Assembly (NCBI RefSeq): GCF_002937075.1
Contig: NZ_NHSJ01000039.1
Location: 1 to 64,000 of the forward strand
Direction: 5' to 3'
DNA length: 64,000 nt
Origin: Rhodoblastus sphagnicola
GTDB lineage: Bacteria > Pseudomonadota > Alphaproteobacteria > Rhizobiales > Beijerinckiaceae
This document shows positions 1 through 64,000 of this stretch, piece by piece (positions within the stretch are counted from its first letter, which is position 1; each line of letters opens with the position of its first letter). The position numbers were made by a program, and so were the translations under genes. Under the pieces are notes generated by a model. It did not search any database, was not told the origin of the DNA, and saw only the letters and a program-made list of their open reading frames with translations.

Positions 1-1
1 G

Positions 2-508
2 CGCGGGGCGGGCGAACCGATCCGCCTGCTGGCGGAAATGGACGACGGCGACGATGTCGCGGCGGTGTTCGTGCATCGGCCCAACGGCAAGATGCTGGTA
101 GCGGCCAGCGACGGGCGCGGCTTTGTCGCGGCCGAGAACGACATGATCGCCAACACGCGCAAGGGCAAGATGCTGTTGAACGTGGAGGCGCCGGCCAAGG
201 CGCGCTTCATCGTTCCGGTCGAGGGCGACACGGTGGCGGCGATCGGGGAGAACCGAAAGCTGGTGTGCTTCCCGGTGTCGGAAATCCCGGAAATGACGCG
301 CGGCAAAGGCGTGCGGCTGCAACGCTACAAGGACGGCGGCCTGTCGGACATCAAGACTTTTGCGCTGGACGAGGGCCTGTCGTGGACGGATTCGGCCGGC
401 CGAGTCCATAATGTGGGCAAGGACGCGCTGACGGAATGGCTGGGAACCCGCGCCGACGCCGGCCGCCTGCCGCCGAAGAATTTTCCGAGGAACAACAAGT
501 TCGGGTGA
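2..508 (+). CDS. parC: DNA topoisomerase IV subunit A, C-terminal end (partial)
   Basis: This is the 3' end of a gene that begins left of the window; the frame is open from base 2 and ends with TGA at 506-508. The 168 visible residues look like the last blades of the ParC/GyrA-type C-terminal beta-pinwheel, with the recurring pattern of short strands and a GKGVRLQRYKDGG segment near residue 100, typical of alphaproteobacterial ParC tails. ParC is the cleavage and religation subunit of topoisomerase IV, which decatenates replicated chromosomes together with ParE. The catalytic tyrosine domain lies outside the window. GyrA is the main alternative, but the short, basic tail favours ParC. Confidence 0.8.
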   Translation, partial: RGAGEPIRLLAEMDDGDDVAAVFVHRPNGKMLVAASDGRGFVAAENDMIANTRKGKMLLNVEAPAKARFIVPVEGDTVAAIGENRKLVCFPVSEIPEMTRGKGVRLQRYKDGGLSDIKTFALDEGLSWTDSAGRVHNVGKDALTEWLGTRADAGRLPPKNFPRNNKFG

Positions 509-542
509 GGGGGCCTCCAGGTCCTCGGGAAAGTTGCTCTCC

Positions 543-578
543 TTGATGTCCGCATATTTTGGCGCTATATTGCGTCAA
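543..578 (+). promoter_or_regulatory. Promoter and operator of the Xre-RES module
   Basis: TTGATG (543-548) and TATATT (566-571) are separated by 17 bases, a good sigma-70-type pair. An inverted repeat, TTGGCGC-N6-GCGTCAA (559-578, one mismatch), encloses the -10 box. This is the expected position for an autorepressing antitoxin complex. The match is seen directly; the regulatory role is inferred. Confidence 0.6.
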
Positions 579-603
579 GAGATGTGGCGAAGAGGATACG
601 ACC

Positions 604-954
604 ATGGGCTTGGCCCAATATGCGGATGACGGCTTTTTCGCGCCGAAGAAAATTGCCGATACATTGCGCACCACCAGCGCCGAAGTGGCGCGCACGGCGG
701 GGCTTGGCCGGGACGCGGTACAGCGCGCCAATCGGATCAGGTCCGACAGCACCCAGCGCCGCTTGCGTGAAATGGTCGAAATCCTGAACAAGGTGGAGCC
801 GCGCTTCGGATCGGCGCTGCTCGCCTATGCGTGGTATCGGTCAGAGCCATTGTCGGGCTTTTCCGGGCAAACGGCCATGCAGCTCGCGCGCGCCGGGCGC
901 GCCGATGAGGTGCTCGACTATATCGACGCTGTCGATTCCGGCGTCCATGCGTGA
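604..954 (+). CDS. MbcA/ParS/Xre-type antitoxin
   Basis: This 116-residue protein has an N-terminal helix-turn-helix-like part (residues ~15-50, with the segment TSAEVARTAGLGRDAVQRA) and a C-terminal MbcA/ParS toxin-binding domain (residues ~55-110, ending GRADEVLDYIDAV). That is the architecture of antitoxins paired with RES-domain toxins. The family protein binds and blocks the NAD-degrading toxin and represses its own promoter. The ATG at 604 has a GAAGAGGA ribosome site and sits at the start of conserved sequence; an upstream in-frame start at 559 would lie within the operator and is unlikely. Its stop codon overlaps the toxin start (GTGA), so the two are probably translationally coupled. 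Confidence 0.85.
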   Translation: MGLAQYADDGFFAPKKIADTLRTTSAEVARTAGLGRDAVQRANRIRSDSTQRRLREMVEILNKVEPRFGSALLAYAWYRSEPLSGFSGQTAMQLARAGRADEVLDYIDAVDSGVHA

Positions 955-1472
955 GCGCGCCGCTAAAATACAGCGGCAAGCTTTTTCGTGCGCTCAATCC
1001 TGTTTACGCCGGCCAACCGCTTTCGGGTGAGGGCGCCGCGCGCTTCGGTGGCCGGTTCAACCCTAAAAATGTTCCCGCGCTTTATTGCTCGCTGTCGCCG
1101 GTGACCGCCTTGCGCGAGGCCAATCAGGTTGGCGCGCTGCAGCCGACCACACTGGTTTGCTATGACGCGGAGATCGAGACCATTTTCGACGGCCGCGACG
1201 CGGAGGCGCTGGCGCGGGAGGGCATGGATGCGGCCGCCCTCGCCGCGCCAAGCTGGCGGGATGAGATGAAACAGGGCGAGGCGCGCAGCCAGAATTTCGC
1301 GCGCCGGCTCAGCCAGGCGGGTTATTTCGGCCTGCTCGTCCGCAGTTTCGCCGCGGGCGCGACAGCGGACGATTTGAATCTTGTGCTGTGGACATGGGGC
1401 CAATCCGCCCCGACCCGGCTCACACTGATCGATGACGAGGGACGCTTGGCCGCCTCGTCTCGACAGCGGTAA
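951..1472 (+). CDS. RES-domain toxin (NAD-degrading type)
   Basis: This 173-residue RES-domain protein starts at a GTG that overlaps the antitoxin stop. Recognisable RES features are the RAL(N)P opening near residue 14, the GxGAARFGGRFNP segment near residues 26-40 with the Arg that gives the fold its name, the YCSLSPVTALREANQ segment, and a late Ser/Asn-rich motif. Characterised family members such as MbcT degrade NAD+ and arrest growth unless neutralised by the Xre partner. The gene directly follows its antitoxin and nothing further is co-directional, so the operon is the two-gene module. The NAD-consuming activity is inferred from the family. Confidence 0.85.
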   Translation: MSAPLKYSGKLFRALNPVYAGQPLSGEGAARFGGRFNPKNVPALYCSLSPVTALREANQVGALQPTTLVCYDAEIETIFDGRDAEALAREGMDAAALAAPSWRDEMKQGEARSQNFARRLSQAGYFGLLVRSFAAGATADDLNLVLWTWGQSAPTRLTLIDDEGRLAASSRQR

Positions 1473-1476
1473 AGCT

Positions 1477-1692
1477 TCAACAGCAGCGAAACCCGCTCGC
1501 GTTGCCCACCCCGAACCGCCGGTCCTCCCGATTGCGGAAGAATTCCGTGCGGCTCATCGCAGGCTGGCCCGGATGCGTCCGGGCCACATGGGCGACATAG
1601 GCGTCATAGTCCGGTTGGCCGCACATCAGCGCGGCCGTCTGGCGCAGGGATTTCCCGATCGCCTTAAGCCTTGGAGGGCAGCACACCGGCAT
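1477..1692 (-). CDS. YbdD/YjiX family small protein
   Basis: This 71-residue protein contains the YbdD/YjiX signature: a CGQPDYDAYVAHVARTHPG segment in the middle, then MSRTEFFRNREDRRFG near the C-terminus. Such proteins are almost always encoded next to CstA/BtsT transporters and are thought to be small partner subunits. Here the gene overlaps the end of cstA by about 29 bases on the same strand. The ATG at 1692 is chosen because GGGAGG lies six bases upstream; a TTG two codons earlier is too close to that site. The biochemical role is not established from sequence. Confidence 0.85.
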   Translation of the reverse strand: MPVCCPPRLKAIGKSLRQTAALMCGQPDYDAYVAHVARTHPGQPAMSRTEFFRNREDRRFGVGNASGFRCC

Positions 1693-3751
1693 CGCCAACC
1701 TCCCTGGTCGTGACAGCGGGATTGGCGCGGGCCTTGGCCACGGTCCTCACGCCAGCGATGATCATGGCGAGCACCACCACCATGAAGATGGCGGTCAGGC
1801 CGGCGTCCACATAGGCGTTTTGCGCCACGCGCGCCGCCTCTTCGGCGGTCTTGGCCGGCGCGAGCGCCTTGCCCTCGGCGGCGGCGGCCGCATACTTGCC
1901 GGCCTGCGCGAGGAAACCGATGGCCGGATTGGCGTCGAACAGTTTTTGCCAGCCGGCGGTGAGCGTGCAGATCAGCAGCCAGAACGTCGGCACGAGGGTG
2001 ATCCAGGCGAACTGGTCGCGCTTCATCTTGAACAAGGCCGCCGTACACAGGATCAGCGCGATGGCCGCGAGCATCTGGTTGGCGATGCCGAACAGCGGCC
2101 ACAAGGTGTTGATGCCGCCGAGCGGATCGACCACGCCCTGGTAGAGGAAATAGCCCCACATGGAGACGGCGAGGCCGGTCGCGATCAGATTGGCGGCCCA
2201 GTTGCGGGTCCGCGCCATGAAGGGAACGAAATTGCCGGTGAGGTCCTGGATCATGAAGCGGGTGACGCGGGTGCCGGCGTCCACCGTGGTCAGGATGAAC
2301 AGGGCCTCGAACAGGATGGCGAAATGATACCAGAACGCCTTCATGGCGGAGCCGCCCAAAAAGCCGGCCAAAATTTCGGCCATGCCGACGGCGAGCGTCG
2401 GCGCGCCGCCCGCACGCGAGAGGATGGTTTTCTCGCCCACGTCCTGGGCGACTTGCGTGAGCATTTCAGGGGTGATGACAAACCCCCAGCTGGAGATCAC
2501 GGAAGCGGCTTTCACGGCGTCCGTGCCGATCACGCCGGCCGGCGCGTTCATGGCGAAATAGACGCCCGGCTCCAGCGCCGTGGCGGCGATCAAAGCCATG
2601 ATGCCGACAAAGCTTTCCATCAACATGGCGCCATAGCCGATGAAGCGCAGTTCCGATTCGGAGCTGACCATTTTCGGCGTGGTGCCGGAGGCGATCAGCG
2701 CATGGAAGCCGGAGACGGCGCCGCAGGCGATGGTGATGAACAGGAACGGGAACATCGCGCCCTTGAACACCGGCCCCGTGCCATCGATGAACTGGGTCAC
2801 GGCCGGCATTTTCAGCGTGGGCATGACGATGGCGATGCCGACAGCCAGCGCCAGGATGGTGCCGATTTTCAGAAAGGTCGAGAGATAGTCGCGCGGCGCC
2901 AGCAGCAGCCAGACCGGCAGCACGGAAGCGACAAAGCCGTAGCCGATCAGCAGCAGCGCCAGCGTCTCGCCTTTAAAGGTGAACAGCGGCGCCAGCGTCG
3001 GACTTTCCGCCACGGTCTGGCCGTAGAGGATGCCGGCGATCAGCAGCACGAAGCCGATCATCGACATTTCGGCGATGCGGCCGGGCCGGATGAAACGGTT
3101 GTAAACGCCCATCAATAGAGCGGTGGGCAAAGTGGAGAATACGGTGAAGGTTCCCCACGGGCTGCCAGCGAGCGCCTTGACCACCACCAGCGCCAGCACC
3201 GCGAGCAGGATGATCATGATGGCGAGTACGCCGAACTGCGCGATCAGGCCAGCGGTGACGCCCATTTCGGTCTTGATCATGTCGCCGAGCGAGCGCCCGT
3301 CGCGCCGCGTGGACAGGAACAGCACGATGAAATCCTGCACCGCGCCGGCGAAGACCACGCCGGCCAGCAGCCACAGCGTGCCCGGCAGATAGCCCATCTG
3401 CGCCGCCAGCACCGGGCCGACCAGCGGTCCCGCCCCGGCTATGGCCGCGAAATGATGGCCGAACAGCACGTATTTGTCGGTGGGAACGTAGTCCAGCCCG
3501 TCATTGTGGCGCATGGCGGGCGTTGCGCGCGCATCGTCCAGTCGCAAGGCGTAGCGGGCGATAAACAGGCTGTAGAAGCGGTAGGCGATCAGATAGACGC
3601 ACAGCGCGGCGGTCACCAGCCACAGGGCGTTGATGCTCTCGCCGCGATGCAGCGCCACCGTCCCGAGCGCGAAAGCGCCGAGCCCGGCGACCGCCACCCA
3701 AGGCAAATAGGATACCAAAGCCGGTTTGCCGGCTTGCGACACGCTCGTCAT
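1664..3751 (-). CDS. cstA: Carbon starvation protein CstA family transporter
   Basis: This is a 695-residue polytopic membrane protein with well over a dozen hydrophobic segments. The conserved DGLDYVPTDKYVLFGHHFAAIAGAGPLVGP block lies near residues 60-95, followed by CstA-type stretches such as CGAVSGFHALIASGTTPKM. CstA/BtsT proteins take up pyruvate or peptides in carbon-limited cells. The ATG at 3751 has a strong GGGGGAAG site just upstream; a GTG five codons earlier overlaps that site. The gene overlaps ybdD downstream and is divergent from the HAD phosphatase. Substrate preference cannot be decided from sequence. Confidence 0.92.
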   Translation of the reverse strand: MTSVSQAGKPALVSYLPWVAVAGLGAFALGTVALHRGESINALWLVTAALCVYLIAYRFYSLFIARYALRLDDARATPAMRHNDGLDYVPTDKYVLFGHHFAAIAGAGPLVGPVLAAQMGYLPGTLWLLAGVVFAGAVQDFIVLFLSTRRDGRSLGDMIKTEMGVTAGLIAQFGVLAIMIILLAVLALVVVKALAGSPWGTFTVFSTLPTALLMGVYNRFIRPGRIAEMSMIGFVLLIAGILYGQTVAESPTLAPLFTFKGETLALLLIGYGFVASVLPVWLLLAPRDYLSTFLKIGTILALAVGIAIVMPTLKMPAVTQFIDGTGPVFKGAMFPFLFITIACGAVSGFHALIASGTTPKMVSSESELRFIGYGAMLMESFVGIMALIAATALEPGVYFAMNAPAGVIGTDAVKAASVISSWGFVITPEMLTQVAQDVGEKTILSRAGGAPTLAVGMAEILAGFLGGSAMKAFWYHFAILFEALFILTTVDAGTRVTRFMIQDLTGNFVPFMARTRNWAANLIATGLAVSMWGYFLYQGVVDPLGGINTLWPLFGIANQMLAAIALILCTAALFKMKRDQFAWITLVPTFWLLICTLTAGWQKLFDANPAIGFLAQAGKYAAAAAEGKALAPAKTAEEAARVAQNAYVDAGLTAIFMVVVLAMIIAGVRTVAKARANPAVTTREVGDAGVLPSKA

Positions 3752-3952
3752 TGACGCTTCCCCCACCGGGTCAAGCCCAGCCTGATTGTCCCGATCCAGG
3801 GATGACTCGTCGCTTGCGTCGCGTCAAGACTGGCGCGACGCAAGGTTTGATCCCGGTGAGGGTTCCGCGCCCATGGCGGAATTGGCGGGATCGGGCCTGA
3901 GGTTTATAGCTGGTCGACAAGCCATTGAGATTCGCCATCCGGGAGGGCCGCG

Positions 3953-4612
3953 ATGAAGCTCGTCATGTTTGATATCGACGGCACGCTGGTGGACAGCCAG
4001 AATGTTATCGTCGAGGCGCAAAAGCGCGCCTTCGCCGCCCATGGCCGCGAGCCGCCCAGCCGGGAGCGCGCGCTTTCCGTGGTCGGCCTGTCGCTGCGCG
4101 AGGCCTTCGTCGAATTGACCGATGGCCAGGGGCCGGTCGAGACGCTGGCCGCCGCCTACAAGGCGGCCTACAGCGAATTGCGCGCCCACGCCACGCCGGA
4201 AGAGGACAGACTTTATCCCGGTGTGGACGCGCTGCTGCGCCGCCTGGCGGCGCGGCCCGATTGCAAGCTCGGCATCGCCACCGGCAAGAGCCGGGTCGGG
4301 GTGCAAAAACTGTTCGCGCGGCAGAACTGGGCCGATTTGTTCGCCACGGTGCAGACCGCCGACGACGCGCTGTCGAAACCCGCGCCCGAAATGTTCGAGC
4401 GCGCCCTGCGCGAGACCGGCGTAACCGCCGAAAACGCCTGCATGGTTGGCGACACCACCTTCGACATGATGATGGGCCATCGCGCCGGCGCCCATTGCAT
4501 TGGCGTGGCCTGGGGCTATCACTGTCACGAAAAGCTGGGCCCGGCGGGCGCCAATGTTCTCGCCCACAGCGTGGACGAACTCGAGACGAGGCTCCAAGAG
4601 TTCTTGAAATGA
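3953..4612 (+). CDS. HAD-superfamily phosphatase (phosphoglycolate phosphatase-like)
   Basis: This 219-residue HAD hydrolase has all four motifs: the nucleophile/acid pair DxD at residues 7 and 9 (FDIDGT), the TGK motif at 110-112, the Lys in SKPAP near 142, and the metal-binding GDTTFD at 167-171. The cap is the small helical type of the Gph/PGMB group. Likely substrates are small phosphoesters such as phosphoglycolate. It lies 13 bases upstream of the ATP12-family gene and the two are probably cotranscribed, an arrangement common in alphaproteobacteria. Confidence 0.88.
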   Translation: MKLVMFDIDGTLVDSQNVIVEAQKRAFAAHGREPPSRERALSVVGLSLREAFVELTDGQGPVETLAAAYKAAYSELRAHATPEEDRLYPGVDALLRRLAARPDCKLGIATGKSRVGVQKLFARQNWADLFATVQTADDALSKPAPEMFERALRETGVTAENACMVGDTTFDMMMGHRAGAHCIGVAWGYHCHEKLGPAGANVLAHSVDELETRLQEFLK

Positions 4613-4625
4613 ATGAGTTTTTGGC

Positions 4626-5432
4626 ATGACTTCTTCAACGCGTGACGATCTGACCGCGATTTTCGTCGCCGACGAGGAGCGCAATCCGGTTAAGGCGGCG
4701 CAGCGCGAAATGAAGCGCCCGCTGCCGAAAAAATTTTACACGGAGGTGGCGGTCGCCCCGGCCGAAAGCGGTTTTGGGCTGATGCTCGACGGCAAGCCGG
4801 TGCGCACACCGTCGCGCGGACAACTGGCGCTGCCGACGCAGGCGCTGGCTGAAGCGCTCGCCGCCGAATGGCGCGGGCAGGGCGAGCATATCGACCCCGC
4901 CACCATGCCGCTGACCCGCATGGCCAATACCGCGCTCGACGGCGTCGCCTTGCAAATGGAGCAGGTGGCGGCGGAAATCGCCAAATTCGCGGCTTCGGAT
5001 CTGGTGTGCTATCGCGCCGGCGAGCCGGAGACTCTGGTCGCCGCGCAGAACGCCGCTTGGACGCCGGTGCTGGCTTTCGCCGAACGGGTTTTTGGCGCCC
5101 GCTTCCATCTGGCCGAGGGTGTAATGTTCGTGGCCCAGCCAGAGGACTCGATCGCGGCGGTGGCGCGGGCGATTGACGCCGAGGCGCAACAGCCCGACGG
5201 CGCCTTCCGCCTCACCGCCCTGCATGAAATGACGGCTCTGACCGGTTCGGTGCTGATCGCGCTGGCGCTGGCGCGGGGCGCGCAAAAATTCGACGAGGGC
5301 TGGGCGGCGGCCCATGTCGACGAGGACCACCAGCTCAAACTCTGGGGCGGCGACGAGGAGGCGCAGGCCCGCCGGGCGGTGCGGCTGAAGGACATGCGCG
5401 CGGCTTATGAGCTTTACGCTGCGCTGGGGTAG
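4626..5432 (+). CDS. ATP12-family F1-ATPase assembly chaperone
   Basis: This 268-residue protein matches the ATP12 family. It has an N-terminal KKFYTEVAVAP segment near residues 34-45, a LDGKPVRTPSRGQLALPT block near 57-75, a long central helical region and the C-terminal LWGGDEEAQARRAVRLKDM tail. ATP12 proteins bind the F1 alpha subunit during ATP synthase assembly. The family is largely restricted to alphaproteobacteria and mitochondria, which supports the host assignment. It follows the HAD gene closely and probably shares its promoter. Confidence 0.9.
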   Translation: MTSSTRDDLTAIFVADEERNPVKAAQREMKRPLPKKFYTEVAVAPAESGFGLMLDGKPVRTPSRGQLALPTQALAEALAAEWRGQGEHIDPATMPLTRMANTALDGVALQMEQVAAEIAKFAASDLVCYRAGEPETLVAAQNAAWTPVLAFAERVFGARFHLAEGVMFVAQPEDSIAAVARAIDAEAQQPDGAFRLTALHEMTALTGSVLIALALARGAQKFDEGWAAAHVDEDHQLKLWGGDEEAQARRAVRLKDMRAAYELYAALG

Positions 5433-5447
5433 TATTTGCCTTGCGTA

Positions 5448-5863
5448 ATGCGCGCCGGAGGGAAAGTCGCGCAAGGCAAAGTTGCGCAGGTATTTTACTT
5501 CAACCGCGCGGGCATTCGGAGTCCCTCCACAGGCGGTCAAATCGCCTTCGCGTTGATCTGGCTCGCCGTGACGCTTGTGCTGGCCGTTCGCTATGGCGGG
5601 CTGAAGCGCGTCCGCGTCGAGGGCGATTCCCTCTACGTCTCGGATTTTCGCAGGGAACGGCGCGTTGCGCTGGACGATATCGCGGCGGTCGGGCCGGACG
5701 ATTCCCGCTCGCGCCAGGGGGTCAAGTTCATCCTGCGCCGCCCCAGCGCCTTCGGCGGCGAGATCGTGTTCATCCTGAAAAAGGTCTGGCCGTTCTGGCG
5801 CCCCATCGCGAGGTCGCCGCGCTGCGGCGCCGCGCCGGATTGCCGCAAAGTTCGCCGTATTAG
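5448..5863 (+). pseudogene. Small one-TM protein with an apparent one-base deletion
   Basis: From the ATG at 5448 this frame encodes a short lead, one hydrophobic segment (about 20 residues, [16 protein letters not shown]), and then alternating strands resembling a small membrane-tethered PH-like or uncharacterised protein ([27 protein letters not shown]). At a run of four C residues (5801-5804) the reading changes. In frame, the sequence becomes low-complexity Arg/Ser/Cys and runs without a stop into pccB. One inserted base would restore [17 protein letters not shown] and a TAG stop at 5861. A frameshift or a sequence error is therefore likely. No characterised function is recognised. Confidence 0.5.
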
Positions 5864-5990
5864 CCAAAAGGCGTTCATCCAAGCGTCATCTTGCCTGTTC
5901 CGGTCCCCCTCCGCGCGTGTTAAACCCCGCGCGAATTTCCATTTTCGCCGCGCCGCCGCCAAGGCTCGCCACAAAGACCGGAATGGCTCC

Positions 5991-7526
<1,536 letters not shown>

Positions 7527-7547
7527 GCGGACGGAACTTGCTCAAGG

Positions 7548-7580
7548 AAACCTCCCGCCGGTTTGGCGGGAGGTTTTTTT
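7548..7580 (+). terminator. Rho-independent terminator after pccB
   Basis: An 11-bp stem, AACCTCCCGCC / GGCGGGAGGTT, with a GGTTT loop is followed by a run of T. It lies about 20 bases after the pccB stop and marks the end of that transcript. Confidence 0.9.
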
Positions 7581-7676
7581 ATTTTGGCGCCCAAGCTTAT
7601 GTTTTGCTTGATTTTACGTAAGGTAACGCACGATTAAGACGTTTCACCTAAAAATTTAACAATCGCCATTTTCCGA

Positions 7677-9755
7677 ATGTGCGCAAGGGCTTGTGAGTTG
7701 ATCGCCATGCAATTGCAGTTTTCCCCGGCTGGCGGGTGTGGCCCGCGGCCCGCCCAGAGCCCTGAACTCAATCGCGTCCGCGTCGCCGCGCTGGTCCGGC
7801 AAATGCCGCTGCTCGCCCTGGTGATCGCTGGAAACACCCTGGCGCTCGCCGCGATGGCGCTGCATTCCGCTCCGCTGCCGCTCACGCTGTCCGCGCCGGT
7901 GGCGCTGCTCGCAATCTGCGGCTTGATGGCGTTCGACTGGCTGCGGATCGCGGGAAGGGTGATCGGCGAAGAGGAGGCGGGCCGCATCCTGCGCCGCGTC
8001 AATACGGCCTCCACCGCGCTCTCCATGGTCTATATCGTCTGGGTGACGGCGCTTTATGTCCACGCCGACGCCGCGCAGCGCAACGCGCTGATCCACGCCG
8101 TGGCGCTCACCGGCATGTTCGCGATTTTCGCGCTGGCGCAATTGCCCAAGACGGCGCTGCTGATCGGCGGCATGAGCCTGCCGGGTTTCGCCTGGCTGCT
8201 GATGACGGCCGGCGACTCGACCTCCATCCTCGCCGGCGTCAATATTTTCATCGTGCTGTTGTCGCTGTTCATGTCGGTCAGCGGTTCGTCGCGGGATTTT
8301 GACGACATGGTGGCCGCGCGCGCCCAAGCGTCGCAACTCGCCAAGGACAAGTCGCAACTCGCCAAGGACAAGTCGCAACTGGCCGACGAAAAGTCGCAAC
8401 TCGCCGAGGACATGTCGCGACTGGCCGACGAAAAGTCGCGACTGGCCGAGGACAACGAGCGCCTCGCCAACACCGACAGCTTGACCAGACTGGCGAACCG
8501 GCGCGCCTTCTTCGCCGACATCTCCCGCGAGATCGACACGGGCGACCCGGTGCTGATGGGCATTGTCGATCTCGATGGCTTCAAGCCGGTGAACGACCTC
8601 TATGGCCACGCCCTCGGCGACAAGGTGCTGTGCGAATGCGCCGAGCGCCTGCGCCTGTTCGGGCAAGAAGGCGCGACCATCGCGCGCCTCGGCGGCGACG
8701 AATTCGGCGTCTTCCTGAGCGGCCGGATGACGGACTCCGATATTCTGGCGTTCGGCGCGCGAATTTGCGCGGCGCTCAAGGCCCCGGTGCGCATCGGCGA
8801 CGCCCACGCCACCATCTCCAGTTCGATCGGCTTCGCGCGCTTCCCCGAGGACGCCCGCGACGCCCAGCATCTCTACGAGCGCGCGGATTTCGCGCTCTAT
8901 TACGCCAAGCAGAATCGTCGCGGCGAGGCCGTGCTGTTCACGGCCGATCACGAGACCAACATGCGGATGAACGCGCGCATCGAGCAATGCCTGCGCCGCG
9001 CCAATCTCGAAGAGGAAATTCAACTCGAATTCCAGCCCTTGTTCGATGTCGCCGACCAGTCGATCGTCTCGTTCGAGGCGCTGGCGCGCTGGAAGTCGCC
9101 GGAACTCGGCGCTGTCTCGCCCACCCAGTTCGTCCCGGTCGCCGAGCGCAGCGAAATCATTCACGCCCTGACGCGCACCGTGCTGCGCAAGGCCTTGAAG
9201 GCCGCCAAGGCCTGGCCCGAATCGCTGGGCGTCAGCGTCAATCTTTCGGTGCGCGACCTGCTGTCGCCGCGCGCCCTGACCCAGATCGTGGCGATCATCG
9301 AAGCCAGCGAAATCGACACGGCGCGGATCGACATCGAGGTGACCGAGACCTCGCTGCTGACCGATTTCGAGAAGGCGGAGGCCGCCTTGACCATGTTGAA
9401 GCGGCTCGGCGTGAAAATCTCGCTCGACGATTTCGGCACAGGCTATTCAAGCCTGTCGTATGTCCACAGGCTGCCGGTCGACAAGATCAAGATCGACCGC
9501 AGCTTCATCCAGGAAATTCACGGCAGCGGCGTCGCCCGCGATATCGTCAAGAGCATGATCGGCCTGATCGGCAATCTCAACCTGCATTGCGTGACCGAGG
9601 GCGTCGAAACCTCCGAGCAGTTCGACCTGCTGCGCAAGTTCGGCTGCAATGTCGTGCAGGGCTTCCTGTTCAGCCGCCCGATCCCCCAGGACGACGTGGC
9701 GCGCTTCATCGCGGAGGCGAAGACCAAGCCACGCTTGTTGTCGCGCGCCGGTTGA
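7677..9755 (+). CDS. Membrane GGDEF-EAL protein with heptad-repeat signalling helix
   Basis: This 692-residue protein has about five or six N-terminal membrane segments (residues ~40-205), a charged coiled-coil helix of repeated heptads (~219-265), a GGDEF domain with intact GGDEF at 339-343, and a C-terminal EAL domain. EAL begins at ~467 and has the metal and base residues NLSVRD, EVTET, DDFGTGYSS, KIDRSF and EGVET. Both catalytic sets look intact. No RxxD inhibitory site is visible before GGDEF, so it could both make and degrade cyclic di-GMP. The ATG at 7677 may be ten codons too early; ATG 7707 is the alternative. Confidence 0.9.
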   Translation: MCARACELIAMQLQFSPAGGCGPRPAQSPELNRVRVAALVRQMPLLALVIAGNTLALAAMALHSAPLPLTLSAPVALLAICGLMAFDWLRIAGRVIGEEEAGRILRRVNTASTALSMVYIVWVTALYVHADAAQRNALIHAVALTGMFAIFALAQLPKTALLIGGMSLPGFAWLLMTAGDSTSILAGVNIFIVLLSLFMSVSGSSRDFDDMVAARAQASQLAKDKSQLAKDKSQLADEKSQLAEDMSRLADEKSRLAEDNERLANTDSLTRLANRRAFFADISREIDTGDPVLMGIVDLDGFKPVNDLYGHALGDKVLCECAERLRLFGQEGATIARLGGDEFGVFLSGRMTDSDILAFGARICAALKAPVRIGDAHATISSSIGFARFPEDARDAQHLYERADFALYYAKQNRRGEAVLFTADHETNMRMNARIEQCLRRANLEEEIQLEFQPLFDVADQSIVSFEALARWKSPELGAVSPTQFVPVAERSEIIHALTRTVLRKALKAAKAWPESLGVSVNLSVRDLLSPRALTQIVAIIEASEIDTARIDIEVTETSLLTDFEKAEAALTMLKRLGVKISLDDFGTGYSSLSYVHRLPVDKIKIDRSFIQEIHGSGVARDIVKSMIGLIGNLNLHCVTEGVETSEQFDLLRKFGCNVVQGFLFSRPIPQDDVARFIAEAKTKPRLLSRAG
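8331..8456 (+). repeat. Six tandem 21-bp repeats encoding coiled-coil heptads
   Basis: Six consecutive 21-base units start TCG(C)AACT and encode variants of SQLAKDK, SQLADEK, SQLAEDM and SRLADEK. The first two are identical at the base level and the rest diverge at a few positions. They lie between the last membrane helix and the GGDEF domain, so each unit adds exactly two helical turns. A seventh, more diverged heptad follows (ERLANTD). Confidence 0.95.
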
Positions 9756-9758
9756 TCG

Positions 9759-10562
9759 CTATTTGCGGCAGTGCGCCTGCGCCGGAAATTCGATCCGCGT
9801 CAACGCGCCGACCAGCGCGTAATCGCCATAGTCGAGACGCAGATTGGTCGAAACCCCGTTTTCGTAGAGATCGTAGCTCAGCGTGTAGTCCGGCAGACCG
9901 TCGCGGACGCTTTCGGGAAAATAGGCCAGCGATACCGGCCAGCGCTTGAGACCACGCAATTGCGGCGCGTTGGCGGCGGGGTCGCCATCGACAATGTTGC
10001 GCGCCGCGCCGATGACGGCGGTGACGTTGAAAATCTTGCGTCCGTCGGCGGAGCCGTCGAACACGCGCGCCAGCAGGATCTTTTCTCCACGCTCCGCAGC
10101 CTCGATCAACCGGGCGACATGCTGGGTCGGAAACAACACCGCGCCATCCGTGCTTATCTTCTGGGGCCGGGGCGCGCTCAGCGCGATGGCGAGGGCGCCG
10201 TTGCTGCGCTGGGCGCGGCCTTCGACCTCCTCGCCGCGCGATCCCGTTTCATTGGTGGCGAAACGAAAGTCCTGGCCGCGCCCGTCCTCATAGGTGCTGA
10301 CGCGGCTCTCGCTGACCTGGCGACGGCCCTCCTGGGGTTGCATGTCGATCGCCTGCCGCAGGGTCTGGGCATAAAAGTCGCAATCGGCGGAGAAATGATA
10401 GGAGATCATGCCTTCTGCGGTCGCAGGCGCCTTGGTTCCCGTCGCGTCGGCCATCCGCAAGAGATAGAGCGCGCCATGGCTGGCGAGGCTCGGCGCCTGC
10501 GGTTCGGCGCGAACGGCGGCGCCGGTCGCCATCAGGCACAGCAGGCTGGCGGTCAGGCGCAT
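9759..10562 (-). CDS. EipB/DUF1849-family periplasmic envelope protein
   Basis: This 267-residue exported protein has a signal peptide (residues 1-19, cleavage after AVRA) followed by a beta-rich DUF1849 domain. Diagnostic features are the STYEDGRGQDFRF segment, LFPTQHVARLIEAAERGE and VFDGSADGRKIFNVTAVIG. Two cysteines, C61 and C265 near the C-terminus, match the conserved disulfide of Brucella EipB, which supports cell-envelope integrity. The start is ATG 10562, which places the signal peptide correctly; the longer open frame upstream lacks one. It converges on the GGDEF-EAL gene and diverges from ridA. Confidence 0.85.
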   Translation of the reverse strand: MRLTASLLCLMATGAAVRAEPQAPSLASHGALYLLRMADATGTKAPATAEGMISYHFSADCDFYAQTLRQAIDMQPQEGRRQVSESRVSTYEDGRGQDFRFATNETGSRGEEVEGRAQRSNGALAIALSAPRPQKISTDGAVLFPTQHVARLIEAAERGEKILLARVFDGSADGRKIFNVTAVIGAARNIVDGDPAANAPQLRGLKRWPVSLAYFPESVRDGLPDYTLSYDLYENGVSTNLRLDYGDYALVGALTRIEFPAQAHCRK

Positions 10563-10746
10563 GGATAAGGTCTCCCTGGGCGTCGCATCATTGTCATCGC
10601 GGACGCGAAACAGCTTTACTGTCAATCTTCGGCGAAATTGCGCTCCAGCGCAATGCGCGAAAGAGGACCGCGTGTTATTCGCCGACGCTCGATAGGATCG
10701 CGCGGCTTCCCTCCAGCCGCAAACAGACTCACTAAGGAAAACGCCC

Positions 10747-11232
10747 ATGGCTCAGATCGCCAGCGAAGTCGAACGCCGACTCGCCAATCTCGGATTCGTC
10801 CTGCCGACTCCCGCCGCGCCGGTCGCGAATTACGTTCCATCCGTGCGCAGCGGCGCGCTGCTGTTCGTCTCGGGACAATTGCCCTTCGGCCCGGACGGCT
10901 CGCTGAGCGAAGGCCATATCGGCCGCGTCGGCGCCGAAGTGGAGGAGGGTGTCGCCAAACAGGCGGCGGCGCTGTGCGCGGTCAATGTGCTGGCGCAGGT
11001 CCGCGCCCAGATCGGCGACCTCGACCGGATCGCTGCCTGCGTTCGGCTCGGCGGTTTCATTCGCGGAGCCGAGGATTACACCCGACTCGCCCTGGTGATG
11101 AACGGCGCGTCGGACCTGATCGGCGCCGCGCTTGGAGAAAAGGGGGCGCACGCCCGCTCCACCATCGGCGTGGCGCAACTGCCGCTGGGCGCCTGCGTCG
11201 AAGTCGAGGCGATTTTCGAGATTCTGCCGTGA
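10747..11232 (+). CDS. RidA/YjgF family protein
   Basis: This 161-residue protein belongs to the RidA superfamily in its longer bacterial form. It has the GALLFVSGQLPFGPDG segment near residue 37 and the C-terminal signature HARSTIGVAQLPLGACVEVEAIFE, whose Arg occupies the position that binds carboxylates in deaminating RidA proteins. Members hydrolyse reactive enamine or imine intermediates such as 2-aminoacrylate. The presence of the Arg makes activity plausible. AAGGAAAA upstream is a good ribosome site. It ends 13 bases before the glycerophosphodiesterase start, so the two probably form an operon. Confidence 0.88.
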   Translation: MAQIASEVERRLANLGFVLPTPAAPVANYVPSVRSGALLFVSGQLPFGPDGSLSEGHIGRVGAEVEEGVAKQAAALCAVNVLAQVRAQIGDLDRIAACVRLGGFIRGAEDYTRLALVMNGASDLIGAALGEKGAHARSTIGVAQLPLGACVEVEAIFEILP

Positions 11233-11251
11233 ACGGGATTTTGCCGTGAAC
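11221..11251 (+). repeat. Short tandem duplication at the ridA-phosphodiesterase junction
   Basis: ATTCTGCCGTGAACGG is followed at once by ATTTTGCCGTGAACGC. The first copy carries the ridA TGA stop and the second the GTG start of the next gene, both within the shared CCGTGAACG. Confidence 0.8.
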
Positions 11252-11983
11252 GCCCCGGACTGGCTGACCGCCCGCCCCATCGCCCATCGCGGGCTGCACG
11301 ACGGCGGAAAAACCGAGAATTCGCTTGCGGCGCTGTGCGCGGCGGTCAAGCACGGTTATGCGGTGGAAGCCGATGTCCGGCTGTCGCGCGACGGCGAGAT
11401 TTTCGTCTTCCACGACGACGATCTCGCCCGCCTCACCGGCGCCGAAGGCTTGTTTGGCCAGCGCGATTCTGCGGAGGTCAAAACCCTGCGGCTGCGCAGC
11501 GGCGAGCCGATTCCCCCCCTCGCGTATTTTCTTCGCGAGGGCGCGACGACGCCGCTGATTCTCGAACTGAAAAGCGATTTCTCCGGCGATCTCGCGCTGG
11601 CGCGAAAGATTCCCGCCGCGCTCGCCGGCCATGCGGGGCCAGTGGCGTTGAAAAGTTTCGACCCCGCCCTGATCGCGGCGCTCCGCGCCGCTGGCGCGCC
11701 CTGGCCGCTCGGCATGGTCGCGCAGGCCGATTATGACGGCGACGAGGATTTCGCCAACCTGTCGGCGGCCGAGAAAGACCGGTTGGCCCGCTTCGTCCAC
11801 GCCGGCGAGACGCGCCCGGATTTCCTGTCGTGGCGCTGCGGCGACCTGCCCAATGCGGCCTGCGAACTCGCCCGCGCCTGCGCGGGCATGAAGGTGATGA
11901 GTTGGACCGTGCGCAACGCGGCCCAGGCGGCGCAAGTGCTGCGCCACGCCGACCAGATCGTGTTCGAGGGTTTTGAAGCTTAA
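11246..11983 (+). CDS. Glycerophosphodiester phosphodiesterase
   Basis: This 245-residue protein has the GDPD TIM-barrel motifs: IAHRGLHD near residues 11-18, TENSLAAL with the metal-binding Glu, EADVRLSRDGEIFVFHDDDLARLTG with the catalytic HD pair, and LILELKSDF. Family enzymes cleave glycerophosphodiesters from phospholipid turnover to glycerol-3-phosphate and an alcohol. No signal peptide is seen, so it is probably cytoplasmic. The start is taken as GTG 11246 because it begins NAPDWLTARPIAHRG, the usual distance from the first motif. It ends tail to tail with the Hint gene: both stops share the TTAA at 11980-11983. Confidence 0.88.
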   Translation: MNAPDWLTARPIAHRGLHDGGKTENSLAALCAAVKHGYAVEADVRLSRDGEIFVFHDDDLARLTGAEGLFGQRDSAEVKTLRLRSGEPIPPLAYFLREGATTPLILELKSDFSGDLALARKIPAALAGHAGPVALKSFDPALIAALRAAGAPWPLGMVAQADYDGDEDFANLSAAEKDRLARFVHAGETRPDFLSWRCGDLPNAACELARACAGMKVMSWTVRNAAQAAQVLRHADQIVFEGFEA

Positions 11984-13794
11984 GCGCTCAGGCAGGCGGC
12001 GCCGAACAGATCGCGCGCCGCGTCGCCGGGACGGTTCCAATATAAAGGCGCGCCGTCGGTTTCGACCGCCACGGCGCGGGCGCCGCCGGGCAGGGCCGCA
12101 TCCCCGTCCGTCCAGCGCCAAACGCTCGATTCGACCTCGCGCCACCCCTCGCCGAGCGCCGACAGATCCTGCGCCACGCCGTCGATCTCCAACCGGGTGA
12201 CGAGAACGCCAAGAGCGCGATCGTCGGCGCTGGCCGGAATCATATGGGCCGGGGTCCACACCCGCGATTTCAGCCGCAGCGCCCGCGCGTCGGCGGGAAT
12301 GTCGAATATGACGCGCCCGCCGTCGCGGCGCGCCGGTTCGATCGCCACGCCATCGGCCAGCAGATGCAGATCGGGATCGCGCGTCATGCCATGGCCGAGC
12401 GCCAGGACCCGGGCGAGCAGCGCGGCCTTGGCGGCCTCAACCTCCGTCCCGGACTTGCGCAGCGGATGACACGCGCCTTCCGCGCATTTTGGCGCGAAAT
12501 CGGGGAAAAGCTGCACCGCACCGTCGTGATTGGCGAACGCGGCCCGGTTGCCACAATCAAGATAGGACTCAGCCGGCAAGTTTTCAGCAAGCAGAATGTC
12601 GTGGGCGTCGAGTTCGACGTGATAATATTCAACCTGGGCGAGCGCGACCTGTTCGATCGTGACGCCGTTGGCCAGCGCGATCGCCGGGATCAGCGCGCCA
12701 TCGACGAAAATATTGTGGCCGGGACTGACCCACAGGTCCCGGCGCGGCCGGTCCTCGCCGAAGGCGTGGGCGGCGATGCGGACCGGCCAGACCGCGCGCG
12801 GGTCGGGGTCCCGCGCGAGACCGAGCCGCCGCCAGCCGATCCAGCGAACGGGCCGGCGTCCTCCGTTCGCCGTGACGGCGACGTCGCCGACGCGCAAATC
12901 CTCGACGGCGACCTCGCCGCGTTCAGTCGCGATCCGCGCGCCCCGGCGGTAGCAGGCGACGACGGTGATCAGCGTGCCCTCGCCGCTGGCGTCGGCCGTG
13001 GCCAGGAAGGTCTTGCCGCTTGCGGCGGAGTCGAGATTGAAGCTGTAGGTGACGCCGTTCTCGGTGACGGACAGAGGGCACACATAGGTCAAGCACGCTT
13101 GGAGATCGACCAGGGTCGCGAATGACAGTTGCGGTTGGCCACCCGTGTATTTGACGGAGGTCAGGTCGATGCTGTCGCCCTCGACCAACCCGAAAATGGT
13201 CTGGATCGTGCTGCTCGTCACGGTTCCCAGCGACAGCTTGTTGTTGGCGCCATCGCCGAAGACGAATTCGATATCGGACGGGACCGCGCCCGCGACCTGC
13301 ACCGTCGCGCCGCCGCTGAGGGCGATCACGCCGCCGCCGGATGCGGAGATCGTCGTGGGGGCCGGCGCGACCATGTTGACCGAACTGGAGTCCCCAATGG
13401 AGCCGTTGACGACGAGCGTTGCGCCCCGCACTTCTAGCGTCGGCCATTGCGCGCAATAACGATCCGCGGTTCCGTTAAAGCCGGCCAGCGTCAGGGTGTC
13501 GATGGCGACGGAGCCGGAGTCGATCACGACATCGACGCGGAAGAAGTTGGTCGAATAGGGGAAACTGTACATCAGAAACTGGTAGCCGAGTTCCCCCGCT
13601 ACCAAAGTGACGTTGTCCAGAGAGCCGTCCGATCCGCCCAAGCCGCTGCCGGGCGCATCGCCGGGCATCGGCGCGCTGAAATTGAGCGAGGGGCCGAGAA
13701 GCCAGTCGAGCGAAGTGTTCCAGTTGATTTGGCCGTTCCGCCAAGTGTAAACGCCATTGGCGACGGTGATCGGCCCCCAGACATAATCGGTCAT
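11980..13794 (-). CDS. Hint-domain (Hedgehog/intein-type) protein
   Basis: This 604-residue protein has a glycine- and threonine-rich beta region (residues ~1-275) resembling beta-repeat surface or secreted proteins. A Hint module follows, starting at Cys281 (ACYRRGARIATERGEVAVEDLRVGD) with SPGHNIFVDG and a D/H-rich segment. Hint_2-type domains can self-cleave next to the Cys. The remaining ~170 residues are a region often found behind this Hint type (DARALRLKSRVWTPAHM, LGEGWREVE). No classical signal peptide is present, so non-classical export is possible. Its substrate or role is unknown. It is transcribed alone and converges on the phosphodiesterase gene. Confidence 0.8.
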   Translation of the reverse strand: MTDYVWGPITVANGVYTWRNGQINWNTSLDWLLGPSLNFSAPMPGDAPGSGLGGSDGSLDNVTLVAGELGYQFLMYSFPYSTNFFRVDVVIDSGSVAIDTLTLAGFNGTADRYCAQWPTLEVRGATLVVNGSIGDSSSVNMVAPAPTTISASGGGVIALSGGATVQVAGAVPSDIEFVFGDGANNKLSLGTVTSSTIQTIFGLVEGDSIDLTSVKYTGGQPQLSFATLVDLQACLTYVCPLSVTENGVTYSFNLDSAASGKTFLATADASGEGTLITVVACYRRGARIATERGEVAVEDLRVGDVAVTANGGRRPVRWIGWRRLGLARDPDPRAVWPVRIAAHAFGEDRPRRDLWVSPGHNIFVDGALIPAIALANGVTIEQVALAQVEYYHVELDAHDILLAENLPAESYLDCGNRAAFANHDGAVQLFPDFAPKCAEGACHPLRKSGTEVEAAKAALLARVLALGHGMTRDPDLHLLADGVAIEPARRDGGRVIFDIPADARALRLKSRVWTPAHMIPASADDRALGVLVTRLEIDGVAQDLSALGEGWREVESSVWRWTDGDAALPGGARAVAVETDGAPLYWNRPGDAARDLFGAACLSA

Positions 13795-13940
13795 GGCCAG
13801 ACTCCGAAACTTGGCCGCGAGCGAAACAGCGCAACCTCGCGCGATCGTCTCGAACGGCCATGCGCCGCGCCAGATCCAGCCTTACCTTACTTAACGTCAC
13901 CCTATTTTGCAATCTGCGAGTTGTGGAGCGATCCGCGCCA

Positions 13941-13969
13941 AAAAAAAAGCCGCCCGGTCGGGCGGCTTT
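13941..13969 (-). terminator. Rho-independent terminator after rpmG
   Basis: GCCGCCC-GGTC-GGGCGGC (13949-13966) is extended by A:T pairs and, read on the minus strand, ends in a run of at least eight U. It lies about 20 bases after the rpmG stop. Confidence 0.9.
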
Positions 13970-13988
13970 GGACAGGAAACTCAAGATC

Positions 13989-14156
13989 TTACTTGATCTT
14001 GGTTTCCTTGAACTCGACGTGCTTGCGCGCGACGGGATCGTATTTCTTGAACGCCAGCTTGTCGGTCTTGGTGCGGGCGTTCTTCTTGGTGACGTAAAAG
14101 AAGCCGGTGTCGGCGGTTGACAGCAGCTTGATCTTGATCGTGGCGGCCTTGGCCAT
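13989..14156 (-). CDS. rpmG: 50S ribosomal protein L33
   Basis: This 55-residue basic protein is transcribed leftward. It begins [19 protein letters not shown] and contains [21 protein letters not shown], the L33 pattern of the cysteine-free type, then ends [12 protein letters not shown]33 is a small protein of the large ribosomal subunit near the E site. The zinc-binding cysteines of some paralogs are absent, which is normal for the proteobacterial form. It stands alone with its own terminator, and the MFS gene lies upstream on the same strand about 120 bases away. Confidence 0.95.
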
Positions 14157-14276
14157 TTCTTAAACCCTGCAATCCGGCGCAGCATCCAGAATCGGACGAA
14201 GGCCAATGGAAACCAAAGGGGCCGGATTTCTCCGGCCCGAATTCGTGTGCGCAAAATAGCCAACATGACCGCTTTG

Positions 14277-15464
14277 TCAAGTTTCCCGAGGAGTCTTTGG
14301 CGTCTTTCCGGCGAACGGACCATGCAAGAACAGGATGAGACCGAGATAGACGACGAACAGCGCGCCCAGGGCGTCGAACAGGCCGTGCGGCGCGAAATCG
14401 AGCCCCAGTCCAAGCGCCAGCGGCCCGACCACCATGCCCAGCGCATACATCATGACATAGGCGGCGTTGGCTCCGGACAGATTAGCGCCGTGGAATTTTT
14501 CCGCCAGCGCGGCGAGTCCGACCGTATAAAGCCCGCCGGTGACGCCGCCCCAGACGAAAAGGCAGGCGGCGTAAACCTCGCGATGGACGGCCAGGCCCGG
14601 CAGGATCAGCGCGCCGAACAGGCCGACCAGACTGAACCATCCGAGCAGCCGAATTTTGCTGGTCCGGTCGGCGATGATGCCGATTGGCACGGGAAACACC
14701 ACATTGCCAAGCGCGAACAGGGTGAGCTGAAACGTCGCCCATTGCGGCGAAAAGCCGGAGCGCAGGCCGAACACTGGCAGCAACCCGGTCAAGCCGGTTT
14801 CGACGCAGCCATAGACGAAGGCCGCGACCACCGCGACCGGCGCGGCGCGAAAAATCGGCGCGAGTTTCGGGCTGCCGGAGGCGTGCGACTCGGCGTCGAG
14901 ATCGGCGGCGGATTGGCCCGCCCAGACCACCGGCAGTCCGCCGGCGGCCATCAGCGCGGCGGCGAGCGCGAAGGGCGCCACTCCGTCCGTCCCGGTCAGG
15001 CTGAGCAAAGCCGGCCCGAACGCGAAGCCCAAAGCCAGGAAGGTGGCGTAAAGTCCGAGCACGAGCCCGCTTTGGCCGCGCGGCGCCGCCGCGCTGATCC
15101 AATATTCGCTCAGCACGAACACAGTGGTCAGCGCCAGCCCGAAGACGAGCCGAATCGCCAGCCACAGCCGGTAATCGTCGGTGAGGGCGAAGGCCCCGAG
15201 CGCGGCGACCGCCAGCGCGATGGCCGCGCCGAGCAAGGGGCGCAGGCCGAACCGGCGGGCCAGCGCCGGGGCGAGCGGCGCGCCGAGCAGGGTGGCGAGA
15301 CCGGAGACCGCAACCTGCGCGCCATTGTCGCGCGCGGCGAATCCGGCGGCTTCGAGTTTAAGCGCCAGCAGCGGAATCACCAGCGACAGGCCGATTCCGA
15401 CGATGGAGATGCACGCGATGGCTGCGGTGAGCGATTTTTTAGTCTGTGCGTCGAAGGCGGTCAT
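14277..15464 (-). CDS. MFS transporter
   Basis: This 395-residue protein has about twelve hydrophobic segments in two six-helix halves. The cytoplasmic loop between helices 2 and 3 carries the MFS motif in the form ARRFGLRPLLG (residues ~64-74), and a related loop, IADRTSKIRLLG, lies in the second half. The overall pattern resembles the YcaD-like group of major facilitator proteins. The transported compound cannot be told from sequence; an efflux or small-metabolite role is possible. The ATG at 15464 directly precedes the first hydrophilic lead. It diverges from the DUF1214 protein gene. Confidence 0.85.
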   Translation of the reverse strand: MTAFDAQTKKSLTAAIACISIVGIGLSLVIPLLALKLEAAGFAARDNGAQVAVSGLATLLGAPLAPALARRFGLRPLLGAAIALAVAALGAFALTDDYRLWLAIRLVFGLALTTVFVLSEYWISAAAPRGQSGLVLGLYATFLALGFAFGPALLSLTGTDGVAPFALAAALMAAGGLPVVWAGQSAADLDAESHASGSPKLAPIFRAAPVAVVAAFVYGCVETGLTGLLPVFGLRSGFSPQWATFQLTLFALGNVVFPVPIGIIADRTSKIRLLGWFSLVGLFGALILPGLAVHREVYAACLFVWGGVTGGLYTVGLAALAEKFHGANLSGANAAYVMMYALGMVVGPLALGLGLDFAPHGLFDALGALFVVYLGLILFLHGPFAGKTPKTPRET

Positions 15465-15608
15465 GCCCCGCTATATGCCTGTCCGCGCGTTTCAGGGCCA
15501 GCCCCATCGGCGGCGTCGTTCGATTTGCGTCATAACTTGACATAAACCCGATCGGAAAAGTATTATTATTGCGATGGCGATCTGGCTCGCCGATTCCGGG
15601 AAAGACTC

Positions 15609-16916
15609 ATGCGTTTACGTTCCATCGCTCCATTTCTCGCGCTCTCGGCTGTCGCGCTCGCCGCGCCGGTCTTCGCGGAGACATCGCTCACGCTCGTCAC
15701 GGCGAGCCAGCAGAAGATCGACCAGGCCGCGAACGCCCTGGTGGCTGATCCCGCCGTCAAGGCGGCGCGCGACGCTGTGGTGAAATCGTGGTCCGAGCTG
15801 CCGATCGCCAGCACGAAGGACGGCAAGGAGCAACTCGAAGGCGCGGTCGACGATCTCGTCTATGCGTCGGCGCGCGACGCCGTGGAGCGCAACCAGTTCA
15901 ACCCGGCCATCTACTGGACGGAGACGCCGCCCTACAAGGTCGGGGCCGACGCCGCTCCCGGCGGCCGCTTCGGGGTCGATACGGCCGACCGCATCTACCG
16001 CGCCGTGTCGGTGTCGCCGTCGCTGCGCTATGTGATCCGGGGCCAGCGCGGCGCCCAGCCGTCCAACCGGGATTTCCTGATCGAGGTCCACCAGAATTTC
16101 GTCAGCCGGGTGCTGACGTCGCTGTGGGCCAAGGACGTGGACGTCGGCCCGGACGGCAGTTTCGTCATCACCGCCGATTCCACCCCGGCCAATGGTCGGC
16201 GCAACCACCTGACTCTGCCCGAAGGCGCGTCCAGCCTGCTGATTCGGGACACGCTGGCGGACTGGAACAGTCAGTTGCCGAACCGGCTGACCATCGAAGT
16301 GGTCGGCGGGGCCGAACCGCCGCACGGAAGCCCCGAGCAGACCCGCGCAGAAGCGGTCGCCAACATTGATGTCTTCGCCAAGCTCAACATCAAATTCCTT
16401 AATGACTTCGCGAAAACGCCGGCCAACGAGATCAAGCTGGCGGTGCGCGGCGGCGAGGAGGGCGTGGTCGGCAATATTATCGGCGTCGGGCGGTTCAGCA
16501 TCAAGGACGACGAAGCGCTGGTGGCGACGCTCGACCCGCAAACCGCCGCCTATCTGGGCTTCCAGTTGAGCGACCCCTGGGGCCGGTCGATTCCCTACTG
16601 GGACAATGTCTCCGGCCTCTCGAACCGGCAGGCGAGGAAGAATGCCGACGGAACCATCACCTATATCGTCGCCCCGCGCGATCCCGGTTATGCCAACTGG
16701 GTTGACACCACGGGCCTGCACGACGGACTCGCCACCGTGCGCTTCGAGGATTTCACCAAAGCCGACATCGACAAGATCGTGCGGCAGTGGAAACTGGTAA
16801 AAGTGGCCGACCTCGCGCAAAACCTTGGAGATGGCGCGGCGCGCGTCACTCCGGCTGAGCGTGCGGCCGAACTTGCGGCGCGCAAGGCGGGTTTTGACAA
16901 ACGCCTGACCAACTGA
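15609..16916 (+). CDS. Periplasmic DUF1214-domain protein
   Basis: This 435-residue exported protein has a clear signal peptide (residues 1-24, cleavage after PVFA). The C-terminal third contains the DUF1214 pattern YWDNVSGLSNRQARKNADGTITYIVAPRDPGYANWVDTTG, which in this family follows a longer poorly conserved N-terminal domain, here rich in charged helices. DUF1214 proteins are widespread in soil proteobacteria but have no established activity; several lie near oxidation or transport genes. No operon partner is present, since the gene downstream is on the other strand. Confidence 0.75.
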   Translation: MRLRSIAPFLALSAVALAAPVFAETSLTLVTASQQKIDQAANALVADPAVKAARDAVVKSWSELPIASTKDGKEQLEGAVDDLVYASARDAVERNQFNPAIYWTETPPYKVGADAAPGGRFGVDTADRIYRAVSVSPSLRYVIRGQRGAQPSNRDFLIEVHQNFVSRVLTSLWAKDVDVGPDGSFVITADSTPANGRRNHLTLPEGASSLLIRDTLADWNSQLPNRLTIEVVGGAEPPHGSPEQTRAEAVANIDVFAKLNIKFLNDFAKTPANEIKLAVRGGEEGVVGNIIGVGRFSIKDDEALVATLDPQTAAYLGFQLSDPWGRSIPYWDNVSGLSNRQARKNADGTITYIVAPRDPGYANWVDTTGLHDGLATVRFEDFTKADIDKIVRQWKLVKVADLAQNLGDGAARVTPAERAAELAARKAGFDKRLTN

Positions 16917-17004
16917 AGCAGGGCGCGCGGAGTTCCGCTTTCGCTCCAAGGAATTCCGCGCGAGTTGCTTTCGCAGATTGCGAAGTACTCTCGCGCAAAC
17001 CTTA

Positions 17005-17700
17005 TTACAGTAAATCCCGCCGCCACACTCCCCGGCTGTGATGGAAATGCGGAACCGGGGAAAAACGGCTCAAGCCGCCGTCAAACCGCGCGCGCACTTC
17101 CTGAAGCACCATCAGCGTAATGTCCGGCAGGTCGTAGCTTTCGGCTCTATCCAGCGGCGCCCACACCAGTTCGGTCAATTCGGCGCCGCTATGGCAGACG
17201 CCCTCGACCCGTGCGGCTATGCCCTTGGCGTCGGCGACAAAGAACCGCGCGTCAAATCGCCGGGGAAGCATCGGCGGCGTGACCGCGCGCGCGCAAAAAT
17301 GCAGGCCGCCCAGATCCGGCAGCAATCCGTGCGCGCCATAGGTCCGCCAGCAGGCGGGCGGACGCGCCGGGCCGCCATAGTCGGAAACGCCAAGGGCGAT
17401 CCCGGTCTCTTCAAAGCATTCGCGAATGGCGGCCAGCGCCAGCGCGCGGGCGAAATCCTCACCCTTCTTGCCGCAAACCTGCATCAACCGCGCTTCGTCA
17501 CGCGCATCGAGCGGTCCGGCGACGGTCATGGCGCGGTCGCCGCGCTCCAGTCGCCCGCCGGGAAAGACATATTTGCCCGGAATGAATTTCAGCGCCGGAT
17601 TGCGTTTGCCCAGCAGCACGCGCGCCTTTTTGCCCTTGCCGTCGATCAGGACGAGGGCTGCGGCGTCGCGGGGGCGGGGGGAGTTTTTCACGTGAGTCAC
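17005..17700 (-). CDS. Nudix hydrolase
   Basis: This 231-residue protein has a split Nudix box: FPGGRLERGD near residue 50 and, after an insert of about 35 residues, AIRECFEETGIAL near residue 91. It contains the REUxEExGU metal-binding core. The spacing resembles the NUDT19/RP2 subgroup, whose members hydrolyse CoA derivatives or other nucleoside diphosphate compounds. The substrate here is not determinable. The start is a GTG at 17700 and ATG is absent nearby. The uracil-DNA glycosylase gene lies just upstream in the same direction. Confidence 0.85.
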   Translation of the reverse strand: MTHVKNSPRPRDAAALVLIDGKGKKARVLLGKRNPALKFIPGKYVFPGGRLERGDRAMTVAGPLDARDEARLMQVCGKKGEDFARALALAAIRECFEETGIALGVSDYGGPARPPACWRTYGAHGLLPDLGGLHFCARAVTPPMLPRRFDARFFVADAKGIAARVEGVCHSGAELTELVWAPLDRAESYDLPDITLMVLQEVRARFDGGLSRFSPVPHFHHSRGVWRRDLL

Positions 17701-17761
17701 GGCGCGACATTAGTGGTCTTTTCGCCGACGGCAATGCCGTTGATGCGGCTAATGGCGCGGA

Positions 17762-18436
17762 TCAGGTCCGGCCGACTTCGTCCCGACCGCCGCAAAGCTT
17801 CAAATCCTCGACGATCCGCGCGAAAACCGCGTCGAACATTTGTGGCGTCAGCACGCCCGTATTGGTGTTGTAGCGCGAGCAATGATAGCTGTCGTAGAGG
17901 GTCAGGCCGGGGAGGCGATGCGCTGCGCCATGGCTGAAGGGCGCCTCCCTGGCGCGCAGGCCCAGCGCCTTCACCGCGCCGTCATGCGCGATGCGGCCGA
18001 GGCAGAGCAGGGCGCTCAAGGCGGGCATGGCGGTGATCTCCGCACTCAGGAAACAGCGACAGGTTGCAATTTCCTGGGGTGTGGGCTTGTTTTGGGGTGG
18101 AACGCAGCGCACCGCGTTTGAAATTCTGCAATGAGCAAGTTGCAATCCGTCCGATGCATTGGCCCCATAAACGCCCTGCGCCAGGCCGAATTTCAGCAAG
18201 GTGGCGTAAAGCAGATCTCCGGCGAAATCGCCGGTGAACGGGCGCCCGGTGAAATTGGCGCCGCGCAGACCGGGCGCAAGGCCGACGATCAAGAGAGGCG
18301 CGCGTAAAAGTCCGAAGCTCGGCACGGGCGCATTGTGGCCGTCGGGGAGCAGCAGACGATTATCCGCGCGAAAAGCCGCAAGGCGGGGGCAAAGCGGACA
18401 GTCAATTTCAGGCGAAGCGGGCGCCGTCAGGGTCAT
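17762..18436 (-). CDS. Family 5 (UDGb-type) uracil-DNA glycosylase
   Basis: This 224-residue protein has the UDG superfamily motif 1 in the family-5 form GLAPGLRGANFTGRPFTGD (residues ~52-70). It also has a CPLC pair at the N-terminus and further cysteines (CRISNAVRCVPP, TCRCFLS), consistent with a 4Fe-4S cluster, and a late motif HCSRYNTNTG near residue 185 corresponding to motif 2. Such enzymes remove uracil and hypoxanthine from DNA. Compared with the usual HPSPLN-like motif, HCSRYN is unusual and could alter specificity. It overlaps neither neighbour and is followed by the Nudix gene. Confidence 0.85.
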   Translation of the reverse strand: MTLTAPASPEIDCPLCPRLAAFRADNRLLLPDGHNAPVPSFGLLRAPLLIVGLAPGLRGANFTGRPFTGDFAGDLLYATLLKFGLAQGVYGANASDGLQLAHCRISNAVRCVPPQNKPTPQEIATCRCFLSAEITAMPALSALLCLGRIAHDGAVKALGLRAREAPFSHGAAHRLPGLTLYDSYHCSRYNTNTGVLTPQMFDAVFARIVEDLKLCGGRDEVGRT

Positions 18437-18475
18437 GGCGCCCGCCTTCGCCGATGGAGGTGCAAGGACAGATGC

Positions 18476-19093
18476 TCAGTCTTCGGCGGGTTCCTCATCA
18501 TGCGCATGAGTCGGGACCGGCGCGGCCGGACGGCGCTCCTGGAAGCGCTGCATGCGATCGCTGCGTTCGGAAGGATCGCGGCCGATCTTGTTGGCGAGAT
18601 GCACGAGATCGACGAATTCATCGGCTTGGCGGCGCAATTCGTCGGCCACCATCGGCGGCTGCGTGGTGATGGTGGACATCACCGACACGCGCACGCCCTT
18701 GCGCTGCACGGCCTCGACCAGCGAGCGGAAGTCGCCGTCGCCGGAGAACAGCACCATGTGATCGACGTGATCGGCCATTTCCATGGCGTCGACCGCGAGT
18801 TCGATGTCCATGTTGCCCTTGACCTTGCGGCGTCCGAGCGCGTCGACGAATTCCTTGGCCGGCTTGGTCACGACAGCATAGCCGTTGTAGTCGAGCCAGT
18901 CGATCAGCGGGCGGATCGAGGAATATTCCTGATCTTCCACCAGAGCTGTGTAGTAGAAAGCGCGCAGAAGACGGCCCTTGCCCTGGAATTCCTTCAGCAG
19001 GCGCTTGTAGTCTATGTCAAAGCCTAGGGATTTTGCGGTCGCATAGAGGTTGGCTCCGTCAATAAATAGGGCGATACGTTCCTGGTCAGCCAT
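18476..19093 (-). CDS. NYN domain protein (LabA/DUF88 family)
   Basis: This 205-residue PIN-like NYN-domain protein has the acidic metal-site residues in FIDGANLYATAKSLG (residue ~11), KGNMDIELAVDAMEMAD (residue ~95) and LFSGDGDFRSLVEA (residue ~117). Such proteins are predicted RNases or RNA-processing factors. A Pro/Glu/His-rich tail follows the domain. ATG 19093 opens the conserved MADQERIALFIDG sequence; the frame stays open further upstream but without family similarity. It is divergent from rpoZ across a long intergenic region, a neighbourhood found in several Hyphomicrobiales. Confidence 0.88.
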   Translation of the reverse strand: MADQERIALFIDGANLYATAKSLGFDIDYKRLLKEFQGKGRLLRAFYYTALVEDQEYSSIRPLIDWLDYNGYAVVTKPAKEFVDALGRRKVKGNMDIELAVDAMEMADHVDHMVLFSGDGDFRSLVEAVQRKGVRVSVMSTITTQPPMVADELRRQADEFVDLVHLANKIGRDPSERSDRMQRFQERRPAAPVPTHAHDEEPAED

Positions 19094-19547
19094 TATGAGT
19101 TTCCGTTTCCGATTATGTATGGGCCTAAGCCCTGCGTTAGTCGTCACCCGCGTCATTTGCTTGACTAATGTCAAAACGCGCGAAAGGCAAACCGCGAAAT
19201 AGTCCTGAGTCTTGATTGTGCGACGACATTATCCTTACGCGGTGCGACATCATGCCGCCTTGTGGTTGTAATCTGGCGCCACCCGCAGGTGGCGTCAAAC
19301 CGCTAATTACAAAACAAACACAAAATTTCCCAGCATGGTTCGTCATTATTTAGAAAATAATTTTAACGGATCAAGGCCTCACGCTACGTAAGCCAAGGTC
19401 CGACACTCAAAAAAACTGTCTCCCGCTGCTCGCAACTGACAGGTTGCGGCATTTTCACGGAGTTGCGACAATAAACCTTGCTTTCCGGCGCCTCCATCTC
19501 TAACAGGACAATCAGTCCCCTTTTCACCTTTTCCGAGGAGCGCCAGC
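19094..19547. other. Intergenic region between the NYN gene and rpoZ
   Basis: No convincing gene lies in these 454 bases. The sequence is locally AT-rich near 19340-19370, and GAGGAG just before 19548 is the rpoZ ribosome site. Divergent promoters are expected here, but no promoter pair is clear enough to call. Confidence 0.6.
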
Positions 19548-19931
19548 ATGGCTCGGGTCACTGTCGAGGACTGCATCGACAAGGTCGACAATCGTTTTGA
19601 TCTCGTTCTGCTCGCCAGCCATCGTGCGCGCATGATCTCTTCCGGCGCGCAGATCAGCGTGCCGCGCGATAATGACAAGAATCCGGTCGTCGCGCTGCGG
19701 GAAATCGCGGATTCGACCATCGCTCCCGAAGATTTGAAGGAAGACTTCATCCACTCGCTGCAAAAGCATGTCGAGGTGGACGAGCCCGAGGCGGAAGTCG
19801 TGCCGGCGCTGGTCACGCCGACCAGCGATCTCGCCGGAGACGTGCAGTTCGATCGCATGACCGAGGAAGATCTTTTGCGCGGCCTCGAAGGTCTGGTGCC
19901 TCCGGCCGAGACCGAGGACGACTCCGAGTAA
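19548..19931 (+). CDS. rpoZ: RNA polymerase omega subunit
   Basis: This 127-residue protein begins [28 protein letters not shown], the omega signature, with [14 protein letters not shown] at residues ~43-56. The acidic C-terminal extension is typical of alphaproteobacteria. Omega helps assemble the beta' subunit and forms part of the ppGpp site on RNA polymerase. It lies directly upstream of rsh on the same strand, about 160 bases away, the usual alphaproteobacterial pairing of the alarmone synthase with its polymerase target subunit. Confidence 0.95.
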
Positions 19932-20092
19932 TCCGCGCGGGTCTCAAGCCAGCCGAATCCAGCCGGAGATCGCACCGCGATCTCCGGTTTTTATTTGGCC
20001 CAGCCGGCTTCCGATTGCGCGCTTTTCCGTTTTTGCTTGGAGACAGCGCGCGCGGTCGTTACGGTTTGGCCATCCCGGAGATTTTTCCAGAA

Positions 20093-22273
20093 ATGATGCG
20101 GCAGTACGAACTCGTCGATCGCGTGCGCAAGTACAATCCGAACGCCAACGAGGATCTGCTCAACCGCGCCTACGTCTACGCCATGCGCGCCCATGGCGCG
20201 CAAACCCGCGCCTCCGGAGACCCCTATTTCACCCATCCGCTGGAAGTCGCGGCCATTCTCACGGAAATGAAGCTCGACGACGCCACAATCGTCGCCGCCG
20301 TGCTGCATGACACCATCGAGGACACCGCCGCCACGCGCGCCGAGATCGACGAAATCTTCGGCCCGGAGATCGGCGCGCTGGTCGATGGCCTGACCAAGCT
20401 GAAACGGCTCGACCTCGTCTCCAAGAAGGCGGAGCAGGCGGAGAATTTCAGAAAGCTGCTGCTGGCGATCGCGGAGGACGTGCGCGTGCTGCTGGTCAAG
20501 CTCGCCGACCGGCTGCACAACATGCGCACGCTGCATTTCGTCAATCCGGACAAGCGGGCGCGCATCGCGCAGGAGACGCTGGACATTTATGCGCCGCTGG
20601 CCGGGCGCATGGGCATGCAATTGATGCGCGACGAGCTGGAGAATCTCGCGTTCAAGAATCTCAATCCGGAAGCCTTCGCCCTGGTCTCGACGCGGCTGGC
20701 TGATTTGCGCAATGACAACAGCGAGCTGATCGGCGCCATCGAGGCGGAGTTGGCCGAGGAACTGCGCAAGCGCGGCATCAACGCGGAGGTGCGCGGGCGG
20801 CAGAAGCAGCCCTATTCGGTCTGGGCGAAAATGGAGCGCAAGTCCGTCGCCTTCGAGCAACTTTCCGACATTTTCGGCTTCCGCGTCGTCGTGGACCGCG
20901 TCGAGGACTGCTATGCGGTGATCGGCATCGTCCACACCAAATGGCCGAGCGTCCCCGGCCGGTTCAAGGACTATATTTCCACGCCAAAGCAGAACGATTA
21001 CCGCTCGATCCACACCACCGTGGTCGGGCCGGGACGCCAGCGCGTCGAATTGCAGGTGCGCACCCACGACATGCACGACATCGCCCGCAACGGCATCGCG
21101 GCGCACGCGCTCTACAAGGACGGCGTCGCGCCGGCTTTGTCGCAGGAGAGCAGCGCCTATCAATGGCTCAAGCGCACCATCGACATGCTGGCCGACGGCG
21201 ACAGCCCCGAGGAATTTCTGGAGCACACCAGGCTGGAGCTGTTCCACGACCAGGTGTTCTGCTTCACGCCCAAGGGCCGTCTCATCGCCCTGCCGCGCGG
21301 CGCGACGCCGATCGATTTCGCCTATGCCGTTCACACCAGCGTCGGCAATTCGGCGGTGGGGGTGAAGATCAACGGCCGCCTCGCGCCCTTGCTGGCGCCG
21401 CTCGCCAATGGCGACGAGGTCGAGATCATCCGCGCGGAAACCCAGACCCCGCCGGCGGCCTGGGAGAGCATAGCCGTGACGGGCAAGGCCCGCGCCGCTA
21501 TCCGCCGCGCCTCGCGCGAGGCGGTGCGCGCGCAATATGCCGGGCTTGGCCGCCAGATCGTCTTGCGCGCTTTTGAACGGGCCGGAAAACCGTTCGGCGA
21601 CGACAAGCTGAAGCTGGCGCTGCCCCGGCTCGCGCGCTCCAATATCGAGGATGTGCTGGCGGCGGTGGGACGCGGGGAAATGTTCTCCGGCGACGTGGTC
21701 AAGGCTGTCCATCCCGACTTCAAAGAGGAGCGCAAAACCGCGGCGGGGCGCCGGCCAGATCCCGGCTGGTTCAAGATGCAGAAGGCCGCCGGCATGCAGT
21801 TCAAGGCGCCGGGTTCAACCGGCCATGCGCTGCCGATCCGGGGCCTGCGCGGCGACCTGCCGGTGAGTTTCGCGCCGGATGGCGGAGCGGTGCCGGGCGA
21901 CCGCATCGTCGGCATCCTCACGCCCGGCGAGGGCGTCACCATCTATCCGATCCAGGCCTCGGCGCTGGAGGGGTTCGACGACCAGCCGGAGCGCTGGCTG
22001 GACGTGCGCTGGGACATGGAGGGCGCGCCCGAGCTGTTCCCGGCCAAGGTCGTCGTCGCCGGCATCAACGAGCCCGGCAGCCTGGGCGCCATAGCCAGCC
22101 TGATCGGCGAGACCGGCGCCAATATCGACGACGTGCAATTCAACAAGATTTCCCCCGACTTCCGCGAGATGATCTTCGAACTGCAAGTGTTCGACCTGAA
22201 ACATCTGACCGACATCTTGTCGCGGCTGCGGGCGCTGCCCATGGTCCATCGGGTCGAGCGGGTGATCGGCTGA
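20093..22273 (+). CDS. rsh: Bifunctional (p)ppGpp synthetase/hydrolase
   Basis: This protein of about 726 residues is of the RelA/SpoT homologue type. The N-terminal hydrolase domain keeps the HD catalytic motif (VLHDTIEDT, residue ~75), so degradation is likely active. The synthetase domain has the DIFGFRVVVD and YISTPKQNDYRSIHTTVVGP motifs, then HALYKDG. TGS (FTPKGRLIALPRGATPIDFAY) and ACT (INEPGSLGAIASLIGETGANI) regulatory domains follow. The protein makes and removes the starvation alarmone. Two adjacent ATG codons (20093, 20096) open the conserved MRQYELVDRV; the frame upstream has no similarity. Confidence 0.95.
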   Translation: MMRQYELVDRVRKYNPNANEDLLNRAYVYAMRAHGAQTRASGDPYFTHPLEVAAILTEMKLDDATIVAAVLHDTIEDTAATRAEIDEIFGPEIGALVDGLTKLKRLDLVSKKAEQAENFRKLLLAIAEDVRVLLVKLADRLHNMRTLHFVNPDKRARIAQETLDIYAPLAGRMGMQLMRDELENLAFKNLNPEAFALVSTRLADLRNDNSELIGAIEAELAEELRKRGINAEVRGRQKQPYSVWAKMERKSVAFEQLSDIFGFRVVVDRVEDCYAVIGIVHTKWPSVPGRFKDYISTPKQNDYRSIHTTVVGPGRQRVELQVRTHDMHDIARNGIAAHALYKDGVAPALSQESSAYQWLKRTIDMLADGDSPEEFLEHTRLELFHDQVFCFTPKGRLIALPRGATPIDFAYAVHTSVGNSAVGVKINGRLAPLLAPLANGDEVEIIRAETQTPPAAWESIAVTGKARAAIRRASREAVRAQYAGLGRQIVLRAFERAGKPFGDDKLKLALPRLARSNIEDVLAAVGRGEMFSGDVVKAVHPDFKEERKTAAGRRPDPGWFKMQKAAGMQFKAPGSTGHALPIRGLRGDLPVSFAPDGGAVPGDRIVGILTPGEGVTIYPIQASALEGFDDQPERWLDVRWDMEGAPELFPAKVVVAGINEPGSLGAIASLIGETGANIDDVQFNKISPDFREMIFELQVFDLKHLTDILSRLRALPMVHRVERVIG

Positions 22274-22347
22274 TTTTTGGGCGGCGCGCGCCGGTCGAAG
22301 CCGGCCAAAAAGCGAAAACCCAAAAAGTGAAAACCAATCCGCCGGAC

Positions 22348-22380
22348 TTGACACGCGAATAATTTGTTCTTGTTATGTTC
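22348..22380 (+). promoter_or_regulatory. Sigma-70-type promoter with LexA-like box over the -10
   Basis: TTGACA (22348-22353) and TGTTAT (22371-22376) are 17 bases apart. GTTC-N7-GTTC (22366-22380), the known alphaproteobacterial LexA recognition pattern, covers the -10 box exactly. This would make transcription to the right DNA-damage inducible. The motif is seen directly; LexA control is inferred. Confidence 0.6.
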
Positions 22381-22391
22381 CACGTGAAACG
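22376..22391. promoter_or_regulatory. parS-like palindrome
   Basis: TGTTCCACGTGAAACG differs at two of sixteen positions from the widely conserved ParB binding site TGTTTCACGTGAAACA. It overlaps the second half of the LexA-like box and the likely transcription start. Function as a partition site is inferred from motif similarity only. Confidence 0.5.
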
Positions 22392-22718
22392 CCACCGTTA
22401 CAAGGAATTGACAAACAAAGCGTTTCATCGAAGACGCCCGGTTTCGTCCCCATTTCGCCACCTCCGCAACTGCCGAGTTGCATGAAGAAAAACCATCATG
22501 TCTTGATCGCTTTTTTGCACGAATCCGCAGAAAGACATGCGTTTTCGATCAATTTTTTAAAACCCGAGTCAACCAGAGCTTGCAATTCCGCCAAATCGAC
22601 CTCTCCTCGCGCCATCGATCCAGACCAAAAAGATGCCCACTTTCGCATCGGGGCCTGATCAACAGTCCAAACACCGCGTCGGGCCGCCGCCCACCCCACC
22701 ACGACAGCCTCGACCAAC

Positions 22719-22784
22719 CCCCTCTCCCCGCAAAGCCCGCCGAAAGACGGGCGTCCTTACGGACACCCTATGCGGGGAGAGGGG
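22719..22784. repeat. Palindromic intergenic repeat with two internal hairpins
   Basis: A perfect 14-bp outer stem, CCCCTCTCCCCGCA / TGCGGGGAGAGGGG, encloses two small hairpins (GCCCG...CGGGC and GTCC-TTAC-GGAC). The outer stem is shared with the shorter element at 30473-30498. It is REP-like, with no coding capacity. Confidence 0.8.
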
Positions 22785-22852
22785 AGCGGAAAGGCTGAGG
22801 CCAGCGATGCCGGACTTCCTCAGGGCGTGCGGATCGGAGCCATCGCCGGGGT

Positions 22853-22937
22853 CGTCATCGCGAGGCGCGTGAGCGACGAAGCGATCCGCGTTTCGGCGCA
22901 TCGCAAGGCGGATCGCTTCGCTCCGCTCGCGATGACG
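22853..22937. repeat. REP/MITE-like inverted repeat
   Basis: The arms CGTCATCGCGAG...GAAGCGATCCGC (22853-22889) and GCGGATCGCTTCGCTCCGC...GATGACG (22908-22937) are near-complementary around a short centre. The form CGTCATCGCGAGCGGAGCGAAGCGATCC is a common dispersed repeat type in bacterial genomes. Confidence 0.75.
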
Positions 22938-23047
22938 GGAGGGGCAAAACGGGAATTCGTATGGCGTCCCCGCAATCCCTTTTTGTTCGTTAAACTCGGC
23001 AATTTTTCTAGCCTTCAACAAGCCAAATATCGGTAGTTCTAAATTTT

Positions 23048-23560
23048 TTATTTGTGGGAAGTAACTATAATATCAAAGGCTTGCCCGTCGTCAGTGCTGC
23101 ATTCGCCGCCGCCATGCAAATCGCGCCCCTTCAGAACGCAACGAATGCCCTTACCATTCGGGCAAGAAAGTAGCGCCTTCACTGTGGCATCGCCCATGGT
23201 TGCCTTCGCCAAAGCTCCGGCCTGTAACCCTTGGTTAAAGGAATCCACTGGGTCAGCAGCGCGGGTATCATATGAAATAGGCCCGGTTTGCTGACCTATT
23301 ATAACATTCGTCACTGCTGTCGCGCTGTTGTTTGTCCCTGCGTTGCCGACTATCTTTTTTTCGTCGGAGGCGATTCGGGAGGCTGGGCCGACGCATTGTT
23401 GCCCCCTGAAATTGACGCTCATTGTGCCCGATCCCGAGCCATCGCTGTGCAGTTCCCCCCGGAAGCTCTCGCCCGAAGTCCGTGACATCATCGCGACGTC
23501 CATTGTTCCGGCGCAGCCAGCGACAGTGAGGGCCACTAAAAACACGATCCCAAATTTCAT
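23048..23560 (-). CDS. Small putative lipoprotein
   Basis: This 170-residue protein has a lipoprotein signal: MKFGIVFLVALTVAGCAG with the lipobox Cys at about residue 16. The mature part is Ser/Gly/Thr-rich, with three further cysteine positions in the C-terminal half (LLSCPNGKGIRCVLKG, GGECSTDD), suggesting a disulfide-held fold. Start ATG 23560 has GGGGAA six bases upstream and puts the signal at the N-terminus; the longer frame is less likely. No characterised family is recognised. It lies in a lower-GC accessory patch beside repeats and a toxin-antitoxin pair. Confidence 0.65.
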   Translation of the reverse strand: MKFGIVFLVALTVAGCAGTMDVAMMSRTSGESFRGELHSDGSGSGTMSVNFRGQQCVGPASRIASDEKKIVGNAGTNNSATAVTNVIIGQQTGPISYDTRAADPVDSFNQGLQAGALAKATMGDATVKALLSCPNGKGIRCVLKGRDLHGGGECSTDDGQAFDIIVTSHK

Positions 23561-23644
23561 TAATTTCCCCAATCCCGAAACCGCTCTGCGCTTAATCAAG
23601 TAGGAAAAACAGAGTATGAGCCTGCTGCAAACGATTAGGGACTT

Positions 23645-23664
23645 TATAGTCCCGAGAGACTATA
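23645..23664. promoter_or_regulatory. 20-bp operator-like inverted repeat
   Basis: TATAGTC-CCGAGA-GACTATA has perfect 7-base arms. On the minus strand it sits where a -10 element for the lipoprotein gene could lie. The symmetry and spacing fit a dimeric helix-turn-helix regulator, but no such gene adjoins it on this side. Confidence 0.5.
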
Positions 23665-23838
23665 TGCCCGAAGTCATCTAATCTTTCAATTGAGGATTAG
23701 CAGAGCATCGTCGGAAACATCGTGCGGAAGCTTCGTATCGGCATTACGGGGACATGATACCATTTGCATAATTCATGGACCGCGCCACCGGCCCCCGGCA
23801 TTCGCTCCCGCCCAAACCCTCGCCCGTCTTGCTCGGGA

Positions 23839-23873
23839 TTGCGGGGACATGACCGCATTGCGTCCCGCGCGGT
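23839..23873 (+). repeat. Left copy of the direct repeat flanking the toxin-antitoxin pair
   Basis: The copy begins TTGCGGGGACATGACCGCAT and continues TGCGTCCCGCGCGGT. It matches the sequence at 24521-24555 with only a few differences. A shorter, more diverged relative (ACGGGGACATGATACC) lies at about 23746. Confidence 0.65.
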
Positions 23874-23890
23874 CGCAGCGTGTATCTTAG

Positions 23891-23928
23891 TTGACACTCA
23901 ACAACCTCATGTGTATTAAAATACACAT
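23891..23928 (+). promoter_or_regulatory. Promoter, operator and start codon overlap of the toxin gene
   Basis: TTGACA (23891-23896) and TATTAA (23914-23919) are spaced by 17 bases. The palindrome ATGTGTATTAAAATACACAT (23909-23928, 9-base arms) covers the -10 box and runs into the toxin ATG at 23927. The predicted transcription start is within a base or two of the ATG, so the message may lack a leader. Confidence 0.65.
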
Positions 23929-24220
23929 GCTGACGATCCTGGAAACTCGCCCCTTCACAGACTGGCTCAACGGCCAGAAAGACGTGAAGACGCGGCTGCG
24001 GATCGCGGAGCGTTTGCGCCGGATTGGACGGACAGGCTCACTTGGCGACCACAAGGATGTCGGCGATGGCGTCGGTGAATTACGGTTCCATTTTGGTCCC
24101 GGCTATCGGGTTTATTTCTGCCGGCGCGGGGAAGAGATCGTCATTCTGTTGGGCGGCGGCGACAAGGGGTCGCAAGCGCGCGACGTCCGCGCCGCCAAGG
24201 CGCTGGCAAAGGAGGTCTGA
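23927..24220 (+). CDS. RelE/ParE-superfamily toxin (addiction module killer protein)
   Basis: This 97-residue protein belongs to the phage Gp49/HigB-like killer group. It has MLTILETRPFTDWLNG at the start, RLRIAERLRRIGRTGSLGDHKDVGDGVGELRFHFGPGYRVYF in the middle, and LLGGGDKGSQARDVRAAKAL near the end, matching the family's conserved order. Relatives cleave mRNA on the ribosome or otherwise block growth. The order is toxin first, antidote second, as usual for this subtype. The ATG at 23927 lies within the promoter palindrome; an in-frame start 12 codons upstream would precede the -10 and is rejected. Confidence 0.88.
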   Translation: MLTILETRPFTDWLNGQKDVKTRLRIAERLRRIGRTGSLGDHKDVGDGVGELRFHFGPGYRVYFCRRGEEIVILLGGGDKGSQARDVRAAKALAKEV

Positions 24221-24223
24221 CCG

Positions 24224-24508
24224 ATGGTCGAAACCAGGGAATTCGATATCCGCAACTATCTCGCCACACCGGAGGACAGAGCCGCCTATTTCGAGATTCT
24301 TCTCGAAGAGGGCGATCCTTCCTTCATCGCATCCGGCCTCGGAGAGATCGCCAGGGCGATCGGCGTAACCGAGTTCGCGCGACAAACCGGATTGAGCCGC
24401 GAGGCGATCTACAAGGGCCTTGTCGAAGGCGGCAATCCGACCTTGGATACGCTCACCAAAGCCGCGAGGGCGCTGGGGTTGCGGCTGACGGTCGCGAAGG
24501 CCGCATAA
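24224..24508 (+). CDS. Addiction module antidote protein (Xre-type)
   Basis: This 94-residue antitoxin begins with the subtype's FDIRNYLATPEDRAAYFEILLEEGDPSFIASGLGEIARAIG pattern. An HTH follows (residues ~46-80, EFARQTGLSREAIYKGLVEGGNPTLDTLTKAARALG). This is the usual partner of the killer protein just upstream; only three bases separate the toxin stop from this ATG, so they are cotranscribed. It should neutralise the toxin and bind the palindrome at 23909-23928. Together they form a complete, apparently intact module. Confidence 0.88.
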   Translation: MVETREFDIRNYLATPEDRAAYFEILLEEGDPSFIASGLGEIARAIGVTEFARQTGLSREAIYKGLVEGGNPTLDTLTKAARALGLRLTVAKAA

Positions 24509-24520
24509 GATAGGGGGAAA

Positions 24521-24555
24521 TTGCGGGGACCTGACCGCAATGCCCCCCGCGCGCG
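24521..24555 (+). repeat. Right copy of the direct repeat flanking the toxin-antitoxin pair
   Basis: The copy begins TTGCGGGGACCTGACCGCAA and continues TGCCCCCCGCGCGCG. It is in the same orientation as the copy at 23839 and itself contains the inverted repeat TTGCGG...CCGCAA. It lies 12 bases past the antitoxin stop. Confidence 0.65.
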
Positions 24556-24645
24556 GGCAGACAGAATTCCTTCATCCGCCGCCTCGTTTGGCCCAGCGAA
24601 ATTGCGTATCGTTGGCTGAACCGATTCCCTTCCACAGGTGGACAA

Positions 24646-25395
24646 ATGAGCGGATCAAAGAAAATCAGGCTGGGTGTGAACATCGATCATGTCGCCACCC
24701 TGCGCAACGCCCGCGGCGGCTTCGTTCCCGATCCCGTGCGCGCCGCGCAACTGGCGCTGGCCGCGGGCGCGGACGGAATCACCGCGCATCTGCGCGAGGA
24801 CCGCCGCCACATCGTGGACGAGGACATGATCAGGCTGCGGCGCTTGCCGGCGCCGCTCAATTTCGAAATGGCCGCCACCGAGCAGATGCTCGACATCGTC
24901 CTGCGCGTAAAACCCAATGCCTGCTGCCTGGTGCCGGAAAAGCGCACCGAGCGCACCACCGAAGGCGGCCTCGACGTGATCGGCGGCAAGAAAAATCTCA
25001 TTCCCTTCGTCGATGAGTTGAACCGCGCCGGCGTGCGCGTCTCGCTGTTCATCGAGCCATCGATCGCGGCGCTGGAAGCGGCGGTGGAGATCAAGGCGCC
25101 TGTAGTGGAGCTGCACACCGGCGCCTGGTGCAACGCGCTGGAACTGGACGAAACCGAAAAGGCCGAGGCCGAATTTTTACGCCTGCGCGAAGCGGCGGCG
25201 ACGTGCGAAAAGCTCGGTCTGGAATGCCACGCCGGCCACGGCCTCGATTTCGACAGCGCCAGAACCATCGCCGCCCTGCCGCAAATCGCCGAACTGAACA
25301 TCGGCCATTTCCTGATCGGCGAGGCCGTGTTCATCGGCCTGGAGGCCTCGGTGCAACAGATGATCGCGGCGATTGCCGCAGGACGCGCCGCATGA
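24646..25395 (+). CDS. pdxJ: Pyridoxine 5'-phosphate synthase
   Basis: This 249-residue TIM-barrel enzyme has family landmarks near the N-terminus ([17 protein letters not shown], with the substrate-binding DHVAT), then [14 protein letters not shown], the catalytic-region glutamate in ELHTGAW, and the closing [16 protein letters not shown]. PdxJ condenses 1-deoxyxylulose 5-phosphate with 3-amino-2-oxopropyl phosphate in vitamin B6 synthesis. Its stop overlaps the acpS start (ATGA), the first link of a tightly packed operon pdxJ-acpS-lepB-rnc-era-recO. Confidence 0.96.
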
Positions 25396-25814
25396 TCCTC
25401 GGTCTCGGGATCGACCTGTGCGACATCAGGCGGATCGAGCGGGCGCTGGAGAAATACGGCGACCGCTTCGCCCGCCGCTGCTTTACCGAAACCGAGCGCG
25501 AAAAAGCCGACGGACGCGCCATGCGCGCGGCGACCTACGCCAAGCGTTTCGCCGCCAAGGAGGCCTGCGCCAAGGCGCTCGGCACGGGCTTGGCGCGCGG
25601 CGTCTGGTTTCACGACATCGGCGTGGTCAACGATGCGGCGGGCAAACCCGGCCTGGAGCTGCAAGGCGCGGCGGCGGCGCGTCTGGCCGAGCTTTGCGCG
25701 CGGCTGGCGCCCGCCGGCGCCACGGCCCGTATCCATCTGACATTGACCGACGAATACCCTTACGCGCAGGCGCAGGTGCTGATCGAGGCCGTTGGCGCCT
25801 TGCCTTTCCCCTGA
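25392..25814 (+). CDS. acpS: Holo-[acyl-carrier-protein] synthase
   Basis: This 140-residue phosphopantetheinyl transferase of the AcpS trimer type has [16 protein letters not shown] at the start, containing the Mg-binding Asp, and [16 protein letters not shown] at residues ~54-69 with the conserved Glu and Lys. It transfers 4'-phosphopantetheine from CoA to apo-ACP; acpP lies at 59 kb in this window. The start codon overlaps the pdxJ stop. It is a few residues longer than the usual ~125 because of an extended loop near the C-terminus. Confidence 0.95.
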
Positions 25815-25859
25815 AAAACCCGCAATACCGGCGGCCACGGGATCAACAAGAGCAGAACC

Positions 25860-26639
25860 ATGATCGACGATTCGGCGCTGAAAGCCGCGAAAAAGACCGA
25901 ACCCGAGGGCCTTGGCGAAACCATCGTCGTCATCCTCCAGGCGCTGGCCATCGCCCTGGTGGTGCGCACCTTCCTGTTCCAGCCCTTCAACATTCCCTCG
26001 GGCTCGATGATCCCGACGCTGGAAATCGGCGATTACCTGTTCGTGTCGAAATATTCCTACGGCTATTCGCGCTATTCCTTCCCGTTCGGCCCGCCGCTGT
26101 TCAAGGGGCGCGTGCTCGGCACGCCGCCCAAGCGCGGCGACATCGTGGTGTTCAAGCTGCCGCGCGACAACGAGACCGACTACATCAAGCGCGTGATCGG
26201 CCTGCCCGGCGAGAAGATCGAGATGAAGCGCGGCCGGCTCTACATCAACGATGAAATCGTGCCGCGCGAGGAAATCGACAAGGCGCGGACCGAGGACCTT
26301 TACGGCCATTTTGGCCCGGTGCCGACCTATACCGAAACGCTGCCGGGCGGCGTCGCGCACGTGATCATCGAGATCCAGGGCGACGACGGCTTCAACGACA
26401 ACGCCGGGCCGTTCGTGGTGCCGCCCAACCATTATTTCATGATGGGCGACAATCGCGACAATTCCACCGATTCGCGCGTCCCGCCGGACCAGGGCGGCGT
26501 CGGCTATGTCCCGTTCGAGAACATCGAGGGCCGCGCCGAAGTGACCTTCTTCTCGGTCGGCGACGGCGCGGCGGCCTATGAATTCTGGCGCTGGCCCTGG
26601 ACGCTGCGGCTCGGCCGCATGTTCCACGCGGTCAGATGA
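25860..26639 (+). CDS. lepB: Signal peptidase I
   Basis: This 259-residue membrane protease has one N-terminal transmembrane segment (residues ~20-40). The catalytic Ser49 lies in the PSGSMIPTL motif and the general-base Lys110 in DYIKRVIGLPG. The box E motif MGDNRDNSTDSR lies near residues 195-207. The enzyme removes signal peptides from exported proteins on the periplasmic face. It follows acpS by 45 bases and its stop overlaps the rnc start. The long first half of the periplasmic domain (YSYGYSRYSFPFG) is typical of alphaproteobacterial LepB. Confidence 0.96.
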   Translation: MIDDSALKAAKKTEPEGLGETIVVILQALAIALVVRTFLFQPFNIPSGSMIPTLEIGDYLFVSKYSYGYSRYSFPFGPPLFKGRVLGTPPKRGDIVVFKLPRDNETDYIKRVIGLPGEKIEMKRGRLYINDEIVPREEIDKARTEDLYGHFGPVPTYTETLPGGVAHVIIEIQGDDGFNDNAGPFVVPPNHYFMMGDNRDNSTDSRVPPDQGGVGYVPFENIEGRAEVTFFSVGDGAAAYEFWRWPWTLRLGRMFHAVR

Positions 26640-27388
26640 GCAAGGGAGCCGCCGCCGACCTCGCCGCGCGGGATCTCGCGGGAAAGGATATCGAGGTCAA
26701 GGATCTCGCGGTGCTGGAGGCGCGCATCGGCCACGCCTTCGCCGACCGGTCGCATCTGGTCCGCGCCCTCACCCACATCAGCGCGCTGTCGCCGTCGCCG
26801 CGCCGCGCGGATTCCTACCAGCGGCTGGAATTTTTGGGCGACCGCGTGCTCGGCCTCGCCATCGCGGCCATGCTGTGCGCGCATTTCCCGGAGGCGGAGG
26901 AGGGCGAGTTGTCGCGCCGCCTCGCCGTGCTGGTGCGCAAGGAATCCTGCGCCGACGTCGCGCGCGAATGGGGCGCCGGCGAGTTCTTGCGGTTGGGCGA
27001 GGGCGAGGCGCAAAGCGGCGGCAAGAAGAAGTCGGCCCTGCTCGGCGACATCTGCGAATCGATCATCGGCGCGGTTTATCTCGACGGCGGTTTTGCCGCG
27101 GCGGAGGCCCTGATCCGCCGGGCGTTCCTTGAGCGGATGCAAAACCCGACGCGCCCCCTGCGCGATCCCAAAACCATGTTGCAGGAATGGGCGCAGGCGC
27201 GCGGCCTGACGCCCCCGCTGTACAAGCTCGCCGCCCGCTCCGGGCCGGACCATGCGCCGGCCTTCGTGATCGAGGTGGTGATTCCCGGTTACGCGCCGGT
27301 CGAGGCGCGCGGCGGGTCGAAACGCGCCGCCGAACAGGCGGCGGCGCAAGCCTTTCTCGCGCGCGAAGGGGTTGAAGACCCGACATGA
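26636..27388 (+). CDS. rnc: Ribonuclease III
   Basis: This 250-residue double-strand-specific RNase has the signature RLEFLGDRVLGLAIA, with metal ligands E65 and D69, and LLGDICESIIGAVYLDGG near 135-155 carrying the second acidic pair. A C-terminal dsRNA-binding domain starts near residue 175 and ends SKRAAEQAAAQAFL. It processes rRNA precursors and regulatory duplexes. ATG overlaps the lepB stop and its own stop overlaps era. The first 22 residues are an extra acidic lead not seen in most RNase III proteins. Confidence 0.96.
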   Translation: MSKGAAADLAARDLAGKDIEVKDLAVLEARIGHAFADRSHLVRALTHISALSPSPRRADSYQRLEFLGDRVLGLAIAAMLCAHFPEAEEGELSRRLAVLVRKESCADVAREWGAGEFLRLGEGEAQSGGKKKSALLGDICESIIGAVYLDGGFAAAEALIRRAFLERMQNPTRPLRDPKTMLQEWAQARGLTPPLYKLAARSGPDHAPAFVIEVVIPGYAPVEARGGSKRAAEQAAAQAFLAREGVEDPT

Positions 27389-28287
27389 CCGAACGGACAA
27401 GCTGCGGCTTCGTCGCCTTGATCGGCGCCCCCAACGCCGGAAAATCCACACTCCTCAACCAGTTGGTGGGAGCCAAGGTCTCGATCGTCTCGCGCAAGGT
27501 GCAGACCACGCGCGCGCTGGTGCGCGGCATCGCGCTGCAAGATCAGGCGCAGATCGTCTTCGTTGACACCCCCGGCATTTTCGCGCCCAAACGCCGGCTC
27601 GACCGCGCCATGGTGACCTCGGCCTGGGGCGGGGCGGGGGACGCGGACGTGGTTTGCCTGCTGATCGATGCGCGCAAAGGCTATGACGAGGAAAACGAGG
27701 CGATTTTCGCCGCGCTGCCTCGGATCAAGGCGCCGAAGATCCTGCTGCTGAACAAGATCGACACCATCCCCCATGAACGGCTGCTGGGACTGGCCGCCGA
27801 CCTCAACGCCAAGGCCGAGTTCATCGAAACCTTCATGATCTCGGCGCTCAAGGGCCACGGCTGCGAGACGTTTCTGCGCAAGCTGGCTGGCATGATGCCG
27901 GAAGGCCCCTGGCTCTATCCCGAAGATCAGGTGTCCGACGCGCCGCTGCGTTCGCTGGCCGCTGAAATCACGCGCGAAAAACTGTTCGAGCGCTTGCACG
28001 ACGAATTGCCCTATCAGTCCACGGTCGAGACCGAATTGTGGAAAGACCAGCCGGACGGCTCCGCGAGAGTCGAGCAGACGATTTATGTCACCCGCGAGGG
28101 GCAGAAGAAGATCGTGATCGGCGAGGGCGGCAAGACCATCAAGAGCATCGGTTCGGCGGCGCGCAAGGAAATCATGGAAGCGGCGGAACAGAAAGTGCAT
28201 CTGTTCCTGTTCGTGAAAGTGCGCGAGAACTGGGGCGACGACCCCGAGCGCTACCGCGAAATGGGGCTGGAGTTCCCGAAGAAATAG
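27385..28287 (+). CDS. era: GTPase Era
   Basis: This 300-residue Ras-like GTPase has G1 GAPNAGKS (residues 14-21), a G2 region with TTRALVRGIA, G3 DTPGIF, G4 NKID near 120 and SALKG. A C-terminal KH RNA-binding domain follows (KKIVIGEGGKTIKSIGSAARKEI near 232-255). Era binds the 3' end of 16S rRNA and helps assemble the 30S subunit. It is translationally coupled to rnc by an ATGA overlap, the classical rnc-era pairing. Confidence 0.97.
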   Translation: MTERTSCGFVALIGAPNAGKSTLLNQLVGAKVSIVSRKVQTTRALVRGIALQDQAQIVFVDTPGIFAPKRRLDRAMVTSAWGGAGDADVVCLLIDARKGYDEENEAIFAALPRIKAPKILLLNKIDTIPHERLLGLAADLNAKAEFIETFMISALKGHGCETFLRKLAGMMPEGPWLYPEDQVSDAPLRSLAAEITREKLFERLHDELPYQSTVETELWKDQPDGSARVEQTIYVTREGQKKIVIGEGGKTIKSIGSAARKEIMEAAEQKVHLFLFVKVRENWGDDPERYREMGLEFPKK

Positions 28288-28327
28288 CTCGCCTCACGCT
28301 TCCTGCGTTTGCTGGTAAAATCCAACG

Positions 28328-29038
28328 ATGGAATGGTCCGAGCGCGCCCTTGTGCTGGGCGTGAAAAAGCACGGCGAGACCAGCGTCATTCTTGAAGTGA
28401 TGACGCGCGGCCACGGCCGCCATGTCGGGGTTGTCCGCTCCGGCCGCTCGAAAACCATGCAGCCGGTGCTGCAACCCGGCAACGAAGTCGCCGCCACCTG
28501 GCGGGCGCGGCTTGAGGACCATATCGGCGCCTTCGTCGTGGAGCCGCTGACGCTGCGCACGCATCTGCTGATGGGCGACGTCCGCGCCCTGCATGGGGTC
28601 AACTGGCTCGGCGGCCTGCTGCGGCTGTTGCCGGAACGCGATCCCCACCAAAACCTGTTCGACATGGCGGCGGCGCTGCTCGCGCATTTGTGCGACCCGC
28701 TGGCGCCAAGCCTGTTGGTGCGCTTCGAACTCGCCCTGCTGGCCGACCTGGGGTTCGGGCTCGATCTTGAAAAATGCGCGGCGACGGGAACAACGGACAA
28801 CCTGATTTACGTCTCGCCGAAAAGCGGCCGCGCGGTCAGCGGCGAGGCCGGCGCGCCCTGGGCCGACAGGCTTTTGCCGCTGCCGTCGTTCCTGCGCGAG
28901 GGACCGGGCGCCTCGCCGTCCCCCGACGCGATCCGCGACGCGCTGCGCCTGACCGGCTTTTTCCTCGACCGCGATGTGTTCGCGCCGCGCGGGCTGAAAC
29001 CGCCGGATTCGCGCGCGGCCTATCTGGCCGGGCTCTGA
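28328..29038 (+). CDS. recO: DNA repair protein RecO
   Basis: This 236-residue protein has an N-terminal OB-fold (MEWSERALVLGVKKHGETSVILEVMTRGHGRHVGVVRSG) and a helical C-terminal domain with FELALLADLGFGLDLEKCAATG, whose Cys corresponds to part of the zinc-binding region in some RecO proteins. RecO loads RecA onto SSB-coated single-stranded DNA in the RecFOR pathway. It lies 40 bases after era and ends the operon. A palindromic repeat follows, then moeA on the opposite strand. Confidence 0.93.
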   Translation: MEWSERALVLGVKKHGETSVILEVMTRGHGRHVGVVRSGRSKTMQPVLQPGNEVAATWRARLEDHIGAFVVEPLTLRTHLLMGDVRALHGVNWLGGLLRLLPERDPHQNLFDMAAALLAHLCDPLAPSLLVRFELALLADLGFGLDLEKCAATGTTDNLIYVSPKSGRAVSGEAGAPWADRLLPLPSFLREGPGASPSPDAIRDALRLTGFFLDRDVFAPRGLKPPDSRAAYLAGL

Positions 29039-29105
29039 GGCAAAGAAGCGAAACAACCGCTTCAATTCCGGCGCCAGATAAGCGCCACGAATCGTCGGCG
29101 CGCTT

Positions 29106-29158
29106 CCCTTCTCCCCTTGCGGGAGAAGGTGTCGCGCGCAAGCGCGACGGATGAGGGG
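29106..29158. repeat. Two-hairpin intergenic repeat
   Basis: The stem CCTTCTCCC / GGGAGAAGG (29107-29129) is followed by a second hairpin, GTCGCGC-GCAA-GCGCGAC (29131-29148), and GATGAGGGG. The same arrangement in reverse, with a different second hairpin, is at 47481-47537. Confidence 0.8.
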
Positions 29159-29214
29159 TTCGTTCCTTGCGATGCGGACGATTCACTTATTTTGTCACGT
29201 CGCCTAAATCCGCG

Positions 29215-30435
29215 TCATTCCGTCAGCCGCAAGACCAAAACCTTTTCGCCGCGCGCCAGCGCCGGCGCGTCGCTCTCACGCAGGATCAGGGCCTGCGAGC
29301 GCGCCAGCACGGAATTGAGCGAGGAATCCTGATCCTGTTGCGGCGTGGCGACGAGGCGGCCGTCGTCGCGCCAAGCCAGGGTGGCGCGTAAAAATTCGCG
29401 GCGCGGGCCATTGGCGCGCAGGTCCGCTCCGGCGACGGCGGGCTCAAGCCGATGCGCCGCGCCGACAAGATCGCCACACAAGGCGCGGATCAGCGGTTTT
29501 AGGAACAACTCGCCGCACACCACGGCCGAAACGGGATTGCCCGGCAGTCCCAGCACTTGTGTCGCGCCAATATGCCCGTGGATCAGCGGCTTGCCGGGCT
29601 TCATGTTGATCTTCCAGAAATCCAGCGCCATGCCTTCCGCCGCCAGCGCGCCACGAACGAAATCGCGGTCGCCGACGGAGGCGCCGCCAATGGTGACGAG
29701 CACATCGACGCCGAGGCCAAGCCCCGCGCGGATGGCCGCTTCAATGGCCTCGGGCCGGTCGGGCGCGACGCCGAGATCGCGCGCTTCGCCGCCACAGGCC
29801 GCGATCAGTCCAAGCACGGCATAGGCATTGGAGGCGACGATCTGGTCCGGCCCACGCGGCGCGCCCGGCGCCACCAGTTCGTCGCCGGTGGAGAGCACCG
29901 CAATGCGCGGTTTTCGCGCGACCGGCAGCGCCGGATGGTCGGCGGAGGCGGCGAGGGCGACATCGGCGGGGGTGAGCCGCCGCCCGGCGCGCAAGATGGT
30001 TTCACCCTCGCGGAAATCTATGCCCGCGAGCCGCACGTTCTTGCCCGCCGCGACAACCGTACGCGCGGTGACGACATCGCCCTCGCGCGCGGCCTCCTCT
30101 TGAATAAGAACACTGTCAGCGCCCTGCGGCAGCGGCGCGCCGGTGAAAATCCGCACGGCCTCGCCAGGGCCGCAGCTTCCCGCAAAGCCCGCGCCGGCGG
30201 AGGATTCGCCGACGACTCGCAGCGGCGCGTTGGCGTCCTCGGCCCGCAAGGCGTAACCATCCATCGCGGAGAGAGGCTTTGGCGGCTGGGTGCGTCGGGC
30301 GGCCAGATCGCGCGCCAGCGTCCGCCCGAAGGCGTCGCCGAGCGCAACATCCTCGACGCTGACCGGCCCGCGCGCCTGGGCGAGAATGGCGGCCAAGGCG
30401 TCTTCAACGGAGAGGAGAGGCTTTTTCTCGGTCAT
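29215..30435 (-). CDS. moeA: Molybdopterin molybdotransferase
   Basis: This 406-residue MoeA has an N-terminal DYALRAEDA-type region (SAMDGYALRAED near residue 58), FTGAPLPQGADSVLIQEEA near 92-110, and the MoaB/Mog-like central domain with RIAVLSTGDELV and TIGGASVGDRDFV. The GKPLIHGHIG and LPGNPVSAVVCGELFL motifs follow, then a C-terminal beta domain. It inserts molybdenum into molybdopterin adenylate. It is last in a leftward set after moaC; a palindromic repeat sits in the 145-base gap between them. Confidence 0.95.
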   Translation of the reverse strand: MTEKKPLLSVEDALAAILAQARGPVSVEDVALGDAFGRTLARDLAARRTQPPKPLSAMDGYALRAEDANAPLRVVGESSAGAGFAGSCGPGEAVRIFTGAPLPQGADSVLIQEEAAREGDVVTARTVVAAGKNVRLAGIDFREGETILRAGRRLTPADVALAASADHPALPVARKPRIAVLSTGDELVAPGAPRGPDQIVASNAYAVLGLIAACGGEARDLGVAPDRPEAIEAAIRAGLGLGVDVLVTIGGASVGDRDFVRGALAAEGMALDFWKINMKPGKPLIHGHIGATQVLGLPGNPVSAVVCGELFLKPLIRALCGDLVGAAHRLEPAVAGADLRANGPRREFLRATLAWRDDGRLVATPQQDQDSSLNSVLARSQALILRESDAPALARGEKVLVLRLTE

Positions 30436-30472
30436 TCTGTCCCGCGCGCCTTCACGAAAGCCTCGATCGACT

Positions 30473-30511
30473 CCCTCTCCCCGCTTGCGGGGAGAGGGCA
30501 GGGGTGAGGGG
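30473..30511. repeat. Short palindromic repeat between moaC and moeA
   Basis: CCCTCTCCCCGC-TT-GCGGGGAGAGGG forms a perfect 12-bp stem followed by CAGGGGTGAGGGG. It shares its stem with the longer element at 22719-22784. It may terminate or stabilise the moaC message. Confidence 0.8.
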
Positions 30512-30580
30512 CTGGGGCGTGATCCTCGACGTCATCAGGAAAAGGATAGGGCATTTCCTGATGACCCTGACGCCAATGCC

Positions 30581-31057
30581 TTAGCCCCGCACATAATCCC
30601 CAGATTTTCCACCGGTTTTCAACAGCAATTGCACAGCCTCGATGCGCATGGCGCGGTCCGCCGCCTTGAGCATGTCGTAAATGGTCAGACAGGCCACGGA
30701 CACGGCGGTCAGCGCCTCCATCTCCACGCCGGTCTCGCCCAGAGTTTTCACCCGCGCCGTCACGCGCAAGCCGGGCAGGGCGACATCCGGCGCCACCTCC
30801 ACCTCGACCTTGGACAGCAGCAGCGGATGGCAAAGCGGAATCAGTTCATGGGTCTTCTTGGCGGCGAAAATCCCGGCGATGCGGGCGGTGGCGAACACGT
30901 CGCCCTTCTTGGCCTGACCGGACAGGCAGAGATCCAGCGTCTCCGGCGCCATCAAGACGCGCCCCTCGGCGACCGCCTCGCGCGACGTGCGGTCCTTGCC
31001 GGAGACATCGACCATGCGCGCCTCACCCGCCGCGTTCAGGTGGGTGAGTTCGCTCAT
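30581..31057 (-). CDS. moaC: Cyclic pyranopterin monophosphate synthase
   Basis: This 158-residue MoaC is of typical length. It has [18 protein letters not shown] near residues 15-33, the catalytic-region [13 protein letters not shown] near 70-82, and [23 protein letters not shown] near 108-130, including conserved Glu, Asp and Lys residues. It converts the MoaA product to cyclic pyranopterin monophosphate in molybdenum cofactor synthesis. Its start overlaps the trpC stop (ATGA), so it is coupled to the tryptophan genes, a known alphaproteobacterial arrangement. Confidence 0.96.
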
Positions 31058-31863
31058 GCCGGCTGGTTGAGCGCGCCATTGAGCAGGGCGCGGGTGGCGG
31101 CGCCGACATCGGCCTGCCGCATCAGCGTCTCGCCGACCAGGAACACGTTCACGCCGGCTTTGCGCAGGCGTAAAATATCCTCGTGCGCATTGATGCCGCT
31201 TTCCGCGACCACCATTCTTTCGCGCGGCACGCGCTGCGACAGCCGTTCGCTCACCCCGATCGACACGGTGAAATCGCGCAGATTGCGGTTGTTGATGCCG
31301 ATCAGCGGGGTTTCCAGCGCCAGGGCGCGGTCGAGTTCGGCCTCGTCATGGGCTTCCGCCAGCACGTCCATGTTGAGGTCATGCGCGGCGGCGTTGAGGG
31401 CTTTCGCCTCGCGGTCGGCGACGCAGGCCATGATGATCAGGACGCAATCGGCCCCGGCGGCGCGGGCCTGATAGACCTGATAGGGGTCGAACAGAAAGTC
31501 CTTGCGCAGGATGGGCAGGCGCACGCTGGCGCGGGCGGCGGTGAGATCGTCGAGCTTGCCCTGGAACGAGGGGCCGTCGGTCAGCACGGACAGGCAGGCG
31601 GCGCCATTGGCCTCATAGGCGCGCGCCAGCGCCGGCGGATCGAAATCGGCGCGAATCAGCCCCTTGGACGGGCTGGCTTTCTTCACTTCCGCGATCAGCG
31701 CGGGCAGGCCGGCCGCCAGCTTGTCGCGAAGCGCGCGCACAAAACCGCGCGGCGGATCGGTGTCGCGCAATTTGCGCTCGAGCGTGGACAGCGGCAACCG
31801 CACCTTGGCCTCCGCAATTTCAGTCCGCTTGTAGGCTTCAATCTTGCGCAAAATGTCGGACAT
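31054..31863 (-). CDS. trpC: Indole-3-glycerol phosphate synthase
   Basis: This 269-residue TIM-barrel enzyme has the family pattern [16 protein letters not shown] near residues 54-69 (catalytic Lys), [33 protein letters not shown] with the second catalytic Lys, [11 protein letters not shown] and VAESGI. It closes the indole ring in tryptophan synthesis. It is a stand-alone TrpC, not fused to TrpF. It follows trpD by 16 bases and is overlapped by moaC. Confidence 0.96.
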
Positions 31864-31879
31864 GGAACCCCGGTTTTCC

Positions 31880-32908
31880 TCAATTGGCGGTTTCGGCCTC
31901 TTTGCTTGTTCTTATCAGATTTTCAAGCGTATCACGCGCTTTTCCACTGTCCAGAGCCGCTTCCGCCCGCCGCGCGCCCGCCGCGAGCGCATCGGCCTTG
32001 CCCGCGACCACCAGCGCGGCGGCGGCGTTGAGGACGGCGATGTCGCGATAGGGGTTTTTCGCGCCCGCGAGCACGGCGCGCAAGGCGGCGGCGTTATAGG
32101 CGGGATCGCCGCCGCGCAGTTCGGCGAGCGTGGCGCGGGGCAGGCCGGCTTCCTCGGGGGTCACGACGAAGCGCCTGATATTTCCGTGATCCAGCTCCAG
32201 AATTTCTGTCGGCGCGGTGGTGGTGACCTCGTCGAGCCCATCGGCCCCATGCGCGATCCACACCTTTTCGGCGCCCAGCGCATCCAGCGTGTGGGCGATG
32301 TAATCCATCCACTTGGGGTCGGCGACGCCGATCAGCGCGCGGGTGACGCCAGCGGGATTGGACAGCGGTCCCAGCAGGTTGAACAGGGTGCGCACGGAAA
32401 GTTCCTTGCGCATCGGCGCCACCAGCGCCATGGCGGGATGATGCGCCTGCGCCGTCATGAAGCCGATATTGACCTCGCGCAGGCATTTCTCGACCACGTC
32501 GGGCGGGATGCCGATGCGCACGCCCAAGCCGGTCAGCACGTCGGAGGCGCCCGAAAACGACGAGGCCGCGCGATTGCCGTGCTTGGCCACGGGCACGCCG
32601 CAGGCGGCGACAATGATCGCGGCGAGGGTCGAAATATTGTAGGTCTGCGCGCCGTCGCCGCCGGTGCCGACCACGTCGATGGCGCCCGAAGGCGCGGAAA
32701 CCCGCAACATGCGCGCCCGCATCGCCGCAACCGCGCCGGTGAGTTCATCCAGCGTCTCGCCGCGCACCCGCAGGCCCATCAGGAAGGCGCCGATCTGCGC
32801 CGGCGTGGCCTCGCCAGAGAGGATCAGGCCGAACGCGGCTTCAGCCTCGGCGCGACTGAGCGACGCGCGCTCCGAAATCTTGGCGAGGAAGGGTTTGAAC
32901 GCCTCCAT
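31880..32908 (-). CDS. trpD: Anthranilate phosphoribosyltransferase
   Basis: This 342-residue enzyme has the phosphoribosyl pyrophosphate motif [17 protein letters not shown] near residues 78-94, [21 protein letters not shown] near 106-126, and the DEVTT region near 222. It transfers the phosphoribosyl group to anthranilate. ATG 32908 follows a GGGAGG site; a GTG one codon earlier is possible. The spacing to trpG is 13 bases and to trpC 16 bases, so one operon is likely. Confidence 0.95.
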
Positions 32909-32921
32909 CACATCCTCCCGA

Positions 32922-33530
32922 CTATTTTCTTCCCTTGGCGACGTTCCACTTTTGCGCCAGATCGAGGAAATTCCTCAACAGCGCGTGGCCGTGCTCGGAG
33001 GCGATGCTTTCGGGATGGAATTGCACGCCGTGGACGGGATGGGTGATGTGCGACAGGCCCATGATCAGGCCGCCGGACGTTTTCGCGGTCACGGCGAGTT
33101 CGGTGGGCAGGTTGTCGCGGCGCACCACCAGCGAATGATAGCGCGTCGCCTTGAACGGCGTGGGCAGGCCGTGGAATACGGTCTCGGCGCCGTGATGGAT
33201 CTCCGCGACCTTGCCGTGGATCGGTTGCGGCGCGCGGACAACTTCGCCGCCGAACACCTCGCCGATGGCCTGATGGCCGAGGCAGACGCCAAACAGCGGG
33301 ATTTTCTCACAAGCGGCGCGGATCAACTCGATGCAGATGCCGGCCTCGCGCGGGGTGCAGGGGCCGGGCGACAGCACGAGGCAGTCGGGGTCCTCGGCCA
33401 TGATCTCGTCCACGGTGGCGGCGTCGTTGCGCACCACTTTCACATTGGCGCCGAGCGCGCCGAAATAATGCACGAGATTGAAGGTGAAGGAGTCGTAATT
33501 GTCGATCAGCGTGACGGAAACGGATGTCAT
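32922..33530 (-). CDS. trpG: Anthranilate synthase glutamine amidotransferase component
   Basis: This 202-residue class I amidotransferase has LIDNYDSFTFNLVHYFG at the start, LSPGPCTPREAG near residue 52, the nucleophile Cys in GVCLGHQAIGEVFGG near 81, and the His-Glu pair in VQFHPESIASEHG near 172. It supplies ammonia from glutamine to TrpE. No trpE is adjacent. Many rhizobia carry a fused trpEG, so a separate trpG heading this operon is informative about the lineage. A dual role in p-aminobenzoate synthesis is possible. Confidence 0.94.
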   Translation of the reverse strand: MTSVSVTLIDNYDSFTFNLVHYFGALGANVKVVRNDAATVDEIMAEDPDCLVLSPGPCTPREAGICIELIRAACEKIPLFGVCLGHQAIGEVFGGEVVRAPQPIHGKVAEIHHGAETVFHGLPTPFKATRYHSLVVRRDNLPTELAVTAKTSGGLIMGLSHITHPVHGVQFHPESIASEHGHALLRNFLDLAQKWNVAKGRK

Positions 33531-33663
33531 GACAGCCTCGTTGGAGCGGCTGTTTTGGGCGCGCGCGCAAGGGAAGTCAATTGCAGGGCCCGTTCCGATC
33601 CGCCGCTTTCAAAACACGCCGGCGCGCCCTATATTCTGAAGCGAAGACAATTTGGAGCAGCGC

Positions 33664-34041
33664 ATGGCCGGACGCCCCGTTATGGATCTCACCGACGCAG
33701 CGGCGACGCGCGTGAAAACGCTGGTGGACAAGGCCGCCGGCGCGGCCATCGGCCTGCGGGTCGGCGTCAGGAACGGCGGCTGCGCCGGCATGTCCTACAC
33801 GGTGGAAATGGCCGACGCGCCACGCCCCGGCGAAATTCTGGTCGAGGACAAGGGGGCCAAGGTTTTGATCGACCCGAAAGCCGTGCTGTTCCTGATCGGC
33901 GCGCGGATGGATTTCGAGACGACCAAAATGTCGGCCACCTTCACCTTCAAAAACCCCAACGAAACCGCGTCCTGCGGCTGCGGGGAATCGGTGGCGATCA
34001 CGCCGGTCTCGGAAGAGGCGCTCAGCCAGTTCAACGCCTGA
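33664..34041 (+). CDS. A-type Fe-S carrier (SufA/IscA-like)
   Basis: This 125-residue HesB/IscA-family protein has the three expected cysteines: one in NGGCAGMSY near residue 40 and two in SCGCGES near 107-109. It also has the family's VEDKGAKVLIDPKAVLFLIGARMDF middle section. A-type carriers pass Fe-S clusters from the assembly scaffold to target proteins. ATG 33664 has a GGAG site; a TTG four codons upstream is less likely. It is divergent from trpG. A second A-type carrier is at 42.8 kb, so the two may serve different targets. Confidence 0.92.
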   Translation: MAGRPVMDLTDAAATRVKTLVDKAAGAAIGLRVGVRNGGCAGMSYTVEMADAPRPGEILVEDKGAKVLIDPKAVLFLIGARMDFETTKMSATFTFKNPNETASCGCGESVAITPVSEEALSQFNA

Positions 34042-34088
34042 CCCGCGTTCCCCGAGGCTTGCCAAAAAGTCCCGTTGCGAGGGCCATG

Positions 34089-34184
34089 GTTCGAGACGGC
34101 CCCCTCCGGGGCCTCCTCACCATGAGGGGTGGCAGATTGAGTCCGCGCCTATCGGGTTAACGCCTACACCTGCTGCATGTAGAG
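34089..34184 (-). repeat. Left inverted copy of a ~97-bp repeat bounding an islet
   Basis: Read on the minus strand, it begins CTCTACATG, passes through GCGTTAACCCG and ACCCCTCATGGTGAGGAGGC, and ends GCCGTCTCGAA. The same order appears on the plus strand at 35288-35384 with roughly three quarters of positions shared. Internal symmetry (CCTCCTCACCATGAGGGG) resembles other dispersed repeats. Confidence 0.75.
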
Positions 34185-34338
34185 CGGTCGCGCGCTTGGG
34201 TAAAGGCAGAGAGCGGCTCGAAGGCGACCTTCCCGACACGCCCGCGATGGTCTCTTCATCACCCAAAGCCGACGGTCGCCGCCGTCGCGACGAGCAAAAA
34301 TCAAGACTTTCGCAAAGCACCATATCGAGGCTATCGCC

Positions 34339-35055
34339 ATGAGTCATGTGCCTGTCAGAATATCGAACCAGCAGATTGAGCAGGCGCATTTTGAAGAGTT
34401 TCGCAAAGCTTATGCGTTGCCGCCTGGAGAGATCAAATATTCGGACAAACCGGATGTTTTTTTAAAGGGCGACCGCACGATAGGAATCGAAATTACCAAT
34501 TTCTATGTTCGGCCGAACGAAGCAGAAGGAAGCGAGCAAACGCAGCGGCCGCTTAGAGACGCCATCATATCAAAAGCCCATAAGTTGTATCGAAAAGCTG
34601 GCGGTAAGGAGATCATACTTTCGATCGCTTTTGATCCAGAAATACGAATTACCAAGGATAGATGCAAGGTGTTGCCGCAAATATTGGCGAATTTCGCTAC
34701 GCAAATCGACACGCAACCAGAGGGACAAATCGATACCGATAGCTATCCCGAGATGCCGGAGCTCAATTGGATTCACACGAGCGGCCGAGAATTTCAGAAT
34801 GGCAATTTTGAGCTCGTTCAGTCGTATTCCGTTCCTATAATGCCCGTCGCGAGACTAAACGATATTGTTACCGAGAAAGAAGGGAAGGCCGCCGACTACC
34901 ACAAGTGCGATGCCTATTGGCTATTGATCGTCGTTGATTTCTGGAACCCGGCGCAAGATCAGGAGATCACCACGCAACCGATTAAACTTGCCTCTAAAGT
35001 TTTTGAAAAAATCATTCTCTTCAAGACCTGTCATAGGCAAATCGTGGAGATCTAA
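34339..35055 (+). CDS. Unrecognised protein with a nuclease-like PD...IEIT segment
   Basis: This 238-residue protein is visibly richer in A/T than its neighbours, with AT-ending codons common. An early segment, DKPDVFLKGDRTIGIEITNF (residues ~36-55), then a basic helix, DAIISKAHKLYRKAGGKEI, resembles the core of restriction-endonuclease-like proteins. The usual Lys of the catalytic triad is replaced by Thr, and no full motif can be confirmed. No membrane segment or signal is seen. It is the only gene between the inverted repeats at 34089 and 35384, suggesting transfer. Function unknown; start ATG 34339 is the first clear one. Confidence 0.7.
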   Translation: MSHVPVRISNQQIEQAHFEEFRKAYALPPGEIKYSDKPDVFLKGDRTIGIEITNFYVRPNEAEGSEQTQRPLRDAIISKAHKLYRKAGGKEIILSIAFDPEIRITKDRCKVLPQILANFATQIDTQPEGQIDTDSYPEMPELNWIHTSGREFQNGNFELVQSYSVPIMPVARLNDIVTEKEGKAADYHKCDAYWLLIVVDFWNPAQDQEITTQPIKLASKVFEKIILFKTCHRQIVEI

Positions 35056-35427
35056 ACCCATCAATTGTCGTAGTAAATTCGTCGTCCAGAATTTTTTGGG
35101 AATCGAGGGCCTCGTTTATCAGAATTTGTGAGTTTCGAAACGCGCCTTCTTGTCCGCCGCACGGCGCCGTTGGTTGCACGACGAAGGACGGCTTATGGAG
35201 CCAAACCACCAAATTCTGGCGGCGTCCGCGTCCTTCCGCTTCCCGTCGGACTCGGTCGATCATGCCGCCTCAATCTGGCTCGCCTCCCTCTACATGTTGT
35301 GGGTGTATGCGTTAACCCGGTAGGCGCGATTGATTCCGTTGAACCCCTCATGCTGAGGAGGCGAGCAAAGCTCGCCGTCTCGAAGCGCGAGGGGATCAAC
35401 CCACGACGTTCTCAGCAGTCGCGTCGC
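35056..35427. other. Intergenic region with the right inverted repeat copy
   Basis: No gene is evident. The left part (35056-35240) has mixed composition without a coding frame; the right part carries the repeat at 35288-35384. Confidence 0.6.
35288..35384 (+). repeat. Right copy of the ~97-bp repeat bounding the islet
   Basis: This copy begins CTCTACATGTTGTGGGTGTA, continues through GCGTTAACCCGGTAGGCGCG and ACCCCTCATGCTGAGGAGGC, and ends GCCGTCTCGAAG. It is the inverted partner of 34089-34184. Confidence 0.75.
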
Positions 35428-35904
35428 CTAACCTCGCGCCGATGGGGCCAGCGCCCCGCCGCCCAACCGCGTCAGCAAATCCCGCACCTGCGCGTCGATC
35501 AGCGGCAGCGCCATGCGCGGCGGCGCGACGTCGATGTCGTGGACATGCCAATATTCGATGCGATCCGGCGCGCGCTCCAGCCAGGCGGGGAAGCGCGCCT
35601 GCATCAGCGGCAGGTGCTCCGCGCGTTTCAGCGCGACAATGTGATCGGCGCCGTCGAGATCCTCGACCGTGACCTGAAGCGGAGAGCGGGCGGAGTCGCG
35701 GTCGAAGGCGAGGCCGCGTTCGCTCAGGGCCTGCGCGGTGGCGCGCGCGATCGGGCCGATATTGCCGGAGCCGAGATCGACGGCGACGCCGCGCGAAAAC
35801 GACGTCCAGCCCGGACAGACGTCCGGCGCGAGGAAATTGAACAATTCTTCCGCGAACCGGCTGCGATAATAATTGCCGGTGCACAGGAACAGCACTTTTT
35901 TCAT
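35428..35904 (-). CDS. Low-molecular-weight phosphotyrosine phosphatase-like protein
   Basis: This 158-residue protein has the CX5R loop at the N-terminus (VLFLCTGNYYRSR, Cys8 and Arg14) and the LMW-PTP/arsenate reductase fold order. The general-acid loop, normally DP followed by an aromatic residue, reads WHVHDID near residue 115, so the canonical DP is not evident. It may act on phosphotyrosine, phospho-arginine or arsenate. ATG 35904 puts the loop at the standard position. It is transcribed alone toward the islet and lies upstream of the phosphoesterase gene tail. Confidence 0.82.
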   Translation of the reverse strand: MKKVLFLCTGNYYRSRFAEELFNFLAPDVCPGWTSFSRGVAVDLGSGNIGPIARATAQALSERGLAFDRDSARSPLQVTVEDLDGADHIVALKRAEHLPLMQARFPAWLERAPDRIEYWHVHDIDVAPPRMALPLIDAQVRDLLTRLGGGALAPSARG

Positions 35905-36014
35905 GGCGCGGCCTCGCGGCGGTGGTTTGCCCCGCCTATGCCACGGCCAAGAGCCAATGGCCATGTGTCATTGGCCATGTCATTCTCGCGCCGCCCGCCC
36001 GAAGGATCGCGCGA

Positions 36015-36857
36015 TCACTCGGCCGCGACGCGCCGCGCGGGCAGGGGCAACGCCGGCGTCTTGGCGGCCGGCGCGCGCTCGCTTTCGAGCAGCTTCCAGT
36101 GGATCAGCTCCAGCGACCCGTCGAAATTTTCGGCGATGGCCGTGCAGGATTCGACGAAATCGCCGGTGTTGACATAGGTGATTCCGTCGATATCGCGGAT
36201 CACGGCGTGGTGGATATGGCCGCAGACAATGCCGTCCACGCCGCGCCGGCGCGCTTCCGCGGCAAGCGTCTCCTCGAAGGCGCCGATGAAATTGACGGCG
36301 TCCTTGACCTTGAGCTTGGCCCATTGCGAGAACGACCAGTAGGGCAGGCCGACCTTTCTGCGGGCGCGGTTGAACCAGCAATTGATCCAGATGGCGAAAT
36401 CATAGGCCCAGTCGCCGAGATGGGCGAGCCAGCGGGCGTGGCGCACCACCACGTCGAACTGGTCGCCGTGGACGACGAGGAAAGTCTTGCCGTCGGCGGT
36501 CTTGTGGAGAATGTGGTCCTCGACCTCGACGCCGCCGAACTCCAAACCGACGAAGTCGCGGGCGAATTCGTCGTGATTGCCCGGCACGAACACGACGCGC
36601 GTCCCCTTGCGCACCTTGCGCAGCAGTTTTTGCATCACGTCATTGTGGGCCTGCGGCCAGTACCAGCCGCCCTTCAACCGCCAGCCGTCGATGATGTCGC
36701 CGACGAGGATCAACTCATCGGACTCGTTGTGCTTGAAAAAGTCGAGCAGAAGATCGGCCTGACACCCGCGCGTGCCAAGATGCACGTCGGAAATGAACAG
36801 GGTGCGGTAGCGCTTGGGCTCCGGTTCTTCGTCGTCTCGGTTCACAGTGTGGCTCAT
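36015..36857 (-). CDS. Calcineurin-like phosphoesterase (UDP-2,3-diacylglucosamine pyrophosphatase-related)
   Basis: This 280-residue metallophosphoesterase has the complete motif series: FISDVHLGTRGCQ near residue 20, LVGDIIDGW near 51, VPGNHDEF near 94, VVHGDQFD near 127 and GHIHHAVI near 212. The spacing and the YWPQ and WFNRARR segments resemble the LpxH-related group of alphaproteobacteria. A role in lipid A or another envelope pathway is possible. ATG 36857 begins MSHTVNRDDEEPEPKRYRTL; the longer upstream frame is not conserved-looking. It is divergent from the EamA transporter. Confidence 0.85.
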   Translation of the reverse strand: MSHTVNRDDEEPEPKRYRTLFISDVHLGTRGCQADLLLDFFKHNESDELILVGDIIDGWRLKGGWYWPQAHNDVMQKLLRKVRKGTRVVFVPGNHDEFARDFVGLEFGGVEVEDHILHKTADGKTFLVVHGDQFDVVVRHARWLAHLGDWAYDFAIWINCWFNRARRKVGLPYWSFSQWAKLKVKDAVNFIGAFEETLAAEARRRGVDGIVCGHIHHAVIRDIDGITYVNTGDFVESCTAIAENFDGSLELIHWKLLESERAPAAKTPALPLPARRVAAE

Positions 36858-36939
36858 GATCCGGCCTTCAGCCAATGAAGTCTCTTTGTGCTGCCACTCT
36901 ATTGTTGCGTCCCGATGACAAAGCTGGCATTCGCCGGGC

Positions 36940-37869
36940 ATGCTCAAGGGAATTCTGCTGAAAACGCTCTCGACCCTGGCCTTCACCGCCATGGCGCTGG
37001 GTGTGCGCGCGGCGGCCTCGACCGTGCCGGTGGCGGAAATCGTGTTCTATCGCTCACTTGTGGCGCTCGTCGTGCTGCTGGGCTGGCTGGGGCTGAGCGC
37101 GACGCTGTCCGGGGCGTGGCGGACGAAGCGGCCGCTCAGCCATCTCGGACGCGGCCTGTCCGGCGTCGCCGGCATGTTCTGCAATTTCACCGCGCTGGCG
37201 CTGCTGCCGTTCGCCGACGCCACCGCCTATTTCTACGCCTATCCGATCTTTGTCACCCTGATCGCCGGGCTGATCCTGCGCGAAAGCGTGCATGTCTCGC
37301 GCTGGCTGGCGGTGCTGATCGGCTTTGGCGGCGTGCTGGTCATGCTGTCGGAACATCTCGGCTTTGGCGCGGGTTTTGACGTGAAGATGCGGTTCGGGGC
37401 CGGCGTCGCCTTGATCGGGGCGCTGTGCGCGGCGCTGTCCATCGTGCAGACGCGCCGCCTCGCCCAACTCGAAACCACGGGCGCCATCGTGTTCTACTTC
37501 ACCTGCTCCTGCGCGTTCTTCGGCGGTCTGATGCTGGTGGCGACGCGCCTGTTCCCGGCGCTCGGGGGCGCTTATGTCGCCCCCGACGGCCGCGCCTGGA
37601 CGGGCCTGATCGTCGCGGGCGTCGCCGGCGGCGCGGCGCAAATCCTCGCCACCGCCTCCTATCGCTACGCCGACGCCTCGCTGCTGGCGGCGTTCGACTA
37701 TCTCGCCATGGTCTGGGCGCTGCTCGCCAGCCTGGCGCTTTACGGCGAGACGCCGTCGCTCGCCGTGCTGGTCGGCGCCGCCGCCATCACCGTCGCCGGT
37801 CTGTTGGCCGTGAGCGAAAGACGCTTCCAAAAAGCCATAAAATTCGTTATTCCAAACAAAATCGTTTAG
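36940..37869 (+). CDS. EamA/DMT-family transporter
   Basis: This 309-residue protein has about ten hydrophobic segments in two EamA repeats. It begins MLKGILLKTLSTLAFTAMALGVRAA and has the PVAEIVFYRSLVALVVLL pattern at helix 2, typical of the drug/metabolite transporter superfamily. The substrate is not predictable. The cupin regulator gene begins 27 bases after its stop on the same strand, suggesting joint transcription or local regulation. Confidence 0.88.
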   Translation: MLKGILLKTLSTLAFTAMALGVRAAASTVPVAEIVFYRSLVALVVLLGWLGLSATLSGAWRTKRPLSHLGRGLSGVAGMFCNFTALALLPFADATAYFYAYPIFVTLIAGLILRESVHVSRWLAVLIGFGGVLVMLSEHLGFGAGFDVKMRFGAGVALIGALCAALSIVQTRRLAQLETTGAIVFYFTCSCAFFGGLMLVATRLFPALGGAYVAPDGRAWTGLIVAGVAGGAAQILATASYRYADASLLAAFDYLAMVWALLASLALYGETPSLAVLVGAAAITVAGLLAVSERRFQKAIKFVIPNKIV

Positions 37870-37895
37870 AATTCCGAACGGGGCGCGTCGTCGCG

Positions 37896-38513
37896 ATGGG
37901 CGTCGAAGGCAAAGACAAGCAGAAAGTGCTGGAGGCGGGCGCGCATGCGCTGGCCGGGCAACTCGGCAAGACCGTGCAGCGGCTGCGCAAGGCCTCCAAC
38001 CTGTCGCTGTCGGAACTGTCGGACCAGGCGGGCGTGGCCAAGTCCATCATCAGCCAGATCGAGCGCAACGAAACCAACCCGACCCTGGTGACGCTGTGGC
38101 GGCTGGCGCAGGCGCTGGACGTCAGCATCGAGCAGGTTTTGCGCGAGGACGAGGATTCCGCCTTCCTGGAGAAAATGTCGCGCAACGACACGCCGTTTCT
38201 GGTGTCCGACGACGGCAAATGCCGGCTGGGCATCACCGGCTGGAGCAAGACCATCGACTGGCTGCAATGGTATGATTTCTTCGCCGAGCCGGGCGGGGTG
38301 CTGGCCTCGGACGCCCACCAGCGCGGCGCGATGGAATCGCTCACCGTGCTCGAAGGCGAATTGCAGGTGGAATCCGGCGACGAGACCGAAACGGCCCATG
38401 CCGGCGACACCTTGCGCTACCGCGCCGACCGTCCGCACCTGATTCGCAACGCCGGAACGATCCCCGCGCGCGCCCTGATGATCTGCATTTTGCGCGCGGC
38501 GGCGATGGAGTGA
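37896..38513 (+). CDS. XRE-family regulator with C-terminal cupin domain
   Basis: This 205-residue protein has an HTH (residues ~24-78, GKTVQRLRKASNLSLSELSDQAGVAKSIISQIERNETNPTLVTLWRLAQALDV) followed by a small cupin barrel (residues ~125-200, ESLTVLEGELQVESG and AGDTLRYRADRPHLIRNAG). Members of this HTH-cupin group sense small ligands and control adjacent metabolic or efflux genes. Its neighbour, the EamA transporter, is the obvious candidate target. The frame extends upstream into the transporter gene, but ATG 37896 is the natural start. Confidence 0.88.
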   Translation: MGVEGKDKQKVLEAGAHALAGQLGKTVQRLRKASNLSLSELSDQAGVAKSIISQIERNETNPTLVTLWRLAQALDVSIEQVLREDEDSAFLEKMSRNDTPFLVSDDGKCRLGITGWSKTIDWLQWYDFFAEPGGVLASDAHQRGAMESLTVLEGELQVESGDETETAHAGDTLRYRADRPHLIRNAGTIPARALMICILRAAAME

Positions 38514-38958
38514 CGCCAAATCCGAAAGGATCATTCGGATTGGGTATTCCGATCAACGGGCAGGTCTGTGTTTTTCGAATGGCTGTCATGACCTGAACGA
38601 ATGGAAGCCGGCGTTGGCTCGGGCGCCCGCCCTCATGGGCGCGGAGGGCGCCCGCTGTCATTTCGCCGGGCGCAACCCGATGGATTACATTGCCGCGTCA
38701 GGACAGCAAAGCTTCACCGGCGCGGTCGGACTTGTCAGGCCTCCGTCGGAGGCTTGCAGATAAAATCAATGTAACACAATTACATATCTCATGATTTTGC
38801 GGCGGGCGTCCCGGCGGGTTTCGAGCGCCGTCGCGTCTTTCATCTGCGTCGCCCCCAAGCTGATCCGCCGCCTCGCTTCGGCCAGGGTTGGCCGCCCTGA
38901 AGCGTCCGGCTCGGGGAATGACACCCTAGAAATTTGTTTTTACGGGGAAACTCCCGCA
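38514..38958. other. Intergenic region
   Basis: No convincing gene is seen in these 445 bases. There is an imperfect GC hairpin with GGGCGCCC in both arms (38626-38656) and a GCCTCC-GTC-GGAGGC hairpin (38741-38755) without a following T-run, so neither is called a terminator. Confidence 0.6.
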
Positions 38959-39294
38959 ATGGCCCGAACAAATGCAACCCAGCGGTTGGTTGTGTCTGAC
39001 GTATCGGTCATAAACATTGAATTGGTACGTAAGGTAATGTGTGGAGTCGGCGACATGGGGGAAAGTATAGAATCGGTCGCGGAACAGGCCTTGATCAAAC
39101 TGCTGTTCGCGCTGTCCGATCTGGAAAGCCACGGTTTGCCCACGCGACACCTGTCGGACGCCAGGGAGCAACTCGTCTCCGCAATCGAAATTCTTTCCCG
39201 TGTCGCGCCGCGCTTCGATGACGCCAGGGGAGTCGGCCGGCCCGTCGGCGCGTCCTGCGTGAATTGTCGTCGGGAGCGGAAACATTACGTTTAG
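38959..39294 (+). CDS. Hypothetical small protein
   Basis: This 111-residue open frame begins MARTNATQRLVVSDVSVINIELVRK. It contains a helical middle (ESIESVAEQALIKLLFALSDLESHGL) and a short cysteine pair, ASCVNCRRERKHYV, at the end. No family is recognised and the ribosome site is weak. The frame is open upstream to 38791, but composition there looks non-coding. An antisense frame covers the same bases, so coding status is not certain. It converges on the kinase gene, leaving 15 bases between stops. Confidence 0.4.
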   Translation: MARTNATQRLVVSDVSVINIELVRKVMCGVGDMGESIESVAEQALIKLLFALSDLESHGLPTRHLSDAREQLVSAIEILSRVAPRFDDARGVGRPVGASCVNCRRERKHYV

Positions 39295-39309
39295 CGGGAC
39301 GGCGGAGGT

Positions 39310-40935
39310 TTAGCGGGACGGTGGCGCGGCCAAGGTGGTCCGCGCCAGAGCCAGCGCCCGCTCCGCGAGTTCGGGCTGTGACGAATCGAGTCGCACCCAG
39401 GAAATTTCCCCCACGGGACGCTGCAACTGGGCGTAAAGCACGGATTCGTCGGCGTCCGACGCGCCCTTGGGGCGCTCGCGCACGCGCTGGCGCAATATCT
39501 CGGGGTCGGCCTCCAGCCACAGGCCGAGAAACGGAACCTTGGCCTCGCGCGCCAGCTTTTCCACCGAATCGCGCTCCTCCTGCGCGGCATAAACCGCATC
39601 GATCACCACCGCGCGGCCCTGGTTCAGCGCGTCGAGCGCGCGCGACAGCAGCCGCAGGTAGACGGCGGCGGTGATGTTCATGGCGTAGGCTTCCGGCGGC
39701 AGCTTGTCGCTCGGCCGCAGCTTGTGCATGGCCTTTCGGGTGCGATCGGAGTTCAGCGACCGCGCGCCGGGCGGCGGTCCGATCTCCGAGGCGATCATCG
39801 CGGCCAGCGTCGATTTGCCCGTGCCGCTCAGCCCCCCGATCACGATCAGCATTTTCCCGCGGGGCGCGAGCAGATCCTCGGCAAGGCTGAAATAGGCCCG
39901 CGCCTCGTCCTCGTGCTCCTTGACGCCGCCGCCATGGCCGGTGCGCGCCTGGCCGCTGGCGATATGGGCGCGGATGGCGGCGCGCAGCGCCATGAAGAAG
40001 GGCAGCGCGGCATAGCCGTCGCGGATCTTCGCGGGCAGATCGGCCTGGGTGCGCATGAAAAAGGCGCTGACGTAGCGGTTGTACAGCAGGTTGGCGAGGT
40101 CGCGCCGCCCGCATAGCCACAAATCCATCAGGGTGAAGGCGACGTCGTAGAGCACGTCGATGCGGGCGAGCGCCTCGTCGAATTCGATGCAGTCGAACAG
40201 GGTGGGCCGACCCTGGAACAGGCAGATGTTGCGCAGATAGAGATCGCCATGGCACAGCCGCACGAAGCCGTTTTTCGCGCGCGCGTCGAGCAGGGGGGCG
40301 ATTCGCGCCAGTTCGTCGCGGAATTTGCCCTCGACGCGCGCGACATCATCAGGCGCGAACAGATGGCAGCCTTCAAAACTCTTGTCGTTGAGGTCGAGCA
40401 GATGCGCCATGGCGGCGGCGCCCTCGGCCTGGGGAAAGCGCTCGGCGCTGGCGTGAAACCGCGCCAGCGTTTCGGCGAGCGCGTCGATATGGGCGGGTTC
40501 GAGCCTGTGGTCGCGCGCCATCACGTCGAACAGGTCGGATTCCTTGAAACGCCGCATCACCACGATGCAGTCGACCCGCTCGCCCGGCCCGTCGAAGCCG
40601 AGTTTTCCCTCCGAGCGGGTGATCGCGCGCAAACCGAGATAAAGCCCCGGCGCGGCGCGGGCGTTCAGGGCGATTTCGGCGCGGCAGGCGGCCTCGCGCT
40701 TTTCCGGCGTGGAGAAATCCAGATAGGGAAACAGCACGGCGCGCTTGAGCTTGAACACGAGATCGCCGGCCAGCAGCACGATGGAGACATGGGTCTCCTT
40801 GACATCGACGGGGCAGGGAGAGCCGTCGGACGAGGAGCTTCCGGGCGTCGAAAGACGCCCGTCTGGCGAGGAGCTTGCGCAGGCCTCGGCGGCCAGCGCC
40901 TCCTTGAGGAAGGCGATGGTGTCTTCTTGCGCCAT
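39310..40935 (-). CDS. Aminoglycoside phosphotransferase-like / P-loop kinase fusion protein
   Basis: This 541-residue two-domain protein has an N-terminal aminoglycoside-phosphotransferase-fold half with THVSIVLLAGDLVFKLKRAV near residue 48, the catalytic HGDLYLRN near 229 and the metal-binding DCIEFDE near 243. The C-terminal half is a P-loop kinase or AAA-like domain with GGLSGTGKST near 368-377 and an NSD-RTRKAMH segment. Such fusions are common in proteobacteria but uncharacterised. A 54-base palindromic unit appears inserted in frame near residue 20-37. Its ATG follows the SGNH gene stop by one base, so it is the third gene of a leftward operon. Confidence 0.82.
   Translation of the reverse strand: MAQEDTIAFLKEALAAEACASSSPDGRLSTPGSSSSDGSPCPVDVKETHVSIVLLAGDLVFKLKRAVLFPYLDFSTPEKREAACRAEIALNARAAPGLYLGLRAITRSEGKLGFDGPGERVDCIVVMRRFKESDLFDVMARDHRLEPAHIDALAETLARFHASAERFPQAEGAAAMAHLLDLNDKSFEGCHLFAPDDVARVEGKFRDELARIAPLLDARAKNGFVRLCHGDLYLRNICLFQGRPTLFDCIEFDEALARIDVLYDVAFTLMDLWLCGRRDLANLLYNRYVSAFFMRTQADLPAKIRDGYAALPFFMALRAAIRAHIASGQARTGHGGGVKEHEDEARAYFSLAEDLLAPRGKMLIVIGGLSGTGKSTLAAMIASEIGPPPGARSLNSDRTRKAMHKLRPSDKLPPEAYAMNITAAVYLRLLSRALDALNQGRAVVIDAVYAAQEERDSVEKLAREAKVPFLGLWLEADPEILRQRVRERPKGASDADESVLYAQLQRPVGEISWVRLDSSQPELAERALALARTTLAAPPSR
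40823..40876. repeat. Palindromic unit inside the kinase gene
   Basis: Two 18-base direct copies, CCGTCGGACGAGGAGCTT (40823) and CCGTCTGGCGAGGAGCTT (40859), flank a hairpin GGGCGTC-GAAA-GACGCCC (40843-40860). The total of 54 bases equals 18 codons. A related CGAAAGACG...CGTC hairpin occurs in the intergenic repeat at 22.7 kb. Confidence 0.75.
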
Positions 40936-40936
40936 G

Positions 40937-41683
40937 TCAGGGCTCGATCACGGGGGCGGGGCGGGTGCGGCGCAGCACCAGATTGGCGGCCAAAGCCTGC
41001 GCCACCTGGGCGGCGAGGCATTCGCCGCCGGTTTCGACCGGCAAGGGATTGTCGCCCAGGTCGGCGCGGGCGCGGGCGCGGGCGGCGACCTGCACGGCTT
41101 CGGCGCGGCGGACGTAGAACACGTTTTCGGCGGCCGCGACCTTGCGCGTCGCCTCGCGAATCGCCACGACCTCGGACTCGTCGTGCAGCCAGGGATTGGC
41201 CTCAAAGCCGACCAGCAGCACGTCGGCGCCCGCGCCCTTCGCCCAGCGCACGCCGTCCGAGAGGCTGTCCTCATAGCTGCCGGGGTCGACATGGGCGAGC
41301 GCGTCATTGCCGCCGACCTGCCAGATCAGCAGGTCCGGGCGTTGCAGGGCGAATTCGGTGTGGATGCGCTCCCGCGCGTCGCCGACGGTCTCGCCGGACA
41401 TCGGGCGGTTGACGACGACCACGTCGATGCCGTTAAGCGCCTTCTCCAGCAGGCTTTCCAGCATGGCCGGGTAGGAGCGCCGGGCGCCGCGCCCGCCGCC
41501 GGCGGCGCCGATGATCAGCAGCCGCAATTTCTTGTCCGCCCGCGCCAGCGCCGCGGTCACGAAGGGCAGGGGCGCCGGCGTCGCCAGGCTTTCGCTGACC
41601 GGCTCGCACCGATCCTCAGCCCAAGCCGGAGTCAAACAAGCCGGAGCCAGACCGCCGAGCGCGCCGGCGAGCAAGCACGCCAT
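40937..41683 (-). CDS. SGNH/GDSL-family hydrolase, exported
   Basis: This 248-residue protein has a signal peptide (MACLLAGALGGLAPACLTPAWA) followed by an SGNH-fold domain. LLIIGAAGGGRGARRSYPAML takes the place of the usual GDS block, with VVVNRPMSGETVGDARERI and WQVGGNDAL (Gly-Asn block) following. The canonical GDS serine is not obvious because the block reads GAAGGGRGARRS, so activity is uncertain. Start ATG 41683 overlaps the OpgC stop by one base (TGATG) and gives a proper signal peptide; a start at 41755 would not. Confidence 0.72.
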   Translation of the reverse strand: MACLLAGALGGLAPACLTPAWAEDRCEPVSESLATPAPLPFVTAALARADKKLRLLIIGAAGGGRGARRSYPAMLESLLEKALNGIDVVVVNRPMSGETVGDARERIHTEFALQRPDLLIWQVGGNDALAHVDPGSYEDSLSDGVRWAKGAGADVLLVGFEANPWLHDESEVVAIREATRKVAAAENVFYVRRAEAVQVAARARARADLGDNPLPVETGGECLAAQVAQALAANLVLRRTRPAPVIEP

Positions 41684-42795
41684 CAGGCCTTTTCGGGCGC
41701 GGGCGCCGTTTTCGCCCGCCCGCCGCCATGCCTTTGCCGCCACTCGGTCAACCATGCCGTAAAGCCCAATCCCGCCGCGCCAACACCTAGCACGAGCCAG
41801 TCGATTTCCCAACGCCCGTTGAAGGCGTAGCGCGCCACCTGGCCGCACAGGCTGAGCAGCGAGGCGACGCAGAACACATTGAGCGAATTGCGCCCGAGCA
41901 TGGAGAAATACCGCGCCAAAGGTCCGGCGTAACGCTGAATATAGGTGAAGGCGCCGCCGAAGAAACAGGCCAGCGCGAGGCAATGAATGGCGCGCGCCGG
42001 CGACAGATAGGTCTTGTCGAACAGGAAGAACAGTTTCGGGTCGGGCAGATTGGCCGGGTCGGGCGAGAAATCCCCAAGCGCTATGGCCGCGCCGAGCAGG
42101 GTCTCCAGCCCCGCCAGCACGAAAAACACCTTTTTCACGCGCGGCGACAGTCTGGCGTAGCCGTTCGGCCCGGACAGCAGGAAACCCAGCACGAAGATGA
42201 ACTGCCAGGCCGAGGGCGAGAAGAACCAGTTGCCCTCCACCGGCCAGGTCGGCAGGTTGAAGCCGGTGGCGACGGTGTAGAGATAAAGCGTCAGCGACAG
42301 CGGAAACACCAGCCAGGGCGTGAGGCGATGGATCACGGCTATGGTCGGCGCGCAGGCCATCAGCACCACATAGAGCGGCAATATGTTAAAATAGCCGAGC
42401 TGGTAGCGCAGCGCGACCAGCCCGATATGGGCCTCGATCGGATCCTCGAACGCGGCGGCGGCATTGTGCCATTGCAGGATATAGGGCTGCTCCAGCATGG
42501 TGGCCGCGCCGGCGAGAATGGCGAGCGCGAGGAAGGAAATGATAAGTTGCGCGAAATAGATGGTCAGCGCCCGCCCGCCGAGGCGGTAGAGCGCCACCGC
42601 CAGCGGCTGTATCGACAGCGAGTCCACCACGAAGCGCAGCGACACCCCGGCGAGGAACACGAACAGTTCGGCGGAATCCGACAGCGAATATTCGCGCAGG
42701 GTGTAGCGCTCGAAAATATTTCCGGGCACATGGGTGATGAAAATGGTGAGCAGCGCGTAGCCGCGCCAGAAATCGATCGAATTCGGCGCCCTCAT
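41683..42795 (-). CDS. OpgC-family membrane acyltransferase
   Basis: This 370-residue protein has about ten hydrophobic segments and begins RAPNSIDFWRGYALLTIFITHVPGNIFERYTLREYSLSDSAELFVFLAGVS, the OpgC pattern with conserved Arg, His and Asp residues in the first membrane segments. OpgC adds succinyl groups to periplasmic glucans in other proteobacteria. It heads a leftward operon with the SGNH protein and the kinase fusion, consistent with periplasmic or surface glycan modification and removal. That role is inferred from family and context. Confidence 0.85.
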   Translation of the reverse strand: MRAPNSIDFWRGYALLTIFITHVPGNIFERYTLREYSLSDSAELFVFLAGVSLRFVVDSLSIQPLAVALYRLGGRALTIYFAQLIISFLALAILAGAATMLEQPYILQWHNAAAAFEDPIEAHIGLVALRYQLGYFNILPLYVVLMACAPTIAVIHRLTPWLVFPLSLTLYLYTVATGFNLPTWPVEGNWFFSPSAWQFIFVLGFLLSGPNGYARLSPRVKKVFFVLAGLETLLGAAIALGDFSPDPANLPDPKLFFLFDKTYLSPARAIHCLALACFFGGAFTYIQRYAGPLARYFSMLGRNSLNVFCVASLLSLCGQVARYAFNGRWEIDWLVLGVGAAGLGFTAWLTEWRQRHGGGRAKTAPAPEKA

Positions 42796-42835
42796 GCCCG
42801 TCCCGCCATGGATTGCGCCGGATACGGCGGCTTGG

Positions 42836-43177
42836 TCAGACCGCGAAACTCGATCCGCAGCCGCAGGAGGCGGTCGCGTTGGGATTATCGACCCGGAACG
42901 ACGACCCCATCAGGTCGTCGACGAAATCGAACGTCGAGCCCTTCATGAAGTCGAGCGCGACGGAATCGACGGCGATGCGCGCCTCGTCCTGCGCCAGGAT
43001 GATGTCGTCGGGTTCGCATTTTTCCGCGATATCAAAGCTGTACTGAAAACCGGAGCAGCCGCCGCCGTTCACGGAAATGCGCAGCCAGGAGCCTTGGGGC
43101 TCGCCGCGTAATATTTCCGCGACGCGCTTCTTCGCCGCGTCGGTGGCGATGATTTCGCTCGCTTGCGCATCGGTCAT
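42836..43177 (-). CDS. erpA: Fe-S cluster insertion protein (ErpA/IscA type)
   Basis: This 113-residue A-type carrier has NGGGCSGFQYSFDIAEK near residue 38 and ASCGCGSSFAV at the C-terminus, carrying the three cluster-binding cysteines. The spacing and the GGGCSGFQY motif fit ErpA. It delivers Fe-S clusters to enzymes such as those of isoprenoid synthesis. It is divergent from dgt across 127 bases. The erpA-dgt neighbourhood recurs in Hyphomicrobiales. Confidence 0.92.
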   Translation of the reverse strand: MTDAQASEIIATDAAKKRVAEILRGEPQGSWLRISVNGGGCSGFQYSFDIAEKCEPDDIILAQDEARIAVDSVALDFMKGSTFDFVDDLMGSSFRVDNPNATASCGCGSSFAV

Positions 43178-43304
43178 GCAAAATTCTCCTGTGTGTCGAA
43201 AATAGTCCTCCGCGCGACGCGGTCAATGCGAAGCCTCCATTTTTCGGCTAAACGGGGCGAGTTTGTCTCTGACCCGAAGTTCTTGCCTGACCTGAGGTCG
43301 CGCC

Positions 43305-44504
43305 TTGTCCGTCATCCCGACCTTCGCCCTCGCCCCCTTCGCCTCGGATTGGCGCGCCAGCCGGGGGCGGCTGTTTGCCGAGCCGCCGTCGCCGACGCGC
43401 GGAAATTTCCAGCGCGACCGCGACCGCATCATCCATAGCACCGCCTTCCGCCGCCTCGCGCACAAGACGCAGGTGTTCATCGCGCTGGAAGGCGACCATT
43501 TCCGCACCCGCCTCACCCATACGATGGAGGTGGCGCAGATCGCCCGCGCGCTGGCGCGCGGCCTGAAACTCGACGAGGATCTCGCCGAGACCACGGCGCT
43601 CGGCCACGACCTCGGCCACGCGTGTTTTGGCCACGCCGGCGAGGAAGTGCTGGACGCCTGCATGGGCGCTTACGGCGGCTTCGACCACAACGCCCAGACG
43701 CTGCGCATCGTGACAAAGCTGGAGCGCCGCTATGCCGAATGGGACGGTCTCAACCTCTGCGCCGAGACCCTCGAAGGCCTCGTCAAGCACAACGGCCCGC
43801 TGCTGCGCCCCGACGGCGGCCCGACCTCGCGTTATGAACAATGCGGAATCAGCGCCTATATCATGGAGTTCAACGGGATAGTTGATCTAAAGCTTGAAGA
43901 ATACGCCAGCGCCGAGGCGCAATGCGCGGCGCTGGCCGACGACATCGCCTACAACGCCCACGACATCGACGACGGCCTGCGCGCCGGCCTGTTCGCCCCG
44001 GACGATCTAAGAGACGTTCCGTTCATCCGCGCCCTGCTGGAAGAAATTGCCGCGCGTCACCCCGGCCTGGAGACGCCGCGCCTCATCCACGAACTGACGC
44101 GGCGGGTGATCACGCGGCTGGTCGAGGATGTTTTCGCCGAAAGCGAGGCGCGCCTCGCCGCGCTGAAACCCGACAGCCCCCGCGCCATCGCGCGCGCCGG
44201 CGCCCCGGTGATCGCCTTTTCCGCCGAAAAATGGCGCGATCTCCAGATTTTGCGCGAGTTCCTGTTCACCCGCATGTACCGCCACAGCGCGGTGCTGCCG
44301 GTGTGGAAGAACGCCCAGAAAATCGTGAGCGGCCTGTTTTCGCATTTCATCAACCGGCCCCAGGACATGTCCGAGCCCTGGGGGGCGCTGGCGCTGGCGC
44401 GCGACGAGGCCGGCCGGGCGCGGGTCGTCGCCGACTACATCGCCGGCATGACCGACGTTTACGCGGCGGCGCGGGCGAAAACATTCCTGGGGGACGAAGG
44501 CTAA
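43305..44504 (+). CDS. dgt: dGTP triphosphohydrolase-like protein
   Basis: This 399-residue HD-domain enzyme has DRDRIIHSTAFRRLAHKTQVF near residue 36 and the metal-binding HD in TALGHDLGHACFGHAGEE near 90-107. The later conserved Asp lies in ADDIAYNAHDIDDGLRAGLF near 209. It belongs to the deoxyguanosinetriphosphate triphosphohydrolase group that breaks dNTPs to deoxynucleosides and triphosphate. The start is a TTG at 43305 with GAGG eight bases upstream; no earlier ATG is available in frame. Confidence 0.92.
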   Translation: MSVIPTFALAPFASDWRASRGRLFAEPPSPTRGNFQRDRDRIIHSTAFRRLAHKTQVFIALEGDHFRTRLTHTMEVAQIARALARGLKLDEDLAETTALGHDLGHACFGHAGEEVLDACMGAYGGFDHNAQTLRIVTKLERRYAEWDGLNLCAETLEGLVKHNGPLLRPDGGPTSRYEQCGISAYIMEFNGIVDLKLEEYASAEAQCAALADDIAYNAHDIDDGLRAGLFAPDDLRDVPFIRALLEEIAARHPGLETPRLIHELTRRVITRLVEDVFAESEARLAALKPDSPRAIARAGAPVIAFSAEKWRDLQILREFLFTRMYRHSAVLPVWKNAQKIVSGLFSHFINRPQDMSEPWGALALARDEAGRARVVADYIAGMTDVYAAARAKTFLGDEG

Positions 44505-44515
44505 CGCGGCCCCGC

Positions 44516-45334
44516 TCAGGTCGCCCAGGAAATGAAAGCCCAATGCGCCTGATCGCGTTCAAACAGGGGCGCCTCGGGGTTGTGTTGTTTCCACGCGCGC
44601 AGGCGCTCCGCTTCGGCCTCGGACAGCTTGCCCAGAAACAGCGCGACATTGCGCTGAAACCCCGCCCAGTCCGCGCGGGAATCCTCGGCGCGGTCGCGGG
44701 CGATGAAATCGACCTTCGCCAGCCGGCCCATGCGGTAGAGCAGATTGACGACATAGATGTAATCGGGCTTGTCGATCTTCGGCGCGGGCGGGCGTCCGAG
44801 CGCGTCGAGCAGGGCCGGATTGACGATGCGGCCGCTCACGGAAGCGGTGAGATAGACCCGTTTCTTGGCTTGCCGGTCGAGCTTGCGCAGCGCCGGCTCC
44901 AGATCCATCACCCCGGTCGAGCGCGACGCCACGGCGATGTCGCAGCGGGGCAGGTCGCTCCAGTCGTCCTCCCAGGCGCGCGGCGCCAGCGTGACATTGG
45001 TCGCGCCGGCCTCGGCCGCGCGGCGGCGCGCCAGATCGAGCATGGCGGGACTGTAGTCGACGCCTAAAATTGTTTTCAGCCGGGGCGCCAGGGCCACGGC
45101 CAGCGCGCCATTGCCGCAACCGACGTCGATCAGGCTGTCGCAGCCGGAAAAATCCATCCGCGCGATAAAGGCGTCGAAATAGCTGTCGCGCGCGCGCTGG
45201 CGCGCGTCAAAATCCCGCGCCCTGTCGTCCCAGAACGCCGGCGGCTTGGCGCGGGCGCCGGCGCGGGCCTGATGCGCCCGGTACATGAGGCCGAAATCCA
45301 CGTCGCTGATGATGGGGAGCGCTTCGCCGCTCAT
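44516..45334 (-). CDS. Class I SAM-dependent methyltransferase
   Basis: This 272-residue protein has a Rossmann-type SAM motif (DSLIDVGCGNGALAVALA near residues 64-81) and acidic motif II (ILGVDYSPAMLDLARRRAAE). The rest is a helical cap with YVVNLLYRMGRLAKVDFI. This longer family is found in several bacteria, often near metal or cofactor genes, but its target is unknown. ATG 45334 opens MSGEALPIISDVDFGLMYR. It is convergent with dgt and divergent from the ferritin-like gene 65 bases away, so shared regulation of the latter pair is possible. Confidence 0.82.
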   Translation of the reverse strand: MSGEALPIISDVDFGLMYRAHQARAGARAKPPAFWDDRARDFDARQRARDSYFDAFIARMDFSGCDSLIDVGCGNGALAVALAPRLKTILGVDYSPAMLDLARRRAAEAGATNVTLAPRAWEDDWSDLPRCDIAVASRSTGVMDLEPALRKLDRQAKKRVYLTASVSGRIVNPALLDALGRPPAPKIDKPDYIYVVNLLYRMGRLAKVDFIARDRAEDSRADWAGFQRNVALFLGKLSEAEAERLRAWKQHNPEAPLFERDQAHWAFISWAT

Positions 45335-45398
45335 GGCTCGCCTTTCCGACCCGTAACATTTGAGGTTCCCCGGCGCGCGGCTCGGCGCCGATTTCTTC

Positions 45399-46028
45399 AT
45401 GAATTCCCTGTATCACGACAGTAGGCTGCGCGCATTGGTTGCGGCGTTTCATCGCATCGCGCGGGCCAAGGCTTCGATGGAGGCCCCGATGCAGTGTGGT
45501 CATGCGGGCGGTGAAGGCTGGTGGGGGTGCAAGGCGGACGGCGGCTGCGCGCCGATTCTCGCCGCCGCGTGCGAAAAACTCTCCGGCGAGGCCCGACAGG
45601 CCGTTGTCACGGCGCTTGACGACGAATATCGCGCCCAGGCCTTTTATCGCGCGGTGCTGCGGAAGTTTCCCCATGCGCTGCCGTTTTCGCGCTTTGTCGA
45701 GGCCGAAGCGCGCCACGCCGCCGCCCTGACCGGCATTCTCGACGCCTATGGCCTTGAGGCGCCGCCCAACGTCCATATCGACAGCGCGGAAATTTCCGCC
45801 AGCGCGCCAGCCACGCTGGCCGGCGCCTGCGAGGCTGCGGCGGCGGCGGAAATCCGCAACGACCGCCTCTACGCCGAAGTTCTGCTGCCCATGGTCGCGG
45901 CCTATCCGCTGATCGCGGCGATTTTCGAGCGGCTCATGCTGACGTCGCGCGAATGCCACCTGCCGGCCTTCCGCTGTTTCGCCGAGGCCTACCGGATGGA
46001 GCGGCCGCTGGAGGAGGCACAGGTTTAG
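45399..46028 (+). CDS. Ferritin-like (DUF2202-type) protein
   Basis: This 209-residue helical protein has acidic and histidine residues at ferritin-like spacing: DDEYRAQAFYRAVL near 76, FVEAEARHAAAL near 99, a second AAEIRNDRLYAEVL near 150, and TSRECHLPAFRCF near 179. Together these could form a diiron site in a four-helix bundle. The N-terminal extension carries a CGHAGGEGWWGCKADGGC segment with three cysteines, unusual for the family and possibly metal-binding. No characterised relative is known to me. It lies opposite the methyltransferase gene. Confidence 0.72.
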   Translation: MNSLYHDSRLRALVAAFHRIARAKASMEAPMQCGHAGGEGWWGCKADGGCAPILAAACEKLSGEARQAVVTALDDEYRAQAFYRAVLRKFPHALPFSRFVEAEARHAAALTGILDAYGLEAPPNVHIDSAEISASAPATLAGACEAAAAAEIRNDRLYAEVLLPMVAAYPLIAAIFERLMLTSRECHLPAFRCFAEAYRMERPLEEAQV

Positions 46029-46091
46029 TTTGGCGGCCCGCATTGATCGCCCCCGCGAAATAGGGCAAAACCCGAAAAAAGGGGTGCGAGC

Positions 46092-47402
46092 ATGAACAAG
46101 GTATTGCGCGTCGGCATAGCGGGGCTGGGAACGGTGGGCGCCTCGGTCGTGCGCCTGCTGCACACGCAGGCGAGCGACCTCGCCGCCCGCACGGGCCGCG
46201 CCATCGCGGTCACCGGCGTCTCCGCCCGCGATCCCGGCCGCAATCGCGGCGTCGATCTCTCCGGCGTGGATTTCTTCGCCGATCCGGTGGCGCTGGCCCG
46301 TTCGGAAGACATCGATCTGTTCGTCGAACTGATCGGCGGCGACGAGGGCGCGGCGCGCAAGAGCGTCACCGGCGCGCTGGAAGCGGGAAAATCCGTCGTC
46401 ACCGCCAACAAGGCCCTGCTCGCCAAACACGGGCTCGAACTGGCGCGTCTCGCGGAAGAGACCCATGCCGCGCTCGCCTTCGAGGGAGCGGTGGCCGGCG
46501 GCATTCCCATCGTAAAAACCTTGCGCGAGGGCCTCGCCGGCAACCGCGTCGCGCGCGTTTATGGCATCCTCAACGGCACCTGCAACTACATCTTGTCGCG
46601 GATGGAGCTGGAGGGCCTGAGTTTCGCGGAATGTCTCGCGGACGCGCAAATGCTCGGCTATGCCGAGGCCGACCCGACTTTCGACATCGGCGGCTTCGAC
46701 ACCGCCCACAAGCTCGCCATCCTCGCCTCGCTCGCCTTTGGCGTCAAACTCGACGCCGACACCATCGCCATCGAGGGCATCCAGCACATTTCGCTGGCCG
46801 ATATCGAGGCGGCCGCGGAACTGGGCTTCCGCATAAAGCTGCTCGGCGTGGCGCAGCGCACCGGGCATGGCGTCGAGCAGCGCGTGCATCCCACCATGGT
46901 CCCGTTGTCCTCGCCGATCGCGCAGGTGATGGGCGTGACCAATGCGGTCACGGTGGACGCCGACGCGGTCAACGAACTCACCCTTGTCGGCCCCGGCGCA
47001 GGCGGCATGGCGACGGCTTCGGCTGTCGTCGCCGATATCGCCGACATCGCGCGCGGCATCCGTTCGGCCCCGTTCGGCCTGCCGGTCGCTCATCTCGTCA
47101 ATGCGGAAAAGTCGCCGATGCAGCGCCACGAGGGCGGCTATTACATCCGGCTGGCGGCGCGCAACCACATTGGCGCGGCCGGGGCGATCGCGACGCGGAT
47201 GGCCGAGCGCGGCATATCCCTGGAAAGCATCGTGCAGCGCCGCAAGCTTTACGGCGATTCCGGCGCGGACGACAGCGTGGTTCCCGTGGTTCTCGTCACC
47301 TATGCGACGACCGAGGCCAGCGTTCGCGACGCGCTGGCCGCCATCGTCGCCGACGGCCATATCGCGGAAAAGCCGCAAGTCATCCGCATCGAGCGGGAGT
47401 AA
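46092..47402 (+). CDS. hom: Homoserine dehydrogenase
   Basis: This 436-residue enzyme has the NAD(P)-binding GIAGLGTVGASVVR near residue 8, NKALLAKHG with the catalytic-region Lys near 106, GAVAGGIPIVKTLREGLAGNRV near 134-155 and DGTCNY-like NGTCNYILSRME near 163. A C-terminal ACT domain starts near 350 (YYIRLAARNHIGAAGAIATRMAERGI), which usually confers threonine feedback. It reduces aspartate semialdehyde to homoserine. It stands alone; a two-hairpin repeat follows. Confidence 0.96.
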   Translation: MNKVLRVGIAGLGTVGASVVRLLHTQASDLAARTGRAIAVTGVSARDPGRNRGVDLSGVDFFADPVALARSEDIDLFVELIGGDEGAARKSVTGALEAGKSVVTANKALLAKHGLELARLAEETHAALAFEGAVAGGIPIVKTLREGLAGNRVARVYGILNGTCNYILSRMELEGLSFAECLADAQMLGYAEADPTFDIGGFDTAHKLAILASLAFGVKLDADTIAIEGIQHISLADIEAAAELGFRIKLLGVAQRTGHGVEQRVHPTMVPLSSPIAQVMGVTNAVTVDADAVNELTLVGPGAGGMATASAVVADIADIARGIRSAPFGLPVAHLVNAEKSPMQRHEGGYYIRLAARNHIGAAGAIATRMAERGISLESIVQRRKLYGDSGADDSVVPVVLVTYATTEASVRDALAAIVADGHIAEKPQVIRIERE

Positions 47403-47480
47403 GGGGACGCGGTGAAATAACTGAATCGACGCCTTGGGGTTCGTCCCTTGATTTCCAACGGATATGCGGCGGTTGGGCGT

Positions 47481-47537
47481 CCCCTCATCCGTCTCGCGGC
47501 ATCGCCGCGAGCCACCTTCTCCCGCAAGGGGAGAAGG
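47481..47537. repeat. Two-hairpin intergenic repeat (reverse of the 29.1-kb copy)
   Basis: CCCCTCATCC, then a CTCGCGGC-ATC-GCCGCGAG hairpin, then CACCTTCTCCC-GCAAG-GGGAGAAGG. Outer parts match the element at 29106-29158 in reverse, while the middle hairpin differs in sequence but not in form. It lies between the convergent hom and alr genes. Confidence 0.8.
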
Positions 47538-47619
47538 AGAACCTCGGCGCACTTGGCGCGCTTATTTCGCGGAGTCCCCTAAAGAGCGATCCTCATCGCG
47601 CGGGAGTGAAAGCCCGTCG

Positions 47620-48750
47620 TCAATCGCCCCCGACATAAACCCGTTTGTGCCGCCGTCCCAGATCGGTCAGAATCTCATAGCCGATGGTGCCGGACCAGCG
47701 GCCGAGATCGTCCACTGAAATATGGTCGCCGAGCACCTCGACCCGGTCGCCGCGCTTCAGCGAAGCGGCGTCGCTGATGTCGATGATGCTCAGGTCCATC
47801 GAGATGCGCCCGACCACCGGGCACCAGGCGCCGCCGGCGAACACGTCCGCGCCAATGTCGCCACACGACGCCGAGCGCGGAAAACCGTCGGCATAGCCGA
47901 GGCCAATGGTCGCCAGCCGCCGCCGCGACGGCGCCGTCCAGCGCGCGTTATAGCCGGCGGCTTCCCCGGCGCGAATGTCGCGCACTTGCAGGATCACGGC
48001 CTCCAGCGACACCACCGGATTCATGGGATTGTCGCTGCCGGGGGTGGGATTGCCGCCGTAGAGCGCATAGCCGGGGCGGGTGAGGTCGAACACGGGGGCT
48101 TCTTCCAGAAACATGCCCGACGAATTGCACAGGCTTGCGCGCATCGGCGGAAACAACCCGCAGGCCTCCTCGAAACGCTCGATCTGCGCGCGGTTGCGCG
48201 GGGCCGAGGCATCCTCCGCCGAGACGAAATGGGTCATGATCAGCGCGGGCGTGAAGGCGTCGAGCAGGTCCAGCGCGCGCGGAAAATCCGGCTTGACGAG
48301 GCCCAGCCGGTTCATGCCGGTGTCGATGTGAACAGCCGCGTCGTATTTGCGGTTTTCCGCGCGACAGAACGCCGCCCATTCCTCCATTTCCGGCAGAGAG
48401 CCCAGCACCGGACACAGGTTTTTCCGCGCGAACAGCGCGGACGAACCCGGCGGCAGCCCGTTGAGCGCGAAAATCCGCGCTTCCGGCGCAATGTCGCGCA
48501 AAAACTCGGCCTCGGCGAGATGGGCGACAAAAAAGGTCTTGCAGCCGGCCGCCAGCAGCTTTTTCGCGGCGGGCCGCAAGCCGATCCCATAGGCGTCGGC
48601 CTTGACCACGGCCGCGCATTCCGCGCCTCTCGCGCGCCCCTTCAGCAACCGCCAGTTGTCCGCCAGCGCATCGAGATCGACGGTGAGAATCGCCTGGCTG
48701 TTTTCCCGTCCATCGGCCCTGTCGGCGGCGAGAAGGGCGAACTCAGGCAT
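47620..48750 (-). CDS. alr: Alanine racemase
   Basis: This 376-residue PLP enzyme carries the cofactor lysine in AAVVKADAYGIGL near residue 49, HIDTGMNRLGL near 141 and FDLTRPGYALYGG near 227. The second catalytic residue, Tyr, lies in NARWTAPSRRRLATIGLGYADGFPR near residue 272. It makes D-alanine for peptidoglycan. It is co-directional with dnaB, with only nine bases between the dnaB stop and this ATG, a conserved dnaB-alr pair. Confidence 0.95.
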   Translation of the reverse strand: MPEFALLAADRADGRENSQAILTVDLDALADNWRLLKGRARGAECAAVVKADAYGIGLRPAAKKLLAAGCKTFFVAHLAEAEFLRDIAPEARIFALNGLPPGSSALFARKNLCPVLGSLPEMEEWAAFCRAENRKYDAAVHIDTGMNRLGLVKPDFPRALDLLDAFTPALIMTHFVSAEDASAPRNRAQIERFEEACGLFPPMRASLCNSSGMFLEEAPVFDLTRPGYALYGGNPTPGSDNPMNPVVSLEAVILQVRDIRAGEAAGYNARWTAPSRRRLATIGLGYADGFPRSASCGDIGADVFAGGAWCPVVGRISMDLSIIDISDAASLKRGDRVEVLGDHISVDDLGRWSGTIGYEILTDLGRRHKRVYVGGD

Positions 48751-48759
48751 GAAAGAACC

Positions 48760-50256
48760 TCACAGATGCGCCGGCAGGTGGTCGTCCACGGCCAGATCGC
48801 TGAAGCGTGTATATTCGCCTTCGAAGGCGAGTTCCACCGTTCCGGTCGGTCCGTGGCGCTGTTTGCCGATAATGACCTCCGCCTTGCCGTGGGCGCGCTC
48901 CATTTCGCTCATCCAGGTCTGGAATTCCGGCGTGCCCTCGCGCGGCTGCTTGTTCTTCAGATAATATTCCTCGCGATAGACGAAAATGACCACGTCGGCG
49001 TCCTGCTCGATCGAACCGGATTCGCGCAGATCGGACAGTTGCGGCCGCTTGTCGTCGCGCGATTCCACCTGACGCGATAATTGCGACAGCGCGATGACCG
49101 GGACGTTCAGCTCCTTGGCCAGCGCCTTCAACCCGGTGGTGATCTCGGTCAGCTCCTGCACGCGATTGTCGCTGCGGTTTTTCGAGCCGGACAGCAGTTG
49201 CAGGTAATCCACCACCAGCAGATCGAGCCCGCGCTGGCGCTTCAGCCGCCGCGCCCGCGCCGTGAGCTGGGCGATGGAAATGCCGCCGGTGTGGTCGATA
49301 TAGAAGGGCAGGGCCTGCATGTCGCGGGCGGCGCCGGAAATGCGGTGGAATTCGCTTTCGGTGATGTCGCCGCGCCGGATCTTGTAGCCGGGCACCTGCG
49401 CCTGTTCGGCGATGATACGGGTGGCGAGCTGTTCGGAGGACATTTCCAACGAAAAGAAGCCGCAAATCCCGCCATTGACCGTCTCGATCCGGCCGTCGTC
49501 ATGGGTTTCGCCCCGGTACGCCTTGGCGACGTTGAAGGCGATATTGGTGGCGAGCGCGGTCTTGCCCATGCCGGGACGGCCGGCCACGATGATCAGATCG
49601 GAGGGCTGCAACCCGCCCATCATCCGGTCGAGATCGCGCATCCCGGTGGAGACGCCGGACAGCCCGCCCTCGCGCTCCCAGGCTTTCGCGGCCATGTCCA
49701 CGGCGGCGGTCAGCGCCTCGGAAAAGCGATGGAAGCCGCCCTCGTAACGCCCGGTCTCGGCGATGGCGTAGAGCTTGCGCTCCGCTTCCTCGATCTGCGC
49801 GCGGGGCGGGGTGTCGACGTCGGCCTCGAACGCGGTGTTGACCACCTCCTCGCCGATGCGAATCAGCTCGCGGCGCACGGCGAGATCGTGGACGGCATGG
49901 CCGTAATCGGCCGCATTGATGATGGTGGTGGCTTCCGCCGCCAGCCGCGCCAGATATTGCGGCGCGGTCATGGCCCCGCCGAGGTCGAAATCGCCGACAA
50001 AGGTCTTTAAAGTCACGGGCGTGGCGAGCTTGCCGGCCCGGATCAACTGGCCGGCGATCTCATAGATGCGGCGGTGCAGTTCCTCGGCGAAATGCTCGGG
50101 TTTCAGGAAATCCGAGACGCGGTCGAAGGCGTCATTGTTGACCATGATGGCGCCGAGCAGCGCCTGTTCGGCCTCCAGATTGGCCGGCGGCGAACGGAAG
50201 GCCGGCTCGGAAGCCGCAACGAGCGCGCGATCGTAAACTTTTTCCAGCGCCGCCAT
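48760..50256 (-). CDS. dnaB: Replicative DNA helicase DnaB
   Basis: This 498-residue hexameric helicase has an N-terminal helical domain (NLEAEQALLGAIMVNNDAFDRVSDFLKPEHF), then the RecA-like motor with Walker A GRPGMGKTALATN near residue 226, FFSLEMSSEQLATRI near 267, Walker B LLVVDYLQLL near 344 and the C-terminal DADVVIFVYREEYY. It unwinds DNA at the replication fork. Upstream are 335 bases without a gene, then the ribosomal protein group on the same strand. Confidence 0.97.
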   Translation of the reverse strand: MAALEKVYDRALVAASEPAFRSPPANLEAEQALLGAIMVNNDAFDRVSDFLKPEHFAEELHRRIYEIAGQLIRAGKLATPVTLKTFVGDFDLGGAMTAPQYLARLAAEATTIINAADYGHAVHDLAVRRELIRIGEEVVNTAFEADVDTPPRAQIEEAERKLYAIAETGRYEGGFHRFSEALTAAVDMAAKAWEREGGLSGVSTGMRDLDRMMGGLQPSDLIIVAGRPGMGKTALATNIAFNVAKAYRGETHDDGRIETVNGGICGFFSLEMSSEQLATRIIAEQAQVPGYKIRRGDITESEFHRISGAARDMQALPFYIDHTGGISIAQLTARARRLKRQRGLDLLVVDYLQLLSGSKNRSDNRVQELTEITTGLKALAKELNVPVIALSQLSRQVESRDDKRPQLSDLRESGSIEQDADVVIFVYREEYYLKNKQPREGTPEFQTWMSEMERAHGKAEVIIGKQRHGPTGTVELAFEGEYTRFSDLAVDDHLPAHL

Positions 50257-50591
50257 TGGACAAAACCCTCCACAGGCCGAGCGGAGGGCCGCCCGGCGCG
50301 AATCGCACGATTATAATGGTGTGAGCGCCGGCTTGATCCAGCGGAGGGATGTTTTCGCACGGGCGCGGCCGAAATGGTAATTGAATCGTTAAACCCGCGC
50401 CCGCATCCCCGTCATCCACAGGCGGGCGAAATCGAGAGTCGAATCCGCTTGACCGTGTTTTACGCGCCCGCCCGTCGGCGCGCCGAATCTGATAAGCGCG
50501 CTCGGACACGTCATTGGAGGCCTACTGAGGCGGTTCCAAAAAAAACGGGGCGCAATGCGCCCCGTTTGACCTCAAGCGTAAATCACGCTTC
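50257..50591. other. Intergenic region upstream of dnaB
   Basis: No gene is seen. It contains the rplI terminator (50541-50567); the remainder presumably holds the dnaB promoter, though no clear -35/-10 pair was found. Confidence 0.6.
50541..50567 (-). terminator. Rho-independent terminator after rplI
   Basis: AAACGGGGCGC-AAT-GCGCCCCGTTT forms an 11-bp stem. Read on the minus strand it is followed by a run of U, shortly after the rplI stop. Confidence 0.9.
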
Positions 50592-51158
50592 TCACATTTC
50601 CACGTCGGGGCCGGCCTCCGCCAGCGCCGCGCCGATTTCGAGGCCGAGGTCGGCCAGCGAGTGCTCTTCGCGCACCACCGCCGATTCGCCCTTGGCCTGA
50701 CGTTCCGCCTCGTCGGCCGAACGGGCGATGTTCACCTCGATGACAATGTCCACCTCGGGATGCAGATGCACCGGCACCTTGTGCAGACCGAGCGTCTTGA
50801 TCGGCGTGTTGAGCGCGATCTGGTTGCGCTCGACGGTGAAGCCGCCGGCGGTCGCGGCGTCGGCGATGTCGCGCGGCGCCACGGAGCCATAAAGATGGCC
50901 GGCTTCGCCCGCCTGGCGCAGGATCGTGAACACCTGGCCGTTCAGCTTCTCGCCGACCGCCTGCGCCTCGGACTTGCGCTCGAGGTTGCGGACTTCGAGC
51001 TGGGCGCGCTGGCCGTCGAAATGCTTCTTGTTGTTTTCGGTGGCGCGCAGCGCCTTGCCGCGCGGCAGCAGGAAATTGCGGGCGTAGCCGTTTTTCACGC
51101 GCACGATTTCGCCCATCTGGCCAAGCTTGGCCACGCGTTCAAGCAGGATCACTTCCAT
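50592..51158 (-). CDS. rplI: 50S ribosomal protein L9
   Basis: This 188-residue L9 has the N-terminal domain [37 protein letters not shown] with the characteristic [10 protein letters not shown] loop. A long connecting helix (residues ~45-80) and a C-terminal domain ([11 protein letters not shown] to [15 protein letters not shown]) follow. An acidic tail of about 40 residues extends past the usual ~150, common in alphaproteobacteria. ATG 51158 lies 20 bases inside the DUF2232 gene end, so the two are coupled. Confidence 0.96.
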
Positions 51159-52176
51159 TTGATTCTCCAGGTTCTTTTTTCTCGGTGGGTTTCGCGCGCG
51201 CCTTGCGGGCGCGAAGGGAAAAAGCGGATTCGGCCAGCCCGAACAGGACAAACAGGATAAGCAGCGGCGGCGCCGCGGTGAGGCCGACCAGCGCCACCGC
51301 ATAGGCGCCCGCCAGCACCATGCCGCGCGAGCCATGGTCGCGGGTCAGGGCGTGGATGCAGGCGAGTCCCTGCAAGGCCAGCGCGAAGCCGGCGGAGGCC
51401 GCGAAGGCGCCGGCGAACACGGCGACCGGCGCGCTGTAAAAGCACAGCCCGACCGCGACGACGAAAGCCAGTCCAAGCGCGCGCGGCAAAACCGTGGTTT
51501 CCGGCAGCGGCGGCCAGTCGCGGTCGAGGCGCCCGGAAATCTCCACGGCCCGACCGGCGAGCCAGAGGTTGAAGGTCAGCAGCAGGGTCTGCGAGCCGGC
51601 CACGGCGGCCGGCAGACACAGCACGAACAGTTTCTTGGCCAGGTCGAGGTCGAAATCCGGCGCGATCTCGCGGAGCTTGCGCAGCGCCTTGTCGATGCCG
51701 GGGCCATATTCCCCGAGGGACGATCGAACGGCGGCGTCAAAACCGCCTTCGCTCCAGATCAGCCCGCCGGTGAGCGCCCAGGCGACCAAGGTCGAAAGCG
51801 CCACCGCGCCGGCGAGCAGCAGGCCGGGCGACGGCCAAAGCGGCGGGGCGGCGAGATCGGGATCCTTGCGCCAGCTCCAGCGGGCGAGCAGGCCGAGCGC
51901 CGAGCCGGGCAGGGCGAAGCCGAGAAAGAAGCCGACGCCGAGCAGCGGCTCGCCGGCCTGGCTCAGGAACAGCGCGCCAGCGGCGGCGCCCGCGACCGCC
52001 GCGCCCGCCGAAAAGCCGAGGGCGCCGATCAGTTGCGGCAAAACGCAGACATAGGCCAGCGCGATGGCCAGCCCCGTCCCCCGCGTCGAGGCGGCGAACA
52101 GCAGAGCGCTGGAAAGTCCGGCGCCAAAGCCGACCAGGCGGTCGGACCAGTCTATCGGGGGCTTGTTGTCGTTCAT
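51139..52176 (-). CDS. DUF2232 membrane protein
   Basis: This 345-residue protein has about eight hydrophobic segments and matches DUF2232 by order and context. Such proteins sit between rpsR and rplI in many Hyphomicrobiales. The C-terminal tail is basic ([20 protein letters not shown]). Its function is unknown; related proteins in other phyla resemble membrane components of small-molecule transporters. Its 3' end overlaps the rplI start by 20 bases. Co-expression with ribosomal proteins seems likely. Confidence 0.88.
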
Positions 52177-52273
52177 ATGCCTGTCGCTGTCCCGGTTTAC
52201 GCCGGTTAGAGGCGGGTCAAGGCCCGCCCCAGCTTGGTTCGGACGCGGGGACTCCGCGCCCGAAGGGCTTAAA

Positions 52274-52519
52274 TTACACGATCACGTAGGGCAGCATGCC
52301 CAGGAAGCGCGCGCGCTTGATGGCCTGCGCCAGTTCGCGTTGCTTCTTGGCCGAAACGGCGGTGATGCGCGAGGGCACGATCTTGCCGCGCTCGGAAATG
52401 TAGCGCGACAGCAGACGTGTGTCCTTGTAGTCGATCTTCGGCGCGTTGGGGCCGGAGAACGGGCAGGTCTTGCGGCGGCGGAAGAAGGGCCGGCGGGCGC
52501 CGGCGGCAGCGGTGGTCAT
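52274..52519 (-). CDS. rpsR: 30S ribosomal protein S18
   Basis: This 81-residue basic protein contains [71 protein letters not shown], the S18 signature across nearly its full length. S18 pairs with S6 on the small subunit platform. Its ATG overlaps the rpsF stop (TGATG), so translation is coupled. The gene belongs to the rpsF-rpsR-DUF2232-rplI operon. Confidence 0.97.
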
Positions 52520-52950
52520 CAGAAGGCTCCTTCGGCGCTGTCTTCACGGCGGGGACGCGGGGGGCGCGAGCCGGGCATGCGGGGGCCGCGATCCGGACGG
52601 TCGCCGCGATCGCCGCGATCATCGTCGTCGCGCTTGCGCAGCATGGCGGACGGGCCGTCTTCCAGCGCCTCGACGCGGATGGTCAGGTGGCGCAGCACGT
52701 CTTCGTTGATCGACCACTGGCGCTCGGCCTCGGCCAAAGCCGCCGCCGGAGCGTCGACGTTGATCAGGGTGAAATGGGCCTTGCGGTTCTTCTTGATGCG
52801 ATAGGCCAGGGACTTGACGCCCCAATATTCGACCTTGCCGACCGTGCCGCCGAGGCCGGCGACGATCGTCTTGAACTGCTCGGTGAGGGTCTCGACCTGC
52901 TGGGCCGTGAGATCCTGGCGAGCAAGGTAAATGTGCTCGTAGAGAGCCAT
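52519..52950 (-). CDS. rpsF: 30S ribosomal protein S6
   Basis: This 143-residue protein has the S6 ferredoxin-like fold: [22 protein letters not shown] at the start, [39 protein letters not shown] in the middle, and then an acidic/arginine-rich tail ([25 protein letters not shown]) that is long compared with enterobacterial S6. It heads the operon. The leader just upstream has strong hairpin potential. Confidence 0.96.
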
Positions 52951-53060
52951 GAAGCTTGCCTTTCTGTGAGCGCCGCGCCCGATGGCGAGCGGCGTTCGTC
53001 TTTCCGGCGCGGAGCCCTTCGAGCCCGGAGAAGGCCCGACGGATCTTTATCGAAGGCGGG
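52951..53060 (-). promoter_or_regulatory. Possible structured leader of the rpsF operon
   Basis: Read on the minus strand, the ~110 bases before rpsF contain a CCTTC...GAAGG stem with GGGCTC loop (near 53025-53045) and a longer GCCGC...GCGGC stem (near 52971-53000). Leaders of rpsF messages in many bacteria bind the S6:S18 complex for feedback. I cannot verify the conserved bulge here. Confidence 0.3.
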
Positions 53061-53574
53061 AACACGGGAAGACGGTTTGACCCGGAAAAAGTCGAAACCT
53101 GCGCAAAACCTTCCGTTCAGCCCCCGGCCGGAGGACGAAGCGGCGCTTATAGGGGAAAGGCGGAAAATTGCAAGCGCGGATCGCATTGCGAGTCCGCCGA
53201 CGAGGCGACTCGCCCACGCGCGAACCGCTCCGGCAGGCGAAGGCACTGTCCGCACGGGTTGGCTCCGATCAAACGGGTTCCGCGAAAGCGCTTCGCAATC
53301 CGGGCGCGAATCGTGCCTCAAAGCGGCATGTCCATAAATTGTGATGGAGAAACATGGAGTTCCCTGGAGTGGGTTCTGCGTCTCCTATGGTAACGCTCAA
53401 GTCGTCGCCTCTGACGTGCGGGGAATACGCTGAGGCGTGAAAGCAACAGTGGTCATAATAGCGAACGCTCGTTGGTAAGAGCGCTTGCGGACGTTCTGTG
53501 TATTGGATTAACTCGGTCATTGGATGCAACAAGGTCGCATTCTCATACTCGTTGATAGGAAAAGGTTTCCAGCC
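53061..53574. other. Intergenic region between rpsF and the outer-membrane protein gene
   Basis: No gene is evident in these 514 bases. A short minus-strand frame (53269-53532) has no family resemblance. The segment near 53380-53520 is lower in GC and probably carries the promoter of the barrel protein, but no clear pair was found. Confidence 0.55.
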
Positions 53575-54291
53575 ATGCGCAATATCCTTCTCTCGACGGT
53601 CGCGCTGAGCGCGATGGTCGGTTCGGCCCTGGCCGCCGACCTCCCCTCGTCAAAAGCCCCGCCCGTCTATGTGGCGCCGGCGCCCATCTTCAGCTGGACC
53701 GGCTTGTACATCGGTGTCGAAGGCGGCGGCGATTTCCGCCAGTACAAGGACCGCTTGGGCGCCGTCACGATCGACAAGGACGCCGGCCTCATCGGTGGCG
53801 TGATCGGCTATAACTGGCAGACCGGCGGCTATTTCGGCATCAACAACCTCGTGCTCGGCCTCGAAGGCGATGCGGCGGCGGTGCTCGGCGGCAGCAAGGC
53901 CTTCACGACAAACGGCAATCCGATCGTCAACGACACCTTCAATTCCAACTATGCCGCCGCCATTCGCGGCCGCATCGGTATCCCGGCCTGGGATCGCGCG
54001 TTGCTCTACGTCGCGGGCGGCGTCGCGTTCGGCGACGCCAAGGTGCGCACGACCGTGGGCTCCGTCACCAACGACCGCGTGGGCTACACCATTGGCGCCG
54101 GCGTCGATTACGCCTTCACCCCCAACTGGATCGCCCGCCTCGAATATCGCTACGTCGATCTCGGCAGGGAGAATTATACCAACGTCGACTTCGGCGGCAG
54201 AGACCGCCTCGAAGTCACCTCGCACCAGGTGCTGGGCGCCCTGATCTACAAGTTCGGCGCGCCGGAAACCGCGGTCGTCGCCAAATACTGA
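53575..54291 (+). CDS. Outer-membrane beta-barrel protein (Omp25/RopB-like)
   Basis: This 238-residue protein has a signal peptide (MRNILLSTVALSAMVGSALA, cleavage after ALA-AD) and a Pro-rich lead, SSKAPPVYVAPAPIFSWTGLYIGVEGGG. Alternating strands follow, ending LIYKFGAPETAVVAKY, the typical pattern of the small eight-stranded Omp25/opacity-type porins of Hyphomicrobiales. These are abundant surface proteins with structural or adhesive roles. ATG 53575 starts the signal peptide; an upstream start at 53524 would precede it without similarity. It is transcribed alone. Confidence 0.88.
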   Translation: MRNILLSTVALSAMVGSALAADLPSSKAPPVYVAPAPIFSWTGLYIGVEGGGDFRQYKDRLGAVTIDKDAGLIGGVIGYNWQTGGYFGINNLVLGLEGDAAAVLGGSKAFTTNGNPIVNDTFNSNYAAAIRGRIGIPAWDRALLYVAGGVAFGDAKVRTTVGSVTNDRVGYTIGAGVDYAFTPNWIARLEYRYVDLGRENYTNVDFGGRDRLEVTSHQVLGALIYKFGAPETAVVAKY

Positions 54292-54470
54292 AGACTTCCG
54301 CTTGCCCTTGCCCGCGCTCCGGCGAGGGCGAGGGCGTCACGCCGCCATCGACCGGCCCGTTCTCCCCTTGGCTGATCGACGCGGTCGCCATCCGTTCCTG
54401 ACCGATGGCGCAAAGGTTCGGCGACCGGCATGATGCCCGCCGGCGCCGGCATAAGCGAAGCGCACAGACT

Positions 54471-56861
54471 TCAACCCGACCCTCGCGGCCGGGTTTTTTC
54501 ATCCGGCTTGCCGGCTTTCGCCCGCGGCCCCCGGCGCGCGCGGCGCGCCATGGGATCGACCAGGGAGTCGGCCATCTCCTTCAGCAAGATCAAGCCGATC
54601 TCGTCCGCCGGCGCCGGCTGGCTGAAATAATAGCCCTGCGCCCCGGACACGCCCAAGGCGCGCAGGGCTTGCAACTGTTCGGCGGTTTCGACCCCCTCGG
54701 CCACCACGGTCATGTTCAGGTCGGCGCCGATGGCGTTGACGGCGCGGATGATGCTCACCGCCTTGGAATTGCGCGGCAAGGTCACGTCGCGGACGAAACT
54801 CTGGTCCACCTTGACCTTGTCGAAGGTGAAATCGTTGAGATAGCTCAGCGAGGAATAGCCGGTTCCGAAATCGTCGAGCGCGATATGGACGCCGAGCGCG
54901 TGCAGCCGGTTGAGCTTTGTCATCACCTCGGCGTGATTGCCGACCAGGATGGATTCGGTGATTTCCAGCTCCAGGCGCTCGGCCGGCAGCCCGGTGCGCG
55001 CCAACGCCTCGCGCACGGTAGCCTCAAGGTCGCCGCGATCGAACTGCGCCGCCGAGAGATTGACGGCGATGCGCACATGCGCGGGCCAGTTCAGCGCGTC
55101 GCGGCAGGCGCGGTCGAGCGCGTAGGCGCCGATCTCGACAATGACGCCGGTCTCTTCGGCGATGGGAATGAATTCCGCCGGCGAGACCACGCCGAAGCCC
55201 GGATGGGTCCAGCGCAACAGGGCCTCCACCGCCGTCGCGCGCCCATCCTTCAGGGCGACGATCGGTTGATAGGCCAGCGAAAGCTCGGCGTTGGCCAGCG
55301 CGTCGCGCAGGGCGACGCCGAGCTGGCGGCGGCGGCGCACCGCCAGCGCCATGTCCTCGACGAAGAACTTGACGGCGCCGCGCCCGGAGGCCTTGGCGTC
55401 GTAAAGCGCCATGTCCGCCGCCTTGAGCAGGGAGGTGGCGTCGTGGTCGTGGGCGTCTTCGGGAAAGATCGCCGCGCCGGCGCTGGCGCCGATGCGGACG
55501 CTCTTGCCCTCGATTTCGTAGGGCGCGCTGACGGCGCGGACCACGCAGGCGCCGATCTTGGCGACGGTGGCGCGCCGCGCGGCTTCGAGCAGGATGACGA
55601 ATTCGTCGCCGCCGAATCGTGCGACGAAGCCCCGCGCGCCGATCACGTCGCGCATGCGCGCGGCGGCCTCCGCCAGCAGCAGGTCGCCGACATGATGGCC
55701 ATAGGCGTCGTTGACCTCCTTGAAACGGTCGAGATCGACCGACAGCAGGCTGAAGCCGTCGCCGCCGGCCGCCGCGCCAATGGTCCGGTCGAGCATTTCG
55801 CCCAGATACGCCCGGTTGGGCAGGCCGGTGACCGGATCGAACCGCGCCATGCGCTGAATATTCTGTTCGGCCTCGTGCTCGGCGGTGACGTCGGCGACGG
55901 TGATCACCGAGCCCTCCGCCATGGGCTGGCGGGAAAAGGCCAGGATGCGCCCGTCGACCAGGCGCCATTGGTCCTCGGAGCTTCCCGCGCCCGCGAAAAA
56001 TTCGGCGAGCGCGGCCGGCGCCGTGTCGCCGATCACCCGTGGCGCGACATAGGTCTCGATCAGCGCCTCGACCGGCAGATCGACGGCGGCGGCCGGGAGG
56101 CCGAACAAGTCGGAAAAAATCTGGTTGGCCACGAGCACCCGGCCGTCGCGGTCGAGCATCACCAGCCCGCGCGCCATATTGTTCAGCGCGGTGTCGAACC
56201 TTTCCGCGACATCCTCGGCGGCGCGGCGCGCCAGCAGCATGGAGACCATGGTGCCGTGCAGGGAGCGCGTGGTGTCGCGCAAATGCCGCATCAGGGCCAG
56301 GCTCATCAGGATGGCGAACCAGGAGATGGCGCCGCCGTTGGCCGCCATGGCCGCGCAAAAGCTGCTGATGATCACGCCCGACTGGAGCGCGACGGCGCGC
56401 GGAGAGCCGCAGGCGCGTCCGGGCGCGCTGACGAGAAAGATCAAGCCGGCCGCGACGACGATCTGTCGGAACGGCTCGCCGCCGGGCAGGACCAGCACGA
56501 ACCCTTGCACCAGGGCGAGCGTCACGGCGAACGGGCCGGTGGCGGCGATATAGCGTCGCTCGCTGGCCTGGACCTCCTCCGTGCTCGAGAGCGGCGCCGC
56601 CGCGTCCCTGATGCGGCGCCAGCAGGAGATTTCGACGGCGATCCGCAAAACGCTCGCCGCGAGGAGAAGCGCGCTGCTCGCCTTGATGGCGACGGCGTCG
56701 GCGCACAGCATCATGAAGAGGCCGAGCAGGGCGTAGGCGAGGACATTGGCGCCATTGCGCGCGGCGGATTCGAACAGCGAGACGATCAACGCCCGATAGA
56801 CGGGCAGGGGCATGTCGCGGTCCGGCGCGGCGCTGCTGGAAAATCTGAACAAAGCCATCAT
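54471..56861 (-). CDS. Membrane PAS-GGDEF-EAL protein
   Basis: This protein of about 796 residues has an N-terminal membrane region with roughly six hydrophobic segments (residues ~20-200), then a PAS-like domain (ERFDTALNNMARGLVMLDRDGRVLVANQIF near 220-250). The GGDEF domain has intact RFGGDEF near 418 and the EAL domain has EALLRWTHPGF, NLSAAQF, ELEITES, ALDDFGTGYSS and AEGVET, all catalytic positions present. No RxxD inhibitory site is seen. It probably both makes and degrades cyclic di-GMP. Adjacent ATGs at 56861/56858 and one at 56891 are the likely starts; the frame upstream is antisense to fabD and fabG. Confidence 0.88.
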   Translation of the reverse strand: MMALFRFSSSAAPDRDMPLPVYRALIVSLFESAARNGANVLAYALLGLFMMLCADAVAIKASSALLLAASVLRIAVEISCWRRIRDAAAPLSSTEEVQASERRYIAATGPFAVTLALVQGFVLVLPGGEPFRQIVVAAGLIFLVSAPGRACGSPRAVALQSGVIISSFCAAMAANGGAISWFAILMSLALMRHLRDTTRSLHGTMVSMLLARRAAEDVAERFDTALNNMARGLVMLDRDGRVLVANQIFSDLFGLPAAAVDLPVEALIETYVAPRVIGDTAPAALAEFFAGAGSSEDQWRLVDGRILAFSRQPMAEGSVITVADVTAEHEAEQNIQRMARFDPVTGLPNRAYLGEMLDRTIGAAAGGDGFSLLSVDLDRFKEVNDAYGHHVGDLLLAEAAARMRDVIGARGFVARFGGDEFVILLEAARRATVAKIGACVVRAVSAPYEIEGKSVRIGASAGAAIFPEDAHDHDATSLLKAADMALYDAKASGRGAVKFFVEDMALAVRRRRQLGVALRDALANAELSLAYQPIVALKDGRATAVEALLRWTHPGFGVVSPAEFIPIAEETGVIVEIGAYALDRACRDALNWPAHVRIAVNLSAAQFDRGDLEATVREALARTGLPAERLELEITESILVGNHAEVMTKLNRLHALGVHIALDDFGTGYSSLSYLNDFTFDKVKVDQSFVRDVTLPRNSKAVSIIRAVNAIGADLNMTVVAEGVETAEQLQALRALGVSGAQGYYFSQPAPADEIGLILLKEMADSLVDPMARRARRGPRAKAGKPDEKTRPRGSG

Positions 56862-57131
56862 GCCGGACCCGAGAGTTGATCGTTCCGCCATCGGCGGGGC
56901 GCTGAACTTCTGACATGAAGCGAGAAAAGGCCGGAGGACCCCCGGCGCGGCGCCGGTCGTCATGACCGCGCGCCGCGTGACAAAAGATTCTGTGCGCGAG
57001 GGATGAAAATTGCGTGTACGGCGGGGTTGGTCGCGCATTCGGTCAAAAAGCCGCGCCGCCCGCGCCTTGACAGGCGCCATTACCGGCGTCAAATGCCCGC
57101 GTTCCTGATTAACGGCTTTGGAGAGTCGTCG

Positions 57132-58082
57132 ATGTCCGTCGCATTCGTCTTCCCCGGCCAAGGGTCCCAGGCCATCGGCATGGGCAAGGCCTTGTTCGAG
57201 GCTTATCCCGCCTCGCGCGCTGTTTTTGAAGAGGTTGACGACGCATTGGGCGAAAAACTCTCCGCCCTGATGTTTCAAGGCGACGCCGCGCAATTGCAAC
57301 TGACCGCCAACGCACAGCCGGCGCTGATGGCGGTGAGCCTCGCCGCCTTGCGCGCGCTGGAAAGCGAAAAGGGCGTGAACCTCGCCCGCGACGCCAAATA
57401 TGTCGCGGGACATTCGCTCGGCGAATATTCGGCTTTGGCCGCGGCCAGCGCGCTCAACATCGCCGACGCCGCCCGCCTGCTGCGCCTGCGCGGTTCGGCC
57501 ATGCAGAAGGCGGTTCCGGTGGGCGAGGGCGCCATGGCGGCGCTGCTCGGCGCCACGCCGGAACAGGCCGAAAAGATCGCGGCCGAGGCGGCGGCGGCCT
57601 CCGGCGGCCTGTGCCAGCTCGCCAATGACAATGGCGGCGGCCAGATCGTGGTCTCCGGCGCGAAACTCGCGGTGGAGGCGGCGATCGAGATCGCCCGGGC
57701 CAACGGAATCAAGCGCGCCATGCTGCTGCCGGTGTCCGCCCCGTTCCATTGCGCGTTGATGCAGCCGGCGGCGGAAGCCATGCGGGCGGCGCTGGCCGAG
57801 ACGGTCATCAACAAGCCGGTGGTCGAGGTCGTGGCCAATGTCACGGCGGCGCCGGTGTCCGATCCCGAGGAAATCAAGAAACTGCTGGTGGCCCAGGTCT
57901 GCGGCGCGGTGCGCTGGCGCGAATGCATGGGTTTCATGCACAAGGCGGGTGTGGACCTGTTCGTGGAAGTCGGCGCGGGCAAGGTTTTGGCCGGTCTGGT
58001 CAAGCGCACGGCGGAGGGCGCGCGTTCGCTCAATGTTAGCGCGCCGGTTGAGGTCGAGAATTTCAGCCTTTCCGAGGCTTGA
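57132..58082 (+). CDS. fabD: Malonyl-CoA:ACP transacylase
   Basis: This 316-residue enzyme has VFPGQGSQAIGMG at the start, the catalytic Ser in GHSLGEYSALAAA near residue 94, and the His-containing PVSAPFHCALMQPAAEAM near 200. It loads malonyl groups from CoA onto ACP for fatty acid synthesis. ATG 57132 places the GQGSQ motif at the standard position. It is the first of the set fabD-fabG-acpP-fabF-mltG-yicC-gmk, all on the plus strand. Confidence 0.96.
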   Translation: MSVAFVFPGQGSQAIGMGKALFEAYPASRAVFEEVDDALGEKLSALMFQGDAAQLQLTANAQPALMAVSLAALRALESEKGVNLARDAKYVAGHSLGEYSALAAASALNIADAARLLRLRGSAMQKAVPVGEGAMAALLGATPEQAEKIAAEAAAASGGLCQLANDNGGGQIVVSGAKLAVEAAIEIARANGIKRAMLLPVSAPFHCALMQPAAEAMRAALAETVINKPVVEVVANVTAAPVSDPEEIKKLLVAQVCGAVRWRECMGFMHKAGVDLFVEVGAGKVLAGLVKRTAEGARSLNVSAPVEVENFSLSEA

Positions 58083-58094
58083 GGAGAGTTTCTT

Positions 58095-58832
58095 ATGTTT
58101 GACTTGAACAATCGGGTCGCTCTGGTCACCGGCGCCAGCGGCGGCCTCGGCGCGGCGATCGCCCGCGCGCTGCACAAGCAAGGGGCGAAAGTCGTGCTGT
58201 CGGGCACCCGTCGCGAGGCGCTGGACGCGCTGGCCGCCGAGTTGGGCGCGGGCGCCTTCGTCGTCCCCTGCAATCTTTCCGACAGCGCCAGCGTGGAAAA
58301 ACTGATCCCCGAGGCCGAGGCGGCGGCGGGTCCGATCGACATTCTGGTGAACAACGCCGGGGTGACGCGCGACGGCCTGTTCATGCGCATGAAGGACGAC
58401 GACTGGTCGACCGTCCTCACCGTCAACCTCGAATCGGCCTTCCGCCTGTGCCGCGCGGCGGTCAAGGGCATGATGAAGCGCCGCTTCGGCCGCATCATCA
58501 ACATCACCTCGGTGGTCGGCGTCACCGGCAACCCCGGACAGGCCAATTACTGCGCCTCGAAAGCCGGGCTGATCGGCATGAGCAAGGCGCTGGCCGCCGA
58601 GATCGCCGCGCGCGGCATCACCGTCAATTGCGTGGCGCCCGGCTTCATCGCCAGCCCGATGACGGATGTCCTCAACGACAAGCATAAGGAGTCGATCCTC
58701 GGAGCGATTCCCAAGGGCGAAATGGGCAAGGGCGACGACATCGCCTCGGCCTGCGTCTATCTGGCGAGCGAGGAGGCCGGCTACGTCACCGGCCAGACGC
58801 TGCATGTCAACGGCGGAATGGCCATGATTTGA
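58095..58832 (+). CDS. fabG: 3-oxoacyl-ACP reductase
   Basis: This 245-residue SDR enzyme has TGASGGLGAAIARALH near residue 12, NNAGVTRDGLFMRM near 86 and the catalytic Ser-Tyr-Lys set in ITSVVGVTGNPGQANYCASKAGLIG (residues ~136-160). It ends GQTLHVNGGMAMI. It reduces 3-oxoacyl-ACP with NADPH. It starts 13 bases after the fabD stop. A hairpin (58841-58862) follows before acpP. Confidence 0.96.
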   Translation: MFDLNNRVALVTGASGGLGAAIARALHKQGAKVVLSGTRREALDALAAELGAGAFVVPCNLSDSASVEKLIPEAEAAAGPIDILVNNAGVTRDGLFMRMKDDDWSTVLTVNLESAFRLCRAAVKGMMKRRFGRIINITSVVGVTGNPGQANYCASKAGLIGMSKALAAEIAARGITVNCVAPGFIASPMTDVLNDKHKESILGAIPKGEMGKGDDIASACVYLASEEAGYVTGQTLHVNGGMAMI

Positions 58833-58840
58833 AAGAGTTG

Positions 58841-58862
58841 CGCCGCAGCCGTCGCTGCGGCG
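58841..58862 (+). promoter_or_regulatory. Hairpin between fabG and acpP
   Basis: CGCCGCAGC-CGTC-GCTGCGGCG forms a perfect 9-bp stem nine bases after the fabG stop. There is no T-run behind it, so it may stabilise or punctuate the message rather than end it; acpP is usually expressed far above fabG. Confidence 0.6.
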
Positions 58863-59060
58863 TCAAACGGGGGAAGGGGCCTCGCAATCCGAGCGGAAGT
58901 ATGTTAGCAAGCCTCGGTTTGTGCGTTCCAGCGTGAAACAGCGTCCAGCCGCCAAAACTGTTCGGCCGCCCGCGAATCGCGTCCAAGAACCCGTCCGTCC
59001 CCGCGCCTGGCTTGATTACCCGGCGCGACCCAAGCCAAAGAGTAAACAGGGAAGCTAAAA

Positions 59061-59303
59061 ATGAGCGATGTCGCCGAGCGCGTGAAAAAGATTGTCATCG
59101 AACACCTCGGCGTTGACGCCGACAAGGTGATCGACAGCGCCAATTTCATCGACGACCTGGGCGCGGACTCGCTCGACACCGTCGAACTGGTCATGGCCTT
59201 CGAGGAAGAATTCGGCGTGGAAATTCCCGACGAATCGGCCGAGGGCATCGTGACCGTCGGCGATGCGGTGAAGTTCCTGGAAAAGGCCACCGCCAAAGCC
59301 TGA
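59061..59303 (+). CDS. acpP: Acyl carrier protein
   Basis: This 80-residue, highly acidic protein begins [24 protein letters not shown]. It has the phosphopantetheine attachment Ser in the DSL motif of [20 protein letters not shown] near residue 38. It carries growing acyl chains and is activated by AcpS, encoded at 25.4 kb. It lies 228 bases after fabG, leaving room for its own promoter, as is usual for this heavily expressed gene. Confidence 0.97.
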
Positions 59304-59455
59304 CGGGCAAGGCCTGAGCGGCAAGGCCCTGATTGGGTTGACGCCTCGCTAAGGTACAACTCGCGCGCGACGGCCGAACCGCTCGCGCGCGAATGGCGTC
59401 CGACGCCGCTTTCGCCTGCGCTGTGACGCGGCGGATCAGAGATTCCGAGGGAGCA

Positions 59456-60727
59456 ATGCGCAGGGTCGTCGTTACGGGATTGGGCATGGTTTCGCCGCTG
59501 GCCTGCGGCGTGGAGCAAAGCTGGAAGCGCCTGCTGGCCGGCGAGAGCGGCGCCGCCAGGATCGAGGGGTTCGAGGCCTCCGATCTTGCGTGCCAGGTGG
59601 CGATGCAGGTGCCGCGCCCAGGCCGGGCCAAGGCCAACTCGGACGCGTTCAACGCCGACGAGTGGATGGAGCCCAAGGAACAGCGCAAGGTCGATGATTT
59701 CATCATCTTCGGCGTCGCCGCCGCCCGCCAGGCGTTGAAAGACGCCGACTGGGCGCCGAAAACCTATCAGGACCAGATCGAGACCGGCGTGCTGATCGGC
59801 TCCGGCATCGGCGGCCTGGGCGGCATCAACGAGACCTCGCTGCTGTTGCAGGAGAAGGGCCCGCGCCGCGTGTCGCCGTTCTTCGTGCCTGGACGCCTGA
59901 TCAATCTGATCGGCGGCCATGTCTCGATCGAACATCAGTTGAAAGGCCCGAATCACGCCGTCGTCACGGCCTGCTCGACCGGCACCCACGCCATCGGCGA
60001 CGCCGCGCGCCTGATCATGCTCGGCGACGCCGAGGTGATGGTGGCGGGCGGCGCCGAATCGGCGCTCAACCGCATCGGCATCGCCGGGTTCTGCGCCTGC
60101 AAGGCTCTGGCCACCGCCTTCAACGACAATCCCACGGCGGCCTCGCGCCCCTATGACCGCGACCGCGACGGTTTCGTCATGGGCGAGGGCGCCGGCTGCG
60201 TGGTGCTGGAGGAAATGGAGCACGCCCAGCGGCGCGGCGCGCGGATTTACGCCGAAGTCATCGGCTACGGCATGTCCGGCGACGCCTATCACATCACCGC
60301 CCCGGCGGAAGACGGCGACGGCGCCTATCGCTGCATGCGGGCCGCCCTGAAGCGCGCGGGACTCACCCCCGCCGACATCGATTATGTCAACGCCCACGGC
60401 ACCTCGACCATGGCCGACGGCATCGAGTTGCGCGCGGTCGAGCGCGTGGTCGGCGAAGCCGCCGCCACCATTTCCATGTCCTCGACCAAGAGTTCGGTCG
60501 GCCATTTGCTCGGCGCGGCCGGCGCGGTGGAGGCGATTTTCTCCGTTCTGGCGATCCGCGACCAGATAGCGCCGGCGACGCTCAATCTCGACAATCCCGC
60601 GTTCGAGACGGCGATCGACCTCGTGCCGCACACGCCGCGCAAGCGCAAGATCGACGTCGCCCTGTCGAACAGCTTCGGCTTCGGCGGCACAAACGCCTCG
60701 CTGGTGTTGAGACGTTTCGAAGGTTGA
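59456..60727 (+). CDS. fabF: 3-oxoacyl-ACP synthase II
   Basis: This 423-residue ketosynthase has MRRVVVTGLGMVSPL at the start, the nucleophile Cys in VVTACSTGTHAIGDAARLI near residue 169, and the two catalytic histidines in DYVNAHGTSTMADGIE near 311 and SVGHLLGAAGAVEAI near 347. It ends SFGFGGTNASLVLRRFEG. It elongates fatty acyl chains by two carbons. ATG 59456 follows GAGGGAGC; the frame extends upstream to 59393 without similarity. A short region separates it from acpP. Confidence 0.96.
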   Translation: MRRVVVTGLGMVSPLACGVEQSWKRLLAGESGAARIEGFEASDLACQVAMQVPRPGRAKANSDAFNADEWMEPKEQRKVDDFIIFGVAAARQALKDADWAPKTYQDQIETGVLIGSGIGGLGGINETSLLLQEKGPRRVSPFFVPGRLINLIGGHVSIEHQLKGPNHAVVTACSTGTHAIGDAARLIMLGDAEVMVAGGAESALNRIGIAGFCACKALATAFNDNPTAASRPYDRDRDGFVMGEGAGCVVLEEMEHAQRRGARIYAEVIGYGMSGDAYHITAPAEDGDGAYRCMRAALKRAGLTPADIDYVNAHGTSTMADGIELRAVERVVGEAAATISMSSTKSSVGHLLGAAGAVEAIFSVLAIRDQIAPATLNLDNPAFETAIDLVPHTPRKRKIDVALSNSFGFGGTNASLVLRRFEG

Positions 60728-60811
60728 GACGTCCCCTCGTTTTCGCCACATTAACCATTGACTGTGCTAAGCTGCCGGCCAAATGGTCGGTAGCAGTGGT
60801 GATGGTTCGGA

Positions 60812-62509
60812 ATGAGCGAAAACGTTGAACCCACGGGCGAGGATAAGCCGGCCGACGACAGCTTCGGCCCGGTCTCGCGCCGCTCGAGTCAGGATTCCGC
60901 CGCGCGCCGCATCGCGCGGGGTTCGAGCGCAACGCCAGGCTCCAATGCGGCAAGGCCCGACAGCGCCCCGCCGCCGCCGAGGAAGAAGAAGCGCTCCGGC
61001 ATGCTGGCGGCGATTTCCGGGGTGATGACCTTCCTGCTGGTCGCCGCCGTGATCGCCGGACTGGGCGTGGTGATGGCCAGCCGCGGCGCGCGGTCGCCGG
61101 GGCCGCTTACGGCGGACCGGGTGGTGGTGATCCCGCAAGGCGCCGACGCCGACGAGATCTCGCAGATCCTGGTCGACCAGGGCGTGATCGACAGCCGGCT
61201 GTCCTTCGCCATCGTGCTGTCGATCGAGGGCCTGCGCGGCAAGCTCAAGGCCGGCGAATACCTGTTCAGGCAGGGCGGTTCGCTCCAGGAGGCCATCGAC
61301 GCCATCGTGCAGGGCCGCGCCATCCTGCACACGCTGACCATTCCCGAGGGCCTGACCAGCCAGCAGATCGTCGACAAGGTGCGCGGCGACGACTCGCTGG
61401 CCGGCGACATCCGCGAAATTCCGCGCGAGGGCGCGCTGCTGCCGGAAACCTACAAGTTCCAGCGCGGCGACACCCGCGACAAATTGTTGCAGAAGATGGC
61501 GCGCGACCACAAGGCGCTGGTGGAGGAGATCTGGCGGCGCCGCAATTCCGACCTGCCGCTGACTTCGCCGACCGACATGGTGACGCTGGCCTCGATCGTC
61601 GAAAAGGAGACGGGACGCGCCGACGAGCGCCCGCGCGTGGCCTCGGTCTTCCTCAACCGCCTGCGCAAGCACATGCGGCTGCAATCGGACCCGACCGTGG
61701 TCTATGGCCTCGTCGCCGGGCAGGGGCCGCTCGGCCGCACGCTGACCCGCGACGACCTCGAATCGCGCACGCCCTACAACACCTACGTCATCGACGGCCT
61801 GCCGCCCGGCCCGATCGCCAATCCCGGCCGCGCGGCGCTGGAGGCGGTCGCCAATCCCTCGCGCACGGCCGACCTTTACTTCGTCGCCGACGGAACCGGC
61901 GGCCATGTCTTCGCCGAGACGCTCGACGTCCACAACAAGAACGTGCAGCGCTGGCGGCAGTTGGACCCGAACCACAAGCGCGACGAGCGCGGCGAAATTT
62001 ATCGCTCGCCCTATGGCGCTCCGGCGACCGGCCTGGCGGACACGCGCCTGCCGGCGCCCAGCCTGCGCCGCGAGGCGGCCGCGCTGGCCCGTCTGGCGCC
62101 CGGCTTGCCGAACGCGCCGCCCGCGCCCCGGCGCGTTGGCGAACTCGCCTTGGCGCATGGCGTGGCGCCGCGCATCGAATCCGGCGATGACAGCTACGCC
62201 GACGCCCAGATGGGCGGCGTCACCAAGGCGGAAAACCTGCTCGACGGGCCGGCGGAGGAACTCAGCTCGGCTGGCGCCGCGTCCCGGCGCACCGCGGCCA
62301 ATCTGCTTGACGGAGCGGCCGAACCGGTTGACGGCTCCATGGCGTTTTCGCCGGCGCCGCAGGCCGGCGCCATGGCGCCCAATGGCAAGCCGCGCGTCTA
62401 CGACGCCTCCGCCGGCACGGCGCTCGACCCGCTGCTCGACAAGAGCTGGGATCTCAACAGCGCCAAGACGGTGGACACCAGTTCGCCGTTCGGCAAGGCC
62501 GGGAAATAA
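60812..62509 (+). CDS. mltG: Endolytic murein transglycosylase MltG
   Basis: This 565-residue inner-membrane protein has a charged Pro-rich cytoplasmic lead, then one transmembrane segment (residues ~70-90, MLAAISGVMTFLLVAAVIAGLG). The LysM-like and YceG domains follow with TLASIVEKETGRADERPRVASVFLNRLR near 255-281, containing the catalytic Glu, and QSDPTVVYGL near 290. It cleaves nascent glycan strands and limits their length. The C-terminal ~150 residues are a low-complexity Ala/Pro-rich tail seen in alphaproteobacterial MltG. It follows fabF in the conserved cluster. Confidence 0.94.
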   Translation: MSENVEPTGEDKPADDSFGPVSRRSSQDSAARRIARGSSATPGSNAARPDSAPPPPRKKKRSGMLAAISGVMTFLLVAAVIAGLGVVMASRGARSPGPLTADRVVVIPQGADADEISQILVDQGVIDSRLSFAIVLSIEGLRGKLKAGEYLFRQGGSLQEAIDAIVQGRAILHTLTIPEGLTSQQIVDKVRGDDSLAGDIREIPREGALLPETYKFQRGDTRDKLLQKMARDHKALVEEIWRRRNSDLPLTSPTDMVTLASIVEKETGRADERPRVASVFLNRLRKHMRLQSDPTVVYGLVAGQGPLGRTLTRDDLESRTPYNTYVIDGLPPGPIANPGRAALEAVANPSRTADLYFVADGTGGHVFAETLDVHNKNVQRWRQLDPNHKRDERGEIYRSPYGAPATGLADTRLPAPSLRREAAALARLAPGLPNAPPAPRRVGELALAHGVAPRIESGDDSYADAQMGGVTKAENLLDGPAEELSSAGAASRRTAANLLDGAAEPVDGSMAFSPAPQAGAMAPNGKPRVYDASAGTALDPLLDKSWDLNSAKTVDTSSPFGKAGK

Positions 62510-62610
62510 ACCCTCGGGCATAATAAAAGGGTTTGCTGGACGCGGCGGGTTTATTTCGCCGCCCACCTGCATTATGGCAGGCGCGACGCCTCTCCAATCC
62601 CGGACACTCC

Positions 62611-63489
62611 ATGACCCTCGCCAGCATGACCGGCTTCGCCCGCCAATCCGGCCACGCCGCGCCGTTCCGCTGGACCTGGGAAATCAAGACGGTCAATTCC
62701 AAGGGACTCGACCTGAGGCTGCGGCTGCCGCCGGGGTTTGACGCGCTCGACCTGCCGTCGCGCGGCCTGATCGCGAAAGTCGTGACTCGCGGCGCCTGCC
62801 AGGCCAATCTCTCGATCACGCGGGAGAGCGTCGCCAGCGCGCCACGCATCAACCGCGAGCTTTTGACGCAACTGCTGGAGTTGGTCTCGACCCTGCCGCG
62901 CGGAAATGTCGGGCCGGCGACGCTCGACGGCCTGCTGGCGTTGCGCGGCGTGATCGAGACCGGCGAAGGCGAGGACGATTCCGCGCAGGGCGAGGCGCAG
63001 GCGGCGATGCTGCGGGGCCTGGAAGCCGCGCTGGCCGATTTGTCCGCCATGCGCGTGGCCGAGGGCGCGGCGCTTCAGACCATCTTCGCGCAACGGCTCG
63101 ACGCCATCGAGCGCCTGACCGGCGCCGCCGACGCCTGCCCGGCCCGCAAGCCCGACGTCGTGCGGGAAAAACTGCGCGCCGCGATTGCGCAATTGAGCGA
63201 AATCGGGCGGTTCGACGAGGCGCGCCTGCACCAGGAGGCGATCCTGCTCGCCGCCAAGGCCGACATACGCGAGGAGCTGGACCGGCTCTATTCCCATGTC
63301 GCGGCGGCGCGAAAACTGCTGGCCGGCGGCGGCGCGATCGGCCGCCGCCTGGATTTTCTCGCCCAGGAATTCGGGCGCGAATCCAACACCCTCTGCGCCA
63401 AATCCAACGATCCCGCGCTCACCGCCATAGGCCTGGATCTCAAGGTCGAAGTCGAACAATTGCGCGAACAGGCGCAGAATATCGAGTGA
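62611..63489 (+). CDS. YicC-family protein
   Basis: This 292-residue protein begins [14 protein letters not shown], the YicC signature. It has [25 protein letters not shown] near residue 25-50 and the C-terminal DUF1732 region ending [46 protein letters not shown]. YicC proteins are endoribonucleases in characterised cases. ATG 62611 is the canonical start; the frame upstream to 62533 is unlikely. It directly precedes gmk, a widely conserved pairing. Confidence 0.93.
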
Positions 63490-63532
63490 GTCCGGCGCCA
63501 GCCGGGCGTCTGTCAAAAAAAAAGAGGGTTTC

Positions 63533-64000
63533 ATGAACGGGCCGCGCCGCGGATTGATGCTGATCCTGTCCTCGCCGTCGGGCGCGGGCAAGACCACCCT
63601 GACTCGCATGCTGTTGCAGCGGCCGGAGCTTGATCTGAAACTTTCGATCTCGGTGACGACGCGCAAACGCCGCACCAGCGAGGCCGACGGGATTCACTAT
63701 CATTTCATCGCCGAGGACGAGTTCCGCCGCCTGCGCGAGTCCGGCGACCTGCTCGAACATGCCGAGGTCCACGGCAATTTCTACGGCACGCCGCGCAAAT
63801 GGGTGGAGGAGCGGCTGTCACAGGGCCGCGACGTGCTGTTCGACATCGATTACCAGGGCGCGCGCCAGGTCCGCGAAAAGGCGCCGCGCGACGTGGTGAC
63901 GATTTTCATCCTGCCGCCGTCGATCCGCGAATTGCGCGCCCGGCTGGAGCGCCGCGCCGAGGACGACAGCGAGACCATCGAGAAGCGCCTCGCCGCCGCC
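63533..64000 (+). CDS. gmk: Guanylate kinase, N-terminal part (runs off the window)
   Basis: The ATG at 63533 (GAGGG upstream) opens a frame that continues past the window edge; 156 residues are visible. It has the P-loop [18 protein letters not shown] near residue 10-27, [19 protein letters not shown] near 42-60, and the GMP-binding [21 protein letters not shown] near 73-93, then [16 protein letters not shown]. It phosphorylates GMP to GDP. The visible part is intact. It follows yicC by 43 bases and completes the fabD-to-gmk cluster. Confidence 0.95.

Follow-up and report, generated by a model that had tools for sequence, protein, structure and literature searches.

The segment at positions 34144-35328 of the analysed window (the whole stretch of 64,000 nucleotides, G000:C39:1-64000, from a 5.09-Mb draft genome of 141 contigs) is, with a probability of roughly 90%, a mobile insertion cassette, a kind of non-autonomous DNA transposon, with outer termini of the IS1595 family, one foreign gene and no transposase. 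The element lies in an interval of ~1.39 kb enclosed by a gene at 33652-34041 and a convergent gene at 35428-35964, which are HesB/IscA-like and phosphatase-like, respectively, as judged by their motifs. Within this interval, one open reading frame with relatives encodes a protein of 238 amino acids (34339-35055, forward strand) and has a GC content of 46.6%, compared to 65% for the window. Repeat finding in the window placed inverted arms around this gene at 34144-34184/35288-35328 (41 nt, 85%), with further arms at 34111-34130/35343-35362 (20 nt, 95%) and 34124-34146/35264-35286 (23 nt, 78%), and blastn aligned 35288-35384 with the left flank in reverse orientation at 76%. A sequence-only reading of this DNA had described an islet of one gene between ~97-bp inverted repeats aligned from end to end; the arms and the reading frame were confirmed, whereas the single end-to-end repeat was not.

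The supposed 97-bp repeat is a stack of two unrelated repeats, a REP and an element end, with an 8-bp duplication between them. We rejected a single repeat since its outer and inner parts match different sets of loci in the window's genome. Searches of this genome with the flanks, which returned 31 and 61 matches with self matches and both repeats pooled, showed that the outer ~60-85 bp are a dispersed REP-like repeat. The inner 41 bp and a type-specific ~50 bp form a separate repeat, the transposon end, and an 8-bp target duplication separates it from the REP. The mobile unit is the gene with the inner repeats and the REPs are host DNA, so the boundaries drawn in the earlier reading move inwards to 34144-35328 and leave the REPs outside, while its view of a non-autonomous element with cargo stands. 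From left to right, the locus comprises a REP-like repeat with dispersed copies in the genome (34070-34131), the left target duplication ATTGAGTC (34136-34143), a type-2 element end on the forward strand (34144-34240) in which the common outer ~40 bp are followed by CGCGCGCTTGGG..GGCAGAGAGCGG, the cargo gene, a type-1 element end on the reverse strand (35232-35328) in which the common outer ~40 bp are followed by GGCGAGCCAGATTGAGGCGGCATGATCGACCGAGTCCG, the right target duplication ATTGATTC (35329-35336), placed by flank comparison and empty REP pairs, and a second dispersed REP-like repeat (35337-35410). The two copies of the duplication are identical at 7/8 positions. The 1185-bp extent of the whole cassette follows from the homology of its ends, from the target duplications and from empty sites at paralogous REP pairs. 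Related ends occur elsewhere, and the two ends score 84.9 bits (type-2, model R2) and 89.1 bits (type-1, model R1) with models whose training sets include these same sequences.

Removing the element and one copy of the duplication from the flanks leaves an inverted REP pair, and 20 distinct uninterrupted REP pairs, drawn from 50 partly overlapping loci of the same genome, align over the junction. Exactly ATTGATTC occupies the duplicated position in 14 of these 20 pairs. In addition, the two convergent neighbour genes share 11 bases in the congener G001, which leaves room for neither REP nor element. This gene-level empty site comes from one genome because the phosphatase gene lies close to the HesB-like gene in one of the stretches from ten relatives; the comparison with relatives proposed in the sequence-only reading produced an arrangement lacking the insert. 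The cargo gene was found in one of 11 genomes of the genus, that of the window itself. As the outer repeats form a pair of REP-like sequences, one could alternatively envisage that a REP/BIME structure captured the gene and was moved by a REP-associated transposase. We consider this exceedingly improbable, given that insert-free REP pairs are common in the genome, that the 8-bp duplication, which lies within the REP spacer, marks the boundary, and that none of these REPs lies within 200 bp of the 19 other cassettes that we found in the genus. Under the preferred reading, a transposon with its own ends, a pre-existing inverted REP pair in the spacer between the HesB/IscA-like and phosphatase-like genes would have served as the landing site, and the cassette would have inserted at the 8-bp site ATTGATTC within the REP spacer, duplicating these 8 bp.

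The inner repeat was found at seven further loci of the window's genome. Six of these have it as an inverted pair, two of which the ungapped repeat finder reported, and C105 has it singly. Together with the window's cassette, the six paired units make seven that span 1.1-3.8 kb. Alignment of their ends revealed two types, which have the outer ~40 bp in common (CGYGCCTATCCGGTTAACGCATACACC..) and differ in their interiors, and each of these first seven pairs, assigned by eye, had one end of each type. Models R1 (type-1) and R2 (type-2) were built from the seven pairs and used in a profile search of 11 genus genomes, after which 30 retrieved stretches were rescored and pairs were chosen by orientation (+ then -) irrespective of end type. 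This yielded 13 further pairs, seven in G010, two each in G000 and G005, and one each in G002 and G003. Twelve of these 13 pairs, all absent from model building, were clear in type, and all 12 combined a type-1 with a type-2 end; the right end of the 13th, L176, was ambiguous. The total is thus 20 cassettes of 0.8-14 kb in five of the 11 genus genomes, 19 of them with one end per type, a count that covers the retrieved stretches and leaves out weaker R1 or R2 matches outside them. Some ends in G010 are weak (for example, E 0.03 for the right end of L180). The search for paired copies with different cargo, suggested as a check on the sequence-only reading, was therefore productive, with 20 further elements, of which 19 come from the genus and one from a plasmid. 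At the family level, R1-type ends at E 1e-6 occurred in 11 of 199 genomes and in four of 43 genera. At L169 (G000:C74), two type-2 ends at 2710 and 4608, identical over 42 bases, lie 1.9 kb apart with flanks that are alike (GATGATTC, AATGATTC), an arrangement suggestive of cassettes in tandem.

Consistent with movement as a unit, the 8-bp flanks were equal at seven or all eight positions in 8 of the 20 pairs, compared to 1 of 380 mixed left/right pairings. The termini of L072, L073, L076, L177 and L189 were set or shifted by 1-5 bp by eye with the flanks in view, and the duplications of the window's cassette, L078 and a 14-kb unit in G002 required no by-eye choice of terminus. The other 12 pairs showed no clear duplication, and since they lack one and many ends are decayed, chance may account for some pairs, particularly L180, L181 and further ones in G010. 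Besides the 20 pairs, there were 24 single ends for which no partner was validated by a matching duplication at the loci examined, a search that was weak where the terminus is unrecognisable (L172, L190, L197 and one end of L178) and that covered only ~3 kb for L194-L198; L198 has a weak second end of 15.6 bits without a matching duplication. Repeats dispersed singly had been named beforehand as an observation that would speak against the islet, and this was observed in part, alongside the pairs. The single ends would fit an account in which two independent MITE-like repeats flank a resident gene by chance and have never moved together, but the 12 of 12 type-1/type-2 combinations among clear independent pairs, the frequency of unit-spanning duplications and the empty REP pair all argue against it. 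Because the target duplication lies outside the whole unit, we regard such a chance arrangement as very unlikely.

We also searched plasmids for distant matches with one end and obtained ten records, all from sphingomonads except one from Methylocapsa polymorpha; five of the ten were examined in detail. With type-1 ends as query, the outer 30-42 bp were 88-97% identical to those of a transposase-bearing insertion sequence (IS) of the IS1595 family, and similarity on the sphingomonad units was limited to these outer 30-42 bp, with no match to the subterminal type-1 or type-2 sequence. L214 contains an element of 1150 bp in which the ends enclose an IS1595-family transposase (NCBIfam NF033547, transpos_IS1595, 207 bits), while L216 is a similar element with an annotated DDE transposase and L212 has the ends with no annotated gene between them. 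Each of these three sphingomonad units has an 8/8 duplication, as does the cassette on the Methylocapsa polymorpha plasmid, which measures 966 bp and carries a cupin gene. Neither tblastn nor six-frame comparison detected a relative of the L214 transposase inside the 21 cassettes. The window's cassette accordingly has IS1595-family-like terminal repeats and an 8-bp duplication, and the IS1595-type transposase gene is absent from it and present in the IS with matching ends.

Since an IS of the IS1595 family has the same outer ends and 8-bp duplications, we assign the element to the mobile insertion cassettes of IS1595 type. An IS with these outer ends would supply an IS1595-family DDE transposase, which would recognise both ends, move the whole unit and leave 8-bp duplications behind, and we infer that a transposase of this type moved the cassette in trans. 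Within the genus, there were 17 IS1595-like transposase matches at 17 loci, and C118, in the window's genome, was the only one of these loci with an R1 or R2 match, its transposase fragments adjoining the end. The other two transposase matches in this genome are distant (28% and 25% identity), and the element now appears to be stranded there without an intact cognate transposase. Transposase matches with E values of at most 1e-50 were found in two of 199 sampled genomes of the family; in one of the two, G159, end-like sequence flanks a partial match (67% identity over residues 1-189) on both sides. The target duplications, the paralogous empty sites, the gene-level empty site in G001 and the 20 further pairs support the original proposal of a non-autonomous element carrying cargo.

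The cargo varied throughout. A six-frame comparison of the 21 interiors (frames of at least 60 amino acids, with 120 bp trimmed from each end) detected no protein in common between any two cassettes at E 1e-5. Pfam matches in the sister cargo included DUF1963, an autotransporter with PAP2, LGFP repeats, GGDEF/PAS, choloylglycine hydrolase, MFS with phosphatidylserine decarboxylase, a penicillin-binding transpeptidase domain, BLUF, Hint, a PEP-CTERM motif (two cassettes), TIR and nSTAND/WD40, ferric reductase, short-chain dehydrogenase, LRR/Roc/COR with a weak TIR match, and cupin. A motif or domain name was common to two pairs of cassettes, and four cassettes, including that of the window, had no Pfam match at E 0.001. 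Interior GC was below the window's 65% in 20 of 21 cassettes and equal to it in the largest, the 14-kb unit L186+L107 (G002:C2:37884-51856). This unit has the two end types and a perfect 8-bp duplication, with GTCCTGAT on either side, and our reading of its open reading frames points to phytochrome-like, response-regulator and other genes. A 5.8-kb cassette at L177 (G010:C157, 4081-9836) encodes TIR-domain and nSTAND/WD40 proteins, a pair that resembles a defence system. At L077 (G000:C105, 599-3195), reverse transcriptase and FGE-sulfatase-domain genes, in a layout that we take to be like that of a diversity-generating retroelement, stop at a type-1 end; a second cassette end was not found at this locus, which is a candidate member only.

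These observations suggest that one skeleton, a type-2 end plus a type-1 end, spreads different genes. It is possible, and we put this forward only tentatively, that the pair of ends is a dedicated, IS1595-derived and transposase-free gene-capture skeleton that repeatedly swaps complete single genes or operons and is moved in trans. The genus would then hold a dispersed, integron-like gene reservoir between two conserved ~100-bp ends, spanning blue-light receptor, phytochrome-like, diguanylate cyclase, penicillin-binding-domain, TIR/nSTAND and transporter genes. Cassettes of this kind look like ordinary strain-specific genes unless their ends are known, and are therefore hard to annotate; the end models together with target duplications make them findable in this genus. 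That 21 cassettes have no protein in common suggests that cassettes without a transposase can contribute broadly to gene gain, and are more than an oddity confined to a handful of resistance genes.

Mobile insertion cassettes such as MIC231 of Bacillus cereus, mic-qnrD and mic-qnrS2 are described as having inverted repeats, a passenger gene, no transposase and a target duplication, with mobilisation in trans proposed or shown (PMC3913671; PMC3129680). The window's element likewise carries a passenger gene between inverted repeats, with no transposase inside and a target duplication, and because the known cassettes have the same defining features, we class it with them; the initial impression that no element with this layout had been described is thus incorrect. 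The cassette mic-qnrD has 24-bp repeats and a 2-bp duplication (PMC3913671), unlike the IS1595-type outer ends and 8-bp duplications seen here. A literature search that covered sources in part returned no description of IS1595-ended mobile insertion cassettes, a result short of proof of absence. The number in one genus (20, up to 14 kb), the diversity of a cargo with no protein in common and the two distinct types of long end also set the present cassettes apart and make them unusual. IS1595-family ISs are alike in outer ends and 8-bp duplications. Transporter ISs, described as IS copies that include passenger genes (PMC3129680), are interpreted by us as keeping their transposase, whereas no relative of it was found in these cassettes.

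The cassettes resemble MITEs in being non-autonomous and in having IS-derived ends and a target duplication, but their cargo consists of full genes. The smallest pair measures 824 bp, and no copy devoid of cargo was recognised among the elements found. We rejected a MITE for the window's element because the conserved 238-aa gene means that it is not a short sequence without coding capacity. A composite transposon was likewise rejected, as the ends are ~100 bp long, with no transposase relative, and are not two full IS copies. Like integron gene cassettes, the set holds many different single genes in one common skeleton; unlike them, its end repeats are inverted rather than direct, and the units are dispersed and have target duplications.

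Finally, we examined the 238-aa cargo protein of the window. A pattern-based scan, which gives a lower bound, found ten relatives at 37-46% identity in scattered groups, defining an unnamed family. Searches of Pfam, NCBIfam, PADLOC and PDB sequences at E 0.001 returned nothing for the protein, and its alignment had no match in Pfam or PDB. No relative was present on viral contigs, and plasmids contained one partial match. Searching PHROGs with the alignment returned six unnamed families, the best of which, phrog_35865, was matched by three of the 11 members, with a best E of 8.7e-05 among members and 0.084 for the window's protein. A structure model of fair quality (pLDDT 85, pTM 0.66, from 11 sequences) has the order helix-strand-strand-strand-helix-strand, and E14, D39 and E51-x-T53 are invariant in all 11 aligned sequences. 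This order and the residues E14, D39 and E51 resemble a PD-(D/E)XK core. The PD..(D/E)xK motif is incomplete, with threonine at the position of the catalytic lysine in 11 of 11 sequences. Foldseek found no significant match (best E 0.095 in PDB and 0.07 among viral structures); ten of the 50 viral fold matches listed, none of them significant, had names such as VRR-NUC, RecB, Cas4-like or PD-(D/E)XK, and the PDB matches showed no such accumulation of nuclease names.

The protein may be a degenerate PD-(D/E)XK nuclease; we give about even odds that it has a nuclease-like fold and lower odds that it has a role in defence. The suggestion of a nuclease-related, perhaps defensive, protein in the sequence-only reading is therefore weakly supported: the predicted strand and helix order fits, together with D39 and E51, while the missing lysine and the lack of a PADLOC or significant fold match do not. 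A stronger version, in which a lone PD-(D/E)XK-type nuclease with a defensive role is the cargo and the cassette owes its spread to defence, could draw on these invariant residues, the modelled order, the nuclease-named viral matches and the one sister cassette with TIR and nSTAND genes. We consider it rather unlikely, as the same shortcomings apply and Pfam names suggestive of defence are missing from most of the sister cargo. In Burkholderia sp. WAC0059 (L041, 4290-5791), a relative of the cargo gene and an acetyltransferase-like open reading frame lie between 64-bp inverted repeats (91%). No plasmid matched these repeats, and a search within 6 bp of their termini revealed no duplication of at least 5 bp; the repeats differ in sequence from the R1 and R2 ends, and the unit is perhaps an independent cassette.
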